From Bradyrhizobium mercantei (GTDB lineage: Bacteria > Pseudomonadota > Alphaproteobacteria > Rhizobiales > Xanthobacteraceae): a DNA stretch of 64,000 nt. The translations under genes and the position numbers were made by a program. The stretch spans positions 795,313 through 859,312 of the forward strand of contig NZ_MKFI01000002.1 in NCBI RefSeq assembly GCF_001982635.1. The letters run 5' to 3'. This document shows positions 1-64,000 of this stretch, one piece after another. The stretch's first letter is position 1; the number at the start of each line of letters is the position of its first letter. The notes under the pieces are model-generated. The model was not told the DNA's origin. It did no database searches and was given only the letters and a program-made list of their open reading frames with translations.

Positions 1-1460
1 TCAGGGACTCCGAACTGGAAATCGAGGAAGAGGCCGAAGACCTCGTCCGCCTGTTCGAGACCGCGCTCAAGCGCCGCCGCCGCGGATCGGTGATCCGGCT
101 CGAGATCGAGGCCACGATGCCCGAAGAGCTGCGCGTCTTCGTGCAGCACGCCTTGTCGGCCGCGGACGATGAAGTGATCCTGGTCGACGGCGTGCTCGCG
201 ATGAACGAGCTCTCGCAGCTCACCCGCCTCAATCGCCCCGACCTCGAATTCCCGCCCTATGTGCCGCGCCATCCCGAGCGGGTGCGCGATCATGGCGGCG
301 ATATCTTCGCCGCGATCCGCCAGAAGGACCTCGTGGTCCATCACCCCTACGAATCCTTCGACGTCGTCGTCCAGTTCCTGCAACAGGCGGCGCGCGATCC
401 CGATGTGGTCGCGATCAAGCAGACGCTCTATCGCACCTCGAACAACTCACCGATCGTGCGCGCGCTGGCGGAGGCCGCAGAGGCCGGCAAGTCGGTCACC
501 GCGCTGATCGAATTGAAGGCGCGCTTCGACGAGGAAGCCAACATCCGCTGGGCGCGCGACCTCGAACGCGCCGGCGTGCAGGTGGTGTACGGCTTCATCG
601 AACTGAAGACGCATGCCAAGCTGTCGATGGTGGTGCGCCGCGAGGGCGGCAACCTCACCACCTACGTGCACACCGGCACCGGCAACTACCATCCGGTCAC
701 CGCGCGCATCTACACCGACCTCTCCTACTTCACCTCGGATCCGATCATCGGCCGCGACGTCGCGCGTGTCTTCAACTACATCACCGGCTATGCCGAGCCG
801 AGCGACATCGAGAAGATGGCGGTGTCGCCGCTGACGCTGCGCAAGCGCATCATCGAGCACATCCATGGCGAGATCGCCCACGTCAAGCACGGCCGGCCCG
901 GCGCGGTCTGGATGAAGATGAATGCGCTGGTCGACCCCGACATCATCGACGCGCTGTACGAGGCCTCGCAGGCCGGCGTCTCGGTCGAACTCGTGGTGCG
1001 CGGCATCTGCTGCCTGCGGCCGGGGCTGCCGGGATTGTCGGAGAACATCCGCGTCAAATCGGTGATCGGCCGGTTCCTGGAACACGGCCGAATCTACTGC
1101 TTCGGCATGGGCCAGGGCCTGCCGAGCACGAAAGCTGCTGTGTATATCTCGTCCGCCGACATGATGCCGCGCAACCTCGACCGCCGCGTCGAGGTTCTCT
1201 GTCCGCTGCAAAATCCCACGGTGCATCAGCAGGTTCTGGAACAGATCATGGTCGCGAATCTGAAGGACAATGAGCAGAGCTGGCAATTGTTGCCGGATGG
1301 ATCGTCAACGCGTATGAAGGCCGCGAAAGGCGAAGAGCCTTTCAACCTGCATGACTATTTTATGACAAATCCGAGTCTGTCCGGCCGTGGTAAGTCTCTC
1401 AAGGAATCTTCACCGCGCCGTCTCACGCGTCGTAACGAGCGTCAGCAGCCATCGTCTTAA
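1..1460 (+). CDS. ppk: Polyphosphate kinase 1, 3' part (5' end outside the window)
   Basis: Polyphosphate kinase PPK1 reversibly transfers the gamma-phosphate of ATP to inorganic polyphosphate. The reading frame is already open at the window edge (first full codon at position 3), so the gene starts upstream; internal GTG and ATG codons near 90 and 117 are not the true start. The visible part covers the two C-terminal phospholipase-D-like domains. It contains an ELKTHAKLS stretch (about 601-630), typical of the autophosphorylated-histidine region, and HTGTGNYHP (about 669-695), which belongs to the active site. The last 50 or so residues are Ser/Arg/Lys-rich and probably disordered. The stop is 12 bases before ppx, so the two genes form one unit for making and degrading polyphosphate. 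Family assignment is very secure. Confidence 0.96.
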
Positions 1461-1472
1461 GGGGGCTCACCG

Positions 1473-2975
1473 GTGAAGCGGCCGCGGAAGCGCGCTTCCA
1501 GCGTCGCTGTGATCGATATCGGCTCGAACTCGGTTCGACTCGTGGTTTACGAGTCGATGGCGCGCAGCCTCGTCACCATCTTCAACGAGAAGGCGCTGTG
1601 CGGGCTCGGACGCGAGGTGCAGAGCACCGGCCTGCTCGCAACCGACGCCGTCAACAAGGCGCTCACCGCGCTGCGCCGCTTTCGCGCGCTGTGCCGGATC
1701 CAGCAGGTCGGCCGCGTCTACGCGATCGCGACCGCGGCCTGCCGCGACGCCAAGAACGGTCCGGACTTCATCGCCCAGGCCGAGCGGATCTGCGGCGCCA
1801 AGATCGAGATTCTCACCGGACCGCGTGAGGCGAAGCTGTCTGCGCTCGGCGTCGTCTCGGGCGTGCACAATCCGAACGGCATCGTCGGCGATCTCGGCGG
1901 CGGCTCGCTCGAACTGATCGACGTCAAGGGCAACCGCGTGCGCAGCGGCGTGACGCTGCCGCTCGGCAGCCTCGCGCTACAGGACCTCTCGAACAAATCG
2001 CTCAAGCGCGCCGAACGCATCGTCAAGAACGAGCTGCTCGGCGTCGCCCAGCTCAAGACCGGGCGCGGCCGCACCTTCTACGCGGTCGGCGGCACCTGGC
2101 GCGCGCTCGCGCGCATCCACATCATCCAGAGCGGCTACCCGCTCAAGGTGATGCACGGCTATTCGATTCCGGCCGCGGATGCGCTCGACTTCGCGCAGCG
2201 GCTGCGGCGGCTGGCGGCCACCAACATGCTGGCCAACATCGAATCGATCGCCGATGCGCGGCGGCCGCTATTGGCCTATGCCGCGCTCGTGCTCGAATAC
2301 ATCATCCGTGTCGCGCAGCCGAAGACCATCGTGTTCTCGACCTTCGGCGTGCGCGAGGGCCTGCTCTACGAGATGCTGCCGCAGGTCGAACGCGCCAAGG
2401 ACGGACTGGCCTGTGCCGCGCAGAACCTCAACGTATTGCTGTCGCGCTCGGCCCGTCACGCCCAGGAGCTGACCGCCTGGACCGACCGCCTGGTGCGGGT
2501 CGTCAGGCTGCGCGAGACCGAGGAAGACCGCAGGCTGCGGCACGTCGCCTGCCTGCTCTCCGACATCGGCTGGCGGGTGCATCCCGATCATCGCGGCGAG
2601 GAAACCCTCAGCCTGATCATGAACGGCAATTTCGGCTCGATCACCCATCAGGGCCGCGCCTTCGTCGCGCTCTCGGTGTTCTATCGCTACGCCGGACTCA
2701 GCGAGGAAAATGAGCCGCCGCCGCAGATTCGCGCGCTGGTGACGCCGGCGATGGACGAGCGCGCGCGTGTGCTCGGCGCCGCGTTCCGCGTCGCGCATCT
2801 GATCACGGCCGCACGCACCGGCGTGCTGCCGCTGACGCATTTCCGCACCCAGGGCCGCAAGCTGATGCTGGTGTTCGAGCACCGGATGGTGGATCTGGTC
2901 GCCGACCGGGTCGGCAGCCGCTTCAGGCAATTGGCGCGGCTGGTCGGGCGCGCCGGCTCGATCGTGCGGCGCTAG
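1473..2975 (+). CDS. ppx: Exopolyphosphatase (Ppx/GppA family)
   Basis: A 500-residue Ppx/GppA phosphatase that removes terminal phosphates from polyphosphate, or pppGpp in some homologues. The ASKHA-fold signatures are clear: a phosphate-binding loop AVIDIGSNS at residues 12-20 and a second loop DLGGGSLEL near residues 140-148. The C-terminal third is the HD-like helical domain of long Ppx proteins. GTG at 1473 is the best start: it is 12 bases after the ppk stop and puts the DIGSNS loop at the expected distance from the N-terminus. The gene is the second member of a ppk-ppx pair. Its TAG stop is embedded in the left end of a 105-bp palindromic repeat. Whether this copy prefers polyphosphate or pppGpp cannot be told from sequence. 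Confidence 0.94.
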   Translation: MKRPRKRASSVAVIDIGSNSVRLVVYESMARSLVTIFNEKALCGLGREVQSTGLLATDAVNKALTALRRFRALCRIQQVGRVYAIATAACRDAKNGPDFIAQAERICGAKIEILTGPREAKLSALGVVSGVHNPNGIVGDLGGGSLELIDVKGNRVRSGVTLPLGSLALQDLSNKSLKRAERIVKNELLGVAQLKTGRGRTFYAVGGTWRALARIHIIQSGYPLKVMHGYSIPAADALDFAQRLRRLAATNMLANIESIADARRPLLAYAALVLEYIIRVAQPKTIVFSTFGVREGLLYEMLPQVERAKDGLACAAQNLNVLLSRSARHAQELTAWTDRLVRVVRLRETEEDRRLRHVACLLSDIGWRVHPDHRGEETLSLIMNGNFGSITHQGRAFVALSVFYRYAGLSEENEPPPQIRALVTPAMDERARVLGAAFRVAHLITAARTGVLPLTHFRTQGRKLMLVFEHRMVDLVADRVGSRFRQLARLVGRAGSIVRR

Positions 2976-3076
2976 AGCATGATCCGGAAAAGTGCGAAGC
3001 GGTTTTCCGGAACGATCATGCTCAAACAAAGCGCCAAAGCCCGATGACGATTCAACCTAATCTCATCGCGCTTTAG
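2972..3076. repeat. 105-bp palindromic element A (copy 1), abutting the ppx stop codon
   Basis: Intergenic element starting CTAGAGCATGATCC and ending CGCGCTTTAG. The left part forms a long hairpin (GCATGATCCGGAAAA ... TTTTCCGGAACGATCATGC). A second copy of exactly the same length lies inverted at 55407-55511. The first CTAG overlaps the ppx stop codon. It sits between two convergent genes, so it may act as a bidirectional 3' hairpin, though no run of T follows. Confidence 0.85.
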
Positions 3077-3085
3077 TCAGTCTCG

Positions 3086-3925
3086 TCACGCCGCCTTGGC
3101 GGCGTGCTTGGCCTTGCGCAGCGCGTGGCGGCGCCAGAGCGATCCCATCACCAGCACCACGATGATGCCGAGCACCGCGAGCGCGATCTCGCCGCCGCTG
3201 CCGCCATGGCCGAATTGCGGCGACATCCCGATCGACGCCAGCCAGGAATCGAGCTTGGCGCCAAGCGGTCCGGCGAACAGCGCATCGAGCCTCGGATGCA
3301 CCGCCGGATCGGTCGCGATGACGTCGCCCGCGATCCAGCCGAGCAGCGCGGCGCCGGCCCAGACCAGGATCGGCAGCTTGGTGAGCAGCGCCATGATCAG
3401 CGCCGCACCGGCAACGATCAGGGGAACGCTGATCGCAAGCCCGAGCACCAACAGCGGCACGCTGCCATTGGCGGCGGCAGCCACCGCGATCACGTTGTCG
3501 AGGCTCATCACGATGTCGGCGACGACGACGATCTGAACCGCGGCCCACAGATGCGAGGCCGCATGCACACTGTCCTCGTCCTCCTGCTCCGGCACCAGGA
3601 GCTTGGCGGCGATCACTAGCAGCGCCAGTCCGCCGACGAGCTTCAGATAGGGAAGCTCCATCAGGCTGGCGACGATGCCGGTGAAGATGACGCGCAGCAG
3701 CACCGCCGCGGCGGCGCCGAGAATCATGCCCCACAGCCGCTGCCGCGGCGCGAGCCCCCGGCAGGCGAGCGCGATCACGAGCGCGTTGTCGCCCGACAGC
3801 AGGACGTTGATCCAGATGATCTTGCCGACGGCGACCCAGAAGGCCGGCGTCGCCATCTCGTTCTTGAACTCGGTGAAGAACGCGCCGATGTACGCCGGAT
3901 CAAAGATCTGCCACAGCCAGTCCAC
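3086..3925 (-). CDS. TerC/YjbE-family integral membrane protein
   Basis: A 279-residue polytopic membrane protein of the TerC family. The N-terminal part has the family motif in WINVLLSGDNALVIALACRGL (about residues 38-58; the DNA acid-polar motif sits in a membrane helix), and a second related half contains DIVMSLDNVIAVAAAA (about 134-149). The paired GDNA/LDNV motifs are the hallmark of this family, linked to metal-ion (often Mn) export during membrane-protein metalation. About seven hydrophobic segments are visible and the C-terminus is short and Lys/Ala-rich. No tellurite-resistance cluster is nearby, so a housekeeping metal-homeostasis role is more likely than tellurite resistance. It is monocistronic, convergent with ppx. 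Confidence 0.88.
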   Translation of the reverse strand: MDWLWQIFDPAYIGAFFTEFKNEMATPAFWVAVGKIIWINVLLSGDNALVIALACRGLAPRQRLWGMILGAAAAVLLRVIFTGIVASLMELPYLKLVGGLALLVIAAKLLVPEQEDEDSVHAASHLWAAVQIVVVADIVMSLDNVIAVAAAANGSVPLLVLGLAISVPLIVAGAALIMALLTKLPILVWAGAALLGWIAGDVIATDPAVHPRLDALFAGPLGAKLDSWLASIGMSPQFGHGGSGGEIALAVLGIIVVLVMGSLWRRHALRKAKHAAKAA

Positions 3926-4038
3926 AGCGAGTCCTATTCGGCCTTACGGCCGCCCCTGGCGGCGGTCGTCCGCCGCTCCCCGGTTTATTTCGACACGGTC
4001 TCCTCGAGGAGACCGTGCCATTTTCAAACTGTACGTGG

Positions 4039-4461
<423 letters not shown>

Positions 4462-4811
4462 GATTTCGTCCTTGTAAACGGTGGCTGGGAGTTGCCGGGG
4501 CTTATATCGGCGCGATGGGGTAACGGCAAGCGACCCTGTGACGCGTTAGCCATTAGTTTTGACGCATTTTCGCGGCGAAAACCGCCAGCCGGGTGGTCCC
4601 TGGACGGAGGCAGCCTCGGCCGGCTTACCGCGATTTCACCAAGGTGAACCCATTCTGTCAGCGCCGTGCCGCTGCCGTTCAGCTCCTGCCACGTAGGCTC
4701 TCCTCCGATCGGACGCCTTGCTGGCCCCCCATCCGCAAGCCTCACAGGACGTCTCGGGAAACGATGTCACCGCGGGCGCGTCACGCGCGCCCAAACCTCG
4801 AGGAGACGATC
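4462..4811. other. Divergent intergenic region between ndk and the secreted-peptide gene
   Basis: No credible gene is seen in these 350 bases. They hold the upstream regions of both flanking genes. A segment near 4556-4580 (GTTTTGACGC followed by ATTTTCGCGGCGAAAA) resembles the internal part of the 106-bp element at 7424-7529 and may be a decayed remnant of it. No clear sigma-70 promoter can be picked out. Confidence 0.4.
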
Positions 4812-5063
4812 ATGTTACGCAAAATTTCACTTGCTGCCGTTGCCGCGGTTTCGCTCGGCGCCGCCGCGCTCGCCCCGACCTCCGCCTCCGCCTGGGGCGG
4901 CTGGCACGGTGGATGGCATCACGGCTGGTGGGGCGGCCCGCGCGTCATCGTCGGCGGTCCGGCTTACTATGGCGGCTATGGCTATGGCGGCGGCTGCTAT
5001 GTCCGACGCGTGGTGCCGACTCCGTGGGGCCCGCGCTGGCGCCTGGTCAACCGCTGCTACTGA
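4812..5063 (+). CDS. Small secreted Gly/Trp/His/Tyr-rich protein
   Basis: An 83-residue exported protein of unknown function. The first 27 residues form a clean Sec signal peptide (MLRK, a hydrophobic core, then ASA before cleavage). The mature part opens with WGGWHGGWHHGWWGG-type repeats, then a Gly/Tyr-rich segment containing one Cys, and a basic C-terminus with a second Cys that ends RWRLVNRCY. ATG at 4812 is chosen because GAGGAGACG lies just upstream and it gives an intact signal peptide; an upstream in-frame extension lacks one. A strong terminator follows the stop. Such Trp/His/Gly repeats suggest metal or surface binding, but that is inference. Confidence 0.8.
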   Translation: MLRKISLAAVAAVSLGAAALAPTSASAWGGWHGGWHHGWWGGPRVIVGGPAYYGGYGYGGGCYVRRVVPTPWGPRWRLVNRCY

Positions 5064-5102
5064 TCCATCTGTTCCGTCGACCTACTCCCCCTGACTTGGC
5101 TC

Positions 5103-5131
5103 AGCCCCGGCCCTCGCGCCGGGGCTTTTTT
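5103..5131 (+). terminator. Rho-independent terminator after the secreted-peptide gene
   Basis: An 8-bp perfect stem (AGCCCCGG / CCGGGGCT) with an 8-base loop is followed directly by a run of T. It lies 39 bases after the stop codon. This is the clearest intrinsic terminator in the window. Confidence 0.85.
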
Positions 5132-5223
5132 GTCTTCGGGAACCCGCAACCGTGTGATGGGCCGCACTACTTCAGGGTGACAGCAAGGCAGAGCGGAAAC
5201 CAATTTCGGGGTCGCGACTTGTC

Positions 5224-5457
5224 ATGACAAGAACTTGCTCGAACAGCGAGGTGGAACTCGCCAAGAGACATGCCATGACAATGACGATGACCCAGATCGA
5301 CAACGATCCCGATCAGATCGATCGCAAGACCTGCCGTTACATCTGCGATGCCGTGGGTGAACGGCTACAGCAAAGCATGCGACCAGAGCCCGCACTTTCG
5401 TCCCGCCTGCAGCAGCTCCTCGAGGAGATGCAACGACGGGAAAGCGATCAGCATTAG
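5224..5457 (+). CDS. Small hypothetical acidic/helical protein
   Basis: An open frame of 77 codons. The most protein-like part begins at an internal ATG cluster (5275 or 5284), giving a 57-60 residue soluble peptide starting MTMTMTQIDND. It has a Cys pair in DRKTCRYICDAVGERLQQSM and a predicted C-terminal helix RLQQLLEEMQRRES. The amphipathic helices and ordinary amino-acid mix, unlike the Arg/Pro-rich shadow frames, support a real gene. AAGAGA six bases before 5275 is a possible ribosome-binding site. No family is recognised and the start is uncertain. Confidence 0.5.
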   Translation: MTRTCSNSEVELAKRHAMTMTMTQIDNDPDQIDRKTCRYICDAVGERLQQSMRPEPALSSRLQQLLEEMQRRESDQH

Positions 5458-5564
5458 GTATTGTGGGCGCGCCAGCAGCCCAATTGCGTTTTTGCAACAG
5501 CCCCCCGGAGAGATTTTACAAATAGACGGGTTGCGTTTGGCAGCGGGTCCGGTGACAACGCTGC

Positions 5565-7427
5565 ATGCTCTCCATCACTGACATCTCGGTCCGGATCGCC
5601 GGGCGGCTGTTGATTGATCACAGTTCTGTGCAAATTGTGCCCGGCGCACGCGTCGGATTTGTCGGCCGCAACGGCGTCGGCAAATCGACGCTGTTTCATG
5701 CCATTCGGGGCGACCTTCCGACCGAGAGCGGCAGCATCACGCTGCCGCCGCGCTGGCGTATCGGCAGCCTCGCGCAGGAGGCTCCCGACGGGCCCGAAAG
5801 CCTGATCAACGTCGTGCTGAAGGCCGATTTCGAGCGCGACGCGCTGCTGAGCGAAGCCGAGACCGCGCACGACCCGCATCGGATCGCCGAGATCCAGACC
5901 CGCCTCGTCGACATCGACGCCCACTCTGCCCCTGCCCGCGCTGCGGCGATCCTCTCCGGCCTCGGCTTCTCGACATCAGACCAGGCGCGGCCCTGCGCGG
6001 AATTCTCCGGCGGCTGGCGGATGCGCGTGGCGCTGGCGGCGACGCTGTTCTCCGCGCCCGATCTGCTGCTGCTGGACGAACCGACCAATTATCTCGACCT
6101 CGAAGGCACGCTGTGGCTCGAGAACCATCTTGCCAACTATCCGCGCACGGTGATCGTGATCAGCCACGACCGCGATCTCCTGGACACCTCGGTCGATCAG
6201 ATCCTGCACCTCGATCGCGGCAGGCTGACGCTCTACAAGGGCACCTATTCCTCGTTCGAGGAACAGCGCGCCGCGCGCGAGCTGCTCGACGCCAAGCACG
6301 CCAAGCGGCAGGCCGATGAGCGCAAGCGGCTGCAGGACTTCGTCGACCGCTTCAAGGCGAAGGCCTCCAAGGCGCGGCAGGCGCAGTCGCGCGTCAAGAT
6401 GCTGGAACGGATGAAGCCGATCACCGCGCTGGTGACCCAGGACGTTCACGAGATCTCGTTCCCGGCGCCGGAGAAGCTGCTGTCGCCGCCGATCATCGCG
6501 GTCGATGACGTCTCGGTCGGTTATGAGCCGGGCAAGCCGGTGCTCAATCGCGTGACGCTGCGCGTCGATACCGATGACCGCATCGCGCTGCTCGGCTCCA
6601 ACGGCAACGGCAAGTCGACGCTGGTCAAGCTCCTGGCGGGCAAGCTCGCGCCGTTCTCGGGCAGGATCACGAAAGCCGACAAGCTCTCGGTCGGCTATTT
6701 CGCCCAGCACCAGGTCGACGAACTCAATCTCGACGGCTCGCCCTATGATCACATCCGCAAGCTGATGTCGGAGGCGCCGGAGAGCAAGGTGCGCGGCCGG
6801 GTCGGCGCGATCGGCTTCTCCGGCAAGGCCGGCGACACGCTGGTGAGGAGCCTGTCGGGCGGCGAGAAGGCGCGGCTGCTGCTCGGGCTTGCAACGTTCT
6901 ACGGCCCGAACATGATCATCCTGGACGAGCCGACCAACCATCTCGACATCGACAGCCGCGCGGCGCTGGCGGAGGCGATCAATGAATTCCCCGGCGCCAT
7001 CATCATGGTCTCGCACGATCGATATCTGATCGAGGCCTGCGCCGACCGGTTGTGGGTGGTGGCCAACCAGACCGTCACCGCCTATGACGGCGATCTCGAC
7101 GAGTATCGCCGCATGATCCTGTCGGCCAATGACGGACGGCAGGCCTCGCGCGAGCGCGTCAAGGAGCCCGCAAAGCAGGAACGCGTCCGCAATGAGAAGC
7201 GCACCTCACCGAGGCAGCGGATCGCGCAAGCCGAGGCCGAGATCGAGCGCATCAACGGCATCATCGCCAAGATCGATACCGCGCTCGCGCTGCCCGATAT
7301 TTTTACGCGCGATCCCAAGCAGGCGGCGCAGCTCACCACGGCGCGCGCCGGTGCCGAAAGCGCGCTGCAACGCGCCGAGGAGGAATGGCTGGAAGCCAGT
7401 GCCGAACTCGACGAAGCCGCGAACTAA
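5565..7427 (+). CDS. ABC-F family ATP-binding protein (two nucleotide-binding domains)
   Basis: A 620-residue soluble ABC-F ATPase with two complete ABC domains and no membrane domain. The first domain has Walker A GRNGVGKST (34-42), signature FSGGWRMR (about 147) and Walker B LLLLDEPTNYLD (about 168). The second has GSNGNGKST (about 344), LSGGEKAR (about 431) and IILDEPTNHLD (about 451). A charged linker with the ABC-F interdomain sequence joins them, and the C-terminus (about 545-615) is a basic coiled coil of the Uup/YheS type. ABC-F proteins act at the ribosomal E site in translation or antibiotic protection; which subgroup this belongs to cannot be fixed by eye. Its TAA stop overlaps the left end of a 106-bp repeat. 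Confidence 0.92.
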   Translation: MLSITDISVRIAGRLLIDHSSVQIVPGARVGFVGRNGVGKSTLFHAIRGDLPTESGSITLPPRWRIGSLAQEAPDGPESLINVVLKADFERDALLSEAETAHDPHRIAEIQTRLVDIDAHSAPARAAAILSGLGFSTSDQARPCAEFSGGWRMRVALAATLFSAPDLLLLDEPTNYLDLEGTLWLENHLANYPRTVIVISHDRDLLDTSVDQILHLDRGRLTLYKGTYSSFEEQRAARELLDAKHAKRQADERKRLQDFVDRFKAKASKARQAQSRVKMLERMKPITALVTQDVHEISFPAPEKLLSPPIIAVDDVSVGYEPGKPVLNRVTLRVDTDDRIALLGSNGNGKSTLVKLLAGKLAPFSGRITKADKLSVGYFAQHQVDELNLDGSPYDHIRKLMSEAPESKVRGRVGAIGFSGKAGDTLVRSLSGGEKARLLLGLATFYGPNMIILDEPTNHLDIDSRAALAEAINEFPGAIIMVSHDRYLIEACADRLWVVANQTVTAYDGDLDEYRRMILSANDGRQASRERVKEPAKQERVRNEKRTSPRQRIAQAEAEIERINGIIAKIDTALALPDIFTRDPKQAAQLTTARAGAESALQRAEEEWLEASAELDEAAN

Positions 7428-7529
7428 AGCGTTTTCGAGCGAAGTGGGTACCGGTTCGCGTGAAGAAAACGCGTCAAAACTAGAATCCAGAGCTCCGTTC
7501 CGATTCAACCGGAACGGAAAACGCTCTAG
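7424..7529. repeat. 106-bp element B with inverted CTARAGCGTTTTC ends
   Basis: Begins CTAAAGCGTTTTC on the ABC-F stop codon and ends GGAAAACGCTCTAG, so the two ends are inverted copies of about 13 bases. Internally it contains the palindromes CGGTTCGCG and CCGTTCCGATTCAACCGGAACGG. Length, CTARAGC ends and an internal GATTCAACC are shared with element A (2972-3076), so the two look like variants of one family. No coding potential. Confidence 0.75.
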
Positions 7530-7547
7530 GACCTTGTGGATTGCGGC

Positions 7548-8132
7548 TCAACCGTTCGAGGTTGCCGCCGGCTTTTTCGGCTTCTTCTTCGGCTTCACCG
7601 CCTTCGGCTCCGGCACCGGATCCGGGCCACGTTCGACGGACGACAGGCGCCCCGAGGTGAACGTGTAGATGCCGGCGCGCGGGCCGCGCGACCAGGTCAC
7701 GACCGCAACGCGCCCGCCGCCCGGAGCACTGGACAGATTCACGCTGTCGGGAGCACCGATGCCGCGCACGACGTCGCATTCGGTGTGGCCGAGCGCGACG
7801 CTGCCGCCCACGGGTTGCGGCGGCGGCGCACCGGGAGCCTGGGCGTTGGCGTCAGTGGCGCCCGCAGGCGGCGCCATGCCCGGACAGCCTCCGTCGGCGC
7901 TGACCAGATCGTCGTTCGTCACCGGCTTGTCCGGCGTCAGCGGCGGCGATTCGATCGAGATGTTGCGGATGAACACCCGCCCGGGACGCGAAAACCATTC
8001 GGCGTCGCGCGAAAACAAGTCGGATCCGGCGCCTGAACAGCCGGCAAGGCCAGGTGCAAGCACCAGCAACGCCAGCAGCGACTTCCGACTGAATGTTCCG
8101 TCTCGCACGATCGACAAGGCTCCTGACCCCAC
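7548..8132 (-). CDS. Putative lipoprotein, unknown function
   Basis: A 194-residue predicted lipoprotein. After a basic N-region and a hydrophobic core there is a lipobox LAGC (Cys at about residue 32). The mature part includes RPGRVFIRNISIESPP, a single Cys in GGCPGMAPP and ALGHTECDVVRGIGAPDSVNLSS, and then a segment that reads like a small beta-domain (VVTWSRGPRAGIYTFTSGRLSSVER). The C-terminus is a Lys/Pro tail (KPKKKPKKPAATSNG), likely disordered. No family is recognised. It is separated from holC by about 100 bases. An outer-membrane or periplasmic lipoprotein is the safest description. Confidence 0.7.
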   Translation of the reverse strand: MGSGALSIVRDGTFSRKSLLALLVLAPGLAGCSGAGSDLFSRDAEWFSRPGRVFIRNISIESPPLTPDKPVTNDDLVSADGGCPGMAPPAGATDANAQAPGAPPPQPVGGSVALGHTECDVVRGIGAPDSVNLSSAPGGGRVAVVTWSRGPRAGIYTFTSGRLSSVERGPDPVPEPKAVKPKKKPKKPAATSNG

Positions 8133-8230
8133 TACCTAAGGGCTTGTCCGAACATCACTTTGCGGCATGACCGTGACCCGCCCCAGGAAACCCAGAGAAA
8201 CGTCGAATTATCATTAATTAGTCGATATCG

Positions 8231-8683
8231 CTATTGGCGCCGCTGCCAGCGTCCCCGCTCATCGGTCTGCCAATAGGTGACCTCGAAGCCGCGTGCCTTG
8301 CAAGCGGTCCAGCTTTCCCTCGCCGACGCGACCGCGTCGGGGTCGTCGCCATTGAACACGAGCACCACCCGCTCGTAGCTGTCGCAGTCGGCCGGCAGCG
8401 CCGCATTGTCGACCAGGAAGCGGACATTGGCCCGGTTCGGATTGCCCTCCTCGATCGACAGGACGATCGGCTGGTCCTGTGCGTCGGCGACGCGCGAGGT
8501 CGCGTGCGGCAGAAACGAATCGTCGCTGTAGGTCCATAGATGCGCGTCGAGCGTCTCGGCGCGCTCCTGCGACGTCGACTGCACGACCACGCGCCAGCCG
8601 CGCTCGAGTGATTTCTCGAGCAGCGGCGGCAGCACGCTCTCCAGCGTCATGTTCTGCAGATGGTAGAACAGAACCTCGGTCAT
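8231..8683 (-). CDS. holC: DNA polymerase III subunit chi
   Basis: A 150-residue chi subunit of the DNA polymerase III clamp loader, which links the holoenzyme to single-strand binding protein. The N-terminus MTEVLFYHLQNMTLESVLPPLLEKSLERGWRV is typical of the HolC family, as is a central segment around DAHLWTYSDDSFLPHATS and the segment VVLVFNGDDPDAVASARESW. It lies 28 bases downstream of pepA on the same strand, the pepA-holC order also found in enterobacteria. The pair is divergent from the LPS-export genes, again as in E. coli. Confidence 0.93.
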   Translation of the reverse strand: MTEVLFYHLQNMTLESVLPPLLEKSLERGWRVVVQSTSQERAETLDAHLWTYSDDSFLPHATSRVADAQDQPIVLSIEEGNPNRANVRFLVDNAALPADCDSYERVVLVFNGDDPDAVASARESWTACKARGFEVTYWQTDERGRWQRRQ

Positions 8684-8711
8684 GCGCCGGCCGACACTCT
8701 ATTACTTGGCT

Positions 8712-10214
8712 TCATTTCTTGGCTTCGTAATAGTCGGAGACCAGCCGCTCGAGCAGCCGGACGCCGTAGCCCGAGCCCCAGCTCTGATTGATCTCGGTCT
8801 TAGGCGCGCCCATCGCGGTGCCGGCGATGTCGAGATGGGCCCAGGGCGTGCCGTCGACGAAACGCTGCAGGAATTGCGCCGCCGTGATCGAGCCGCCATT
8901 GCGGCCGCCGGTGTTCTTCATGTCAGCGAATTGCGAATCGATCTGCTTGTCGTATTCGGGGCCGAGCGGCATGCGCCACACCTTCTCGCCGGTATCGAGG
9001 CCGACCTTGGCGAGGCGCTCGGCGAGCTCGTCGTTGTTGGAGAACAGGCCGGCGTGATCGGTACCGAGCGCGACCATGATCGCGCCGGTCAGCGTCGCCA
9101 GGTCGACCATGAATTTCGGCTTGAACTTCTTGGCGACGTACCACAGCACGTCGGCGAGCACGAGCCGCCCCTCGGCGTCGGTGTTGATGATCTCGATGGT
9201 CTGGCCGGACATCGAGGTGACGATGTCGCCGGGACGCTGTGCGTTGCCGTCGGGCATGTTCTCGACGAGGCCGATGGCGCCGACCGCGTTGACGCGCGCC
9301 TTGCGCGCCGCGAGCGCGTGCATCAGCCCGACCACGCAGGCCGCGCCGCCCATGTCGCCCTTCATATCCTCCATGCCGCCGGCCGACTTGATGGAGATGC
9401 CGCCGGTGTCGAAGCAGACGCCCTTGCCGACGAATGCGACCGGCGCCTCGCTCTTCTTGCCGCCGTTCCAGCGCATGATCACGGTGCGGCTCGGCCGCGC
9501 CGATCCCTGGCCGACGCCGAGCAGCGCGCCCATGCCGAGCTTGGTCATCGCCTTGACGTCGAGCACCTCGACGGTGACGCCGAGCTTGCGAAGCTGGCTT
9601 GCACGGCGGGCGAACTCTTCGGGGTACAGCACGTTCGGCGGCTCGTTGACGAGCTCACGCGCCAGGTTCACGCCGTCGACGATCGACGCTTCAGGCGCAA
9701 AGGCCTTCTTGGCAGCGGCGACGTCGTCGACCGCGATCGAGACCTCGGCGCGGACGGCGCTGTCCTCGCCGTCCTTCTTCTTGGTCTTGTAGCGGTCGAA
9801 CTTGTAGGCGCGCAGGCGGACGCCGGTGGCGATCGCGGCCGCCTGGCCGGCTTCCATCGCCGCATCGGGCAGTTCGGCGATGACGGTCATCGCAGCGCTG
9901 CCGGCGTTCAGCTTGCCGGCCAGCACGCCGCCGAATTTGAGAAAATCCTTCTCCTTGAGGTCGGCCGCCTTGCCGGTGCCGATCACGATCAGGCGGTCGA
10001 CCTTGATTCCCTCCGGCGCCAGGATGTCGAGGGTTGCCCCGCTCTTGCCCTTGAACTGGTTGGCGGCGGCCGCCCGCTTGACGGTCTCGGCGGCCGCACC
10101 CAGCGCCTTCCTTGTGGCGGCTCCCAACTTCAACTGCTCGTCGCAAAAGGCGACCAGGATGCCGCGAGCGGACGCGGAGAATGGGACAAAGCCGACCTTG
10201 ACGGCGTCGGACAT
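8712..10214 (-). CDS. pepA: Leucyl aminopeptidase (M17 family)
   Basis: A 500-residue cytosol aminopeptidase that removes N-terminal residues from peptides using two metal ions. The M17 catalytic domain shows [19 protein letters not shown] (about residues 261-279; Lys and Asp ligands) and the family signature NTDAEGRL (about 344-351). The N-terminal 180 residues form the regulatory/oligomerisation domain. ATG at 10214 follows AGGAAAAT. The long 371-base gap upstream is shared with the divergent lptF. In E. coli the orthologue (XerA) also binds DNA; whether that holds here is unknown. Confidence 0.96.
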
Positions 10215-10585
10215 AGGAAAATCCTCCAGAACTCAGGGTGTTGCTCGGACCTGAGGCGGTCCTTCCGGGACACGGCGTGAGCATTGCGATGGCGGTCCGG
10301 AACCGGCCCGGACCGGGCTTGTCACCCACTATGACCCGTCGGCCGCGCCGCTGCCAAGCGCTGGAGTGGCCGGAAGGCCACAAAAGCGATTAATTAACCA
10401 TAAATTAAGCGTGCCTTGGCCCGGCCATTTTGTTGACGGATCAAAGGGATGGTAGTGAGAGAGTGGACACAAAGTGAGCCGGATGGGTCCGCGGCTCGAC
10501 CATAGGGGAACCCGGGTTGACGGGAATGGTCGAAAGCCGTGCGTTCGGTTGCGTACTGGGGGTCTCGGGGGTCGTGCGGTAGGCG
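10215..10585. other. Divergent control region between pepA and lptF
   Basis: These 371 bases carry no gene. The region contains an unusually AT-rich patch at 10388-10410 in otherwise GC-rich DNA, including a TTAA-N7-TTAA motif described separately. A TTGACG hexamer at about 10433 could be a -35 element for lptF, but no good -10 is placed at the right distance. Confidence 0.5.
10394..10408. promoter_or_regulatory. CtrA-like box TTAA-N7-TTAA
   Basis: TTAACCATAAATTAA matches the full CtrA recognition pattern TTAA-N7-TTAA exactly, with a third TTAA immediately to the left (10390-10393). It is about 180 bases from both pepA and lptF starts. AT-rich 15-mers can arise by chance, so this is a candidate only. 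Confidence 0.3.
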
Positions 10586-11752
10586 ATGGGGTCGATCGAC
10601 AAGTACATCTTTAAGACGACGCTGGCGTCGTTTGCGCTTGTCCTGGTCAGCCTCACCGGCGTGATCTGGATTACGCAGGCGCTGCGCGGCATCGACCTGA
10701 TGACCAGCCAGGGTCAGACCATCCTCACCTTCCTCGGCATCACCGGCCTCGTGATTCCGGCCCTGGTCCTGATCATCGCCCCGATCGCGCTGATGATCGC
10801 GATCTCCCACACGCTGAACAAGCTCGCGACCGATTCCGAAATCATCGTGATGAACGCGGCCGGCTTCTCGCCGTTCCGGCTGTTCCGGCCGTTCTTCCTT
10901 GCCACCTGCGTGGTGGCGGCGCTGGTCGCCTTCATCGGCGCCTACCTCGCCCCCGACGGCATGCGCCGAATCAAGCAGTGGGACGCGGAGATCACCGCCG
11001 ACGTCCTGACCAACATCCTGCAGCCCGGCCGCTTCGCCCAGCTCGATCAGAATTTGACGATTCGGATCCGCGAGCGCCTGCCCGGCGGCGTGCTCGGCGG
11101 CGTCTTCGTCGACGATCGCCGCGATCCGCAGCAGCGCGTCACCATCGTCGCCGATCACGGCACCGTGCTGAAGAACGAGAGCGGCTCGTATCTCGTGCTG
11201 GAGGACGGCAACCTCGAGCGGTTCGAAGTCGGCAAGCGCGATCCGACGCTGGTGGTGTTTCAGCGCTACGCGTTCGACATGTCGAAATTCTCGCAGGGCC
11301 GCGACGTGACGCTCGGAATTCGCGAACGTTACCTCTGGGAGCTGATGTGGCCGGACGAGAACGATCAGACCTATCAGCAGCTGTCGGGCCAGTTCTTCGC
11401 GGAGCTGCATGACCGCTTCATGGCGCCGATCTATCCGTTCGCGTTCGCCGCCCTCACCTTTGCCTTCCTCGGCGCGCCGCGCACCACGCGCCAGAGCCGC
11501 AATTTCTCGATCGGCGGCTCGGTGTTCGCGGTGTTCGGCCTGCGCATGGTCGGATTCGCCTGCTCGGTCATGGCGGTGAAGACGCCGATCGCGGCGCTCG
11601 TGCAATATCTGATGCTGTTCGGCGGCATCGGTGTCGGCATCTGGATGATCGTCGGCGGCGTGGTCGTCGAGCCGCCGCCGCGGCTGATGGAGACCATCAA
11701 CCGGAACAACGAGCGCATTGCGCGCCTCTTCCGGAGGCCGGCAACCGCATGA
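10586..11752 (+). CDS. lptF: LPS export ABC transporter permease LptF
   Basis: A 388-residue permease of the LptB2FG complex, which extracts lipopolysaccharide from the inner membrane. It has the YjgP/YjgQ layout: two N-terminal membrane helices (about 12-32 and 50-75), a third at about 95-122, a large periplasmic beta-jellyroll-like domain (about 130-265), then three C-terminal helices (about 280-380). The periplasmic part includes GGVFVDDRRDP, a common LptF/LptG motif. It overlaps lptG by four bases (ATGA), indicating translational coupling. LptF rather than LptG is chosen because it comes first and matches the usual order. Confidence 0.94.
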   Translation: MGSIDKYIFKTTLASFALVLVSLTGVIWITQALRGIDLMTSQGQTILTFLGITGLVIPALVLIIAPIALMIAISHTLNKLATDSEIIVMNAAGFSPFRLFRPFFLATCVVAALVAFIGAYLAPDGMRRIKQWDAEITADVLTNILQPGRFAQLDQNLTIRIRERLPGGVLGGVFVDDRRDPQQRVTIVADHGTVLKNESGSYLVLEDGNLERFEVGKRDPTLVVFQRYAFDMSKFSQGRDVTLGIRERYLWELMWPDENDQTYQQLSGQFFAELHDRFMAPIYPFAFAALTFAFLGAPRTTRQSRNFSIGGSVFAVFGLRMVGFACSVMAVKTPIAALVQYLMLFGGIGVGIWMIVGGVVVEPPPRLMETINRNNERIARLFRRPATA

Positions 11753-12846
11753 GCATGGTCACCAATACGCTCGGGCGTTATTTCGCCGGCCGCTTCGTCG
11801 TGGCGGCGGTGGGCGTGTTCGCGGGCATCTTCGTGCTGCTCGTGCTGGTCGACTACATCGAGATGGTGCGCAAGACATCCGGCCTGGTCGGCGCTTCCGC
11901 CATCACGGTCGCCGAGACCTCGCTGTTCCGCGTGCCGCAGCTGCTCGAGAAGCTGATGCCGTTCTGCGTGCTGATCGGCGCGATGACCTGCTATCTCGCG
12001 CTGTCGCGGCGGCTTGAGCTCGTGGTGGCGCGCGCCGCCGGCGTCTCGGCCTGGCAATTCATCTCGCCGGCGCTGGCGAGCGCCATCGTGCTCGGCATCT
12101 TCGCGACCACCGCCTACAATCCGATGTCGGCCAATCTGCGCGAACTCTCCAAACGGATGGAAGCCGAGCTGTTCGGCTCCGCGCCGGGCGGCGGCATTCA
12201 GGACGCGTCGGGCTTCTGGCTCAACCAGATCAACGACGAGGGTCAGGCGATCATCAACGCGGCGCGCAGCGAGCAGCAGGGCGTCCGGCTGACCGGCCTC
12301 ACGGTGTTTCGATTCGATACGGCGCTGCAGTTCAAGGAGCGAATCGAAGCCCGCGAAGCTGCGCTCGAAGAGGGCCGCTGGGTGTTCAAGGGAGTACGCC
12401 GATACACCCTCGATAAGGCTCCGGTGGACCAGGACACCTTCTACCTGACCACCACCCTTACCCCGGCACAGGTGCGCAACAGTTTCTCCACCCCCGAAAC
12501 TGTGTCCTTTTGGCAACTGCCGAACTACATCCGTTCGTCGGAGAGCTCAGGGTTCGCGACGGCCGGCTATCGCTTGCAGTATCACAAGCTCATCGCACAG
12601 CCGTTTTTGCTGGCTGCGATGGTGATGTTGGCGGCTTCTGTGAGCCTCCGCTTCTTTCGGATGGGCGGCGTGCAGAAGATGGTTTTGAGTGGCGTGGGCG
12701 CAGGCTTTCTGCTCTACGTGCTGTCGAAAGTAACTGAAGATTTGAGCAAGGCTGAGTTGATGCATCCCATCGCTGCGGCGTGGTTGCCCGTCGTTGTGGG
12801 TAGCCTCACCGGTTTCTTAGCCTTGCTGTACCAGGAGGACGGGTAG
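11749..12846 (+). CDS. lptG: LPS export ABC transporter permease LptG
   Basis: A 365-residue partner permease of LptF with the same topology: three N-terminal membrane helices, a periplasmic jellyroll domain (about 125-260; GGIQDASGFWLNQIND), and three C-terminal helices ending TGFLALLYQEDG. It begins inside the end of lptF and its TAG stop shares one base with the GTG start of lptD. The LptB ATPase is not in this window. The close coupling lptF-lptG-lptD puts the inner-membrane motor and the outer-membrane portal on one transcript. Confidence 0.94.
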   Translation: MSMVTNTLGRYFAGRFVVAAVGVFAGIFVLLVLVDYIEMVRKTSGLVGASAITVAETSLFRVPQLLEKLMPFCVLIGAMTCYLALSRRLELVVARAAGVSAWQFISPALASAIVLGIFATTAYNPMSANLRELSKRMEAELFGSAPGGGIQDASGFWLNQINDEGQAIINAARSEQQGVRLTGLTVFRFDTALQFKERIEAREAALEEGRWVFKGVRRYTLDKAPVDQDTFYLTTTLTPAQVRNSFSTPETVSFWQLPNYIRSSESSGFATAGYRLQYHKLIAQPFLLAAMVMLAASVSLRFFRMGGVQKMVLSGVGAGFLLYVLSKVTEDLSKAELMHPIAAAWLPVVVGSLTGFLALLYQEDG

Positions 12847-15341
12847 TGGCTACCGTCGCCGCCCGCCAGTTGATGTCGCCTGCATTCGGGCGGCGCAGTG
12901 CCCTGCGCCGTCAACGGAGCCGCATGGCCGCGTTTGGCGTCTCGATTACGACTCTTCTCACTGCGTTCATCGTGGTCAGCGCGCTCGACATTGTCGTGCC
13001 GTCGCCGGCCGCTGCGCAATCGTTCACCTACAATCCGCGTCCGCCGAAGCCGACCCGCGCGCCGCCCAAGAATGACGGGCAGATGCTCGTCCAGGCGACC
13101 GAGGTCGATTACGACTACAACAACTCGCGCATCTCGGCCGTCGGCAACGTGCAGATGTTCTACAACGGCACCAGCGTGGAGGCCGACAAGGTCATCTACG
13201 ACCAGAAGACCAAGCGTCTTCATGCCGAAGGCAACATCCGCATGACCGATGCGGAAGGCAAGATCACCTACGCCAACATCATGGATCTCAGCGACGACTA
13301 CCGTGACGGTTTCGTCGATTCGCTGCGCGTCGACACTGAAGACCAGACCCGCATGGCGGCGACCCGCGCCGACCGGTCCAGCGGCAACTACACGGTGTTC
13401 GACAACGGCGTTTATACCGCCTGCGCGCCCTGTAAGGATGATCCGAAGAAGCCGCCGCTCTGGCAGGTCAAGGGCGCGCGCATCATCCATAACCAGACCG
13501 AGAAGATGCTCTATTTCGAGAACGCCCAGCTCGAATTCTTCGGCGTTCCGATGGCGTATCTGCCCTATTTCTCGACGCCCGATCCGACCGTGAAGCGGAA
13601 GAGCGGCTTCCTGATGCCGGGCTTCACCTCGTACACGGCCTTCGGCTACGGCGTCGAAATCCCCTATTATTGGGCGATCGCGCCCGACATGGACGCGACC
13701 TTCAACCCGCGCATCACGTCCAAGCAGGGCGTGCTGTTCCAGGGCGAATTCCGCCAGCGTCTGTCGAACGGCGCCTATCAGGTCCGGCTCTACGGCATCG
13801 ACCAGCTCGATCAGGGCCAGTTCGCCGGCCAGCCGGGCGACCGCCAATTCCGTTGGGGCGTCGACACCAAGGGCCAGTTCGCGCTGAACGACAAATGGGT
13901 CTGGGGCTGGGACGGCGTGGTGCTGTCCGACTACTTCTTCATGTCGGACTACCGGCTCGCCCAGTACAAGGACCCGTTCGGATCGTTCCTGTCGCTGCCG
14001 ACGGAAGCGATCTCGCAGCTCTATCTGACCGGCGTCGGCGACCGCAGCTTCTTCGACGCGCGCGCGATCTACTATCTCAGCTACTCGGGCAACCAGAACC
14101 AGGTCCCGGTGGTCGCGCCTGTGATCGACTACAACAACGTGATCAACAACAACGTCCTGGGCGGCGAGTTCAGCTACAAGATGAACTTCGTCAACCTGAC
14201 CCGCGAAACCGCGGTGTTTGATCCGATCACGACGACCGCCAACACCAATGGCCTGTGCCTGACCACGTCGGCCGATCCGATGGCGCGCACGCCGTCGCAG
14301 TGCCTGCTGCGCGGCATGCCGGGCACCTACACCCGCCTGACGGCCGAGGCGCAGTGGCGCAAGTCGTATACCGACTCGCTCGGCCAGATCTGGACGCCGT
14401 TCGCCAGCATCCGCGCCGACGCCATCAACGCCGACGTTTCCAACCAGCCCGGCGTTTCCAACTTCCTGCCGGTCGGCGACACCCAGACGGTCCGCCTGAT
14501 GCCGACCGTGGGCCTCGAATATCGCTACCCGTTCATCAATGTGCAGCCGTGGGGCACCACGACCGTCGAGCCGATCGCGCAGGTCATCATCCGACCCAAC
14601 GAGCCCGACGCCGGCAAGCTGCCGAACGAGGACGCGCAGAGCCTGGTGTTCGACACCTCGAACCTGTTCTCGGTCGACAAGTTCTCCGGCTACGACCGCG
14701 TCGAAGGCGGCGGCCGCGCCAATGTCGGCGTGCAGGCGACCACGCAGTTCGACCGCGGCGGCAGCGTCAAGGCGATGTTCGGACAGTCCTATCAGATGTT
14801 CGGCCTGAACTCGTTCGCGGTCGCTGACGTCACCAACACCGGCCTCGACTCCGGCCTGCAGAACCCGCGCTCGGATTATGTCGCGAGCCTCGCCTATTCG
14901 CCCAACCGCACCTATACGTTCAGCGTCCGCTCGCGGATGGACGAGGCGACCTGGAACATCAACCGGTTCGAGGCCACGGCGGCAGCGAATTTCGACCGCT
15001 GGTCGGTCGCCGTCACGTATGGCGATTATGCCGCGCAGCCGGAACTCGGCTACCTGACGCGCCGCGAGGGCATCCTCACCAGCGGCTCGGTCAAGGTGGC
15101 GTCGAACTGGGTGGTTCAGGGCGCGGCGCGCTGGGACCTTGAAGCGAACAAAATCAACCAGTATGCGGTCGGCGCAGGCTATGTGGACGACTGCTTCGTG
15201 CTGGCTGCCAACTATGTCACGTCCTATACCTATCAGGCGGGTTCGCAGCCGCCGGTTCTCAGCCACGCGATCATGTTCCAGATCGGACTGCGGACCATTG
15301 CCCAGACCTCCACGACCAGCAGTTCGGCTGGCATGCAGTAG
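12846..15341 (+). CDS. lptD: LPS-assembly outer-membrane protein LptD
   Basis: LptD is the outer-membrane barrel that inserts LPS into the outer leaflet. The frame gives 831 residues. A signal peptide lies after a long basic leader, with the core around ITTLLTAFIVVSALDIVV and a cut near PAAAQS; the real start may therefore be ATG at 12924. An LptA/OstA-like N-domain follows (LVQATEVDYDYNNSRISAVGNVQMFYNG region), then the long LptD beta-barrel. Cysteines are present in the N-domain (CAPC), mid-barrel and near the C-terminus (DDCFVLAANY), compatible with structural disulfides. It overlaps lptG by one base and is followed by a SurA-like chaperone. Confidence 0.95.
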   Translation: MATVAARQLMSPAFGRRSALRRQRSRMAAFGVSITTLLTAFIVVSALDIVVPSPAAAQSFTYNPRPPKPTRAPPKNDGQMLVQATEVDYDYNNSRISAVGNVQMFYNGTSVEADKVIYDQKTKRLHAEGNIRMTDAEGKITYANIMDLSDDYRDGFVDSLRVDTEDQTRMAATRADRSSGNYTVFDNGVYTACAPCKDDPKKPPLWQVKGARIIHNQTEKMLYFENAQLEFFGVPMAYLPYFSTPDPTVKRKSGFLMPGFTSYTAFGYGVEIPYYWAIAPDMDATFNPRITSKQGVLFQGEFRQRLSNGAYQVRLYGIDQLDQGQFAGQPGDRQFRWGVDTKGQFALNDKWVWGWDGVVLSDYFFMSDYRLAQYKDPFGSFLSLPTEAISQLYLTGVGDRSFFDARAIYYLSYSGNQNQVPVVAPVIDYNNVINNNVLGGEFSYKMNFVNLTRETAVFDPITTTANTNGLCLTTSADPMARTPSQCLLRGMPGTYTRLTAEAQWRKSYTDSLGQIWTPFASIRADAINADVSNQPGVSNFLPVGDTQTVRLMPTVGLEYRYPFINVQPWGTTTVEPIAQVIIRPNEPDAGKLPNEDAQSLVFDTSNLFSVDKFSGYDRVEGGGRANVGVQATTQFDRGGSVKAMFGQSYQMFGLNSFAVADVTNTGLDSGLQNPRSDYVASLAYSPNRTYTFSVRSRMDEATWNINRFEATAAANFDRWSVAVTYGDYAAQPELGYLTRREGILTSGSVKVASNWVVQGAARWDLEANKINQYAVGAGYVDDCFVLAANYVTSYTYQAGSQPPVLSHAIMFQIGLRTIAQTSTTSSSAGMQ

Positions 15342-15405
15342 CGAGCGAGGGGCTTGTATTGCCGCGGGCCTGTGGCCCCGGCTTGAATTGGTTTAAACGG
15401 CTGAC

Positions 15406-16362
15406 ATGAAAATAATGACGACCGCTAGCCTGCCAACGCGCCGCCATTCGCTTGTGTTGAGCTCCCTGTTGGCGCTTTTCCTCCTGGTGGGGGGCGGTGC
15501 GCGAGTACATGCCCAGACCATCGCCGTGATGGTCAACGGCGAACCCATCACCAATTACGACATCGAGCAGCGCGCCAAGCTGAACGCCCTGACCGGCGGC
15601 AAGACCCCCGATCGGAAGACCGTCCTCGAGGAGCTGATCGACGAGAAGCTGAAGATCAAGGAAGCCAAGAAGTACGGCGTTGATCCCTCCGCCAACGATA
15701 TCGAACAGTCGTTCGGCGGAATGGCGCAGCGGATGCGGCTTTCGGGCGACCAGCTCAGCAAGGTGCTGGAGAGCAAAGGCATCCGCCCGGATTCGCTGAA
15801 GCAGCGCATCAGGGCCGACATGGTCTGGACCAGCCTGGTCCGTGGCCGCTTCAAGGAGAGCCTGCAGGTCGGAGAAAAGGACGTCGCCACCGCGGTCAAG
15901 GAGACCGGTGACGCCCCCGACGCCGAGGCGTTCGAATACCGGATGCAGCCGGTCGTTCTGATCGTGCCCCGCGGCGCGCCGCAGTCGGAATTCGAGGGAC
16001 GCCGCAAGGAAGCCGACCAGCTGCGCGAGCGTGTGACCAGCTGCGAGGAAGCCAACACCTTCTTCAAGTCGATGCGCAACGCCGCGATCCGCGAGATCGT
16101 GGTGAAGACGTCGGCCGACCTGCCGCAGACGCTGCGCGACATCCTGGACAAGACCCCGGTCGGCCACCTCACCCCTCCTGAGGTCACCAAGCAGGGCATC
16201 GAGATGGTCGCGCTCTGCGGCCGCAAGGCGACCACCGTGGACACGCCGAAGAAGCGTGAGATGCGGGACAAGATGTACGTGCAGAAGTACGAGGCGAAGT
16301 CGAAGGCCTACCTGCAGGAAGTCCGAAAAGCCGCGATGATCGAATATCCAGGCGGGCGCTGA
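15406..16362 (+). CDS. SurA-like periplasmic chaperone / peptidyl-prolyl isomerase
   Basis: A 318-residue exported protein with a signal peptide (cut near RVHAQT, about residue 36) followed by a SurA N-terminal domain (IAVMVNGEPITNYDIEQRAKL ... LIDEKLKIKEAKKYG). A single degenerate parvulin-like region follows (about 170-290) with a Cys pair (SCEEANTF and ALCGRKA). E. coli SurA has two parvulin domains; this is the shorter alphaproteobacterial form. Its position between lptD and pdxA matches the lptD-surA-pdxA-rsmA order of gammaproteobacteria and supports a role in folding outer-membrane proteins, LptD included. PPIase activity is uncertain. Confidence 0.88.
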   Translation: MKIMTTASLPTRRHSLVLSSLLALFLLVGGGARVHAQTIAVMVNGEPITNYDIEQRAKLNALTGGKTPDRKTVLEELIDEKLKIKEAKKYGVDPSANDIEQSFGGMAQRMRLSGDQLSKVLESKGIRPDSLKQRIRADMVWTSLVRGRFKESLQVGEKDVATAVKETGDAPDAEAFEYRMQPVVLIVPRGAPQSEFEGRRKEADQLRERVTSCEEANTFFKSMRNAAIREIVVKTSADLPQTLRDILDKTPVGHLTPPEVTKQGIEMVALCGRKATTVDTPKKREMRDKMYVQKYEAKSKAYLQEVRKAAMIEYPGGR

Positions 16363-16379
16363 TCGACTATCGTTGACGC

Positions 16380-17381
16380 ATGGTCCAACCCCTCGCACTG
16401 ACATCCGGCGAGCCCGCAGGCATCGGCCCCGACATCACGCTCGCCGCGTGGCTGCGACGCCGCGAACTCGACCTGCCGCCGTTCTATCTGCTCGGTGACC
16501 GAGCCTCCCTAGCCGACCGGGCGAAGACGCTCGGGCTTGTCGTCGAGTTTGCCGAGGTCAGCGCTGAAGAGGCATCCACAGCGTTTGCGCGGGCCCTCCC
16601 CGTCGTTGCGACCGGCAAGACGGCGACCGCACGGCCGGGCAAGCCGGACGGGACCAGTGCGGATGCGGCGCTGGCGTCGATCCGTCAGGCCGTCGCCGAC
16701 GTCGCCGCGGGCAAGGCCAGCGCCGTCGTCACCAATCCGATCGCCAAGAACGTGTTGTACCGCGCCGGCTTCCGTCATCCCGGCCACACCGAATTCCTCG
16801 CCGAGCTTGCGGGGCGCGGCGGGCACGCGCCGCAGCCGGTGATGATGCTGTGGTCGCCGGCGCTGGCCGTCGTCCCGGTGACGATCCATGTCTCGGTCCG
16901 CGAAGCCCTGGCGCAATTGTCGACCGACCTGATCGTGTCGACCGCGCGGATCGTGGTCGCGGACATGAAGGCGCGGTTCGGCATGGCGACGCCGCGGCTC
17001 GCGATTGCCGGCCTCAACCCGCATGCCGGCGAAGACGGCACGCTCGGCATGGAAGACGTCGAGATCGTCGCGCCCGCGGTCGAGATCCTGCGCCGCGAAG
17101 GCGTTGCCGCCCGCGGCCCGCTGCCGGCCGACACCATGTTCCACGCGGCGGCACGCAAGACCTATGACTGCGCGCTCTGCATGTATCACGACCAGGCGCT
17201 GATCCCGATCAAGACCGTCGCCTTCGAGGACGCCGTCAACGTCACGCTCGGCCTGCCGTTCATCCGGACCTCGCCCGATCACGGCACCGCGTTCGATATC
17301 GCCGGCACCGGCAAGGCCAATCCGTCGAGCCTGATCGCCGCGCTGCGGCTTGCCGCGCGGATGGCCGCGGCGTCAAGCTGA
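16380..17381 (+). CDS. pdxA: 4-hydroxythreonine-4-phosphate dehydrogenase
   Basis: A 333-residue PdxA, which oxidises 4-phosphohydroxy-L-threonine in the DXP-dependent route to pyridoxal phosphate. The N-terminus LALTSGEPAGIGPDI is diagnostic. Metal-binding histidines are visible in FRHPGHTEFLAEL (about residues 131-143) and MYHDQALIPIK (about 267-277), and the C-terminal RTSPDHGTAFDIAGTGKA motif is intact. It starts 17 bases after the SurA-like gene, and its stop directly precedes the rsmA start, so translation of the two is probably coupled. Length and motifs are standard. Confidence 0.96.
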   Translation: MVQPLALTSGEPAGIGPDITLAAWLRRRELDLPPFYLLGDRASLADRAKTLGLVVEFAEVSAEEASTAFARALPVVATGKTATARPGKPDGTSADAALASIRQAVADVAAGKASAVVTNPIAKNVLYRAGFRHPGHTEFLAELAGRGGHAPQPVMMLWSPALAVVPVTIHVSVREALAQLSTDLIVSTARIVVADMKARFGMATPRLAIAGLNPHAGEDGTLGMEDVEIVAPAVEILRREGVAARGPLPADTMFHAAARKTYDCALCMYHDQALIPIKTVAFEDAVNVTLGLPFIRTSPDHGTAFDIAGTGKANPSSLIAALRLAARMAAASS

Positions 17382-18236
17382 GTGAGCGCGATCGACGATC
17401 TGCCGCCGCTGCGCGACATCATTCGCGAGCATTCGCTGTCGGCGCGCAAATCGCTCGGCCAGAATTTTCTGCTCGATCTCAATCTCACCGCGCGGATCGC
17501 CCGTGCCGCGGGCCCGCTGGAAGACTCCACCGTGATCGAGGTCGGGCCCGGCCCCGGCGGACTGACGCGCGCGCTGCTTGCGATGGGTGCGAAGCGCGTC
17601 ATCGCGGTCGAGCGCGACGAGCGCGCGATCGATGCGCTCGACTACATCGTCAAGCGTTATCCGGGCCGCATCGAGATCGTGCATGGCGACGCACAGCGGT
17701 TTGACCCGCGTCCCTTGCTCGACGGCGGCAAGGCCAAGATCGTCGCCAACCTGCCCTACAACATCGCGACCCAGCTCTTGGTCGACTGGCTGTCGATCGA
17801 GCCGTGGCCGCCCTGGTACGACACCATGGTGCTGATGTTCCAGCGCGAGGTCGCCGAGCGCATCACAGCCCATGAGGACGAGGAGGCCTACGGCCGGCTC
17901 GCGGTGCTCGCCAACTGGCGCGCCGAGACCAAGAGCCTGTTCGACATTTCGCCCGCCGCGTTCGTGCCGCAACCGAAGGTCACGTCCTCGGTGGTCCGAT
18001 TGATCCCGCGCGCCGCGCCCGAGCCGTGCGACCGCCGCATGCTCGAGCAGGTCGCCGCCGCCGCCTTCGGCCAGCGCCGCAAGATGCTGCGCCAGAGCCT
18101 GAAATCGCTCTCGGTCGATCCGGCGCGGCTTGCCGCCGCAGCCGATATCGACGCCACACGCCGCGCCGAAACCATTCCGGTTTCGCGCTTTGTTGCCATG
18201 GCGAGGGAATTGGCCGATATACGGTCCACAAAATAG
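17382..18236 (+). CDS. rsmA: 16S rRNA dimethyladenosine transferase
   Basis: A 284-residue KsgA/RsmA methylase that dimethylates two adjacent adenosines near the 3' end of 16S rRNA during small-subunit maturation. Motifs: [10 protein letters not shown] (about 24-33), SAM-binding [12 protein letters not shown] (about 51-62), [11 protein letters not shown] (about 122-132), and a C-terminal helical domain with [16 protein letters not shown] at 17382 is taken as the start because it follows the pdxA TGA without a gap and restores the conserved N-terminus. It is the last gene of the lptFGD-surA-pdxA-rsmA unit. Sensitivity to kasugamycin would be the expected mutant phenotype in reverse (loss gives resistance). 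Confidence 0.96.
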
Positions 18237-18255
18237 AACAACAGGAGAAAACGTA

Positions 18256-19314
18256 ATGGCGCGTATGGTTCGCCAATCCCTCGTCAAATTCGATGCACCG
18301 CTGTGCGAAACCATCGTCGACACGCCGAAGCCCCAGGGACGCGAAGTGCTTGTTCGCATCGAGCGCTGCGGCCTGTGCCATTCCGATCTCCACATCCAGG
18401 ACGGCTACGCCGATCTCGGCGGCGGCAAGAAGCTCGACACCACCCGCGGCATGACCCTGCCCTTCACGCTCGGCCATGAGATCGCGGGTATTGTCGACGA
18501 GGTCGGCCCCGATGCGCCGAAGGATCTGGTCGGAACGAAGAAGGCGGTATTCCCCTGGATCGGTTGCGGCCAGTGCCGCGACTGCCTCGCCGGCGACGAG
18601 AATCTCTGCGTCAAGCAGCGCTTCCTCGGCGTCTCGATCGACGGCGGCTTCGCCACCCACGTGCTGGTGCCCGACGCAAAATACCTGCTCGACTACGATC
18701 CGCTGCCGGTCAATCAGGCCGCCACCTTGATGTGCTCCGGCGTGACAGCCTATGGCGCGCTGAAGCGCCTGGTCGATCGTCCGCGCCAGCGCAATCTGCT
18801 GCTGATCGGTCTTGGCGGCGTCGGCATGATGGGCCTGTCGTTCGCGCAGGCGATGTTCAAGCAGCCGATCACGGTGGCCGACCTCAGCCCCGCGGCGCGC
18901 GAGACCGCGCTGAAGAACGGCGCGGCGGCCGCTTACGATCCCGCGGAGCCTGACGTCGTCAAGCGCATGCTGAAGGAGAGCGACGGCGGCTTCGACGGCG
19001 TCGTCGACTTTGCCGGCAACGAGAAGTCGATGGCGTTCGCGGTGTCGACGGTCGCACGCGGCGGCAAGATCGTGGTGTCCGGCCTGATGGGCGGCCAGTT
19101 CACGCTGCCGATGGTGCAGTGGGTCTACAAGCGCATGACCATCGAAGGCTTCATGGTGGGTACGCTGGCCGAAGGCCAGGAACTGATGGCGCTCGCCCGG
19201 GCCGGCAAGATCAAGCCGACGCCGATGAAGGAAGAGCCGATGGCCGACGTCCAGAAATGGATCGACGAGCTGCGCGCCGGCAAGGTCGTCGGACGGATCG
19301 TCCTGAAGAACTAG
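18256..19314 (+). CDS. Zinc-dependent alcohol dehydrogenase (MDR family)
   Basis: A 352-residue medium-chain zinc dehydrogenase/reductase. Catalytic zinc ligands are in CGLCHSDLH (about 38-44) and LGHEIAG; a structural zinc lobe with four cysteines is intact (GCGQCRDCLAGDENLC). The Rossmann nucleotide-binding motif GLGGVGMMGL is near residue 190. ATG at 18256 is preferred over an upstream in-frame ATG because AGGAGAAAACGTA precedes it and the longer form would overlap rsmA. It lies 19 bases after rsmA but is ended by its own hairpin. The substrate cannot be told from sequence. Confidence 0.88.
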   Translation: MARMVRQSLVKFDAPLCETIVDTPKPQGREVLVRIERCGLCHSDLHIQDGYADLGGGKKLDTTRGMTLPFTLGHEIAGIVDEVGPDAPKDLVGTKKAVFPWIGCGQCRDCLAGDENLCVKQRFLGVSIDGGFATHVLVPDAKYLLDYDPLPVNQAATLMCSGVTAYGALKRLVDRPRQRNLLLIGLGGVGMMGLSFAQAMFKQPITVADLSPAARETALKNGAAAAYDPAEPDVVKRMLKESDGGFDGVVDFAGNEKSMAFAVSTVARGGKIVVSGLMGGQFTLPMVQWVYKRMTIEGFMVGTLAEGQELMALARAGKIKPTPMKEEPMADVQKWIDELRAGKVVGRIVLKN

Positions 19315-19320
19315 CGAACA

Positions 19321-19352
19321 CGTCCCGCCGGCGTTGCAGCGCCGGCGGGACG
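19321..19352 (+). terminator. Strong GC hairpin after the alcohol dehydrogenase
   Basis: A perfect 13-bp stem (CGTCCCGCCGGCG / CGCCGGCGGGACG) with a 6-base loop, six bases after the stop codon. It lacks a T-run, so it may be a weak or Rho-assisted terminator or an mRNA-stabilising 3' end. Confidence 0.55.
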
Positions 19353-19538
19353 CAACGTTCCTGCAACGCCTGCACTGCAATCAACATCAGTTCGGCCTCC
19401 GGCTTGCCGCAATTGCGACACGCCGCGAGCCCCAATTAAGCCCTACCCGTTCCGGATTTGCGGCGCATTGCGACCCAACTCTTTGCCGAGATTGGTTTCA
19501 CCAGCGTTTGCGTAAAAAAAGAAATACCGGGGACGTGT

Positions 19539-20582
19539 ATGTCAAATCGTTCAGCGAAATTCGCTGCGGCGCTTGCCGCCGCCAGCCTCTTGGCCTGCGC
19601 CAGCTCCGGCGCCATGGCCCAGACCGCCGCCAATACGGCGAGCACCAACAGCGCGAATAGCAAGACGGCGGACACCTGTCAGTCCGCGCCGAAGGGAACC
19701 GCGCCTGCGGGCAGCCACTGGTTCTATCACCTCGACCGCAGCACCCAGAAGAAGTGCTGGTACCTCGGTGACGCCAGGAACAAGGTTGCCAAGACCACGA
19801 CCGCGCAGCAGCAGCCGGCGGCCGCGCCCGACGGCGCGACGGCCGACGCAGCGCCGCCCCAGAGCCAGCCGGCGACTGTGGTGCCGCCGCCCGCGATGCG
19901 CAAATCCGTCGCCAATGCCCATGCCGAGTGGCCCTCGCCGCAGGCCGCCGCCGCGCCAGTGGCAAGCCCCGATGCAGCACAGGCCGCCGGCACGCCGGCG
20001 CCGACCGATCCGGCAGTGTCGGCCGCGCCCGCCGGCGCGAACGCCCAGCCGTCGGAGGTCAACGCCCGATGGCTGGATGCATCGAGCATGGCCGGAACCA
20101 ACGGAACCCGGCATGCCGCGGACCAGCCGACCGTGGTCGCGCAGGCCGATGCGACGCCGCAACAGGCGGCCGCGCCCGCACCTACCGCGCCCGCCACGGC
20201 CGAGGCGTCGGTCGAGAAATCATCCTCGACGCAGATGCTGCTGATCGTGATGATCGGCGCCCTGGCGCTGGCCGGCCTCGTCAGCGCGCTGGTGTTCCGC
20301 CTGACGCGCACGCGGACGCCGCCCTACGAGATCAAGGACGAGTGGCAGGCGCCCTGGGATTCGCTGCACACCGAGCCGGCGCCGCCGATGTCGGTCGTCG
20401 GCCGCGATCGTCCGTTGCGTCTGTCGGAGGCCGCGCCGCGCCGTGCTGAAACGCCGGTCGCTCGCAGCGCCCAGACGCCGCCTCCCCGCCGTGAGACGGC
20501 GCGTGCTCCGGATCAGACCGAGCAGGACAACAAGCAGATCGCAGCGATGCTGCAGCGGCTGGCGCGCAGCGCGGCGAATTAG
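19539..20582 (+). CDS. Exported Ala/Pro-rich protein with a SHWFYHLDR/CWYL motif and one membrane helix
   Basis: A 347-residue protein of unknown function. Residues 1-28 form a signal sequence ending AMAQT, with a possible lipobox-like LLAC inside it. A short conserved-looking module follows: TCQSAPKGTAPAGSHWFYHLD ... KKCWYLGD, with two cysteines. The central 150 residues are Ala/Pro-rich and likely disordered. A single membrane helix (MLLIVMIGALALAGLVSALVF, about residues 230-250) is followed by a charged cytoplasmic tail of about 95 residues. ATG at 19539 is chosen because the signal peptide begins there. It stands alone between two hairpin-rich gaps. Confidence 0.72.
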   Translation: MSNRSAKFAAALAAASLLACASSGAMAQTAANTASTNSANSKTADTCQSAPKGTAPAGSHWFYHLDRSTQKKCWYLGDARNKVAKTTTAQQQPAAAPDGATADAAPPQSQPATVVPPPAMRKSVANAHAEWPSPQAAAAPVASPDAAQAAGTPAPTDPAVSAAPAGANAQPSEVNARWLDASSMAGTNGTRHAADQPTVVAQADATPQQAAAPAPTAPATAEASVEKSSSTQMLLIVMIGALALAGLVSALVFRLTRTRTPPYEIKDEWQAPWDSLHTEPAPPMSVVGRDRPLRLSEAAPRRAETPVARSAQTPPPRRETARAPDQTEQDNKQIAAMLQRLARSAAN

Positions 20583-20650
20583 CGCTCGTTCTGGAATAGG
20601 GGAATGAGACGTGATGCGATCCCTTGCGATCGCATCACGATCGCGCGGGG

Positions 20651-21307
20651 CTATTTCTCGAGCTGACGCTGCAGGCCGCGAACGAATTCCGTGAGGCCGG
20701 TGCGGCGCTCACGCTTGAGACGCTCGGCCTTCAGGATCGACTGCACCTCGGCAAAGGCGTCGTCGACGTTCTGGTTGACGACGATGTAGTCGTATTCCGC
20801 CCAGTGGCTCAGCTCGTGGGTGGCACGGTTCATCCGCCCGCGGATGACCTCCTCCGAATCCTGCGCCCGGGTGTGCAGCCGTTTTTCGAGGTCGGCGGCC
20901 GACGGTGGCAGGATGAAGACGCTGACCACGTCGGCGCGGGCCTTCTCACGCAGCTGCTGGGTGCCCTGCCAATCGATGTCGAACAGCACGTCCTGACCGG
21001 CTGCCAGTGCAGCCTCGACCGGCGCGCGCGGCGTGCCGTAGCGGTTGTCGAACACGGTGGCCCATTCCAGCAGCTCGCCTTGCGTGGCCATCGCCTCGAA
21101 CTTCGTCTTGTCGACGAAGAAATAGTCGCGGCCCTCGACCTCGCCCGGCCGCTTCGGCCGCGTGGTCGCCGACACCGACATCCGCAGGCCCGGCATGCGA
21201 TCGATCAGCATGCGCGACAGCGTCGTCTTGCCGGCGCCCGAGGGCGACGACAGGACGAACATCAGTCCGCGCCGCTCAACGCCGTCAAAACCCTGCGCCG
21301 TCATCAT
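20651..21307 (-). CDS. gmk: Guanylate kinase
   Basis: A 218-residue guanylate kinase that converts GMP to GDP. The P-loop SSPSGAGKTTL is at residues 20-30, followed by the GMP-binding segment SVSATTRPKRPGEVEGRDYFFV and the lid region RMNRATHELSHWAEYDYIVVNQ. The 13-residue N-terminal leader before the core is slightly long. It starts at the base next to the yicC stop, so the two are almost certainly translated from one message (yicC-gmk), an order found widely in bacteria. Confidence 0.96.
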   Translation of the reverse strand: MMTAQGFDGVERRGLMFVLSSPSGAGKTTLSRMLIDRMPGLRMSVSATTRPKRPGEVEGRDYFFVDKTKFEAMATQGELLEWATVFDNRYGTPRAPVEAALAAGQDVLFDIDWQGTQQLREKARADVVSVFILPPSAADLEKRLHTRAQDSEEVIRGRMNRATHELSHWAEYDYIVVNQNVDDAFAEVQSILKAERLKRERRTGLTEFVRGLQRQLEK

Positions 21308-22195
21308 TCACTCCAGATTCTGGACCTGTTCGCGGAACTGTTCGACCACGTTCTTCATTTCAAGCCCGGTATTGGTCAGCTCGACGTCGTTCGACTTCGA
21401 GCAGCAGGTGTTGACCTCGCGATTGAACTCCTGGGCCAGGAAGTCGAGCCGCCGCCCGACCGGGCCGCCCTTGCCGATCATCTCGCGCGCCTGGGTGATG
21501 TGCGAGGCGATGCGGTCGAGCTCTTCGCGGATATCGGCCTTGGTGGCGATCAGGATCGCCTCCTGGCTCAGCCGGTCGGCATCGAAGCGATCGGAGGTCT
21601 CGAGCAGCGCCGCGATCTGCTCGGCAAGCCGCGCCTTGATCGCCTCGGGCTTGCGGCCGGGCGCCGTCTCGGCGCGCTTGGCGAGCCGCTCGATCTCGTC
21701 CATCCGCTGCATCAGGATCTGGCCCAGCGCGTCGCCCTCGCGGCGGCGCATCTCGACGAGGCTGCCGAGCGCCTGCTCGAAGGCCATCGCCGCGGCTTCG
21801 CGCGCCGCCTTGTCCTCGTCCTCGTTGCTCTCGGGCTCGACCACCTCGATGACGCCCTTGATGCCGAGCAGTCCGTCGATGCTCGGCGCCACCGCGTCGA
21901 TCCGCTGCGACAGCGTGCCCGCGACCTTCACGACGGCGGCAAGCACGTCCTCATTGATGCGGATCGTCTGCGCCGCATCGGTGCGCTTGACGGTGAGATT
22001 GGCGTAGACGGTGCCGCGCGACAGCAGCTCGCCGGCGCGCTTCTTGGCCAGGGCTTCCAGCTCGTCCCAGCCCGGCGGCAGCCGCAACCGCAGGTCAAAG
22101 CCCTTGGCGTTGACCGACTTCAGCTCCCACTCGAACGTGTAGGGACCGCTCGCGCCATGGCTTCGGGCAAAGCCAGTCATGCTCGACAGCGCCAT
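21308..22195 (-). CDS. yicC: YicC family protein (putative endoribonuclease)
   Basis: A 295-residue YicC/YloC-family protein beginning MALSSMTGFARSHG. The N-terminal domain (SMTGFAR ... WELKSVNAKGFDLRLRLP) and the C-terminal domain (RRLDFLAQEFNREVNTCCSKSND ... MKNVVEQFREQVQNLE) are both complete. Members cleave RNA and have been linked to small-RNA turnover. An upstream in-frame ATG at 22231 would add 12 residues, but the MALSSMTGFAR start matches the family. It is directly upstream of gmk. Confidence 0.93.
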   Translation of the reverse strand: MALSSMTGFARSHGASGPYTFEWELKSVNAKGFDLRLRLPPGWDELEALAKKRAGELLSRGTVYANLTVKRTDAAQTIRINEDVLAAVVKVAGTLSQRIDAVAPSIDGLLGIKGVIEVVEPESNEDEDKAAREAAAMAFEQALGSLVEMRRREGDALGQILMQRMDEIERLAKRAETAPGRKPEAIKARLAEQIAALLETSDRFDADRLSQEAILIATKADIREELDRIASHITQAREMIGKGGPVGRRLDFLAQEFNREVNTCCSKSNDVELTNTGLEMKNVVEQFREQVQNLE

Positions 22196-22321
22196 CGCGT
22201 AAAACTCTCCAACAGAAGGATATGGCTTCACCCGGAGCCAAACAGACTCGCAGGCAGCCGATGCGACCTTAAAACGGTTTCCGTGAAAGTGGAATTACGT
22301 CCACCTTCCGGAAATGCAGAG

Positions 22322-23581
22322 CTAGCGCTGCACAATGGGCGGCGAAGTGGTCTGCTGGGCTGCGCCCTGGCGACCGCTGCGCGGCGGCTTCTTTTGATTG
22401 GTGGGCTTCGGCGGCGTCGTCGCCGTCGGATTGGTGTCGGCCGCCCCGGGCGCCGCGGCGGCCGGTGCCGGATCATCCGCAGGCTCGACGGTGTCGTTCT
22501 GGATCTGCTTCTCCGACGCGCGCAGCTTGGCGACGTTCTTGGCGTGCTGGTCGTAGGTTTCGGTAAAGGCGTGGCCGCCGGTTCCGTCAGCAACGAAGAA
22601 CAGGTCGCGCGTGCGCGCCGGATTGGCGGTCGCCTCCAGCGAGGCGCGGCCGGGATTGGCGATCGGTCCCGGCGGCAGGCCGTCGATCACATAGGTGTTG
22701 TAGGGCGACGGCTGCGTGATCTCGCTGCGCTTGATCGGGCGTCCCAACGTTCCCTTGCCGCCCACCAATCCGTAGATGATGGTCGGATCGGATTGCAGCT
22801 TCATCCGCTGGCGCAGACGGTTGACGAACACGGCGGCAACGCGGCTGCGCTCGTCGGCGCGGCCGGTTTCCTTCTCGACGATCGAGGCCAGCGTCACCAG
22901 CTGATCCGGCGATTTCAGCGGCGTATCGGTGTTGCGGCGTTCCCAGATCTCGGCGAGCACGCGCTTCTGCGCCTGCTGCAGGCGCTGGATCACCTGGTCG
23001 CGCGTGGTGCCGCGCGGGAATTTGTAGGTCTCCGGCAGCAGCGTGCCCTCGCGCGGGATCTCGCGCACCGAGCCGGTGAAGATGTCGTTGTCGGAGAGCC
23101 GCGTCACGATCTGCTCGGAGGTCAGGCCTTCCGGAATGGTGATGGCGTGCTGCACCACCTTGCCGTCGACGATGGTGGCGATGACGTCGCGCAGGCTGGC
23201 ATTCTTCTGGAACGAGTATTCACCGGGCTTCAGATCGGAGCTCGCCTTCAGCGCAAACACGCCGCCGATGAAGACCCACGGATTGACGTTGATCACGCCC
23301 TCGCGCGACAGCACGTCGGCGATGTCACGCTTGCCGGCACGCGCCGGGATGTTGACGATCTTGTCTTCCTGCAGCGGCCCTGGGGATTCCAGCGCCTGCT
23401 TGCCGTAGTAGTAGGTCGCGCCGGCGCCGATCATCAGGATGATCAGGATCGTGAAGATGGCATTGCCGACGATCACGAAGGGATTGCGGGCGCGATCCGA
23501 ACGCTTGGGCGGCGGCGGGACCTGTTCGGGCTCCAGCGCTGCGCGTGGACTCCTCGGTGAAATGGGCGGCCTCTCACTCAT
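22322..23581 (-). CDS. mltG: Endolytic transglycosylase MltG
   Basis: A 419-residue inner-membrane lytic transglycosylase (YceG family) that cuts nascent peptidoglycan strands. A Pro/Arg-rich cytoplasmic leader precedes one membrane helix (about residues 40-62). The periplasmic YceG domain follows, with the catalytic glutamate in LASIVEKETGR (about 229-239) and the family segment SRVAAVFVNRLRQRMKLQSDPT. The last 80 residues are Ala/Pro/Thr-rich and disordered (ends TTSPPIVQR). It lies downstream of fabF and upstream of yicC, a common alphaproteobacterial neighbourhood that links fatty-acid and wall synthesis. Confidence 0.94.
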   Translation of the reverse strand: MSERPPISPRSPRAALEPEQVPPPPKRSDRARNPFVIVGNAIFTILIILMIGAGATYYYGKQALESPGPLQEDKIVNIPARAGKRDIADVLSREGVINVNPWVFIGGVFALKASSDLKPGEYSFQKNASLRDVIATIVDGKVVQHAITIPEGLTSEQIVTRLSDNDIFTGSVREIPREGTLLPETYKFPRGTTRDQVIQRLQQAQKRVLAEIWERRNTDTPLKSPDQLVTLASIVEKETGRADERSRVAAVFVNRLRQRMKLQSDPTIIYGLVGGKGTLGRPIKRSEITQPSPYNTYVIDGLPPGPIANPGRASLEATANPARTRDLFFVADGTGGHAFTETYDQHAKNVAKLRASEKQIQNDTVEPADDPAPAAAAPGAADTNPTATTPPKPTNQKKPPRSGRQGAAQQTTSPPIVQR

Positions 23582-23653
23582 CGATGCAAACCAATATCCT
23601 GCCGGTTGAATCGTGGCCGGACAAACCCCTGCCCTGCCAATAGCATACGCCCG

Positions 23654-23682
23654 CTATTAGGAGTCACCGCGGAATACGGCAA
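23654..23682 (-). promoter_or_regulatory. Candidate sigma-70 promoter for mltG
   Basis: On the minus strand TTGCCG and TAATAG are separated by 17 bases, about 75 bases before the mltG start. It lies just after the fabF stop codon. The fit to consensus is moderate. Confidence 0.35.
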
Positions 23683-23708
23683 AACGGTGGACTAGTTCTA
23701 AAGACCTA

Positions 23709-24974
23709 CTAATTGGTCACGCGCTGCACGATCACGGAGGCGTTGGTGCCGCCGAAACCGAAGGAATTGGACAGCGCCACATTCACGTCACGCTTGCGCG
23801 ACGTATGCGGCACGAGATCAATCGCGGTCTGCACCGACGGATTGTCGAGGTTGATGGTCGGCGGCACCACATTATCGCGAATCGCCAGGATCGCGAAGAT
23901 CGCCTCGATCGCGCCGGCCGCACCGAGCAGATGTCCGGTCGCGGACTTGGTCGAAGACATCGAAACCTTGGAAGCCGCATTGCCGAGCAGACGCTCGACC
24001 GCGCCGAGCTCGATCTCGTCGCCGACCTGCGTCGAGGTGCCGTGCGCGTTGATGTAGTCGAGATCGGATGCCGCGAGGCCGGCGCGCTTCAACGCCATGC
24101 TCATGCTGCGGAAGCCGCCATTGCCGTCCGGCGGCGGCGAGGTGATGTGGAAGGCATCGCCCGAGAGGCCGTAGCCGGTGACCTCGGCATAGATCTTCGC
24201 GCCGCGGCGCTTGGCGTGCTCGTATTCCTCGAGCACGAGGACGCCGGCGCCCTCGCCCATCACGAAGCCGTCGCGATCCTTGTCGTAGGGCCGCGATGCC
24301 TTCTCCGGGGTGTCGTTGAAGCCGGTGGACAGCGCGCGCGCCGCGCAGAAGCCGGCGATCCCGATCCGCGAGATCGGCGATTCGGCGCCGCCCGCGACCA
24401 TCACCTCGGCATCGCCGAGCCCGATCAGCCGTGCCGCGTCGCCGACCGCATGCGCGCCGGTCGAGCATGCCGTGACGACCGCATGATTGGGGCCCTTCAG
24501 GCCGTGCTCGATCGAGACGTAGCCGGATGCCAGATTGATCAGGCGGCCCGGAATGAAGAACGGAGAGACCCGGCGCGGTCCACGCTCCTTCAGGAGCACC
24601 GCGGTCTCGGCAATGCCGGTGAGGCCGCCGATGCCGGAGCCGATCATCGTGCCGGTGGCGAACTGGTCCTCATCGGACTTCGGATGCCAGTCGGCATCGT
24701 CGAGCGCCTGCTTGGCCGCGCACATCGCGTAGACGATGAAGTCGTCGACCTTGCGCTGGTCCTTCGGCTCCATCCACTGATCGGGATTGAAGGTGCCGTT
24801 GGAGCCGTCGCCGCGCGGAATGTAGCAGGCGACCTGGCTCGGCAGATCGGACACTTCGAACGTGTCGATCTTCTTGCCGCCGCTGTCTCCGGCGAGGATA
24901 CGCGCCCAAGTTGCGTCAACGCCGCAGCCGAGCGGTGTAAGCATGCCCAGCCCCGTGACGACAACTCGTCTCAT
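23709..24974 (-). CDS. fabF: 3-oxoacyl-ACP synthase II
   Basis: A 421-residue beta-ketoacyl-ACP synthase II that elongates acyl-ACP with malonyl-ACP in fatty-acid synthesis. It begins MRRVVVTGLGMLTPLG. The Cys-His-His triad is visible: Cys in VVTACSTGAHA (about 168), His in INAHGTSTQVGD (about 310) and His in KSATGHLLGAAG (about 347). ATG at 24974 is preferred to an upstream in-frame codon at 24995 since the family begins MRRVVVTG. It lies about 95 bases downstream of acpP, in the usual acpP-fabF order. Confidence 0.96.
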   Translation of the reverse strand: MRRVVVTGLGMLTPLGCGVDATWARILAGDSGGKKIDTFEVSDLPSQVACYIPRGDGSNGTFNPDQWMEPKDQRKVDDFIVYAMCAAKQALDDADWHPKSDEDQFATGTMIGSGIGGLTGIAETAVLLKERGPRRVSPFFIPGRLINLASGYVSIEHGLKGPNHAVVTACSTGAHAVGDAARLIGLGDAEVMVAGGAESPISRIGIAGFCAARALSTGFNDTPEKASRPYDKDRDGFVMGEGAGVLVLEEYEHAKRRGAKIYAEVTGYGLSGDAFHITSPPPDGNGGFRSMSMALKRAGLAASDLDYINAHGTSTQVGDEIELGAVERLLGNAASKVSMSSTKSATGHLLGAAGAIEAIFAILAIRDNVVPPTINLDNPSVQTAIDLVPHTSRKRDVNVALSNSFGFGGTNASVIVQRVTN

Positions 24975-25070
24975 TTCCACGTCTCCGGCCAGCAATGCGC
25001 GGCTGATAATAAGAAGCCGGGGGACCGCTCGATCACGGTCCGTCCGGCCCCGTCAACTTCGCGATCGGCG

Positions 25071-25310
25071 TCAGCTCTTCGCGTTCTTCTCGAGAAACTT
25101 GGTCGCGTCGCCAACGGTGAGAATCGTCTCCGCCGCGTCGTCGGGAATCTCGCAACCGAACTCTTCTTCAAAAGCCATCACGAGCTCGACCGTGTCGAGG
25201 CTGTCGGCGCCGAGGTCATCGATGAAGCTCGCGCTATCGACCACCTTCTCGGGTTCGACACCAAGGTGCTCGACCACAATCTTCTTAACCCGCTCGCCAA
25301 TCTCACTCAT
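25071..25310 (-). CDS. acpP: Acyl carrier protein
   Basis: A 79-residue acidic acyl carrier protein. The phosphopantetheine attachment serine is residue 37 in GADSLDT, within a four-helix ACP fold ([23 protein letters not shown] at the N-terminus). It carries growing acyl chains for FabD, FabG and FabF, all encoded next to it. A gap of 290 bases separates it from fabG, so it probably has its own promoter, as expected for a very abundant protein. Confidence 0.98.
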
Positions 25311-25600
25311 CGTTCAACCTCGTTGTTCCATTGGACCCGACCCCAAGACGATACGAGCCATCGTGGTCGTCTCGATTACTCAGTCGCGCATAGTCTTGAT
25401 TCGGCCCGGTCGTAGCCGACTAAAGCCCCGGCGAACGGCAGGCGTCGCCACGCCAATATACAGGGTTTCAAAATCCTGCAATGGCGTTCTTCGCCCATCC
25501 ACGGGGGGTTCAGCTATCATACTTCCAAAGCCTTGACTACACGCCTGAACCGGCTCCCGAAAACGGCTTTTCGCCGCATTGCGAGAGGCCGGTAAGTAGC

Positions 25601-26338
25601 TCAAATCATGGCCATCCCACCGTTGACGTGAATCGTCTGTCCGGTGACGTAGGCGGCCTCGTTCGAGGCCAGATAGACCGCTGCCGCAGCGATATCCTCG
25701 GGCGTTCCGAGCCGCGCCGCAGGAACCTTCGCCAGGATGGTTTCGCGCTGCTTGTCGTTCAGCGCATCGGTCATCGGCGTCTTGATGAAGCCCGGCGCGA
25801 TACAGTTCGCGGTGACGCCGCGCTTGGCATATTCGGCGCCCAGCGTCTTGATCAGGCCGATGATGCCGGCCTTCGAGGCGGTGTAATTGCCCTGCCCGGG
25901 ATTGCCGGTGACGCCGACGATCGAGGTGATCGCGATGATGCGGCCGAAGCGCTTGCGCATCATCAATTTGGTCGCGGCGCGCGCCAGGCGGAATGTCGCG
26001 GTCAGGTTGACCGCAATGACGTCGTCCCAATCCTCGTCGCGCAACTGCACGAACAGATTGTCGCGGGTGATACCGGCGTTCGCAATCAGGATGTCGACCT
26101 GACCCATCGCAGCTTCCGCTGCCGGCACCAGCGCCTCGACATCATCCTTGCTCGAGAGATTGCACGGCAGCACGTGAACGCGCTCGCCGAGCTTGGCCGC
26201 GAAGCCGTCCAGCACCTCGCGCCGCGTGCCCGAGATCGCCACCGTCGCGCCCTGCGCATGCAGCGCCTGCGCGATCGCGCCGCCGATGCCGCCGGTTGCG
26301 CCCGTCACGAGCGCGGTCTTGCCAGTCAGATCAAACAT
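25601..26338 (-). CDS. fabG: 3-oxoacyl-ACP reductase
   Basis: A 245-residue short-chain dehydrogenase that reduces 3-oxoacyl-ACP with NADPH. The cofactor loop TGATGGIGGAIA is at residues 12-23; NAGITRDNL, the catalytic serine segment ITSIVG and the YTASKAG Tyr-Lys pair are all present. The C-terminus ends VNGGMAMI as in authentic FabG proteins, which together with the neighbouring fabD and acpP separates it from general SDRs. It starts 21 bases after fabD. Confidence 0.96.
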   Translation of the reverse strand: MFDLTGKTALVTGATGGIGGAIAQALHAQGATVAISGTRREVLDGFAAKLGERVHVLPCNLSSKDDVEALVPAAEAAMGQVDILIANAGITRDNLFVQLRDEDWDDVIAVNLTATFRLARAATKLMMRKRFGRIIAITSIVGVTGNPGQGNYTASKAGIIGLIKTLGAEYAKRGVTANCIAPGFIKTPMTDALNDKQRETILAKVPAARLGTPEDIAAAAVYLASNEAAYVTGQTIHVNGGMAMI

Positions 26339-26359
26339 CGAATTCCCCTCCCGGCTGCT

Positions 26360-27310
26360 TCAAGCCGACGCTGCCAGCGCATCCTTGGCCGCAGCAATAT
26401 CGTTCGGACCGCCGACGGACACGCCGACCGCGCCGTCCGCAATGCGCTTGACGAGGCCGCTCAGCACCTTGCCGGCGCCGATCTCGAAGAACCGCGTCAC
26501 GCCCTGCCCCGCCATATAGGCAACCGACTCGCGCCAGCGAACGGTCCCGGTGACCTGCTCGATCAAGCGGCGGCGGATCTCGTCGGGGTCGGTGATGGCC
26601 GAGGCCAGCACGTTGGACACCAGCGGCGCCGCGGGCGCCTTGATGGTGACGCCGGACAGCGCCTCTGCCATTGCATCGGCCGCCGGCTGCATCAGCTTGC
26701 AGTGGAACGGCGCCGACACCGGCAGCAGCATCGCGCGCTTGGCGCCCTTGGTCTTGGCAATCTCGACCGCGCGATCGACGGCGGCCTTGTCGCCGGAGAC
26801 CACGACCTGGCCGCCGCCATTGTCGTTGGCGGCCTGGCAGACCTGGCCCTGCGCCGCCTCGTTGGCGACCGCGACCGCCGCCTCGTAATCGAGGCCGAGC
26901 AGCGCGGCCATCGCGCCGGCGCCGACCGGCACCGCCTTCTGCATCGCGAGCCCGCGGGTGCGCAGCAGCCGCGCAGTGTCGCTGACGGTCAGGCTGCCGG
27001 CGGCAGCAAGCGCCGAATACTCGCCGAGCGAGTGCCCGGCAACGAAGGCCGCTTTGCCGACCGAGAAGCCGGCTTCGCTCTCCAGCACGCGCAGGGTGGC
27101 GATCGAGACCGCCATCAGCGCCGGCTGGGCATTCTCGGTGAGTTGCAGCGTCTCCGCCGGCCCCTCCCAGATGGTCGCGGTCAGCTTCTCGCCCAGCGCG
27201 GCATCGACCTCGTCGAACACCGCCTTCGCCACCGGAAAGGCGTCGGCCAGGGCCTTGCCCATGCCAACCGCCTGCGAGCCCTGCCCGGGAAACGTAAATG
27301 CTGCCGTCAT
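26360..27310 (-). CDS. fabD: Malonyl-CoA:ACP transacylase
   Basis: A 316-residue malonyltransferase that loads malonyl groups onto ACP. It begins MTAAFTFPGQGSQAVGMG. The nucleophilic serine is in GHSLGEYSAL (about residue 92) and the catalytic histidine in APFHCKLM (about 203). It is the first gene of fabD-fabG-acpP-fabF. The upstream gap to the desaturase gene (27311-27547) holds a perfect 10-bp inverted repeat. Confidence 0.96.
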   Translation of the reverse strand: MTAAFTFPGQGSQAVGMGKALADAFPVAKAVFDEVDAALGEKLTATIWEGPAETLQLTENAQPALMAVSIATLRVLESEAGFSVGKAAFVAGHSLGEYSALAAAGSLTVSDTARLLRTRGLAMQKAVPVGAGAMAALLGLDYEAAVAVANEAAQGQVCQAANDNGGGQVVVSGDKAAVDRAVEIAKTKGAKRAMLLPVSAPFHCKLMQPAADAMAEALSGVTIKAPAAPLVSNVLASAITDPDEIRRRLIEQVTGTVRWRESVAYMAGQGVTRFFEIGAGKVLSGLVKRIADGAVGVSVGGPNDIAAAKDALAASA

Positions 27311-27430
27311 CGGCGATCCCTACCTTGTTGAGCGTGATCCCCGCGCAGGCGCCGCGCGCCTGCCGCAGGGGAAAACGGTATCCGCCTCGCGCTAAACGCG
27401 CCACAGCGGGTCCGGGCCAATCCCTGCAAC

Positions 27431-27453
27431 CAAGTCTTGGCAACCAAGACTTG
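27431..27453. repeat. Perfect 10-bp inverted repeat upstream of fabD
   Basis: CAAGTCTTGG, a 3-base spacer, then CCAAGACTTG; CAAC also flanks each arm. It lies about 120 bases before the fabD start and about 95 bases beyond the desaturase stop. It has no T-run on either strand, so an operator is as likely as a terminator. Confidence 0.5.
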
Positions 27454-27547
27454 CAACCGGCCTCGAACCGGGCCGTAAGACACTGATGGGGGGCGCTATG
27501 TCAAGCCGCGCAGGCGGAACCCTGGGGATGCCGGGCGGGTTCGGGCC

Positions 27548-28573
27548 CTAGAATCCACCGGCATTCTGGTCGGCGTTAACCTTGCCCCCGGCCCTCGCCC
27601 GGCGTGCGCTGTTGACCAATTGCCCCGGACGATCCTCGTGGGCGGGCCTCGCCGTCGCCAGCCGCAGCACGGCGGCGTAGCCCGGCTGCACCTCCATCCG
27701 TTCCGCATAGCGGCTTCCGCTCAGGATGCGGTGGACGCGCGGCAGGTTGTAGCAGGGCACGTAGAACAGCAGATGATGCTCGAGGTGATAGTTCACGTAA
27801 TACGGCGCGATGAACAGCCGCTCGAGGATATTTGCCCGCGTGGTGCGGGTGTTGCGCAAGGGGTCTGCGCTGTCGGGCACGACGGCATGCTCGGCGATGT
27901 TGCGGATGCGCGTGATCACCATCATCCAGGTCAGTAGCGGCACCAGCCACAGCAGCGGATAGGCCCACCACACGCCGGCGGCGGCAAGGCCCGCGAACAG
28001 CAGCGCATTGGTGACGCATTGCGGTCCGAGCTTCTGCCAGAAATTGGCGGCGCGCCGCGACAACGGCCACTCCTTCGGCCCGATCGCATTGAGCAGTTGC
28101 GCCTTGCGCTGCTGGTAGCCGGTCTGTCCGGTGATGTCGCGGAAGAATTTCCGGCGATAGCTCATCTTCGTGATCGGGAACGGCGCCGACAGCACGAGGT
28201 CCGGATCATCCTCCTGCTGCGTGCGGGCGTGATGCTGCAAATGATAGCGGCGATAGCCGCGGGTTTCCGCGAAGATCGGATAGGCGCAGAACCACTGGCT
28301 CAGCGCCAGATTGGTGTCCTCGTTCGCCGAGAGACAGCCATGCGCGCCGTCATGCATCAGGATGGCGAGCCCGAGCTGGCGCGAGCCGATGATCGCAACC
28401 GCGAGCAGATAAGTCAGCGGATTGGGCCACCACGCCACCAGCGCGATCGCGCCCAGGATCAGCGCCCAGGCGTGCACGATCAGGGCCACGCCCTTCCACG
28501 TCGCGCGCTCGCGCACGGACACCAGTTCGTCTTCGGTCAGGAAATCGCGAGCACGCATGCGAAGCGCGGTCAT
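27548..28573 (-). CDS. Fatty acid desaturase family protein
   Basis: A 341-residue membrane desaturase with the three histidine boxes that bind the di-iron centre: HDGAH (74-78), HLQHH (111-115) and HLEHH (about 262-266). Four hydrophobic segments surround them (about 30-50, 52-70, 185-225). The spacing fits the membrane fatty-acid desaturase superfamily, which also contains hydroxylases and carotenoid ketolases, so the substrate is inferred. Its ATG overlaps the TGA of the upstream TetR gene by four bases, so it should be co-regulated with and probably controlled by that repressor. It would tune membrane unsaturation, next to the fab genes. Confidence 0.86.
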   Translation of the reverse strand: MTALRMRARDFLTEDELVSVRERATWKGVALIVHAWALILGAIALVAWWPNPLTYLLAVAIIGSRQLGLAILMHDGAHGCLSANEDTNLALSQWFCAYPIFAETRGYRRYHLQHHARTQQEDDPDLVLSAPFPITKMSYRRKFFRDITGQTGYQQRKAQLLNAIGPKEWPLSRRAANFWQKLGPQCVTNALLFAGLAAAGVWWAYPLLWLVPLLTWMMVITRIRNIAEHAVVPDSADPLRNTRTTRANILERLFIAPYYVNYHLEHHLLFYVPCYNLPRVHRILSGSRYAERMEVQPGYAAVLRLATARPAHEDRPGQLVNSARRARAGGKVNADQNAGGF

Positions 28574-29280
28574 GAGCCTGTCTCCCCGTCCGTTGAGGGT
28601 GAATGATCGCGATCGCCGACCAGGCGCAGCCGCGATCCGTCATTTGCCGAGGCCGCGGTTGCCTGCTCGCCGAGTGCGCGCAGCAATTCGCGGCACATTT
28701 CGTCGGAGCCGCGGCCCATGGCGAAACCTTCGACGATCACGCCGATCGCAATCGCCCAGAAGCGCCGCGAGCTTTCCTCGGGGGCGCGCAGCGAGCGCCA
28801 GCCATGCCGCTCGACCTGGCCCGCATAGGCGCGCGCGCCTTCGCTGTGCAGACGTTCGATGGTGCGTTCGACCAGTGGTGCGAGGTCCTGCCGGCGCCGC
28901 GTCAGCGTCAGCGCCTCCGCGAAGAAAGCGACCGTGTCGGTCGCCGTCACGGTCTCGGCCAAAGCGTGCGTGTAATCCCGCGGCGTGTGCGCCTCGAGGG
29001 CCGCCTGCTCGGTCGCGCGCGCGAGATAGAGCATGTCGCGGCTCGCGGCCTCGACGAACAGCGCTTCCTTGGTGCGGAAGTAATAGGTGATCTGGCTCGG
29101 AAAGGCGTCGGCAGCCGCAGCGATATCGGAGATCGAGGTGCCCGACAGCCCGCGCTCCTTGAACAGGCGGCTGGCGGCATCGAGCAGCAGCGAGCGCATC
29201 TTGCGCCCCGCCGACCGTGTCGCGCGAACCGCGTGCTTCGGATCGGGCGCAGGCATGCCGCTGGCGGTCTCCGAACCCAT
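28570..29280 (-). CDS. TetR/AcrR family regulator of the desaturase module
   Basis: A 236-residue TetR-family repressor from ATG at 29280 (an in-frame codon at 29316 would place the start inside the operator and is rejected). The helix-turn-helix domain is at about residues 28-68 (LLDAASRLFKERGLSGTSISDIAAAADAFPSQITYYFRTKE, residues given only as location). The C-terminal ligand domain has a motif resembling regulators of membrane-lipid enzymes, but the ligand is unknown. The regulator is first in the operon and overlaps the desaturase by ATGA. A perfect palindrome 20 bases before the start is the likely autoregulatory operator. Confidence 0.85.
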   Translation of the reverse strand: MGSETASGMPAPDPKHAVRATRSAGRKMRSLLLDAASRLFKERGLSGTSISDIAAAADAFPSQITYYFRTKEALFVEAASRDMLYLARATEQAALEAHTPRDYTHALAETVTATDTVAFFAEALTLTRRRQDLAPLVERTIERLHSEGARAYAGQVERHGWRSLRAPEESSRRFWAIAIGVIVEGFAMGRGSDEMCRELLRALGEQATAASANDGSRLRLVGDRDHSPSTDGETGS

Positions 29281-29299
29281 CGATCGTCCTCCCGACAAT

Positions 29300-29318
29300 G
29301 TTTGTATGATATACAAAC
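29300..29318. promoter_or_regulatory. TetR-type operator before the regulator-desaturase operon
   Basis: A perfect inverted repeat GTTTGTAT-GAT-ATACAAAC, 19 bases in all, located 20 bases upstream of the TetR start codon. Its size, symmetry and position fit an autoregulatory TetR operator that also controls the desaturase. Confidence 0.7.
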
Positions 29319-29405
29319 AAAGAAATCAACAGAAAACGCCCAAAAGTTGCGCCTGATGGCCTTGCGGGCTACGACCTCCCCGCTAATCCGCCAGGCCGAG
29401 AACCC

Positions 29406-29433
29406 TTGCTTTCGCGGCCAAAATCCGTATAAG
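29406..29433 (+). promoter_or_regulatory. Candidate sigma-70 promoter of the rpsF operon
   Basis: TTGCTT (29406-29411) and TATAAG (29428-29433) are 16 bases apart on the plus strand, giving a leader of roughly 180 bases before rpsF. Within the 300-base gap it is the best match to a housekeeping promoter. A long leader is common for ribosomal-protein operons; no autoregulatory structure could be folded with confidence by eye. Confidence 0.5.
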
Positions 29434-29620
29434 CGCGCCATTCGTGGGCTCCGGCCGGGAGCTGAACGGACGGTCTCAGCAAATTCACCCGTTGATTTTG
29501 ATGTGGCAGGGCCAGTCGGCCCGTCGTCCCGTGCTCCCGCCTTCTGAGCAGCTCGAGTCCTTTCCGAAGGTCTCGAAGGGCTTGTCGCCGGAAACCGCGC
29601 CAACACAGGAAAGGACAACC

Positions 29621-30088
29621 ATGCCTCTTTATGAGCATGTTTTTCTCGCGCGTCAGGATGCGAGCACCCAGCAGGTGGATGAACTGACGGCCCAGATGAC
29701 GGGTATCGTCGAACAGGGCGGCGGCAAGGTCACCAAGACCGAGAGCTGGGGCGTGCGCTCCCTCACCTACCGCATGAACAAGAACCGCAAGGCGCATTTC
29801 GTGCTGATGAACATCGACGCTCCGTCGGCTGTCGTCACCGAGATCGAGCGCCAGGAGCGGATCAACGAAGACGTCATCCGCTATCTCACCGTGCGCGTCG
29901 AGGAGCACGAGGAAGGCCCGTCCGCGATGATGCGCAAGGCCGACCGTGATCGCGAGCGCGACGACCGTGGCGGCGGCTTCCGTGGCGACCGCGAAGGCGG
30001 CGGTTTCCGTGGTGACCGCGAGGGTGGCTTCCGTGGCGACCGTGGTCCGCGCCGTCCGCGCGACGAAGAAGCTGCGACCGAGGAGTAA
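29621..30088 (+). CDS. rpsF: 30S ribosomal protein S6
   Basis: A 155-residue S6 protein, which binds the central domain of 16S rRNA together with S18. The conserved core [15 protein letters not shown] ... [17 protein letters not shown] occupies residues 1-109. The tail of about 45 residues contains in-frame near-repeats of GGGFRGDRE and a strongly acidic end (DEEAATEE). Such RGD/RGG-rich tails are an alphaproteobacterial extension. ATG at 29621 is chosen since AGGAAAGGACAACC precedes it and the longer frame has no homology. rpsR follows after 6 bases. Confidence 0.96.
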
Positions 30089-30094
30089 AGAATC

Positions 30095-30334
30095 ATGGCT
30101 GATGCTGGTGCCCGCCGTCCGTTTTTCCGTCGTCGCAAGTCCTGCCCGTTCACGGGCGCGAATGCGCCGAAGATCGACTACAAGGATTCCAAGCTGCTGA
30201 TGCGTTACGTCTCCGAGCGCGGCAAGATCGTGCCGAGCCGCATCACGGCCGTGTCCGCCAAGAAGCAGCGTGAACTCGCCCGCGCCATCAAGCGCGCGCG
30301 CTTCCTCGGCCTGCTGCCCTACGTTATCCGCTAA
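30095..30334 (+). CDS. rpsR: 30S ribosomal protein S18
   Basis: A 79-residue S18 protein with the family core ([19 protein letters not shown] ... [26 protein letters not shown]-type end). It forms a heterodimer with S6 on the platform of the small subunit. It starts 6 bases after rpsF and is followed by a GC-rich hairpin, which may limit expression of the downstream membrane-protein gene. Confidence 0.98.
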
Positions 30335-30341
30335 TCGTTTC

Positions 30342-30367
30342 CGGCCGGCGGCACACGCCGCCGGCCG
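30342..30367 (+). terminator. GC hairpin between rpsR and the DUF2232 gene
   Basis: An 11-bp perfect stem (CGGCCGGCGGC / GCCGCCGGCCG) with an ACAC loop, followed by CTTCTTCTC. It could be a partial terminator or processing site inside the operon, lowering DUF2232 output relative to S6 and S18. Confidence 0.5.
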
Positions 30368-30460
30368 CTTCTTCTCATAAGGCTTCCGGGTCGTCCGGTC
30401 GCCGATGGTTGGGGTTCTCCTAGCAGGACCCCTAACCGCTCAAAGGGGGCGGGACAGCTG

Positions 30461-31423
30461 ATGATCGCGATATTCACCGTTGCACTCGCAGCCGGCGCCG
30501 CGTCGGCGCTGATGTTCGCCTCGATTTTTTCGGGCGCCGCGATCTCGTTGCCGCTCGCCTATTTGGCTCCGCTCCCGCTGATGGTTGTCGGACTTGGCTG
30601 GGGTCCGGTCGCCGCCGTCGTCGGCGGAATCGCCGCAACCGGCGCGATGGCGATCGGTCTCGGTTGGTCGCACAGCATCGGATTCGCGCTAGCAGTGTTC
30701 TTGCCGGCGGTGTGGCTCGGTCATCTTGCCATGCTCGGTCGGCCGGTCGCCGCCGCGGCACATGCCGCCAACCCATCCGATATGGAATGGTATCCAGTTG
30801 ACCGGATCCTTCTCTGGATCGTGGTCATCGCGGTCCTCGTAGCAACTGCCATCCTGCTGGTATTCGGCACGGACGCCCAAAGCATTGCCGAGACCGTTCG
30901 GCAATTGTTGCGCGAAACCGTGCGCGGAACCGACGGTGATCTGACGGCCGAGCAGATCGATCAGTTCGCAAAGTTGTTCGCGTTCCTCGCCCCGGTGGCG
31001 CTGCCGGTCAATGTGATCCTGTGGCTGACGCTGAACCTGTGGCTCGCGGCGAAGGTCGCGCTGACATCCGGGCGGTTTCATCGGCCATGGCCCAATCTGC
31101 GAAGCGTCACGTTGCCACCGATCGCGCTCGTGATCATGGCGACCGCGATCGCCTTCTGCTTTGTCGGCGGGACTGTTGCGATGCTCGCAACAGTGGTCTC
31201 TGTGGCATTGCTGCTCGCGTACGCGATCGTCGGCTTCGCAGTCCTGCACATCCTGACCCTGTCGGCGAGCAACCGGGTGTTCTGGCTCGCCTCTACCTAC
31301 GTGCTGATGTTCCTCTTCAGCGGACTGATCCTGGTGATGTCCGCGCTCGGCATCGCCGACGCCGTGTTCGGACTGCGCCAGCGCTATCTGCAAACCAGGC
31401 CGCCGCCTCTGCCGGCGGAGTGA
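30461..31423 (+). CDS. DUF2232 integral membrane protein
   Basis: A 320-residue polytopic membrane protein with about eight hydrophobic segments, beginning MIAIFTVALAAGAASALMFA. DUF2232 proteins occur almost invariably between rpsR and rplI in the order Hyphomicrobiales and its relatives, as here, but have no established function. The ATG at 30461 follows GGGGGCGGGACAGCTG. No catalytic motif is visible. The conserved location suggests a cell-growth-related role, which is inference only. Confidence 0.85.
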   Translation: MIAIFTVALAAGAASALMFASIFSGAAISLPLAYLAPLPLMVVGLGWGPVAAVVGGIAATGAMAIGLGWSHSIGFALAVFLPAVWLGHLAMLGRPVAAAAHAANPSDMEWYPVDRILLWIVVIAVLVATAILLVFGTDAQSIAETVRQLLRETVRGTDGDLTAEQIDQFAKLFAFLAPVALPVNVILWLTLNLWLAAKVALTSGRFHRPWPNLRSVTLPPIALVIMATAIAFCFVGGTVAMLATVVSVALLLAYAIVGFAVLHILTLSASNRVFWLASTYVLMFLFSGLILVMSALGIADAVFGLRQRYLQTRPPPLPAE

Positions 31424-31474
31424 GATTCAATCCAACCACTCAAAACCGTACTTAGCATCTAAAGGAGAACGAAA

Positions 31475-32077
31475 ATGGAAGTCATTCTGCTCGAACGCGT
31501 CGCCAAGCTTGGCCAGATGGGCGAAGTCGTGCGCGTCAAGGACGGGTTCGCCCGCAACTTCTTGCTCAAGCGCGGCAAGGCGCTGCGCGCCACCGAGGCG
31601 AACCGCGCCAAGTATGACGGCATGAAGGCCGAGCTCGAGGCCAACAACATCAAGGCCAAGGGCGAAGCCGCCGTGGTCGCCGAGAAGATCGACGGCCGCG
31701 ACATCATCATCATCCGCCAGGCCTCGGAGTCCGGCCAGCTGTTCGGCTCGGTCACCGTGCGCGACATCGTCACCGCGCTCGCCGCCGACGGCGTGACGGT
31801 GTCCCGTCCGCAGGTCTGGCTCGACTCGCCGATCAAGGTGATCGGCGCGCAGAAGGTGACGATCGCCGTTCACCCCGAGGTCGAAACCAGCGTCACCGTG
31901 ACGGTCGCCCGTTCCGCCGAAGAGGCCGAGCGCATCAAGCGCGGCGAGGACATCTCGACCCGCCAGGAAGACCAGGACGCGGCCGCCGAGGCGCTCGCCG
32001 CCGCCGGCGAGTTCTTCGATCCGGAAGCCCAGCACGACGACGAAGCCGCACCGGCTCCGGCTGCCGAAGAGAAGTAA
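31475..32077 (+). CDS. rplI: 50S ribosomal protein L9
   Basis: A 200-residue L9 protein that spans the L1 stalk base and helps restrain translocation and frame maintenance. The N-terminal domain ([19 protein letters not shown] ... [15 protein letters not shown]) and the C-terminal domain are complete; a 50-residue Ala/Glu-rich tail is added, as usual in this group. AAAGGAGAACGAAA precedes the ATG. A terminator follows the stop. Confidence 0.97.
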
Positions 32078-32112
32078 GCTTCTCGCCCTCGTCCAACCGA
32101 AGACACGCTACG

Positions 32113-32139
32113 AAGCCCGGCCCTCATCAGGCCGGGCTT
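32113..32139 (+). terminator. Terminator after rplI (possibly bidirectional)
   Basis: A 10-bp stem (AAGCCCGGCC / GGCCGGGCTT) with a 7-base loop between the ends of two convergent genes. It overlaps the last codons of the thioesterase gene on the other strand. Confidence 0.65.
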
Positions 32140-32588
32140 TGGATTCGTGCCGCCGCCTGATCGTCGAGCATCGCAATCGACGCCAGCGCGGTCGCGGTGT
32201 GCTTCTCCTTGCCGTCGATGATGCAGAACACGTCGGCCGCAACGACGGCGACCTGACGTCCCGGCTTGATCACCCGCGCCCGGCAGATCAGCCGATCGCC
32301 CGACGCCGGCGACAGCAGATTCAATTTATATTCGGCCGTCAGCGCCGGCTGGCCGCGCGACGTCGCCGCCGCGATCGTGGTGGCGTTGTCGACCAGGAAC
32401 GCCGTCACCCCGCCGTGAAACAGGCCGTGCTGCTGCAACAGCTCGGGCCGCCGGTCGACCGCGAGCGTGCACGCACCGCGCGACAGCTCGGCCACCTCGG
32501 CGCCGACGAGCCCCATAAAGCCCTGACGACCGACATTGTCGCGAATGCGCGTTTCGATCGGCGCGAAGTCCGGATCGGTCTCGCTCAT
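32127..32588 (-). CDS. PaaI-family acyl-CoA thioesterase
   Basis: A 153-residue hotdog-fold thioesterase beginning MSETDPDFAPIETRIRDNV. The family core is clear: CTLAVDRRPELLQQHGLFHGGVT, where HGLFHGG marks the PaaI-type active site, then an ATTIAAAT helix and a TAEYKLNLLSPA strand. It would hydrolyse acyl- or aryl-CoA thioesters. ATG at 32588 is chosen since it overlaps the TetR stop by ATGA; the much longer open frame upstream lies over the TetR gene and is a shadow. Together they form a regulator-enzyme pair. Confidence 0.88.
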   Translation of the reverse strand: MSETDPDFAPIETRIRDNVGRQGFMGLVGAEVAELSRGACTLAVDRRPELLQQHGLFHGGVTAFLVDNATTIAAATSRGQPALTAEYKLNLLSPASGDRLICRARVIKPGRQVAVVAADVFCIIDGKEKHTATALASIAMLDDQAAARIQSPA

Positions 32589-33190
32589 GACATTCCTCCC
32601 ACTCGCTCCGGCGCACCCGGCGCCACCACCGCGCGGATCGCACAGGCGATCAGCGTCTCGACCTGTTCGCGCGGATCGCTCTGATGGCGGCCCGACAGAT
32701 AGGCGCGGCAGAAGATTTGTGCCGGCCCGATGATCTGGCTGAAGAACAGCACAGCGCTCATTGGCAGCAATTCGCCGCGCGCGAGCAGCGGCGCACGCCA
32801 GCGCTCGATGCCGTCGGTGAGCCGCGAATTCTCGGTGCGCTGCGCGCCGCGCACCTCCTCGCCCCACTCACTGCGCGAGATCTCGAACAGGAAGCGCGCC
32901 TCGCGCCTGTTGATCACGACCCAATCGAGATGGGCGCGGATCAGCCGCGCAACGCCCTCGCGCGCACCGCACCGGTCGTCGACCGAGGTGATGATCGCGG
33001 CGTGATAGGTCTGCAGGATTTCCAGGAACAGGGTTCCGGCGAGCTCCTTCTTCGAGGTGAAGAAGTGGAAGAAGCTGCCGTTCGACGCGCGGGCGCGAGA
33101 GCGGATCTCGGCCACCGTCGCGCCCTCGAAGCCGTCGCGGTCGAACACCGCAAGCCCCGCCGCCAGCAGATCTTCCCGTGCCGTGCTCAC
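32585..33190 (-). CDS. TetR/AcrR family regulator of the thioesterase module
   Basis: A 201-residue TetR-family repressor with the helix-turn-helix at about residues 5-50 (LAAGLAVFDRDGFEGATVAEI, then ASNGSFFHFFTSKKELAG). The C-terminal domain (FEISRSEWGEEVRG, MSAVLFFSQIIGPAQIFCRAYL) probably binds an acyl-CoA or hydrophobic ligand; that is a guess from the partner gene. It is first in the operon and coupled to the thioesterase by ATGA. A promoter with an operator-like palindrome in its spacer lies 27 bases upstream. Confidence 0.87.
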   Translation of the reverse strand: MSTAREDLLAAGLAVFDRDGFEGATVAEIRSRARASNGSFFHFFTSKKELAGTLFLEILQTYHAAIITSVDDRCGAREGVARLIRAHLDWVVINRREARFLFEISRSEWGEEVRGAQRTENSRLTDGIERWRAPLLARGELLPMSAVLFFSQIIGPAQIFCRAYLSGRHQSDPREQVETLIACAIRAVVAPGAPERVGGMS

Positions 33191-33216
33191 CTCGTCTCAC
33201 CTCCGGCTAGATCAAC

Positions 33217-33246
33217 ACTCTAGAGCATCGCTCTAACGACGGTCAA
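33217..33246 (-). promoter_or_regulatory. Promoter with embedded operator for the TetR-thioesterase operon
   Basis: On the minus strand TTGACC and TAGAGT are 18 bases apart. The inverted repeat TAGAGC-GAT-GCTCTA (33221-33235 on the plus strand) lies between and over the -10. Binding there would block RNA polymerase, as expected for an autoregulated TetR. Confidence 0.6.
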
Positions 33247-33282
33247 ATGAATACGCCGGACCTCACGGCCCGGCGTTCGCGA

Positions 33283-34233
33283 TTACTTCGAGGACGGCGC
33301 TTCCGGCGGACCGGAGCCCGGCGTCGTCGGGGGCGGCGGAGGCGGCGCCGTCGCGGTCACCGGCGGCGCAGCGGGCGCCGGCGTGGGAGACGCGGCAGCG
33401 GCCGGCTCGGACGCGACAGGCGCCGGCGTGACCTGCGGAACCGGGTCCGACCGCACGGGCTCGCTACCGGCGTTGCTCCTGGGCGCATCTACCTTGGCCG
33501 TATCAGGTTGGGCGGCCGGCTTCGCCGGCTTCTCGGCCTCGCCCTTCTCCTCGTGCTTGATGGCAGACTGGGACTTGGGCTCATTGCTGGAGGACTCGCC
33601 CTTCGGGGTGTCCTCGGACTTGGGCTCCTCGACGGGTTTACCGCGACGGCCGTGCTTCTGCCGCGACGGCTTGGCCTCGCCTGCGGCCTGCGGGGTCTGG
33701 CCGTCGTCCGGCTTTGCGCCCTCCGGCGCCTCGCTCGGGCGCGCCATGCGCCGCCCGCGGTGGGTGGGACGCGCTTCGGGATTCGGGCCGTCGGCCTCGG
33801 GCTTCGCGGCTGCCCCTTCCTTGGCGCCGTCCTGCGACGCCGCATCCTGGTGCTGGTGGCGGCGGGCCGGACGCTCGGCCGGCTGCTCCGGAGACTGGTT
33901 CGCCTCCTGCCGGCCTTCCCTGCCCTTGGCCCCCTTCGGCTGATCCTTGGCCTGGTAGCGCGGATCGTTGGCGCCGTTGGAAATCAGATAGGACGCGAGC
34001 ACGCCGGCCATGTCGCTCGACGTCGTATAGTGCTGGCGCAGGAAGCCAGGCAGCGAGCCGGCCGGCACGGTCTTCAAGAGGCCCCGCGGGCTCTTGTGGC
34101 AGGCCGTGCAGGTGTTGGCGAAAATCTGGGACGGACTTTTGCCAGCCTCGAGGTTTTGCGCTTGCGCCGATACGGCTGACAGGCAGCCAATCAGAAGCGT
34201 CACCGTCGCCAGACTGAGGGCTCGGCTCAACAT
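33283..34233 (-). CDS. Exported c-type cytochrome-like protein with a long disordered tail
   Basis: A 316-residue exported protein. The signal peptide ends near SAQAQN (about residue 26). A short haem domain follows (about 27-100) with the covalent haem motif CTACH and a downstream methionine in SSDMAGVLASYLISNG as possible axial ligand. The remaining two thirds are Lys/Glu/Pro/Ala-rich low-complexity sequence ending GSGPPEAPSSK, with no fold visible. The usual class I cytochrome c is near 100 residues, so the tail is an addition. It may anchor or space the haem domain in the periplasm. It diverges from cfa. Confidence 0.78.
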   Translation of the reverse strand: MLSRALSLATVTLLIGCLSAVSAQAQNLEAGKSPSQIFANTCTACHKSPRGLLKTVPAGSLPGFLRQHYTTSSDMAGVLASYLISNGANDPRYQAKDQPKGAKGREGRQEANQSPEQPAERPARRHQHQDAASQDGAKEGAAAKPEADGPNPEARPTHRGRRMARPSEAPEGAKPDDGQTPQAAGEAKPSRQKHGRRGKPVEEPKSEDTPKGESSSNEPKSQSAIKHEEKGEAEKPAKPAAQPDTAKVDAPRSNAGSEPVRSDPVPQVTPAPVASEPAAAASPTPAPAAPPVTATAPPPPPPTTPGSGPPEAPSSK

Positions 34234-34491
34234 TCCTTAAGTCTCCAGATTCCGGAAAATTCGCCGCCTGCGCCTGATGGATCGGCCGCGGCGGTCACCT
34301 TTTATCCGATTATCGCGCGAATGGAAGCGCGCGCGTGACGCATCCACGCAATTGTCACATTTTGGAATATCGGCTTTGACGCCAACGCAATAGCGCGATC
34401 CAATTCCCTGCCTATGTTTGGTTTGGGGACACATTGGAGTGATCAACTCCGGTGGTGTCGGTGTGCAGCTTGCCGTTCCGTTGGTGTTTCG

Positions 34492-35745
34492 ATGGACCGA
34501 TTGTTGCGATATTTCTTGGGGCGCTTCATCCGCCGCGGTTCGATCACGTTCACGACCGCGAGAGGCGCTCAATTCACTTGCGGTGACGGAACTGGCGTTC
34601 CGGTCGCGGCGCGCTTCATGACCCGAGCGGCCGAAATCCGCGTCCTGGTCGATCCCGAACTTTACCTCGGCGAAGCCTTCATGGACGGCACGTTCGTGGT
34701 GGAGCAAGGCACCATCGCGGACGTGCTGGCTGTCTTGATGGGGCAGGCAGCCATGTTGCCGAATTTCGCCAGGCTGCAGGCCTGGGTCCGGTTCCTCGGA
34801 CGGCGCGCCCAACAGATCAATGTGCGCGGCCGCTCCAGAAGCAACGTCGCTCGCCATTACGATCTCGACGGCCGTCTCTATTCCCTCTTCCTCGATGCCG
34901 ACAAGCAGTACAGCTGCGCCTATTTCGAGACGCCGGACACGTCGCTGGACGACGCCCAGCTCGCCAAGAAGCGCCACCTCGCCGCAAAACTCCTGATCGA
35001 GCCCGGCCACCGCATCCTCGATATCGGTTCAGGCTGGGGCGGGCTCGGGCTCTATCTTGCCGAGATGAGCGGTGCCGACGTCACCGGCGTCACGCTGTCG
35101 ACTGAACAGTTGCAAATCTCCAACGCCCGGGCAGCGGAGCGGAACCTGACGAAGTCAGCGCGGTTCCTGATGCAGGATTATCGCGACATCCCCGGCCCGT
35201 TCGACCGCATCGTCTCGGTCGGCATGTTCGAGCATGTCGGGGTCGCCTACTATGAGACCTTCTTCAAGCACTGCGCTGACCTGCTCAGCGACGACGGTGT
35301 CATGGTGCTGCACTCGATCGGCCGTTCGACCGGTCCCGATGTCACGAGCCCCTGGATCCGGAAATACATCTTCCCCGGCGGCTACATTCCCGCGCTCTCC
35401 GAGGTCATGCCGGCGATCGAGAAGGCCGGCCTCTTGATCTGCGATATGGAGATCCTGCGCCTGCACTACGCCGAGACGCTGAAGGCGTGGCGCGAGCGCT
35501 TCATGGCGCGGCGCGAGGAGGCGGTGCGGCTCTACGACGAGGCCTTTGCGCGGATGTGGGAGTTCTACCTGGCCGCCTCGGAGATGTCGTTTCGCGTCCA
35601 GAACATGATGAACTTCCAGCTGCAACTGACCAAGCGCCAAGGCGTCGTGCCGATGACCCGTGACTATATCGGCGGCGAAGAGGCCCGCCTGCGGCTGAAG
35701 GAGGCCGGCGCGGCCAAGCCGCGGCTGCAACTCGCCGGCGAGTAG
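34492..35745 (+). CDS. cfa: Cyclopropane-fatty-acyl-phospholipid synthase
   Basis: A 417-residue SAM-dependent enzyme that adds a methylene bridge to unsaturated acyl chains of membrane phospholipids. The SAM-binding motif RILDIGSGWGGLGLYLA is at about 174-190, followed by GVTLSTEQ and VSVGMFEHVGVAYYETFF (catalytic core). The N-terminal domain (about 1-140) has the typical MDRLLRYFLGRFIRRGSITF opening. ATG at 34492 is favoured by homology over an upstream ATG at 34414; no strong ribosome-binding site is seen. It belongs to the same functional theme as the nearby desaturase and fab genes. Confidence 0.92.
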   Translation: MDRLLRYFLGRFIRRGSITFTTARGAQFTCGDGTGVPVAARFMTRAAEIRVLVDPELYLGEAFMDGTFVVEQGTIADVLAVLMGQAAMLPNFARLQAWVRFLGRRAQQINVRGRSRSNVARHYDLDGRLYSLFLDADKQYSCAYFETPDTSLDDAQLAKKRHLAAKLLIEPGHRILDIGSGWGGLGLYLAEMSGADVTGVTLSTEQLQISNARAAERNLTKSARFLMQDYRDIPGPFDRIVSVGMFEHVGVAYYETFFKHCADLLSDDGVMVLHSIGRSTGPDVTSPWIRKYIFPGGYIPALSEVMPAIEKAGLLICDMEILRLHYAETLKAWRERFMARREEAVRLYDEAFARMWEFYLAASEMSFRVQNMMNFQLQLTKRQGVVPMTRDYIGGEEARLRLKEAGAAKPRLQLAGE

Positions 35746-35765
35746 TTCTGAAGGAACGGGTGCTG

Positions 35766-36086
35766 CTAGTTGCGCAGGCTGTAGGCCGAGCCGCGATGGA
35801 CGACGGTCGGGGCCGGACGCGCCAGATGCGCCGCCGCGGCCGAGATCAGCTTGATATCGCAGGGAACATTCCGGACCTCCGGACGCGCCGTCTGCTCCAT
35901 CGCGTCGACAAGCGCCGTCAGCCAGCGGCGGTCCATGCCACCTGCCCGGCCAAGCCCCAATCGCGCGGTCTGAAACTCCTGAGCCATCGACGCCGTATCT
36001 TCCCTGAGCGAAGACAACCCGGAATCCGCCGGGTCGTTCCCGCCAACCTGCCGCAAAAGAAATTGCGGAGGTGTGATCTGCTTCAC
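35766..36086 (-). CDS. Hypothetical protein, unknown function
   Basis: Up to 106 residues from GTG at 36086, or 72 residues from ATG at 35985 (MAQEFQTARLGLGRAGGMDRRW). It has balanced amino-acid use, a helical-looking middle (RRWLTALVDAMEQTARPEV) and the end VHRGSAYSLRN. The opposite strand is also open, but its protein is Arg-rich and unlike a real gene. No family is recognised. The start is uncertain; the coding call rests on composition only. Confidence 0.45.
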   Translation of the reverse strand: MKQITPPQFLLRQVGGNDPADSGLSSLREDTASMAQEFQTARLGLGRAGGMDRRWLTALVDAMEQTARPEVRNVPCDIKLISAAAAHLARPAPTVVHRGSAYSLRN

Positions 36087-36120
36087 AGAGGTCTGGTCCG
36101 GACTGTCGTAGTGGTCCGGA

Positions 36121-36243
36121 ATGACCCGAGAAACGCACCAGACGATGTTGGACCCGCAGCGCGACCTCGCGACCGACTACGCCCTGATTGCCACCGGCGT
36201 GGCGGCCGCCTTGATCGCGCTCGCCTTCCTCATCCTGATCTGA
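36121..36243 (+). CDS. 40-residue single-helix membrane peptide, Flp-pilin-like C-terminus
   Basis: A 40-residue open frame with an N-terminal hydrophilic part (MTRETHQTMLDPQRDLATD) and a C-terminal hydrophobic helix beginning YALIATGVAAALIAL. The segment DYALIATGVAAALIA resembles the conserved helix start of Flp-type pilins (E-Y-x-L-I-A), but the glutamate is replaced and no pilin machinery is nearby. A weak GGTCCGG lies upstream. It could be a stand-alone micro-membrane protein. Coding status is inferred from composition. Confidence 0.45.
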   Translation: MTRETHQTMLDPQRDLATDYALIATGVAAALIALAFLILI

Positions 36244-36402
36244 GGAGCCGAGGCCAGCAGCGACTTCGCTCCTGGTTGGGCGCAGCAGCCCGGCAAAAGG
36301 TTCAGGCTGCGTCGAATTTTTACCAACGACATTGCTGACCGGCCCGCCCGCCGCCCGGTTGCGGGCAAAACCCCGTCAAGCGGAATGCATCCGGCCGTCC
36401 CG

Positions 36403-36428
36403 GATTCACACATCGTGTTGTGTGAATC
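36403..36428. repeat. Perfect 10-bp inverted repeat upstream of dnaB
   Basis: GATTCACACA, a 6-base spacer, then TGTGTGAATC. It lies about 110 bases before the dnaB start in a 292-base gap and has no T-run. It is the only marked structure in this gap (36244-36535); the rest shows no gene. Confidence 0.5.
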
Positions 36429-36535
36429 GTGCATAAGAAACATCCGTCCTTTCGCTTCGTGCCGGGCTGGCGCTTGATCGCCGCCCCACATCCGAAAATC
36501 TCAGTAACGACGAAATCAGAAGAATAAGCTCGTCC

Positions 36536-38038
36536 ATGGCCTTGATTGATTCGAACGTCCACAAGCTCGCGCCCGACGCCGCATCGCCGACCTATCGGAG
36601 TGCGCCGCACAACATCGAAGCGGAACAGAGCCTTCTGGGTGCGATTCTAGTCAACAATGACGCGTTCTACCGCGTCTCCGACTTTCTGGAGCCGAAGCAT
36701 TTCTTCGAGCCGCTGCACCAGACGATCTACGAGACCGCAAGCTCGCTGATCCGGATGGGCAAGGTCGCGACTCCCGTGACCCTGAAGACGTTCCTGCCGG
36801 CCGATACCGACATCGGCGGCATGACGGTCAGCCAATACCTCGCCCGCCTCGCCGCCGAAGCGACCACCATCATCAACGCGCAGGATTACGGCCGCACCGT
36901 TTACGACCTGAGCCTGCGGCGCAATCTGATCCAGATCGGCGAGGACATCGTCAACGTCGCCTACGATGCGCCGGTCGATTTCGCGCCGCGCGCGCAGATC
37001 GAGGACGCTGAACGGCAGCTCTACAGCCTCGCTGAAACCGGCCGCTACGATGGCGGCTTCCAGCGCTTCGCGCAGGCGCTGACGATTGCCGTCGACATGG
37101 CGGCGAAGGCGTTCCAGCGCGACGGCAAGCTGTCGGGCATCTCGACCGGCCTGCGCGACCTCGACGCCCGCATGGGCGGCTTGCAGCCGTCCGACCTCAT
37201 CATCCTCGCCGGCCGCCCCGGCATGGGCAAGACCTCGCTTGCCACCAACATCGCCTACAACATCGCCAAGGCCTATGAGGGCGAAGTCCAGCCGGACGGC
37301 ACCACCAAGGCGATCCACGGTGGCTCGGTTGGCTTCTTCTCCTGCGAAATGAGCGGCGAACAGCTCGCCACCCGTATTCTCGCCGAGCGCACCGGCATCC
37401 CCTCGAGCTCGATCCGCCGCGGCGGCATCTCCGAGCTCGATTTCGAGAAGATCCGCGACTGCTCGATCGAGCTGCAGTCGCTGCCGTTCTATGTCGACGA
37501 AACCGGTGGTCTCTCGATCTCGCAGCTGACCGCCCGCGCCCGGCGGCTGAAGCGCCAGAAGGGCCTCGACCTGATCGTGATCGACTACATCCAGCTGCTG
37601 CAGGGTTCGGGCAAGAAGGGCAACGACAACCGCGTCCAGGAAATCACCGAGATCACCACCAATCTGAAGGCGCTGGCGAAGGAGCTGAACGTTCCGATCA
37701 TCGCGCTGTCGCAGCTCTCGCGTCAGGTCGAAAACCGCGACGACAAGCGGCCGCAATTGTCCGACCTGCGTGAATCAGGTTCGATCGAGCAGGACGCCGA
37801 CGTCGTGATGTTCGTGTATCGCGAGGAATATTACCTCGCCAACAAGGAGCCGCGCCCCGGCACCCCCGAGCACGAGAAATGGCAGATGGAAATGGGGCTC
37901 GCCCACGGCAAGGCCGAAGTCATCATCGGCAAGCAGCGCCACGGCCCGACCGGCACGGTCGATCTGCACTTCGAAGCCAGCGTGACGCGCTTCGGCGACC
38001 TCGCGCCCGACGGTCAGGTTCCGGATCGCGCTTATTGA
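36536..38038 (+). CDS. dnaB: Replicative DNA helicase
   Basis: A 500-residue hexameric helicase that unwinds the chromosome at the fork. The N-terminal DnaB domain (PHNIEAEQSLLGAILVNND, residues about 24-42) and the RecA-like C-terminal domain are complete: Walker A GRPGMGKTSLA (about 222-232), Walker B LDLIVIDYIQLLQG, and the DnaB4 motif LSQLSRQVENRDDKRPQLSDLR. No intein is present, as the usual insertion sites are uninterrupted. alr follows after 48 bases. Confidence 0.97.
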   Translation: MALIDSNVHKLAPDAASPTYRSAPHNIEAEQSLLGAILVNNDAFYRVSDFLEPKHFFEPLHQTIYETASSLIRMGKVATPVTLKTFLPADTDIGGMTVSQYLARLAAEATTIINAQDYGRTVYDLSLRRNLIQIGEDIVNVAYDAPVDFAPRAQIEDAERQLYSLAETGRYDGGFQRFAQALTIAVDMAAKAFQRDGKLSGISTGLRDLDARMGGLQPSDLIILAGRPGMGKTSLATNIAYNIAKAYEGEVQPDGTTKAIHGGSVGFFSCEMSGEQLATRILAERTGIPSSSIRRGGISELDFEKIRDCSIELQSLPFYVDETGGLSISQLTARARRLKRQKGLDLIVIDYIQLLQGSGKKGNDNRVQEITEITTNLKALAKELNVPIIALSQLSRQVENRDDKRPQLSDLRESGSIEQDADVVMFVYREEYYLANKEPRPGTPEHEKWQMEMGLAHGKAEVIIGKQRHGPTGTVDLHFEASVTRFGDLAPDGQVPDRAY

Positions 38039-38086
38039 CCGGTGGCCGCGGTTGAACGCTGCAAGGCGCCCGCGTACAACTGAACC

Positions 38087-39391
38087 ATGAACATCGTGAC
38101 CGACGCGAAATCGCAGCTAACGCCCGACGCTAATCTGCTGGCGGCCCATCCGGCCGCCACCGGCATCCTGACCATCGACCTCGACGCCATCATCGCCAAC
38201 TGGCGCAAGCTCGAGAAGACCGCGGTACCGGCCGAATGCGCCGCCGTGGTCAAGGCCAACGCCTATGGCTGCGGCGCCGAGCAGGTCTCGCGCGCGCTGG
38301 CCAAAGCCGGCTGCAAGACCTTCTTCGTCGCCTCCGTTGATGAGGCTGCCGTGGTGCGCGCGGCGGTTCCGCAGGCGACGGTGTATTCGCTCGGTGGCTT
38401 CTTCCAGCAGACCGGCGATGCCTACGCCAAGATCGACTGCAAGCCCGTGATCGGTGATCTCAACGAGCTCGCCGAATGGGACGTGTTCTGCCGCCGCTCC
38501 GGCTGGTCCGGAGGCGCGGCCATCCATATCGACACCGGCATGAATCGCCTCGGCCTCACCGTCAGCGAAGCGCAGGGCATCATCCCGCGGATCAATGCCG
38601 GCGATCACGGCATCACGCTGGTCATGAGCCACCTCGCCTCCGCCGAATTGCTCAACAATCCCGCGAATGCAAAACAGCTTGCGAGCTTCCGCGAGATTGC
38701 GAGCCTGTTCACCGGCGTCCCGGCGTCGCTGGCAAACTCTTCCGGCGTGTTCCTCGGCGCCCAATTCCAGTTCGAGATGGTGCGGCCGGGCTGCGCGCTC
38801 TATGGCGTCAATCCGACGCCGGAGGCCGACAACCCGATGCAGCCTGTGGTCGACCTCAAGGCGCGCATCGTCCAGATCCGCAACATCGATCGCGGCGAGA
38901 CCGTCGGCTATGGCGGCACCTGGACCGCGCGGCGGCCAACCCGGCTTGCGATCGTTTCCGCCGGCTATGCCGACGGCTATTTCCGCGCCGCCAGCGCCAA
39001 TGACGGCACCCGCGGCGCCGAGGTCGTGGTCGCCGGCAAGCGCTGCCCGATCGCCGGCCGCGTCTCGATGGACCTGATCGCGGTCGATATCACCGACCTC
39101 GACAAGAACGCCGTGCGCCGCGGCCACATGGTGACGCTGATCGGCGAAGGCATCACGGTCGACGAGGTGGCGCATCATTTCGGCACCATCGGCTATGAGG
39201 TGCTGACCAGCCTCGGCCGCCGCTTCGTGCGCATTTACAAGGGCGGCGACGCGGTCGCAGCGGCCAGCGCTCCTGTCGCCGATAGCGCCGACGCCACCGC
39301 CGGAAAGAGCGAGCCGGCCGCCACGCAAGCCGCGCCTCCGGCCTTCCCGACGGCAGAGCCCGCGGCGCCGCCGCCATTGCCGTCCGCCTGA
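38087..39391 (+). CDS. alr: Alanine racemase
   Basis: A 434-residue PLP enzyme that interconverts L- and D-alanine for peptidoglycan. The PLP-lysine is residue 56 in AVVKANAYGCG; the second catalytic base, a tyrosine, is in ETVGYGGTW (about 270-278). The beta-barrel and C-terminal domains run to about residue 385. The last 45 residues are Ala/Pro-rich (ASAPVADSADATAGK ... ending PPLPSA), an unusual disordered extension. The dnaB-alr order is common in bacteria. Confidence 0.95.
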   Translation: MNIVTDAKSQLTPDANLLAAHPAATGILTIDLDAIIANWRKLEKTAVPAECAAVVKANAYGCGAEQVSRALAKAGCKTFFVASVDEAAVVRAAVPQATVYSLGGFFQQTGDAYAKIDCKPVIGDLNELAEWDVFCRRSGWSGGAAIHIDTGMNRLGLTVSEAQGIIPRINAGDHGITLVMSHLASAELLNNPANAKQLASFREIASLFTGVPASLANSSGVFLGAQFQFEMVRPGCALYGVNPTPEADNPMQPVVDLKARIVQIRNIDRGETVGYGGTWTARRPTRLAIVSAGYADGYFRAASANDGTRGAEVVVAGKRCPIAGRVSMDLIAVDITDLDKNAVRRGHMVTLIGEGITVDEVAHHFGTIGYEVLTSLGRRFVRIYKGGDAVAAASAPVADSADATAGKSEPAATQAAPPAFPTAEPAAPPPLPSA

Positions 39392-39421
39392 CGAACCGCC
39401 TCGTCGCGATTGCACGTGCGC

Positions 39422-40192
39422 ATGAAGATCGCGACCTTCAACATCAACAACGTCAATCGCCGGCTGCCGAACCTGCTGCGTTGGCTGAAGGCGGCGAAGC
39501 CCGATGTCGTCAGCTTGCAGGAGCTCAAGGCTGATGACGCCGAGTTTCCCGTTGCCGCGATCGAGCAGGCCGGCTACGGCGCGGTCTGGCAGGGACAGAA
39601 GACCTGGAACGGCGTCGCGATCCTGGCGCGCAAGGCCGAGCCGGTCTTGATCCGCACCGCCCTGCCCGGCGACACCGCCGATCACGAGGCGCGCTACATC
39701 GAGGCCGCGGTGCGCGGCATCGTCGTGACCAGCCTCTATCTGCCGAACGGCAATCCGCAGCCCGGACCGAAATTCGATTACAAGCTCGCCTGGTTCAAGC
39801 GGCTGCGGGCGCATGCCGCCAAGCTGCTCAAGCAGGATGTCCCCGTGGTGCTCGCCGGCGACTACAATGTCGCGCCGACGCCGTTCGACATCTATCCGAC
39901 GAAGTCCTGGGACAAGGACGCGCTGATCCAGCCGAAGAGCCGCGCCGCGTTCAAGGCGCTGGTCGACCAAGGCTGGTGCGATGCGATCCGCACGCTGCAT
40001 CCGGATCAACAGATGTTCACCTTCTGGGACTACAAGCGCCAGCGCTGGCCGCGCGATGCAGGCCTGCGGCTCGATCATCTCCTGCTCAGCCCGCAAGTGG
40101 CGCCGCGGCTATTGAAAGCCGGCGTCGACCGCGACCTCCGCGGCGAAGACGGCGCCAGCGACCACGCACCGGCATGGGTCGTGTTGAGGTGA
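39422..40192 (+). CDS. xth: Exodeoxyribonuclease III
   Basis: A 256-residue Xth/ExoIII-type AP endonuclease and 3' exonuclease of base-excision repair. Metal and catalytic motifs: KIATFNINNVNRRL (residues 2-15), LQELKADD (about 33-40), the GDYNVAP Asp-Asn pair (about 146-152) and the final SDHAP His (about 246-250). ATG at 39422 is preferred to the TTG at 39410. It stands 30 bases after alr and is followed by a repeat-filled gap. Confidence 0.95.
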   Translation: MKIATFNINNVNRRLPNLLRWLKAAKPDVVSLQELKADDAEFPVAAIEQAGYGAVWQGQKTWNGVAILARKAEPVLIRTALPGDTADHEARYIEAAVRGIVVTSLYLPNGNPQPGPKFDYKLAWFKRLRAHAAKLLKQDVPVVLAGDYNVAPTPFDIYPTKSWDKDALIQPKSRAAFKALVDQGWCDAIRTLHPDQQMFTFWDYKRQRWPRDAGLRLDHLLLSPQVAPRLLKAGVDRDLRGEDGASDHAPAWVVLR

Positions 40193-40228
40193 TGGATTTG
40201 GGTATCGCGCTCGCACCCCAATCACTCT

Positions 40229-40349
40229 GTCGTCCCGGAGAAGGCCGGGACCCATAACCACCGCTTTGGATTGTGAAAGGGATCGCGGCCCCAGCATCGC
40301 GCAACGATGAGCTTTCGGGGTAATGGGTCCCTGCTTTCGCAGGGACGAC
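40229..40349. repeat. Palindromic intergenic repeat D (GTCGTCCC ends)
   Basis: Begins GTCGTCCCGGAGAAGGCCGGGACCC and ends with GGGTCCCTGCTTTCGCAGGGACGAC (locations 40229-40254 and 40325-40349). Both ends are hairpins, and the outer bases form inverted ends. The pattern matches the element C family in layout but differs in sequence. No coding potential. Confidence 0.7.
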
Positions 40350-40389
40350 GAGGAGGACGGGTCTCGATTCAAGACGCCAAACACGCGGT

Positions 40390-40491
40390 GTCATCGCCCG
40401 CGAATGCGGGCGATCCAGTATTCCAGAGACGGCTGTGCTTGAGCCGATGGGCCGCGGCGTACTGGATCGCCCGGTCAAGCCGGGCGATGAC
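40390..40491. repeat. Palindromic intergenic repeat C (single copy)
   Basis: A 102-base element opening with GTCATCGCCCG, containing GATCCAGTATTCCAGAGACGG and ending with a second hairpin around CGCCCGGTCAAGCCGGGCGATGAC. The same element is present four more times in tandem at 60744-61334. The two ends are inverted copies of each other. Confidence 0.8.
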
Positions 40492-40608
40492 CGATGGGGA
40501 TGAGGACGCAGCCTCTAAGTCTCGCGACATGATTTGCCCGAGGCTGACGCGAGGGCTTGCGCCATCGGGCAAATCAGTGGCATGGCCGATTGCCAGCGGA
40601 GCGCGCAG

Positions 40609-41334
40609 ATGGGCTTTCTCTTCGTCCTCATCGTCGGCCTGGTCGCCGGTACCATCTCCGGCATCGTCGGCACCGGCTCGTCGATCATGCTGATGCCGGT
40701 CCTCGTCTATCAGTACGGGCCGAAGCAGGCGGTACCGATCATGGCGGTCGCCGCCGTGATGGCCAATCTGTCGCGCATCCTGGCCTGGTGGCGCGAGGTC
40801 GACTGGCGTGCCTGCGTCGCCTATTCGATCACCGGCATTCCGGCCGCAGCCCTCGGCGCGCGCACCCTGCTCGCGCTGCCCTCGCGCGCAGTTGATATCG
40901 CGATCGGCGTGTTCCTGATCGCGATGGTGCCGGTGCGGCACTGGCTCGCCAAACACAAGCTGAAGGCCAATCTCTGGCACCTGATGATCGGCGGCGCGCT
41001 GATCGGCTATCTCACCGGCATCGTGGCCTCGACCGGCCCGCTCAGCGTGCCGCTGTTCCTGTTCTACGGGCTCAGCAAGGGTGCGTTCCTCGCCACCGAG
41101 GCGGCAAGCTCGCTCGGACTCTATGTCAGCAAGTCGGTGACGTTCGAGCGCTTCGGCGCGCTGACGCCTGATATCGCAATGAAGGGCCTGATCGCCGGCG
41201 CCTCGCTGATGGCCGGAGCCTTCATCGCCAAGCGCTTCGTGCTGCAACTGAAGCCGGAGGCGTTCCGCCTGATCATGGACGGCATCATGCTGGCGGCGGG
41301 CGTGTCGCTGTTGTGGTCGGCTGTCGGGGCGTAG
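40609..41334 (+). CDS. TauE/SafE family sulfite exporter / permease
   Basis: A 241-residue membrane protein with about eight hydrophobic segments. The N-terminal motif MGFLFVLIVGLVAGTISGIVGTGSSIML is typical, as is the second half repeat in GYLTGIVASTGPLSVPLFL. This family exports sulfite, sulfonates or other organic anions; the substrate is unknown here, as no sulfur gene is near. ATG at 40609 places the first helix at the N-terminus; an alternative ATG at 40582 adds nine residues. No operon partner. Confidence 0.86.
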   Translation: MGFLFVLIVGLVAGTISGIVGTGSSIMLMPVLVYQYGPKQAVPIMAVAAVMANLSRILAWWREVDWRACVAYSITGIPAAALGARTLLALPSRAVDIAIGVFLIAMVPVRHWLAKHKLKANLWHLMIGGALIGYLTGIVASTGPLSVPLFLFYGLSKGAFLATEAASSLGLYVSKSVTFERFGALTPDIAMKGLIAGASLMAGAFIAKRFVLQLKPEAFRLIMDGIMLAAGVSLLWSAVGA

Positions 41335-41424
41335 GGCCAACCTTTTGCCGGTGACGCGCACGCCTGACGCTTTCCGTGCTAATGGATGTCGCGGATTCGA
41401 AACCACCGTTGCATCAATCCCATC

Positions 41425-42906
41425 ATGGCCAAATCCACCCTCTCCTTCGTCTGCCAGAACTGCGGCGCGGCGTATAATCGCTGGCAGGGCAAATGCGACT
41501 CCTGCGGCGAGTGGAACACACTGGCCGAGGAAGACACCACGGGCTCGGTGCCAGTCTCGATCCGCAGCAAGCGCAAGGGGCGGACGTTTGCGCTGGAATC
41601 GCTCTCCGGCAAGACCCAGGACGCGCCGCGGCTGTCGTCGGGCATGACCGAGCTCGACCGTGTCACCGGCGGCGGCTTCGTCCGCGGCTCGGTGCTCTTG
41701 GTCGGCGGCGATCCCGGCATCGGCAAATCCACGCTCCTGACGCAAGCCACCTCCATGATGGCGCGCGCCGGCCACCGCGCGGTCTATATCTCCGGCGAAG
41801 AGGCGGTCGCCCAGGTGCGGCTGCGCGCCGAGCGGCTCGGGCTTGCGGATGCGCCGGTGCAGCTCGCCTCCGAGACCTCGGTCGAGGACATCGTCTCGAC
41901 CCTGTCGGAAGGCGCGGTGCCGCGGCTGATCGTGATCGATTCGATCCAGACCATGTGGACCGACACGGTGGAATCGGCGCCGGGGACGGTGACGCAGGTC
42001 CGCGCCTCGGCGCAGGCGCTCATTCGCTTTGCCAAGAAGACGGGCGCGGCGATCATCCTGGTTGGCCATGTCACTAAGGACGGCCAGATCGCCGGTCCCC
42101 GCGTGGTCGAGCACATGGTCGATGCGGTGCTGTCGTTCGAGGGCGAAGGCTCGCAGCAGTTCCGCATCCTGCGCTCGGTGAAGAACCGGTTCGGCGCGAC
42201 CGACGAGATCGGCGTGTTCGAGATGACCGGGCTCGGCCTGAGCGAGGTCACCAACCCCTCGGAATTGTTCCTCTCGGAGCGCGAGCTCGGCAGCCCCGGC
42301 ACGGCCGTGTTCGCCGGCATCGAGGGCACGCGCCCGGTGCTGGTCGAGTTGCAGGCGCTGGTGGCGCCGACCTCGCTCGGCACGCCGCGCCGCGCCGTGG
42401 TCGGTTGGGATCCGAGCCGGCTGTCGATGGTGCTGGCGGTGCTCGAGGCGCATTGCGGCGTCAAATTGTCCGGACATGACGTCTATCTCAATGTCGCCGG
42501 TGGCCTGCGCATCCAGGAACCGGCCGCGGACCTTGCCGCCGCCGCCGCGCTGGTGTCCTCGCTGGTGAATGCGCCGTTGCCGACGGATGCGGTCTATTTC
42601 GGCGAGATTTCGCTGTCGGGCGCGATCCGGCCGGTGGCGCAGACCCCGGCCCGGCTGAAGGAAGCCCTCAAGCTCGGCTTCGGCCGCGCCATCCTGCCCG
42701 AATCGGCCCGCGGCGAACCGGGTGGCGATATGGGGCTCTCGCTTAACAGCGTCGGCAATCTGACCACGCTGGTCGCCGAAATCGCCGCGCGCGGAACGCC
42801 CCGCGGCGGTCGGGCTGCGCCTCGGGACGACCAAGACAGCTCCGGAGGCGCTGATAAGGCTGGGAAAAATGCCACACCGGCCCGATTCCGTCGCGAGACC
42901 ACCTAA
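41425..42906 (+). CDS. radA: DNA repair protein RadA
   Basis: A 493-residue RadA (Sms) recombination ATPase that promotes branch migration. A C4 zinc finger (CQNCGAAYNRWQGKCDSC) opens the protein, the RecA-like core has Walker A GDPGIGKSTL (about 94-103) and the RadA-specific KNRFG motif (about 253), and a Lon-like domain follows to about 450. The tail is charged and likely disordered. ATG at 41425 is chosen because MAKSTLSFVCQNC matches the family; an upstream frame adds 13 residues. Confidence 0.96.
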   Translation: MAKSTLSFVCQNCGAAYNRWQGKCDSCGEWNTLAEEDTTGSVPVSIRSKRKGRTFALESLSGKTQDAPRLSSGMTELDRVTGGGFVRGSVLLVGGDPGIGKSTLLTQATSMMARAGHRAVYISGEEAVAQVRLRAERLGLADAPVQLASETSVEDIVSTLSEGAVPRLIVIDSIQTMWTDTVESAPGTVTQVRASAQALIRFAKKTGAAIILVGHVTKDGQIAGPRVVEHMVDAVLSFEGEGSQQFRILRSVKNRFGATDEIGVFEMTGLGLSEVTNPSELFLSERELGSPGTAVFAGIEGTRPVLVELQALVAPTSLGTPRRAVVGWDPSRLSMVLAVLEAHCGVKLSGHDVYLNVAGGLRIQEPAADLAAAAALVSSLVNAPLPTDAVYFGEISLSGAIRPVAQTPARLKEALKLGFGRAILPESARGEPGGDMGLSLNSVGNLTTLVAEIAARGTPRGGRAAPRDDQDSSGGADKAGKNATPARFRRETT

Positions 42907-43094
42907 AGCGGGCGTGACGTCACAGCCCCTCGCCGCTATACATCCGGCGCGCGGGACAGGTGGCGCTCCGGCCTTGCCGGATGCCCCCAATGCGCCTCAG
43001 TTAGGACGGCACCGACTTTGCCGATTCGCGAGAGCTCTTCACAGCGTAAGCCCTTAACAGCGTACCGAAACGTACCAGCGGACCTGACCAGCCG

Positions 43095-43730
43095 ATGCCC
43101 GTAACAATACTCGATCTCGTCCTGCTCGGCGTGATGCTGATCTCGGGCCTGCTTGCCATGGTGCGCGGCTTCATGCGCGAGATCCTGTCGATCGCGGCCT
43201 GGGGCGCCGCCGCCTTGGTCACGCTCTACGCATTCTCGAAGCTGCTGCCGACCGCCAAGACCTACTTCAACAACGACACGGTCGCCGCCGTGGTCGTGGT
43301 CGCCGGCGTCTTCATCGGCACGCTGATCGTGGTCTCGATCGTCACGGTGCGGATCTCGGACATGATCCTGGATTCCCGGATCGGCGCGCTCGACCGCACC
43401 CTCGGCTTCCTGTTCGGCCTCGCCCGCGGCCTCTTGATCGTGGTCGTGGCGTTCATGTTCTTCACCTGGCTGGTTCCCGACAAGCAGCGGCCCGACTGGG
43501 TGACCGGGGCGAAGTCCCGCGTGGTGCTGCAGGGAACCGGGGATTGGCTGATGTCGCTCTTGCCTGACGACCCCGAGAACACCATCTTAAAGAAGTTCAA
43601 GAAGAATAAGCCAGACGACGATTCTGCGGCCGATACCAACGATCAGGCGACGCCGGCGTCGGGTGATGGCTATAGCAAACCTGCGCGTGACAGCTTGAAA
43701 AAGCTGATCGAGAAACCCGCGGGCCGATAA
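43095..43730 (+). CDS. cvpA: CvpA family membrane protein
   Basis: A 211-residue inner-membrane protein of the CvpA family. Four hydrophobic segments lie within residues 5-130 (LDLVLLGVMLISGLLAMVRG; AAVVVVAGVFIGTLIVV; LLIVVVAFMFFTWLV). The C-terminal 60 residues are charged and probably cytoplasmic. CvpA proteins affect envelope homeostasis and purF-linked phenotypes such as colicin V production in E. coli. The gene stands 25 bases before purF, as in E. coli. Confidence 0.9.
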   Translation: MPVTILDLVLLGVMLISGLLAMVRGFMREILSIAAWGAAALVTLYAFSKLLPTAKTYFNNDTVAAVVVVAGVFIGTLIVVSIVTVRISDMILDSRIGALDRTLGFLFGLARGLLIVVVAFMFFTWLVPDKQRPDWVTGAKSRVVLQGTGDWLMSLLPDDPENTILKKFKKNKPDDDSAADTNDQATPASGDGYSKPARDSLKKLIEKPAGR

Positions 43731-43755
43731 ACTATTTGGGCCCTTACGAGAGGCG

Positions 43756-45306
43756 ATGAACGAGATGCAGACCCCTTCGGATCATAGTGACCAAATGGAT
43801 CTCGACCTCGGCCCGATCGAACTGCAAGACGACCCAAAAAACGACCCTCTCAGATACCACCCCGACCTCGATGGCGACACGCTCCGTGAGGAATGCGGCG
43901 TGTTCGGCATCTTCGGCCACTCCGAGGCCGCCGCGATCACCGCGCTCGGCCTGCACGCGCTCCAGCATCGCGGCCAGGAAGCCGCAGGCATCGTCTCGTT
44001 CGACGGCAGTCGCTTCCACAGTGAACGCCGCCTTGGCCTGGTCGGCGACGCCTTTTCCCGCCGCGAGGTGATCGAGCGCCTGCCCGGCAATGCCGCGGTC
44101 GGCCATGTCCGCTATTCCACGACCGGCGGCACCATCCTGCGCAACGTGCAGCCGCTGTTCGCCGAGCTCAGCGCCGGCGGCTTTGCGGTCGGCCACAATG
44201 GCAATCTGACCAACGGGCTGACCCTGCGCCGCGAGCTGGTCAAGGGCGGCGCCATGATGCAGTCGACCACCGACACCGAGGTGATCCTGCATCTGGTCGC
44301 GCAGTCGAAGCGCACCCGCTTCATCGACCGCTTCATCGAGGCGCTGCGCACCATCGAGGGCGCCTATGCGCTGGTCGCGCTGACCAACAAGAAGCTGGTC
44401 GGCGCGCGCGATCCGCTCGGCATCCGCCCCTTGGTGCTCGGCGATCTCGACGGCCATCCGATTCTGACCTCGGAGACCTGCGCGCTCGACATGATCGGTG
44501 CGAAATATGTCCGCGACATCGAGCCCGGCGAGATCATCGTGTTCGACGAGAAGGGCGCGCACAGCCACAAGCCGTTCCCGCCGAAGCCGGCGCGGCCCTG
44601 CATCTTCGAATACATCTATTTCGCGCGGCCGGATTCCATCGTCGGCGGCCGCTCGGTCTATGACGTGCGCAAGGCGTTCGGCGCCCAGCTCGCGCGCGAG
44701 AGCCATCCCGATGTCGACGTCGTGGTGCCGGTGCCGGATTCCGGCGTGCCCGCCGCGGTCGGCTACAGCCAGTATTCCGGCGTGCCGTTCGAGCTCGGCA
44801 TTATCCGCAACCACTATGTCGGCCGCACCTTCATCCAGCCGACCCAGACGGTGCGCGAGCTCGGCGTGCGCATGAAGCATTCGGCCAATCGCGCCGCGAT
44901 CGAGGGCAAGCGCATCATCCTGATCGATGACAGTCTGGTGCGCGGCACCACCTCGAAGAAGATCGTCCGCATGATGCGCGACGCCGGCGCCCGCGAGGTG
45001 CACTTCCGGCTCGCCTCGCCGCCGATCCTCTACCCCGATTATTACGGCATCGACCTGCCCGACCGCGGCGGTCTGCTGGCCGCGACCCATTCGCTCGAGG
45101 AGATGCGCGACATCATCGGCGCCGACTCGCTCGCCTTCCTGTCGATCGACGGCATGTACCGCGCGATGGGCTACGAGGGGCGCGATCCGGCCAATCCGAG
45201 ATTCGCCGATCATTGCTTCACCGGCGCCTATCCGACCCACCTCACCGACCAGAGCGAAACCGAGCCCGCGCCGCGCCAGCTCTCTCTGCTGGCGGAGGCG
45301 AGCTGA
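43756..45306 (+). CDS. purF: Amidophosphoribosyltransferase
   Basis: A 516-residue glutamine PRPP amidotransferase, the first committed step of purine synthesis. The N-terminal nucleophile cysteine is residue 47, in LREECGVFGIFGH; it is preceded by a 46-residue propeptide-like leader, which is long for the family and must be removed for activity. The class II glutaminase domain and the phosphoribosyltransferase signature IILIDDSLVRGTTSKKIV (about 386-403) are intact. cvpA lies upstream and two micro-membrane genes lie downstream. Confidence 0.96.
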   Translation: MNEMQTPSDHSDQMDLDLGPIELQDDPKNDPLRYHPDLDGDTLREECGVFGIFGHSEAAAITALGLHALQHRGQEAAGIVSFDGSRFHSERRLGLVGDAFSRREVIERLPGNAAVGHVRYSTTGGTILRNVQPLFAELSAGGFAVGHNGNLTNGLTLRRELVKGGAMMQSTTDTEVILHLVAQSKRTRFIDRFIEALRTIEGAYALVALTNKKLVGARDPLGIRPLVLGDLDGHPILTSETCALDMIGAKYVRDIEPGEIIVFDEKGAHSHKPFPPKPARPCIFEYIYFARPDSIVGGRSVYDVRKAFGAQLARESHPDVDVVVPVPDSGVPAAVGYSQYSGVPFELGIIRNHYVGRTFIQPTQTVRELGVRMKHSANRAAIEGKRIILIDDSLVRGTTSKKIVRMMRDAGAREVHFRLASPPILYPDYYGIDLPDRGGLLAATHSLEEMRDIIGADSLAFLSIDGMYRAMGYEGRDPANPRFADHCFTGAYPTHLTDQSETEPAPRQLSLLAEAS

Positions 45307-45322
45307 GGCGGAGCCCGCAACG

Positions 45323-45469
45323 ATGCAGGCAGCCATCCCCATCGTCGGTGGTGTGCTGCTGATCGGCTTTATCGTGTTTGCGTTTCGTCAGGGCATGAAG
45401 ATCAGCCCGGATGATCGCCCCGATCGAAGCGGGCAGACCAACTATGGCGACGGTGGCGGCGATACCTAG
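45323..45469 (+). CDS. 48-residue single-helix membrane peptide (tandem paralogue 1)
   Basis: A micro-protein of 48 residues with one N-terminal membrane helix (IPIVGGVLLIGFIVFAF) followed by RQGMKISPDD and a polar tail. It is duplicated by the next open frame: both have LLxGFIxFAFRQG-x-K-x-x-P-D in the same place. Their upstream stretches are also alike (GCTGAGGC-R-GAG ... GCAACGATGCAG). It starts 16 bases after the purF stop and would be transcribed with it. No family is recognised. The duplication argues that the frames are translated. Confidence 0.6.
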   Translation: MQAAIPIVGGVLLIGFIVFAFRQGMKISPDDRPDRSGQTNYGDGGGDT

Positions 45470-45487
45470 CTGAGGCAGAGAGCAACG

Positions 45488-45619
45488 ATGCAGCTGATCA
45501 TCGGCATTTTCTGCGGCGTGCTTCTGCTCGGCTTCATCGGGTTCGCCTTCCGGCAAGGTTTCAAAGTGACCCCCGACAGCTCGGGCAACGCCAGCAACGG
45601 CGACAACATGACCGGCTAG
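45488..45619 (+). CDS. 43-residue single-helix membrane peptide (tandem paralogue 2)
   Basis: The second copy of the preceding gene: a single membrane helix (GIFCGVLLLGFIGFAF) then RQGFKVTPDSS and a short Asn/Gly/Ser tail. About 14 of the 21 residues from helix to PD match paralogue 1. The start ATG is 18 bases after the first copy's stop, preceded by GAGGCAGAG. It has one cysteine in the helix. Likely an inner-membrane micro-protein of unknown role. Confidence 0.6.
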   Translation: MQLIIGIFCGVLLLGFIGFAFRQGFKVTPDSSGNASNGDNMTG

Positions 45620-45707
45620 GGTCGCGACAGCAGCGAATTCGTCATGGCCGGGCTTGTCCCGGCCTTTTCTGTCTGTAATACCCGCCGCCAGACACGGACG
45701 GACAGCC

Positions 45708-46448
45708 ATGACAAAACCCCTCGCCTCCCGGATTGCCCTCGTGACCGGCGCCTCGCGCGGCATCGGCTATGCGACCGCCATAGCTCTGGCAAAAGCCGGC
45801 GCGCATGTCGTGGCGGTGGCGCGAACCCAGGGTGGGCTGGAAGAGCTCGACGACGAGATCCGCAACGACGGCGGCAGCGCCACGCTGGTGCCGCTCTCGC
45901 TCACCGATTACGACGGCATCGCGCGGCTCGGGCTCGCACTGCATGAGCGTCACGGCAAGCTCGACATCCTCGTCGGCAATGCCGGCACGGCCGGTCCGTC
46001 GTCACCGCTCGGCCATATCGAGCTGAAGCCGTGGAACGACGTGATGGCGATCAACGTCACCGCCAACTTCCAGCTGATCCGCTGCATGGACCCGCTGCTT
46101 CGCCAGTCCGACGCCGGCCGCGCGGTGTTCGTGACGTCGGGCGTGGCGCACAAGGCCAACGCCTATCTCGGCCCCTATGCGGCCTCGAAGGCCGCGCTGG
46201 AGGCGCTGGTGCGCTCCTGGGCCAACGAGACCGCCAACACCGCGCTGCGCGTCAATTTGTTCAGCCCCGGCCCGATCCGCACCCGGATGCGCGCGCAGGT
46301 GTTTCCCGGCGAAGATCCGATGACGCTGGATACGCCCGACATGGCCGCCGAATTCATCGTGCCGATGTGTTCGCCTGGCTGGACCGAGACCGGCAGGCTC
46401 TACGACTACAAGGCGCGCACGCTGCGGAGTTTCCAGCCGCCGGTGTAG
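45708..46448 (+). CDS. SDR family oxidoreductase
   Basis: A 246-residue classical short-chain dehydrogenase/reductase. The nucleotide motif TGASRGIGYATA is at residues 13-24, NAGTAGPSSPLG near 90, and catalytic Ser (VTSGVAHK) and YAASK near residue 157. It ends with a segment (YDYKARTLRSFQPPV) seen in YciK-like oxidoreductases. Substrate unknown. The ATG at 45708 follows GACGGACAGCC; an earlier in-frame ATG would add an unlikely leader. Not obviously linked to flanking genes. Confidence 0.84.
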   Translation: MTKPLASRIALVTGASRGIGYATAIALAKAGAHVVAVARTQGGLEELDDEIRNDGGSATLVPLSLTDYDGIARLGLALHERHGKLDILVGNAGTAGPSSPLGHIELKPWNDVMAINVTANFQLIRCMDPLLRQSDAGRAVFVTSGVAHKANAYLGPYAASKAALEALVRSWANETANTALRVNLFSPGPIRTRMRAQVFPGEDPMTLDTPDMAAEFIVPMCSPGWTETGRLYDYKARTLRSFQPPV

Positions 46449-46458
46449 GTCTTTCCCC

Positions 46459-46543
46459 GTCATTGCGAGCGAAGCGAAGCAATCCATCTTTCGGCATGTG
46501 CGGACGCATGGATTGCTTCGTCGCTGTCGCTCCTCGCAATGAC
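46459..46543. repeat. Palindromic intergenic repeat E (GTCATTGCGAGC ends)
   Basis: An 85-base element with inverted ends GTCATTGCGA and TCGCAATGAC and an inner inverted pair GAAGCAATCCAT / ATGGATTGCTTC. It fits the long-hairpin type of repeat frequent in Bradyrhizobium and Rhodopseudomonas intergenic DNA. It is just after the SDR stop codon. Confidence 0.8.
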
Positions 46544-46629
46544 AGCGGTACCCGTTGACTCGTCCCCCGCCCCGCGATTGACTGCCCTCCCCAGCGGCAC
46601 GGCCGCCAAGAAAACTCTCGGGAGGCATC

Positions 46630-47766
46630 ATGACGCCGACGTTCAATCGCGCGCGCTCCATTCTGTCCGGATTGTTTCTCTCCGCCTGCATCACCTCATC
46701 AGCCATGCTCGCTGCGCCAGCACCGGCGCACGCCGGCGACGTTCCGACCTTCGCGGTCGATGCGTCATGGCCGAAGCAGCTTCCCAACAACTGGATCATC
46801 GGCCAGGTCGGCGGCATCACCGTCGACTGGCAGGGGCACATCTGGGTGGTCCACCGCCCGCGCTCGCTGACCGACGGCGAGAAGGCGGCGAGCCTCACCC
46901 CGCCGCGCGCGAAATGCTGCGTGGCGGCGCCGCCGGTGCTCGAATTCGACGCCGACGGCAATCTGCTGCGCGCCTGGGGCGGCCCCGGCGACGGCTATCA
47001 ATGGGTCGGCCGCGAGCACGGCATCGAGGTCGACGAGCGCGGCTTCGTCTGGATCGGCGGCAACGCCGATGACGACAGCGCGATCCTGAAGTTCTCGCTC
47101 GACGGCAAGTATCTCGGCCAGATCGGCAAGATCGCAGCCCGCACCAACAGCAACGACACCACGCAGCTCGGCCGCCCCGCCGAGATGGCGATCGACAAGG
47201 ATGCCAACGAGCTCTACATCGCCGACGGCTATGGCAACCGCCGCGTCATCGTGTTCGACGCCACCACGCTGGCCTACAAGCGGCACTGGGGCGGCTATGG
47301 CAAGCTGCCCACCGACGACAAGCAGCCGCCCTATGATCCAAGCGCCGCGGTGCAAGAGCAGTTCGGCAATCCCGTGCATTGCATCAAGATCGCCAATGAC
47401 GGGCTGGTCTATGTCTGCGACCGCAGCCAGGACCGCATCCAGGTGTTCCAGAAGAACGGCACCTTCGTCAGGGAATGGTTCTACGAGAAGAACACCCGCG
47501 GCGACGGCGCGGTGTTCGATCTCGCGCTGTGGCCCGATCCGAAGCAGAGCTATCTGCTCAACGCCGATGGTGCCAACAACGAGATCCGCGTCATCAAGCG
47601 CGACGACGGCTCTGTGGTCGGCAGCTTCGGCCATAGCGGCCGCAATGCCGGACAGTTTTCGCTGCTGCATGTGATGGCGGTCGACCAGAAGGGCAACGTC
47701 TACACCGGCGAGGTCGAGGGCAAGCGGATCCAGAAGTTCAAGCTGACCTCGGACGCGCTGAAGTAA
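46630..47766 (+). CDS. Exported NHL-repeat beta-propeller protein
   Basis: A 378-residue exported protein. The signal peptide ends at PAPAHAG (about residue 36). The rest is an NHL-type propeller with several blades: GGITVDWQGHIWVVHRPR, REHGIEVDERGFVWIGGN, PAEMAIDKDANELYIADGYGNRRVIVFD, CIKIANDGLVYVCDRSQDRIQVF and LLHVMAVDQKGNVYTGEVEGKRIQKF. Related domains bind ligands or hydrolyse esters, as in peptidylglycine amidating lyase, but no catalytic set is certain. A Cys pair (KCCVAAPPV) is unusual. Function unknown; probably periplasmic. Confidence 0.78.
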   Translation: MTPTFNRARSILSGLFLSACITSSAMLAAPAPAHAGDVPTFAVDASWPKQLPNNWIIGQVGGITVDWQGHIWVVHRPRSLTDGEKAASLTPPRAKCCVAAPPVLEFDADGNLLRAWGGPGDGYQWVGREHGIEVDERGFVWIGGNADDDSAILKFSLDGKYLGQIGKIAARTNSNDTTQLGRPAEMAIDKDANELYIADGYGNRRVIVFDATTLAYKRHWGGYGKLPTDDKQPPYDPSAAVQEQFGNPVHCIKIANDGLVYVCDRSQDRIQVFQKNGTFVREWFYEKNTRGDGAVFDLALWPDPKQSYLLNADGANNEIRVIKRDDGSVVGSFGHSGRNAGQFSLLHVMAVDQKGNVYTGEVEGKRIQKFKLTSDALK

Positions 47767-47916
47767 GGATGACCGCGGGATGACGCTTCGACGCGGTTCA
47801 TTCGGCTTTATACGGATTGCCGCTTGCCCCCGGACAGGGTAAGCGGGAACCCGAACGACCGGCACAAGGCTCCGCAAGAGGGCCGTCCGGAAAAATCACA
47901 GTGGAGGGAATGTCTC

Positions 47917-49143
47917 ATGACGACGACGCTCGCACGGCGCCACGCCGTGCTTCTCGCTTGCGCTGCACTCGGCCTCGCTACCCCTGCCTTTGCCCAAGAC
48001 AAGAACGTCAAGATCGGCGTGCTGAACGACATGTCGGGCCTCTATGCCGACATCGGCGGGCCGAACTCGGTGGCCGCGGCCAACATGGCGGTGGAAGATT
48101 CCGGCCTGCGTGCCAAGGGCTGGAAGATCGAGGTGGTCAGCGGCGATCACCAGAACAAGCCCGACGTCGGCGTCAACATCGCGCGCAACTGGATCGACAA
48201 CGAGAAGGTCGACATCATCACCGACACGCCGAACTCCGGCGTCGCGCTGGCGGTGAGCAACCTCGCCAAGGAGAAGAACTCGATCGTGCTCAATTCGGGT
48301 GCGGCGACCGCCGATCTCACCGGCAAGGCCTGCAACGCCAACACGATCTCCTATACCTTCGACACCTACATGCTCGCCAACGGCACCGGCAAGGCGCTGA
48401 CCAAGGCCGGCGGCGACAGCTGGTTCTTCCTCACCGCCGATTACGCCTTCGGCCATGCGCTGGAGCGCGACACCGCGGCGGTGGTCACGGCGAACGGCGG
48501 CAAGGTGCTCGGCGGCGTCAAGCATCCGCTCAACACCGCTGACTTCTCCTCGTTCCTGCTACAGGCGCAGGCCTCCAAGGCCAAGATCATCGGGCTCGCC
48601 AATGCCGGCGGCGACACCACCAACGCAATCAAGCAGGCGTCCGAATTCGGCATCACCGCAGGCGGACAGAAGCTCGCGGCGCTGCTCTTGTTCGTCAACG
48701 ACGTGCACGCGCTGGGCCTGAAGATCGCCCAGGGCCTCACCTTCACCGAGTCGTTCTACTGGGACATGAACGACCAGACCCGGGCCTGGTCGAAGCGCTT
48801 CCAGAAGGTCTCGCCGAAGGGCTCGATGCCGTCGATGACGGTCGCCGGTGTCTATGCCGGCGTGCTGCATTACCTGAAGGCGCTCGACGCCATGGGCGGC
48901 AATCCGCATGACGGCGCCAAGGTCGTGGCCAAGATGAAGGAGATCCCGACCGACGATCCGCTGTTCGGCAAGGGCCCGCTGCGGATCGACGGCCGCCGCA
49001 TCATCCCGGCCTATCTGTTCGAGGTGAAGAAGCCGGAAGAGTCGAAATATCCGTGGGACTATTACAAGCTGATCGCCACCATCTCGCCGGAAGACGCCGC
49101 CAAGCCGCTCGAGGCCAGCGATTGTCCGCTGGTGAAGAAGTAA
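47917..49143 (+). CDS. ABC transporter substrate-binding protein (branched-chain amino acid type)
   Basis: A 408-residue periplasmic binding protein of the LivJ-like family (peripla_BP_6). A signal peptide ends FAQDK (about 27). The mature protein opens KIGVLNDMSGLYADIGGPNSVAAANMA, the ligand-site segment, and later has VDIITDTPNSGVALAVSN and YAFGHALERDT. GTGGAGGGAATGTCTC sets the ATG at 47917. No permease or ATPase genes are beside it, so its transporter must be encoded elsewhere. It may bind organic or aromatic acids rather than amino acids; homologues are abundant in Bradyrhizobium. Confidence 0.88.
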   Translation: MTTTLARRHAVLLACAALGLATPAFAQDKNVKIGVLNDMSGLYADIGGPNSVAAANMAVEDSGLRAKGWKIEVVSGDHQNKPDVGVNIARNWIDNEKVDIITDTPNSGVALAVSNLAKEKNSIVLNSGAATADLTGKACNANTISYTFDTYMLANGTGKALTKAGGDSWFFLTADYAFGHALERDTAAVVTANGGKVLGGVKHPLNTADFSSFLLQAQASKAKIIGLANAGGDTTNAIKQASEFGITAGGQKLAALLLFVNDVHALGLKIAQGLTFTESFYWDMNDQTRAWSKRFQKVSPKGSMPSMTVAGVYAGVLHYLKALDAMGGNPHDGAKVVAKMKEIPTDDPLFGKGPLRIDGRRIIPAYLFEVKKPEESKYPWDYYKLIATISPEDAAKPLEASDCPLVKK

Positions 49144-49151
49144 GCGAAGTC

Positions 49152-49237
49152 TGTAGGGTGGGTTAGCCGAAGGCGTAACCCACCGACTTCGTGCCGCGGA
49201 GAAGATGGTGGGTTACGCTTCGCTAACCCACTCTACG
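49152..49237. repeat. Intergenic repeat F (copy 1)
   Basis: Opens TGTAGGGTGGGTTAGCCGAAG, followed by a CGTAACCCACC arm, and closes with GGTGGGTTACGC and CTAACCCACTCTACG: two inverted-repeat arms within 86 bases. A diverged copy in the same orientation is at 52638-52721. Confidence 0.7.
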
Positions 49238-49245
49238 CTCTTACA

Positions 49246-49812
49246 TCACTTCGCCGCCGCCTTCCGCGCCGGCGGCGGCAACGAGGCCCATTCCCGGTCG
49301 GCGCGCGGGCCGCCGACGTCGCCGGTCAAACCGACGAGCTGTCCGGGCTGGACGTCCAGCGTCTGCGCCCAGGTCTGGGTCTGGCACAGGAACCTCATGA
49401 GACATCCCTTGAGCTTCAGCCGGTCGGACTTGTCGCGCCACAGCGAGACCGAATAGGACCTGCCGTCCTCGGCATTGTAGATGTCGCCGTCGAAGCGGCC
49501 CTCGGGTGACAGCTTCAATCCCAGGATCAGCTGATGGCCGAGCAGCGCGCGCGTTCGCTTGTCGGGATCGGGGTTAAAGCTGTCGCGAAACGGCTGGCCG
49601 TGCGGATCGAGCGGATCCTTCATCCACACGATGAAGCCGCAGATGCGGTCGCGCGCGGTGCCGCAGCGCTCGAGGCGGATGCGTGCGCGCCCGTCCTCGG
49701 TCTGCCAGGTGCCGCTGGGATCGGCAGGTGCGATCGTCTCGGCGCGGCCGGTCGAGCTCATCAGCAAGGCGGCGACGAGGCTGCGCAGAAACATGCGAAC
49801 CAGAAAGTTCAT
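49246..49812 (-). CDS. DUF2147 domain exported protein
   Basis: A 188-residue exported protein with a signal peptide (cut near GRAET, about 24) and a DUF2147 domain. Typical elements are SGTWQTEDGRARIRLERCG, DRICGFIVWMKDPLDPHG and GQLI-like segments, with a pair of cysteines, then GDIYNAEDGRSYSVSLWRD and LKGCLMRFLCQTQTW. DUF2147 proteins form small beta-barrels of unknown function, often induced with membrane remodelling. It is on the same strand as the DUF3313 lipoprotein but 50 bases beyond its end, so it may be read through from it. Confidence 0.85.
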   Translation of the reverse strand: MNFLVRMFLRSLVAALLMSSTGRAETIAPADPSGTWQTEDGRARIRLERCGTARDRICGFIVWMKDPLDPHGQPFRDSFNPDPDKRTRALLGHQLILGLKLSPEGRFDGDIYNAEDGRSYSVSLWRDKSDRLKLKGCLMRFLCQTQTWAQTLDVQPGQLVGLTGDVGGPRADREWASLPPPARKAAAK

Positions 49813-49861
49813 TGTCCGAGACCTTTCGTTGTCGGGATGATTTGCGGACGCGCGAGGCGCC

Positions 49862-50524
49862 TCACTTCAGTTGCGCCATGAAGGCGTCGGCACCCTTGTC
49901 GATGCCGGCGGTGGCCGCGGCGAGATCGCCGACGCTGGCCTTGATGTCGTAGGCGTTGGGATATTGCTTGCTGACGTAAGCGCCGAGCAGCCGCGCGGTC
50001 GCGCTGTCGAACATCTCGACGGCATAGATCACCGAGCCCGTCATGGTGCCCTCGCCGTCACGCGCGGCCTGCACGCCGTTATAGATCGCGCCGGCCATAT
50101 CGAAGCGCGACAGCGTGCCGAGCACCGGCGTGTTGGCGACCGCGCCGGTCAGCGTCAGCCGCACACGAAACGTGTTCGGCCCGCGCGTATTCACCAGCGT
50201 GAAGCGGCCGCGCAATTTGTCGGCGAAGCGGGTCTGCATGTACGCGGCGAGCGTCTCCTTGTCCTTCTCGGACATCTCGCCGAACTGATGATCCGCGCCG
50301 CGATAGATCACGACCGGTTCGAGGATCACCTTGTTGTAGGTCCGCCAGTCGACCGGCGGGGCGTAGCGATACGGCACCCGCCCCGAGGAATCCGACGTGT
50401 CAGGCGTCATGTAGGCCGACGAGGCCACGTCCGAATAGGCCACCGGCGTGACGGCGGCACATCCTCCCGCGAGGACGCAAAGCGCCATCGCTCCCAGACC
50501 GCGCGCGGCGATCGAGCTCTCCAT
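49862..50524 (-). CDS. DUF3313 family lipoprotein
   Basis: A 220-residue predicted lipoprotein. The signal ends with a lipobox LAGGC (Cys about 22). The DUF3313-type core has YRYAPPVDWRTYNKVILEPVVIY, then an AAYMQTRFADKLRGRF helix, RVRLTLTGAVANTPVLG and the end GIDKGADAFMAQLK. Function unknown; members are exported and often bind lipid or surfactant-like ligands in modelled structures. A TetR-type operator inside a consensus-like promoter lies 140-170 bases upstream, so this gene is probably repressed by the adjacent regulator. Confidence 0.82.
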   Translation of the reverse strand: MESSIAARGLGAMALCVLAGGCAAVTPVAYSDVASSAYMTPDTSDSSGRVPYRYAPPVDWRTYNKVILEPVVIYRGADHQFGEMSEKDKETLAAYMQTRFADKLRGRFTLVNTRGPNTFRVRLTLTGAVANTPVLGTLSRFDMAGAIYNGVQAARDGEGTMTGSVIYAVEMFDSATARLLGAYVSKQYPNAYDIKASVGDLAAATAGIDKGADAFMAQLK

Positions 50525-50662
50525 TCCAATCTCCTCATCCGATCCTGAAGCGGAAGAGCAGCTCGGCCGCAGCCGCGTCCGGGGCTAAAGTTACGGCTGC
50601 GGCCGTCACTGCCGATCTGGCTCGCTGTGAGCGCGCCGCCAGACCTTGCCTCAGTGCACACA

Positions 50663-50691
50663 TCTATAAAACCGACCAGGCGGTTTGTAAA
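50663..50691 (-). promoter_or_regulatory. Promoter with embedded TetR operator, site 1 (before the DUF3313 lipoprotein)
   Basis: On the minus strand TTTACA and TATAGA are 17 bases apart. The spacer is filled by an inverted repeat, AAACCG-N6-CGGTTT on the plus strand (50669-50686). Site 2 at 52099-52128 has the same layout and nearly the same sequence. Confidence 0.7.
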
Positions 50692-50851
50692 GTTGCAATC
50701 GCAGGAACGCGTCAGAAAAATGCGCCCGGCCGAAACGGCCCTGAAATTGATGAGACCGCTTCGAATGGCGGTCGTGCGCTGTCACAAACCTGCGACATCT
50801 CCTGTGCTACCGCAAAGTTCGCCGGGGGATTTCAGGGGCCCGGTGCCGATC

Positions 50852-50892
50852 CAACGCCGCCGAGCGACCCATATTCCGCTTGGGCGGCGTTG
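50852..50892 (-). terminator. Hairpin after the TetR gene
   Basis: A 10-bp inverted repeat (CAACGCCGCC / GGCGGCGTTG) with a 21-base loop, 23 bases beyond the TetR stop. On the minus strand it lacks a T-run; on the plus strand it is followed by TGTGTTTT. It could end TetR transcription before site 1. The rest of this 391-base gap shows no gene. Confidence 0.4.
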
Positions 50893-50915
50893 TGTTTTCA
50901 GGCGACGCCCGACAT

Positions 50916-51599
50916 TCAGCCGCGCTTGCGCGCCGCGACCGGCTTTGCGGCCCGCGTGCCGGCAGGCTGCGGCGATGCCGCGCGTGCTCCCGCCGCCGTC
51001 TTGGCTGGCTTTGCCGCCGCGCCCTGCTCCAGCGCAGTCCACTTGCTGTCGTCGAGCAACCGCTCGAACAGCCGATCGCGCTCGGCATCGGTCAGCGACG
51101 ACAGGCCGAACAGCGAGCTCAGCAGCAGTCCCCTCGCCGCCGCCCAGCGCAGCAGCGCGAGATCCGGATCGCGCGCTTCGGCCTTCATGCGCGCGACCTT
51201 CTCGATGTCGACATCGCGCGGCATCGCCATCAATTCGGGATTCTCGTTCATCGCCGCCAGCAGTGCGAAGGCCCCCGACCGCGGCGTCGAGATCGCCTCC
51301 CTGAGCGTGGCGATCTGCGCCGCCAGCTCGGGCTGATCCGTGGTCTCGCGCGCCCTTGCGATGTAGCGATTCGAGAACTCCTCGAAATACGCCATCTGCT
51401 GCTCGAGCAAGGCACGCAGCACCGCTTCCTTGGTGCGGAACTGATGCATCACGCCGCCCTTGCTGAGCCCGCTCTCGCGCGCGATCGCATCCAGCGTCAG
51501 GCGTCCCGGACCATCGCGCGTCAGGATGGTGGTCGCAGCCTCGAGCGCGGCGTTGCGGGAGCGTTCCGAGCGGGAAGGATTGTCCATGGGATTACTCAA
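50916..51599 (-). CDS. TetR/AcrR family regulator with a basic tail (twin-operator cassette)
   Basis: A 227-residue TetR-family repressor. The helix-turn-helix lies at about residues 15-60 (ALEAATTILTRDG, then LTLDAIARESGLSKGGVMHQFRTKEAV). The ligand domain is about 65-190. The last 35 residues are Ala/Lys/Arg/Pro-rich and disordered (ends AAKPVAARKRG), unlike normal TetR proteins. Two near-identical operators, one on each side of the gene, sit in the promoters of the DUF3313 lipoprotein and of a 98-residue protein. It probably represses both; no copy of the operator was seen at its own promoter. Confidence 0.88.
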   Translation of the reverse strand: MSNPMDNPSRSERSRNAALEAATTILTRDGPGRLTLDAIARESGLSKGGVMHQFRTKEAVLRALLEQQMAYFEEFSNRYIARARETTDQPELAAQIATLREAISTPRSGAFALLAAMNENPELMAMPRDVDIEKVARMKAEARDPDLALLRWAAARGLLLSSLFGLSSLTDAERDRLFERLLDDSKWTALEQGAAAKPAKTAAGARAASPQPAGTRAAKPVAARKRG

Positions 51600-51746
51600 A
51601 AAGGAGTCGCGTGAGAGCGCAGTATCTCAGCGGCATCAGTCAATCTCAAGCGCTGCATCAGAGCCTGCCTGGCAGCGCGAACGACGTTCTCCGAGAGCCG
51701 GTGTCGGCTCGGGGTGGCGCATCAGTTCGACGACATCATCATCGAA

Positions 51747-52043
51747 CTATCCGATCGCCCGCGCGCACCAGCCATCGGTGCCGCGAACCCTTTGCAGCAG
51801 GCGACGGCGCAGGCCGTGAAGGAAGCCGTGAGCCACGCGGCCGATCACCTTTTCACCGCGGCCACGCCGGCGGGCGACCGATTGCGCGTCGGCGTAGCTG
51901 GCGGCGACGATCGTGCCGTGCCTGTTGCCGTCGAGCTTCAGGTCGGTCAGATAGACGAGGCCGCGCGACGTCAGCAGCGCCGCCTGTGCGTCGCTGAAGC
52001 GGGTCAGTTCATCGCAAGCGTCGATCGCCTCGTCGTTCACCAT
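51747..52043 (-). CDS. 98-residue basic hypothetical protein under a TetR operator
   Basis: From ATG at 52043, which has a perfect AGGAGG ribosome-binding site six bases upstream, this is a 98-residue protein (MVNDEAIDACDELTRFSDAQ at the N-terminus, then LTSRGLVYLTDLKLDGN and a strongly basic half with ARRRGRGEKVIGRVAHGF). An upstream in-frame extension exists but overlaps the operator. No family is recognised; the basic half suggests RNA, DNA or membrane binding. The promoter with the second TetR operator lies 56-85 bases upstream, so the gene belongs to the same regulon as the lipoprotein. Confidence 0.55.
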   Translation of the reverse strand: MVNDEAIDACDELTRFSDAQAALLTSRGLVYLTDLKLDGNRHGTIVAASYADAQSVARRRGRGEKVIGRVAHGFLHGLRRRLLQRVRGTDGWCARAIG

Positions 52044-52098
52044 GCTCCTCCTGGCCGAGCCGCGCCCGGAAGCGGGCGCGCGCAGGTTCATCTCATGC

Positions 52099-52128
52099 CT
52101 TATACAAACCAACCGGATGGTTTGTAAA
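52099..52128 (-). promoter_or_regulatory. Promoter with embedded TetR operator, site 2
   Basis: On the minus strand TTTACA and TATAAG are 18 bases apart. The palindrome ACAAACCA-N6-TGGTTTGT (52104-52125) fills the spacer. Over 23 bases it matches site 1 at 19. Confidence 0.75.
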
Positions 52129-52242
52129 TAGCCAAAATGGCGCAGTTCTCCTTCACGCGGCCGGCCCGGACGCATGTCGGATCGGCGCCGTCGCGTTCGT
52201 CCTCGAAGCATCGATCAACCAGGCACTCGGAGCACGACAGCG

Positions 52243-52635
52243 ATGACACAGCACAAACAGACGGCGGAAACCGAAATCAGGGCACTCATCGACGCCTGGG
52301 CGGACGCCGTCCGCAGGCAGGACTATCCCGCCATTCTCGCCCATCACGATCAGGACATCGTGATGTTCGACGTTCCCCCGCCGTTGCAATCACGCGGACT
52401 GGATGAGTACCGGAAGACGTGGGATCTGTTCTACACGTGTTACCGCCCCTCCCACGCCTTCAACATCGAGGAGATCGCGATCACGGCCGGCGACGATGTC
52501 GCCTTCGCGGTCATGGTGATGCGATGCGGCCCGCCCGACGGCAGGTTCCAGTTCAGGCTGACGACCGGACTGCGCAAGATCGACGGCAAATGGCGGATCA
52601 CGCATGAGCACCATTCGGTGCCAGCGACGGACTAG
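52243..52635 (+). CDS. SnoaL/NTF2-like fold protein
   Basis: A 130-residue NTF2-like (SnoaL/YybH type) protein. It opens MTQHKQTAETEIRALIDAWADAVRRQDYPAILAHHDQDIVMFDVPPP, the typical first helix-strand unit, and ends RKIDGKWRITHEHHSVP, the last strand and loop. Such proteins are small enzymes or ligand-binding domains; a few act on polyketides or steroids. No active-site set is certain. ATG at 52243 is preferred over one at 52174. It diverges from the TetR-controlled 98-residue gene but is not clearly part of its regulon. Confidence 0.85.
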   Translation: MTQHKQTAETEIRALIDAWADAVRRQDYPAILAHHDQDIVMFDVPPPLQSRGLDEYRKTWDLFYTCYRPSHAFNIEEIAITAGDDVAFAVMVMRCGPPDGRFQFRLTTGLRKIDGKWRITHEHHSVPATD

Positions 52636-52637
52636 AA

Positions 52638-52721
52638 TGTAGGGTGGGTGCGAAGCCGCAACCCACCGACTTCCTCACCGCGAAGACAATGGTGGGTTAC
52701 GCCTTCGGCTGACCCACCCTG
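52638..52721. repeat. Intergenic repeat F (copy 2)
   Basis: A diverged copy of the element at 49152-49237, in the same orientation: TGTAGGGTGGGT, CAACCCACCGACTTC, then ATGGTGGGTTACGC and GACCCACCCTGCG. It ends five bases before the MFS gene's stop codon. Confidence 0.7.
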
Positions 52722-52726
52722 CGAAG

Positions 52727-53974
52727 CTACGCTGTCTTCTGCGCCGTCGCACGCGCGGCGATCGCGAGCGCGAGAAGCAGCAGTGCGCCCGCCAGATAGA
52801 ACGGCGCGCCGGGCAGCTTGAGCGGCGCGCCGTCGCCGATGAAATATGCAAAGGTCAGCGTGAACAGGAACGGGCCGATCAATTCCGACATGCTCTGCAC
52901 GCTCGATGTCGCGCCCTGCAACTGGCCCTGCTGGTCGGCGGCGACGAGCTGCGTCGTCAGTGCCTGTGTCGCCGCGCCGGAAATGCCCCACAGCGCCATC
53001 ACGGGAATGCCGATCCAGAACAGCTGGCCAGTCGGCGCCGCGCCGAAGATCACGAAGCCCAAGGCACCGCAGACGAGGCCGAGGAACAGCGCGTTGCGTT
53101 CGCCGAGGCGCTGCACGATCGGGCCGATCGCCGCGCCCTGCACGATCATGCCGCAGAGCCCGACCAGCGCCAGCGTCGCGCCGACCGTGCCGGTGTCCCA
53201 GCCGTAGCGATAGGTGGCGTAGAGCACGAACACCGACGGCAGCACGACATGCGCGAGCTGGCCGAAGAACGTCGCCAGCGACAGCCCGGCGAGCGTCGGG
53301 TTCGCGCGCAGGAAATGCAGCGCGCCGATCGGATTGGCGCTCTTCCACTTGAACGGCGCTCGCCGCTCGACCGGCAGCGATTCCGGCAGGATGAACAGGC
53401 CATAGAGCCCGTTGACGAAGCTCAGGCCTGCCGCCGCCCAGAACGGCAGCCGCGGATCGATCTCGCCGAGCAGGCCGCCGAGCGCCGGTCCCATGATGAA
53501 GCCCGCGCCGAAGGCAACGCCGATCTTGCCGAACATCGCGGCGCGCTGCTCCGGCGCCGTGACGTCGGCGATATAGGCGAACACGGTCGAGATGCTCGAC
53601 GAGGTGATGCCCGAGATCGCCCGCCCGATGAACAGCCAGATCAGGTTCGGCGCCAGCGCCATCAGCACATAGTCGGCGGCAAGGCCGAAATTCGACAGCA
53701 GCACCACCGGCCGGCGGCCGAAGCGATCCGACAGCGCGCCAAGAATCGGCGAGCAGACGAACTGCATCAACGCCCAGATCGAGCCGAACACACCGAAGAT
53801 GCGCGCCGCGCTTGCGGTGTCGTTGCTGACGAAGCCCTCGATCAGCTTGGGCAGGATCGGAACGATGATCCCGAGCGCCAGCATGTCGAGGAGCAGAGTG
53901 ATGAAGATGAAGACCACCGCGCCGCTGCGCGCCGGGGCTGCGGCAACCGTATCACTCGCCGCCTCGCCGCTCAT
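52727..53974 (-). CDS. MFS transporter, Tet-type drug exporter family
   Basis: A 415-residue twelve-helix major-facilitator transporter of the TCR/Tet group. The motif A loop [17 protein letters not shown] is near residues 75-91, [13 protein letters not shown] near 117, and the second-half motif pattern is present. The TetA-like layout suggests export of a small hydrophobic or cationic drug-like compound by proton antiport; substrate unknown. ATG at 53974 overlaps the der stop by ATGA, so it is co-translated with der; the long frame reading back into der is a shadow. No TetR gene is adjacent on this side. Confidence 0.87.
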
Positions 53975-55353
53975 GACGGCCGCTTGCGCTTGTGGGCGAA
54001 CGGGTTGGCCTTTTCCCTTAGCGTAATACGAATCGGCGTACCCGGCAGGTCGAAGGTCTCGCGCAGCGAGTTGATGAGGTAGCGCAGATAGGATCGCGGG
54101 ATCGCATCGGCGCGCGAGCAGAACAGCACGAAGCTCGGCGGGCGCGCCTTCACCTGCGTGATGTAGTTCAGCTTCAGCCGGCGGCCCGACACGGCCGGCG
54201 GCGGGTTGGCCTGGATCGCCTGCTCGAACCAGCGATTGAGCGCCGAGGTCGGCAGGCGCCGGTTCCAGACCGCATAGGCCTCCTGGATCGCCGTCATCAG
54301 GCGGTCGATGCCCTCGCCCATCAGGCCGGAGACGGCAACGATCGGTGCGCCCTTGACCTGCGGCAGCCAGTGGTCGGCATCGGTGCGCAGTTGCGAGATC
54401 TGGTTCGGCTTGCGCTCGACGAGGTCCCATTTGTTGACCGCGAGCACGATCGCGCGGCCCTCGCGCTCGATCAGGTCGGCGATGCGCAGGTCCTGCTCCT
54501 CGAACTTGTTCTGCGCGTCCATCATCATCACGACGACCTCGGCGAAGCGCACCGCGCGCAGCGCATCCGCGACCGAGAGCTTCTCCAGCTTCTCCTCGAT
54601 CCGCGAGCGGCGGCGCAGACCGGCGGTGTCGAACACCCGGAACTGGCGGCCCTGCCAGGTGATCTCGACCGCGATGGAATCGCGCGTCGTGCCGGCCTCC
54701 GGGCTGGTCAACAGCCGCTCCTCGCCGAGCAGGTGATTGATCAGCGTCGACTTGCCGGCGTTGGGCCGGCCGACGATCGCAACCCGGATCGGGCGCTGCG
54801 CGGCGTCCTCCTCCGAGATGTCCTCGTCGTCCTCGACCTCGTCGTCCTCCTCCGGCGTCTCGGGCACCAGCGCGCTCAGCGCCTCGTGGAGGTCACCCAT
54901 GCCCTCGCCATGCTCGGCCGAGATCTGCACGGGATCGCCGAGCCCGAGCGCGTAGGATTCCATCGCCCCGATCTCGCCGTGCTTGCCCTCGGCCTTGTTG
55001 GCGACCAGCACCACCGGCTTGTTGGCCTTGCGGGCGAAGTCGGCGAAGGCGCGGTCGGTCGGGGTCAGGCCAACGCGGGCGTCGATCACGAACATCAGGG
55101 CGTCGGCGAGCTCGATCGCGGTTTCGGTCTGCTCCTGCATCCGCGCCGTCAGCGAACCCTTGGCGCCCTCGTCGAGCCCCGCGGTATCGATGATAGTGAA
55201 GTCGAGATCGTAGAGCCGGGCCTGGCCCTCGCGACGGTCACGCGTCACGCCTGGCTCGTCGTCGACCAGCGCGAGCTTCTGGCCGACCAGCCGGTTGAAC
55301 AGCGTCGACTTTCCGACATTGGGCCGGCCGATGATGGCAATGGTGAAAGACAT
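53971..55353 (-). CDS. der: Ribosome-biogenesis GTPase Der
   Basis: A 460-residue tandem-GTPase (EngA/Der) needed for 50S subunit maturation. The first G domain has [11 protein letters not shown] (8-18) and a DTAGLDEG switch; the second has [11 protein letters not shown] (about 192-202), DTAGLRRRS and NKWDL. The two are joined by an acidic linker, and a KH-like C-terminal domain follows (about 360-440). It is terminal in a group with a lipoprotein and a TPR protein upstream, and is coupled by ATGA to the exporter downstream. Confidence 0.97.
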
Positions 55354-55406
55354 GGATCATCCAGGCGCCGGCGCGATGGCGCGCGTCAATGAATTGAAGC
55401 AGGAGC

Positions 55407-55511
55407 CTAACGCGCGATGAGATTGGGTTGAACCGTCATCGCGCTCTAGATTCTTGTTTTAGCATGATCTTTTCGGAAAACCGCTTCGCACTTTTCCGGA
55501 TCATGCTTTAG
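55407..55511. repeat. 105-bp palindromic element A (copy 2, inverted), abutting a stop codon
   Basis: Read on the minus strand it runs from CTAAAGCATGATCCGG to ATCGCGCGTTAG and is exactly as long as copy 1 (2972-3076), with a similar sequence throughout. The first CTAA overlaps the TAA stop of the lipoprotein gene (minus strand). The hairpin core GCATGATC ... GATCATGC is well conserved. Confidence 0.85.
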
Positions 55512-56062
55512 CGGCTAAATCCGCCGCTCGGTAGCGGCGCAGGGAAGCCTCCGCCGGATTGTTGCGTGGTCTGGGATTGCTGGGCCGGCGCCGCGGGCTG
55601 CGCCTGCTGGTCGTCGGCGGGCGGCGCAGTGGTGCGGCGGCGGACGATCTTCTTCGGCTTCGGATCCGGCGGCACCGCGGCGGGCGCGCCCTCCTCGGTC
55701 GCAGCGTCGGGAGCCGCCGCCTGGTCGGCGGCCGGCGCGGCCCGCTTGGTGTGCTTCTTGGCGCCCTTCGGCGGCTCCGGCGGCGGAGCCGGCTGGGCAG
55801 CAGCGGCCGCCGCGGCGTTCTGCTGGTCGAGCTGCTCCTGCTGCGAGCCCTTGTACAATTCCTTCGGCACGCCCTGCTCGAGGCCGGGCACGCCTTCGGG
55901 GAACACCGGCTTGCGGTCGCCTTGCAGCTTCTTCTTGGTGTCGAGGAAGTCGAGCAGGTCGCTCGGGTCGAAATTGGCCATGCCGCCACCGCCGCAGCCT
56001 GCCAGCGCGCTGCAAAGCGCGGTCAGAACTGCGGCTGCGATCAGGCGTTGCGAGCGGCGCAT
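55508..56062 (-). CDS. Lipoprotein with disordered Pro/Ala/Gln tail, between TPR gene and der
   Basis: A 184-residue predicted lipoprotein. A signal sequence leads to lipobox LAGC (Cys about 23), followed by GGGGMANFDPSDLLDFLDTKKKLQGDRKPVFPEGVPGLEQGVP, a short conserved-looking segment, then a long Pro/Ala/Gln/Lys tail. ATG at 56062 is favoured as the signal peptide begins there. Between the TPR protein and der one usually finds the PQQ-propeller BamB in related bacteria; this is far too short and has no propeller, so it is not BamB. Role unknown; possibly part of envelope assembly by position only. Confidence 0.75.
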   Translation of the reverse strand: MRRSQRLIAAAVLTALCSALAGCGGGGMANFDPSDLLDFLDTKKKLQGDRKPVFPEGVPGLEQGVPKELYKGSQQEQLDQQNAAAAAAAQPAPPPEPPKGAKKHTKRAAPAADQAAAPDAATEEGAPAAVPPDPKPKKIVRRRTTAPPADDQQAQPAAPAQQSQTTQQSGGGFPAPLPSGGFSR

Positions 56063-56111
56063 GGTCGATCTCTCACTCAAACTCGGGTTTCGCGCCAAGT
56101 CGGCTCTCAAG

Positions 56112-56768
56112 TCAGCTCTTGGCGACGGGCGGCAACAATGCCTGCAGCGCTTCGGCGCGCGAGCGCATGCTCGGCGGCGTCTCGCCGTCATTGGCAATCT
56201 GGTCGAGCCACTTCCGCGCGGCGGCGGCATCGTTGGCGCGCCAGGCCGACAGCGCCAGCAGCTCGCGCGCGGAGTGACGGAAGGTCGAGTCCGTCGACGT
56301 CGCCATCGCCTCGAGCCGTTGCAGCATGTTGGGATAGGTGGTGGTTTCCATCAGGATCTGCGCGGCGCGAATCCGTGCCAGGTCCTGATCGGGGCCGCCG
56401 ACGCTGCGGTCGGCTGCAATCTCGTCATAAAGCTTCGCGGCGGCCGGTTGGTCGCGCGTCGCGACCTCGGCGGCCATGCGCAGCCGCGCCAGCGTGCGGT
56501 AGCCGGACGGCGCCTTGGTGATCAGGTCGGCAAAGGCGGCCTCGGCCTCGGTGTGCTTGTTCTGGTCCGACAGCTCGACGGCGCGGTCGAACGCCGCACC
56601 GGCCTCGGCGGCCTTCTTGGCCTCGAGATACTGATAGCCGCGCCAGCCGCCGACGCCCGCGACCACCAGGATCGCCAGCGCGATGATAAAGATCGAGTAC
56701 TTGTCCCACAGCTTCTTGAGCTGATCGCGACGGACTTCCTCGTCTACTTCGTCAAATAATTCAGACAC
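56112..56768 (-). CDS. TPR-type membrane protein of the YfgM-like group
   Basis: A 218-residue protein with an N-terminal cytoplasmic stretch (MSELFDEVDEEVRRDQLKKLWDKY), one membrane helix (IFIIALAILVVAGVGGWRGYQYL, about 24-47) and a periplasmic helical repeat region (about 55-210) that resembles TPRs. This layout matches YfgM-type ancillary subunits of the SecYEG translocon/periplasmic chaperone network. Upstream of the lipoprotein and der, it fits the YfgM-BamB-Der neighbourhood with the middle gene replaced. Confidence 0.83.
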   Translation of the reverse strand: MSELFDEVDEEVRRDQLKKLWDKYSIFIIALAILVVAGVGGWRGYQYLEAKKAAEAGAAFDRAVELSDQNKHTEAEAAFADLITKAPSGYRTLARLRMAAEVATRDQPAAAKLYDEIAADRSVGGPDQDLARIRAAQILMETTTYPNMLQRLEAMATSTDSTFRHSARELLALSAWRANDAAAARKWLDQIANDGETPPSMRSRAEALQALLPPVAKS

Positions 56769-56923
56769 TTAAAGCTATCCCATCCCCTCGGGACCGCGAA
56801 TCTCGGTGGGGCCCAGCCCGACCCGATCCCCACATCGCGGCGGCGTTACCCTAATGGTGTGGCGGAGGCAAGGCAAAGCGAGGAGGATCAAAGCGTTAAC
56901 AGTAGAGGTTTGCCTGCCCCGCC

Positions 56924-58522
56924 TCACGCCCCTGCCGCAGTCAGGCTCTCCCGGAGCTGGCGCTTGATCACCTTGCCGTTGGCATTGCGCGGCAGCGGCT
57001 CTGCGGTCAGCGCCATGGTCTCCGGCACCTTGTAGTCGGACAGACGCTCGGCGCACCAGGCGCGCAGGCTCTCCGCGTCGACGCCGGTGCGGGTCACGAT
57101 CACGGCGTGCACGCGCTCGCCGAGCACCGGGCACGGTTTGGCGATGATCGCGCTCTCGACCACGGCCGGGTGGCCGGCCAGCACCGATTCCACCTCGGCC
57201 GAATAGATCTTCAAGCCGCCACGGTTGATCATGTCCTTCTGGCGATCGAACACGCGGACGAAATTGTCCGTATCAACGGAGCCGAGATCGCCGGAATGCC
57301 AGAAGCCCGCGGTAAAACTCTCCGCGGTCGCCTTCGGATTATTCCAGTAGCCCTTGATGACGGAGGCGCTGCGGATCCAGAGCTCGCCGATCTCGCCGCG
57401 CGGCACCTCGCGGCCGTCAGCCCCCATCACGACGATCTCGGCGCCCGGGCACGGCAGGCCGACGCTATCGATATGGGCTGCCGTCAGTTCGCCCGGCATC
57501 AGGGTTGACGGCGACGTGGTCTCGGTCGCGCCGTAGCAATTGGCGAGCTTCAACCCGGGAATCTTGGCCTCGAGCTTCTCGATGGTCGCGACCGGCATCG
57601 GCGCGCCGCCGAAGCCGCCGATCCGCCAGCTCGACAAATCGTAGCTGTCGAAATCGGGCTGCATCAGGCAGAGATTGTACATCGCCGGCACCATCACCGT
57701 GTAGGTGACGCGCTCGCGCGCCGCGACCTTCAGATACTCCGCCGCCTTGAACTCCGGCATGATGATCAGCGCGCCGGCGCAACGCGCCATGGTGGTGACG
57801 TTGGCGACCGCGCCGGTGACATGGGCGAGCGGCACCGCGGCGATCGAGCGATCGGCGCTGGTCAACTTCAGGCAGGATGCGAACACCATCGAGGAGTGGA
57901 TGATGTTGCAATGGGCGAGCATCGCGCCCTTCGGCCGCCCCGTGGTGCCCGAGGTGTAGAGGATCATCGCGGTGTCCTCTTCCCTCACCTCCGCCGGCGC
58001 CTGCGCCGGCGCATTGTCGCGCAACACGGCGAATTGCGACGCGCCGTCGTCGCTGACCGCGATGCGATGCACGAGGCCGGGAATATCGGCGACGTCGGGG
58101 ATGCGGTCGGCCAGCGTCGCCTCGTGAACCAGACACTTCGCGCCGCAATCGTTCAGCACATAGGCGATCTCGGGCTTCTGCTGGCGGGTCGAGAGCAGCA
58201 CCGTCACCAGCCCGGCATGGGCCGCGGCGAACATCGTCAGCACGAACTCGGTGCGGTTGCCGAGCAGGATCGCGACGCGGTCGCCGGGCGCAAGGCCGAG
58301 TTTTGAAAAACCCGCCGCGACCCTGGCCGATTGCTCGGCGACCTCGCGCCACGTCATGCGCGTCGCGCCGCAGACCAGCGCCTCGCCGTCGCAGTTCTCT
58401 GCCACGGCGTCCGCGATCATCGCCCAAAGGCTGGCCGGCCGCTCCGCGAATGCAGGCACGACACGGTCGCCGAACCTGGGCTCGAGCCGCATCGGCGGCA
58501 GTGCGTGTTGCGACCAGTCCAT
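56924..58522 (-). CDS. AMP-dependent acyl-CoA synthetase
   Basis: A 532-residue ANL-family ligase that activates a carboxylic acid through an acyl-AMP to its CoA ester. The P-loop-like motif MILYTSGTTGRPKGAML is near residues 187-203, YGATETTSP near 338, and the hinge/aspartate DTDNFVRVFDRQKDMINRGGLKIYSAEVE near 420-450; the C-terminal catalytic lysine is in NGKVIKRQLRE. The acid could be medium- or long-chain fatty or aromatic. It is 10 bases upstream of nothing clear but runs in the same direction as panB, whose product feeds CoA synthesis. Confidence 0.9.
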   Translation of the reverse strand: MDWSQHALPPMRLEPRFGDRVVPAFAERPASLWAMIADAVAENCDGEALVCGATRMTWREVAEQSARVAAGFSKLGLAPGDRVAILLGNRTEFVLTMFAAAHAGLVTVLLSTRQQKPEIAYVLNDCGAKCLVHEATLADRIPDVADIPGLVHRIAVSDDGASQFAVLRDNAPAQAPAEVREEDTAMILYTSGTTGRPKGAMLAHCNIIHSSMVFASCLKLTSADRSIAAVPLAHVTGAVANVTTMARCAGALIIMPEFKAAEYLKVAARERVTYTVMVPAMYNLCLMQPDFDSYDLSSWRIGGFGGAPMPVATIEKLEAKIPGLKLANCYGATETTSPSTLMPGELTAAHIDSVGLPCPGAEIVVMGADGREVPRGEIGELWIRSASVIKGYWNNPKATAESFTAGFWHSGDLGSVDTDNFVRVFDRQKDMINRGGLKIYSAEVESVLAGHPAVVESAIIAKPCPVLGERVHAVIVTRTGVDAESLRAWCAERLSDYKVPETMALTAEPLPRNANGKVIKRQLRESLTAAGA

Positions 58523-58532
58523 GCGCGCCTCG

Positions 58533-59354
58533 TCAGCTCTTCTTCATTCCGTAGACGTGCTCCGGCCCCGGGAAGGCGCGGCTCTTCACGTCGCGCGCAT
58601 AGCCCGCGATCGCTTCCTCGATCATCGGCCCGAGATTGCCGTAGCGGCGCACGAATTTCGGCGCGCGCGGCGACAGGCCGAGCATATCCTCCAGCACCAG
58701 CACCTGGCCGTCGCAGGCCGCGCTCGCGCCGATGCCGATGGTGGGCACCGCGATCGATTGCGTGATCTTGCGCGCCAGGGGCTCGGCGACCGCCTCGACC
58801 ACGATCGAGAACGCGCCGGCCTCCGCGATCGCCTTGGCGTCGTTCTCGATCGGCGCCCAGTTCTCCTCCTCGCGGCCTTGCGCGCGGAACGAGCCGAGCG
58901 TGTTGATCGATTGCGGCGTCAGGCCGATATGGCCCATCACCGGAATGCCGCGCTCGGACAGGAACGCCACCGTCTCCGCCATCCGCGCGCCGCCCTCGAG
59001 CTTGACCGCGCCGCACAGCGTTTCCTTCATGATCCGCACCGCGGACTGGAACGCCTGCTCCTTCGAGCCCTCATAGGAGCCGAACGGCATGTCGACCACG
59101 ACGAGCGCAGCCTGCGAACCGCGCATCACCGCGCGGCCCTGCAGGATCATCATGTCGAGCGTGACCGGCACCGTGGTCTCGAAGCCGTGCATGACGTTGC
59201 CGAGGGAATCGCCGACCAGGATGGCGTCGCAGTGACGGTCGACCAGGGCTGCGGTGTGCGCGTGGTAGGAGGTCAGCATCACGATCGGCTCGCCGTTCTT
59301 GCGGGCGCGCAGATCGGGCGCGGTCTTGCGCTTGATGGCGGATTGAACAGACAT
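58533..59354 (-). CDS. panB: 3-methyl-2-oxobutanoate hydroxymethyltransferase
   Basis: A 273-residue PanB, which adds a hydroxymethyl group from methylene-THF to ketoisovalerate on the pantothenate-to-CoA route. Family motifs: [27 protein letters not shown] (metal-binding), [27 protein letters not shown] and [23 protein letters not shown]. panC is not adjacent. It lies 10 bases before an acyl-CoA ligase gene on the same strand and just after an NnrU-type gene, so a small operon is likely. Confidence 0.96.
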
Positions 59355-59356
59355 AG

Positions 59357-59941
59357 TCAGGCTCCCATGACAGGCACGCCGATCACGACCGGATGGAACG
59401 CAAACGCAAGCGCCAGATAGACGATGACACCGACCGCGATCGCGATCAGGTCGTTGGTCGGGCCGCCCACCGGGATCGGCGGCGCGCCGGCATCCGCGCG
59501 GCGCTTCAACGAGATGCGGTCATAGACCGCCCAGCCGAGAAACGAGCCGAACAGGATGATCGAGCCGAGGTCGCCATTGGCGAGCAGATGCGCGAACGCC
59601 CACAGCTTCACGCCCGCCAGCATCGGGTGCTTCAGCGTGGTGTAGATGCGACCGCGGATATAGGAGGCGACGACGAGGATGACGGCGGGCAGCATCAGCG
59701 CCACCGTGATGTGCTTGAAGGCAGTCGGCGGCGTCCAGACGTCGATCCAGCCGGTCGCGCGGTAGTGACCGAAGCCCCAGATGATCAGCGCGAGGCCTGC
59801 GAACGACACCAGCGAATAGACGCCCTTGTAGGCCCCCTCGCCCATCGCCTTGACCAGGCCCGCGCGCAGCTCGCGCAGGCTGGTCAGCACATGGATGCCG
59901 AGGAACAGCACGAGACCCAGGATCATGACGAGCAGTCCCAC
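59357..59941 (-). CDS. NnrU family membrane protein
   Basis: A 194-residue integral membrane protein with about six hydrophobic segments. The family pattern [45 protein letters not shown] is clear, as is [33 protein letters not shown]. NnrU is named from denitrification regulons and shares fold features with isoprenylcysteine methyltransferase-like membrane proteins, but its biochemical role is unknown; no denitrification gene is here. It ends two bases before the panB start, so translational coupling is likely. Confidence 0.88.
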
Positions 59942-60011
59942 GAAGTTCCTCCCCTGATAGATTAACGCCTTCGCGTATCACCTTCGCCGGGCGGGTGGCA
60001 ATGCGTCAGCT

Positions 60012-60623
60012 TCACGGCTTGTCGGCCGATTTGGCCAGCTCGCGATTGTCGACGTAGCGGATCATGATCGGGCGGCCGGCCAGCGCGCCACCGAGCCCGC
60101 CGGTGAATTTCAGCGGCAGGCAGGCATCGAGCGAGGCATTGATCGCGTTGAGATAGGTGGTGCGGGTATCGGCCGGGATGCCCCGCGTCGAAAACGTCAG
60201 GCGCGGCGTGCCGATCATCTCGCCCGATCGTTTGAAGCTGAAGCGCACCGACATCTGCATGCCCTCGCGCGCGTCGTCCGGTGGCGGCGGCGCCCAGCAG
60301 GCGCGCAACGCCGCAAACAGATCGCCGATGGTATCGAGATCATGATCCGGCTTGCGGTACTTCTCGGCCTGATCTTGCGGCGGCACAGTCAGGATCGTGA
60401 GCTGGAGATTTTCGCCGTACGGATAATCCATCTCGGGAAAGCACGGCCCGTGATTGAACACGCCGCAATAGGACGGGATGCAAGGCCCTTCGTCGAGCAC
60501 ACTGCAAGGCGTGTGTGCGAACGGCGCTGGGTTGGTCTGTTGCCGCTGCTGCGCAGAGGCGGTGCTCGCGAGCGCAAAGGCCAGCACGGCAAGAGCGAGA
60601 CAGATGGCGACGCGTCGGAGCAT
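60012..60623 (-). CDS. Exported protein with Cys-rich head and TonB-C-like domain
   Basis: A 203-residue exported protein from ATG at 60623 (signal peptide ends ASAQQ, about residue 25). The mature N-terminus has four cysteines in a short span, with two GPC[IF]P units (TPCSVLDEGPCIPSYCGVFNHGPCF). The second half (FSFKRSGEMIGTPRLTFSTRG, then NAINASLDACLPLKFTGG) resembles the C-terminal domain of TonB-like periplasmic proteins. Function unknown; the cysteines could make two disulfides or bind a metal. A longer upstream frame exists, but the signal peptide starts here. Confidence 0.72.
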   Translation of the reverse strand: MLRRVAICLALAVLAFALASTASAQQRQQTNPAPFAHTPCSVLDEGPCIPSYCGVFNHGPCFPEMDYPYGENLQLTILTVPPQDQAEKYRKPDHDLDTIGDLFAALRACWAPPPPDDAREGMQMSVRFSFKRSGEMIGTPRLTFSTRGIPADTRTTYLNAINASLDACLPLKFTGGLGGALAGRPIMIRYVDNRELAKSADKP

Positions 60624-60743
60624 GCAGACGAACCCGGATTGCGCTCCGGGGAACATGGTACCGCGGCCGGACCGCATCAAGCGGGCTGCCGTTCAATTCC
60701 TTGCGCGGGCGCAACCGTCACGCGCGGCACCGCAACCTCCGCC

Positions 60744-61334
60744 GTCATCGCCCGGCTCGACCGGGCGATCCAGTATCCCAGAGACGGCAGTGATTGAACG
60801 GATAGGCCGCGGCGTACTGGGTCCCCCGGTCGAGCCGGGGGACGACACCGAGTATGCGGCACGACACCGCTTCTTCTCGTCCTCGCATTCGCCGCAACCA
60901 CAACTGTCATCGCCCGACTTGATCGGGCGATCCAGTATTCCAGAGACGGCAGTGATTGAACGGATAAGCCGCGGAGTACTGGGTCCCCCGGTCAAGCCGG
61001 GGGACGACACCGAGTATGCGGCACGACACCGCTTCTTCTCGTCCTCGCGCTCGCCGCAACTACAACTGTCATCGCCCGGCTCGACCGGGCGATCTAGTAT
61101 TCCAGAGGCAGCAGTGAGCAGCGGAGAAGCCGCGGCGTACTGGGTCCCCCGGTCAAGCCGGGGGACGACACTGCGTATGCGTTACGACACCGCCTCTTCA
61201 GGTCCTCACGCTTTTCTCGCCACAACCTCACTGTCATCGCCCGGCTCGACCGGGCGATCCAGTATTCCAGAGGCAGCAGCGAGCAGCGGAGAAGCCGCGG
61301 CGTACTGGGTCCCCCGGTCGAGCCGGGGGACGAC
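60744..61334. repeat. Tandem array of four palindromic elements (repeat C)
   Basis: Four copies of repeat C at about 60744-60846, 60906-61008, 61068-61169 and 61233-61334; the starts are 162, 162 and 165 bases apart. Each has an outer hairpin built on GTCATCGCCCGRCT, an inner GATCCAGTATTCCAGAG-like stretch (one C to T change in copy 3), and a second hairpin CCCCCGGTC-RAGCCGGGGGACGAC. The 60-base spacers are also alike, so this is duplication of a whole unit. It ends just after the prfC stop codon. The 729-base gap 60624-61352 holds nothing else. Confidence 0.85.
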
Positions 61335-61352
61335 AGCGAATGCTTGGCCGCA

Positions 61353-62972
61353 CTACGCCTTCTTCTTCACGTCCTTGACGTTGGAGAAGCTGATGCCTTC
61401 GGCGCGCTCGCGGGTGTAGCCGAGATAGAACTCGTTCTTGGCCATGAACACGGGATCGCCGTCGACGTCGTCGGCGATGCCGGAATTGTTGGCGGCGATG
61501 AACGTGTCAAGCTTCTTGCGGTCGTCGGACGAGATCCAGCGCGCCAGCGAGAATTCGGAGATCTCGAACTCGACCGGCAGCGAGTATTCCGCATCGAGCC
61601 GCGCCTTCAGCACGTCGAGCTGCAGCGGGCCGACCACGCCGACCAGCGCCGGCGCACCGTCGCGCGGCCGGAACACCTGCACGACGCCCTCCTCCGACAT
61701 CTGCTGCAAGGCTTCCTTCAGCTTCTTGGCCTTCATCGCATCGGTCAGGCGAACGCGGCGGACGATTTCCGGGGCGAAGCTCGGCACGCCGACGAAGGTC
61801 AGATCCTCGCCCTCGGTGAGCGTGTCGCCGATCCTGAGCGTGCCGTGGTTGGGAATGCCGACGACGTCGCCGGCAAACGCCTCGTCGGCCACCGAGCGAT
61901 CCTGGGCGAAGAAGAATTGCGGGCTCGACAGGCTCATGTTCTTGCCGGTGCGCACCAGCTTGGCCTTCATGCCGCGGCTGAGCTTGCCCGAGCACAGCCG
62001 GGCGAAGGCGATGCGGTCGCGATGGTTGGGATCCATGTTGGCCTGGATCTTGAACACGAAGGCGCTCATGCGCGGCTCTGATGCCTCGACCTTGCGCAGA
62101 TCGGAATCCTGCGCGCGCGGCGCCGGCGCGAACTTGCCGAGGCCCTCCAGCAAGTCGCCGACGCCGAAATTGCGCAGCGCGCTGCCGAAATAGACCGGCG
62201 TCAGATGGCCCTCGCGGAACGCGGCGAGCTCGAACGGTTTGCAGGCCTCCGAGGCCAGCGCGAGTTCGTCCTTGACCTCGGCGACGTCGAGATTGGGGTT
62301 GCGCTTGCCGAGATCGGCGATGTCGATCTGCTCGGTGGCGCCGGTCTTGGCGCCGCCGCCCTCGAGCAGCCGCACGCCGCCATTGACGACGTCATAGGTG
62401 CCGAGGAAGTCGCGGCCGCGGCCGACCGGCCAGGTCATCGGCGTGGTGTCGAGCGCCAGCGTCTTCTCGATCTCGTCCAACAGCTCAAACGTGTCGCGGC
62501 TCTCGCGGTCCATCTTGTTGATGAAGGTGATGATCGGGATGTCGCGCAGCCGGCACACCTCGAACAGTTTTCGCGTGCGCGCCTCGATGCCTTTCGCGGC
62601 GTCGATCACCATGACCGCGGAATCGACCGCGGTCAGCGTGCGATAGGTATCTTCCGAAAAGTCCTCGTGGCCCGGCGTGTCCAGGAGGTTGAACACCAGC
62701 TCGTTGAACTCGAAGGTCATCACCGAGGTGACGACCGAGATGCCGCGCTCGCGCTCGATCTTCATCCAGTCCGAGCGCGTGTTGCGCCGCTCGCCCTTGG
62801 CCTTGACCTGGCCCGCGAGATTGATAGCGCCGCCGAACAGCAGCAGCTTTTCCGTCAGTGTGGTCTTGCCGGCGTCCGGATGCGAGATGATCGCAAAGGT
62901 GCGCCGCCGCGCCACTTCCTCTGAAAGCGGCGAGCGGGACGGCGATTCGGCTGAAACTGAGATGTCGGACAT
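61353..62972 (-). CDS. prfC: Peptide chain release factor 3
   Basis: A 539-residue GTPase that removes RF1/RF2 from the ribosome after termination. GTPase motifs: [19 protein letters not shown] (about 25-43), [16 protein letters not shown] (about 97), NKMDRESRD (about 150). The class-specific [11 protein letters not shown] segment and the C-terminal [12 protein letters not shown] region are present; these rule out EF-G. ATG at 62972 is chosen since it gives the usual short leader; a longer frame to 63083 overlaps the riboswitch and is rejected. RF3 is scattered in alphaproteobacteria, so its presence is not universal. Confidence 0.94.
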
Positions 62973-63057
62973 GGCGGGGCATTTGGCAGGGAAAACGGGC
63001 GCAATCAAGGGCGTTTTGTCGCAATGCGGAACGGTCGCCCCACCCCCATATAGGCGC

Positions 63058-63106
63058 GGGAAGGACGACCTTCTCCTCACCATACCATCTGCGGGGACGA
63101 CCCTGC
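63058..63106 (+). promoter_or_regulatory. Guanidine-II (mini-ykkC) riboswitch
   Basis: Two small hairpins, each closed by an ACGA tetraloop: GAAGG-ACGA-CCTTC at 63060-63073 (the stem extends two more pairs) and GCGGGG-ACGA-CCCTGC at 63091-63106. The 15-20 base linker and the tandem ACGR loops are the defining features of the mini-ykkC class. It lies just before the ribosome-binding site GGAGGG (63113-63118) of gdx, a typical gene under its control. It should turn on translation of the exporter when guanidinium is present. Confidence 0.85.
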
Positions 63107-63124
63107 CTATCTGGAGGGTTCGTG

Positions 63125-63439
63125 ATGGCTTGGGCCATTCTGTTCACTGCTGGTCTGCTCGAGATCGGCTGGGCGATCGGGCTGAAATATACCGAAGGCT
63201 TCTCGCGGCTGGTGCCGTCGGTGCTGACGCTGGCGGCAATGGCCGGCAGCATCCTCCTGCTCGGCATCGCGCTGAAGACACTGCCGATTGGAACCGCCTA
63301 CGCGGTCTGGACCGGGATCGGCGCGGTCGGCACCGCGGCGCTCGGCATCATCCTGCTCGGCGAACCCGCGACCGCGATGCGGCTCGCCAGCATCGGGCTG
63401 ATCGTGTCCGGCATCGTCGGGCTGAAGCTGGTCGGTTAG
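63125..63439 (+). CDS. gdx: Guanidinium exporter Gdx (SMR family, SugE type)
   Basis: A 104-residue four-helix small-multidrug-resistance protein of the SugE/Gdx subtype. The essential glutamate is residue 13 in [21 protein letters not shown], and the subtype signature [19 protein letters not shown] is intact. SMR Gdx proteins export guanidinium in exchange for protons as antiparallel dimers. A guanidine-II riboswitch directly upstream confirms the substrate better than family membership alone. ATG at 63125 is placed by the GGAGGG site; a GTG three bases earlier is possible. Older annotation may call it a quaternary-ammonium exporter. Confidence 0.95.
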
Positions 63440-64000
63440 TTACTTCAGAACCTGCACAATCCAGTAGGTCGCGGCGGCGACCGCGGCCGACGCCGGGATC
63501 GTGATCACCCAGGCGTAGACGATCGAGCTTGCCACGTTCCAGCGCACGGCGGAGAGCCGCCGTGCGGCGCCGACGCCGACGATGGCACCGGTGATGGTGT
63601 GGGTGGTGGAAACGGGAACCCCGAGATAGGTCGCCATGAACAGCGTCGCGGCGCCGCCGGTCTCGGCGCAAAACCCCTGCATCGGCGTCAGCTTGGTGAT
63701 GCGCAGCCCCATGGTGCGGACGATCCGCCAGCCGCCCATCAGCGTGCCCAGCGCCATCGCGCTCTGGCAGGCCAGCACGACCCAGAACGGAATTTCGAAG
63801 GTGTCACCGAGATGGCCCTGCGAATAGAGCAGCACGGCGATGATGCCCATGGTCTTCTGCGCGTCGTTGCCGCCATGGCCGAGCGAATAGAGCGAGGCCG
63901 AGGCGAATTGCAGGATGCGGAAGGCGCGATCGACCGCGAACGGCGTCGAGCGCACCGAGAGCCAGGACACGATCGCAACCAGCACCAGCGCCAGCAGGAA
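63440..64000 (-). CDS. Inorganic phosphate transporter, PiT family (3' part; 5' end outside the window)
   Basis: The last 186 residues of a PiT-family phosphate permease. The gene runs off the right edge of the window on the minus strand, so an internal ATG near 63985 is not the true start. The second PiT signature HGGNDAQKTMGIIAVLL is visible, as is the C-terminal repeat PVSTTHTITGAIVGVGA. Four or five membrane helices remain. It is a low-affinity proton- or metal-phosphate symporter. The stop codon is adjacent to the gdx stop (convergent ends), so no terminator fits between. Confidence 0.93.
   Translation of the reverse strand, partial: FLLALVLVAIVSWLSVRSTPFAVDRAFRILQFASASLYSLGHGGNDAQKTMGIIAVLLYSQGHLGDTFEIPFWVVLACQSAMALGTLMGGWRIVRTMGLRITKLTPMQGFCAETGGAATLFMATYLGVPVSTTHTITGAIVGVGAARRLSAVRWNVASSIVYAWVITIPASAAVAAATYWIVQVLK

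Follow-up and report, generated by a model that had tools for sequence, protein, structure and literature searches.

A two-hairpin repeat of Bradyrhizobium that coincides with stop codons and probably rebuilds them by inserting at TA

The DNA analysed here is a stretch of 64,000 nt from Bradyrhizobium mercantei (the window; positions are counted from its first base), in which two copies of a palindromic repeat adjoin two different genes in such a way that the stop codon of each gene lies within the end of the repeat. This arrangement raises the question of whether the position reflects a choice of target, a function of the hairpin at the mRNA 3' end, or the survival of those copies that do no harm. 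Our analysis favours, with a probability of about 85%, a non-autonomous, MITE-like repeat of two hairpins that accumulates on gene ends and needs no function there.

Results

The two copies in the window

An earlier note on this sequence had described an inverted pair of 105-bp elements whose terminal CTAG or CTAA overlaps the stop codons of ppx and of a lipoprotein gene, with a hairpin starting within a few bases of the stop, and this description was borne out in each of its parts. Both copies (Table 1) measure 105 bp, lie in opposite orientation and align without gaps at 86.7% identity, and no further full copy was found in the window. From the ORF ends at 2975 and 55508, the stop TAG of ppx occupies bases 2-4 of the CTAG of copy 1, and the stop TAA of the lipoprotein-like gene, whose lipobox was spotted by eye, occupies bases 2-4 of the CTAA of copy 2. 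The copies open with CTAR-A-GCATGATC and close with GCGCKTTAG, and each is predicted to fold into two hairpins joined by a linker, at energies far below those of dinucleotide shuffles (z of -7.6 and -6.8). Predicted pairing of hairpin 1 begins at the last base of the stop in copy 1 and at the following base in copy 2. What moves is probably the 99-bp stretch enclosed by the two TA copies, the outer C and G belonging to the target; the right junction of copy 1 is not clean in relatives. The element has no match in Rfam at gathering scores. The sole match in the window at these scores is a Guanidine-II riboswitch (mini-ykkC) at 63057-63105 on the + strand (35.3 bits).

Table 1. Positions in the window of the two repeat copies, their parts and the neighbouring genes.
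Feature	Position	Strand	Basis or remark
Repeat copy 1, target C and G included	2972..3076	+	86.7% identity with copy 2 over 105 bp
Left TA of copy 1 (target copy)	2973..2974	+	TA + first element base G = ppx stop TAG 2973-2975
Right TA of copy 1 (target copy), then G	3074..3075	+	Sequence; model of TA duplication drawn from other copies' empty sites
Hairpin 1 of copy 1, arm AAAAGTG...CGGTTTTC	2975..3023	+	Fold
Hairpin 2 of copy 1	3036..3074	+	Fold
GATTC (GANTC site) of copy 1	3049-3053	+	Adjoins and lies partly within hairpin-2 loop
ppx, exopolyphosphatase gene	1473..2975	+	Pfam Ppx-GppA and Ppx_C; stop is left end of copy 1
TerC-family gene, convergent	3086..3925	-	Stop codon TGA; distance to right end of copy 1, 10 bases
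Repeat copy 2	55407..55511	-	Alignment with copy 1; empty site CCGC-TAG-GCTCC in congener G010
Left TA of copy 2	55509..55510	-	TA + first element base A = stop TAA 55508-55510; same-codon stop in G010
Right TA of copy 2, then G of original TAG	55408..55409	-	Filled/empty comparison
Lipoprotein-like gene	55508..56230	-	ORF; Pfam without match; stop is left end of copy 2
der/engA-type GTPase gene, downstream of copy 2	53971..55353	-	

Copy number and spread

In the genome from which the window was taken (G000; 8.84 Mb in 72 contigs), the hairpin-1 core was matched 122 times with at most 3 mismatches, and a reversed control gave 0 matches. The copies analysed in this genome number 108 and lie within 1.32 Mb, or about 15% of the genome, made up of the surroundings of the best 100 of the 122 core matches and of eight arbitrary 20-kb regions; the best matches were taken first, so decayed copies are under-sampled. 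A scan of named genomes for the exact hairpin, a choice that favours intact copies, returned at least 80 loci, and among the matches listed 78 belong to Bradyrhizobium, one to a Bradyrhizobiaceae MAG and one to a Beijerinckiaceae MAG. The core is present in 26 of 121 sampled genomes of the order, and 32 plasmid records, from Rhizobium, Bradyrhizobium, Allorhizobium, Agrobacterium and Mesorhizobium, carry relatives of the element. A recurrent longer variant is formed by long-loop copies (L026, L261 and others) that carry a nested palindrome, CTCGCGACAAACGCGGAACGCGTTTGCGCGGA, within hairpin 1.

Coincidence with stop codons

The G000 segments contain 1230 genes called with a home-made caller based on codon usage, for which only the plasmid annotations described below serve as an independent check. 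The nearest left neighbour is co-directional in 74 of the 108 core copies, and in 37 of the 108 the stop of that neighbour finishes one base ahead of GCATGATC. Within the same 74, the stop lies at position 0 in six cases, at +1 in two and at the TGA inside GCATGATC (+6) in six, and the remaining 23 stops are found at scattered distances upstream. The right end could be recognised in 42 copies; 24 of these face a convergent gene, whose stop falls exactly at the right terminus in 12, so that at least one end lies in a stop in 22/42 and both ends do in 5/42. No called gene spans the core of any of the 108 copies or reaches more than 6 bases past its start.

The earlier note had considered chance an unlikely cause of such placement and had named, as the result that would speak against it, a lack of enrichment at stops over the intergenic background. 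The enrichment is present: under a uniform null, a stop stands exactly at that place for about 0.28% of non-coding positions, against the 37 of 108 copies observed. Among the non-coding sites of G000, the only genome used for this background and sampled in segments chosen around copies, the share located at stops is 9.5% for TA, 17.2% for YTAR and 29.1% for CTAG; the 22/42 copies exceed all three (p = 2e-12, 2e-7 and 0.0013, respectively), and the excess persists even against non-coding CTAG sites. In the named genomes, a left-end stop was found in 35 of 80 copies (78 independent flanks), a count that leaves out six more copies near locus edges, and the two-ended copies have a right stop in 19/65, a stop at either end in 46/65 and at both in 6/65 (46/65 against the G000 CTAG share, p = 5e-12). 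Two other families of the order differ in this respect: 9 of 14 co-directional copies coincide in G109, and in G143 the effect is weak (2 of 15). Pure coincidence between the end of a short repeat and common stop codons, of which some is expected since both contain TAR, can be set aside as next to impossible, refuted as it is by the uniform, TA, YTAR and CTAG nulls alike and by replication in independent genomes.

Annotation by PGAP, independent of our caller, was consulted at nine plasmid loci, one of them unannotated. A CDS ends at element base 4 in five of the eight annotated loci (H1, H2, H7, H17 and H20), and at H1 CDS stops are found at both ends of the element. No CDS ends at this base in H15, H19 and H23, the latter two resembling one locus in two strains, and at H15 a CDS extends 66 bases into a relative of the element.

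The repeat mostly uses TA-stops that stand in a CTAR context. The gene ends that coincide with it number 49 and comprise 22 TAG, 19 TAA and 8 TGA, against 309 TAG, 192 TAA and 618 TGA among 1119 other genes, which amounts to 41/49 TA-stops versus 501/1119. In addition, C precedes the TAR in 34 of the 41 used TA-stops versus 159 of the 501 in the background. One copy in the congener G010 (8054652) lies on a TGA, and its empty site also reads TGA. Among the convergent gene pairs called in the 1.32 Mb of G000, 7 of 199 overlap by four bases; these share TTAG, CTAA or TTAA, and CTAG is shared by 0. Pairs sharing CTAG may have been consumed by insertions.

Empty sites and the age of the stop codon

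The comparison of G000 with the congener G010 covered 130 copies, with up to 5 substitutions allowed and an edge filter that kept 107 of the 108 G000 copies. Of the resulting rows, 94 lack an ortholog in the compared parts, 21 are 'empty' and 15 'filled'. The element is accordingly missing from the other genome in 21 of 36 comparable rows, two of which hold a shortened copy (C12:745449) or a different element (C23:653441) in G010. Eleven empty pairs could be read at both ends, and exact duplication of TA was seen on both sides in four of them: copy 2 of the window, where CCGC-TAG-GCTCC in G010 corresponds to CCGC-TA-[A...T]-TA-G in the filled site, C12:1053006 (TGC-TAG-CGC), G010:5350816 (AGC-TAG-CGC) and C12:483466 (GGC-TAT-CGC). 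Three further pairs match TA on one side only (1058344, 219981 and 522283), and four misfit the duplication or need extra changes (259667, 485100, 104195 and G010:8052736). At C12:268409, an 8-nt flanking repeat stands in place of a TA duplication. These pairs agree with that part of the earlier note which proposed target choice at CTAR, the target being C^TA^G or a similar TA in a pre-existing stop; as to the question raised there, whether CTAR is duplicated on insertion, the duplicated unit is TA and not CTAR.

In the testable cases the stop codon is older than the insertion and seldom moves. G010 allowed a test of 14 of the 58 coincident gene ends, and 13 of these have the stop at the same codon, as do 191 of 202 control genes. 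Where G010 lacks the element, the stop is at the same codon in nine of ten cases, one of the nine with a different element. In 17 of 19 relatives of the locus with the double-stop copy C67:128254, the end of the left gene is at the same codon. Both genes of this locus were found in nine relatives, with an exact overlap of four bases in two (L240 and L243), and in the remaining relatives the genes overlap by eight bases or stand at least 475 apart. A further relative, L239, reads GATCTAGTTC at this locus, which by eye could also be a shared stop, the right gene not having been recovered. Two exceptions were met: two relatives have a right-hand gene at C67:219981 that is shorter by 4-5 codons, and at C1:1335185 the gene is 11 codons longer in eight distant relatives (66-73% identity).

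The site at the ppx stop was also followed through eight congeners. Four of them (L262, L263, L273 and L289) have a bare CGC TAG without the element, L282 has a full copy in the form CGC TAA plus element, L261 has a long-loop copy with TGA, L284 has a single hairpin, and L275 has another element, about 130 bp long, whose ends are similar. Other repeats with ends of this kind (CTAGAGTATGAT...ATCATGCTTTAA; GAGCATGATGTCATTTGGTTGAA...) were seen at the same stops in the G010 ortholog of G000:C23:653441 and in L275 at ppx, which suggests that further repeat families share the habit of landing on stop codons.

Discussion

Proposed mechanism

In the mechanism that we propose, the element (about 99 bp plus target) enters a TA, preferably that of C^TA^G, with duplication of the TA as shown by the clean filled/empty pairs, and a transposase would presumably act in trans. 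In this GC-rich genome, stop codons constitute a large share of the harmless targets, because CTAG is scarce within genes and frequent at NNC TAG stops. Most copies of the element have a purine as the outer base at both ends, and TA followed by a purine gives TAA or TAG on each side. Entry into C^TA^G, duplication of the TA and completion by the outer purine consequently remake the stop after landing, and the remade stops, as read in the sequence, serve the left-hand gene as well as a convergent right-hand gene. Since each end begins with A or G and rebuilds a working stop, the element could sit harmlessly even between tightly packed genes. Preference for CTAG accounts for roughly half of the stop effect; a second factor is needed, because the enrichment in G000 and in the named genomes (52% and 71%) lies above the 29% predicted from CTAG alone. 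The remainder probably comes from the loss of harmful insertions, in that copies damaging genes or promoters would have disappeared. Points against this mechanism are the four misfit pairs among the eleven, the flanking repeat at C12:268409, the TGA stops (8/49, and the G010 copy 8054652), the differing gene lengths in relatives at C67:219981 and C1:1335185, the weak effect in G143 (2/15) and the fruitless search for a partner transposase described below.

This mechanism offers a concrete reason why palindromic repeats abut gene ends in alphaproteobacteria, namely that the TA of the stop is the target and the element remakes it, and it suggests a route by which overlapping convergent genes could be separated without damage. 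It also calls for caution, given that a hairpin directly after a stop codon need not be a regulatory terminator. A stronger version, which we regard as tentative, takes the purine-ended termini for a maintained adaptation of a CIR-like family of alphaproteobacterial mobile repeats that uses stop codons as a safe harbour, including the shared CTAR of convergent overlapping genes, which would be pulled apart and yet both remain terminated; on this view, survival alone would not account for the excess over CTAG, and gene ends would be actively targeted as well.

Alternative explanations

The excess above the CTAG share is also what would be seen if the transposition machinery itself recognised gene ends beyond its CTAG preference, for instance through DNA exposed where transcription or translation ends. 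We consider this unlikely, in view of the fact that the loss of insertions harming promoters or genes predicts the same excess and that the background comes from G000 only, in segments picked around the copies.

An explanation in which copies are retained since their hairpin terminates transcription or protects the 3' end of the upstream mRNA is less likely still and is not favoured here. It would fit the strong stem-loops directly after stops, the stop excess above the CTAG null, and the behaviour of E. coli REP hairpins, which act in this way according to the introduction of PMC5082802. However, no intrinsic terminator (a G+C-rich stem followed by a T run) was found on the ppx strand between 2800 and 3300, a search that concerned copy 1 only; the sole terminator-like site in this interval lies on the opposite strand, at 3032-3049. 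Moreover, in five of the seven copies common to G000 and G010 the identity of the hairpin is below that of its 200-bp flanks, the turnover seen in the comparable rows argues in the same direction, and an mRNA role alone leaves unexplained both the use of the element's own TAR as the stop and the duplication of TA. The suggestion of the earlier note that the repeat is selected as a stabilising or terminating 3' end consequently found no support, though an incidental effect on mRNA may occur.

It is highly improbable that the element lands anywhere near gene ends and that its built-in stops truncate or cap the gene. The element does carry a TAR at its end and a TGA inside GCATGATC, the latter used by six of the 74 co-directional genes, and the gene at C1:1335185 is shorter than its distant relatives, the right-hand gene at C67:219981 is longer than its counterparts in relatives, and the annotated CDS at H15 reaches element base 66. 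Against this stand the unequal use of frames (37 terminal TAR versus 6 internal TGA), the absence of called genes running more than 6 bases past the core start, and the 13 of 14 unmoved stops in G010, by which a new stop supplied by the element is largely refuted as a general rule for recent insertions.

Search for a partner transposase

The IS loci surveyed, three with DDE_3 and two with PF13340 transposases, have different or unclear ends and yielded no partner transposase for the repeat. Around thirteen right-type ends that lack a left counterpart, no further end turned up at IS distance. In L085, two inverted copies lie 1.2 kb from each other; the pair was rejected as an autonomous element, the enclosed ORFs not being transposase-like by eye. 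A locus with an IS630-type transposase (L122, in G000:C10, about 28.7 kb) has a weak inverted repeat (14/20) and flanks of CTA and TAG; with an end match this weak, it may lie between CTA and TAG with ends unlike those of the repeat. We describe the element as a MITE resembling RUP and IS630 in its manner of insertion and not as an IS630 derivative, because no shared IS ends were found.

Comparison with known repeats

RIME elements, with RIME1 of Rhizobium among them, are palindromic intergenic repeats of rhizobia. They resemble the present element in being palindromic, as do Bru-RS1, a 103-bp palindromic repeat of Brucella (PMC3163539), and Bru-RS2; the likeness of all three rests on descriptions and not on aligned sequences, and landing on stop codons is not mentioned in the parts of their accounts consulted. 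Bradyrhizobium has other palindromic repeats in 3'-UTRs, Br-REP1 and Br-REP2 (PMC5082802); identity with Br-REP1 was rejected, as the consensus CCGGAATCTCGAGATTCCGG given in the consulted part of that paper is absent from both window copies by direct reading.

With regard to insertion, a parallel is RUP of Streptococcus pneumoniae, a non-autonomous repeat of 107 bp that uses TA sites and whose movement is attributed to IS630-Spn1 acting in trans (PMC2229807, as far as consulted). The present element is likewise small, non-autonomous and located at TA sites, with TA duplicated on both sides in four pairs, matched on one side in three and not fitting in four. Unlike RUP, which has end sequences in common with its IS, it has no such IS among the loci surveyed. 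IS711 duplicates the TA of YTAR (PMC3163539, PMC2266754), and IS630 prefers TA in CTAG, according to a title cited in PMC2170065; their target habits are similar, although both are autonomous, whereas the present element codes for nothing.

The supply of stop codons by repeats is known. In one pneumococcal genome, 36 CDSs take their stop from BOX, with no strong sign of having been truncated (PMC3049150), and the termini of GTAG REPs, which are 20-40 bp long, often provide TAG stops (PMC3733652); the portions of these accounts consulted describe neither TA duplication nor insertion with a stop at both ends. What appears to be new is the explanation by TA duplication, which did not appear in our searches of a literature from which subscription papers were mostly outside scope; literal strings of the element gave no match there either.

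The architecture of the element matches that of CIR, the CerM/CcrM-associated intergenic repeats of Caulobacter (Chen and Shapiro 2003, as presented in the consulted part of the review PMC2229807), which are about 110 bp long, have two hairpin arms and a linker, a GANTC at or partly in the loop of one arm, and TA termini, and are intergenic and spread over alphaproteobacteria. This likeness is to the description of CIR and not to the CIR1-4 sequences. In the present repeat, both 105-bp window copies fold into two arms, TA occupies the left end in 57 of 108 copies and TTAG the right end in 29 of 42, and the core lies outside called genes, with plasmid H15 as the exception. In the review, the entry for target duplication of CIR is '?', and their mobility is called unclear; the present repeat differs in that TA duplication and landing on stop codons have been shown, and we offer TA duplication for this question mark.

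GANTC is present in 26 of the 42 two-ended copies of G000 (14.3 in composition shuffles) and in 59 of the 69 named ones, and its commonest position is the arm-2 loop, with 20 of the 26 and 51 of the 59, respectively. In the window, copy 1 has its GANTC at the loop and copy 2 has a GAATC in the linker only. Arm-2 stretches contain GANTC in 10 of 24 copies of G109 (4.4 in shuffles) and in 15 of 23 of G143 (5.3 in shuffles). Among the copies of these two families (L430-L469), the arm-2 stem differs from family to family and a GATTC in or near the loop recurs, a pattern that may point to a role for CcrM methylation.
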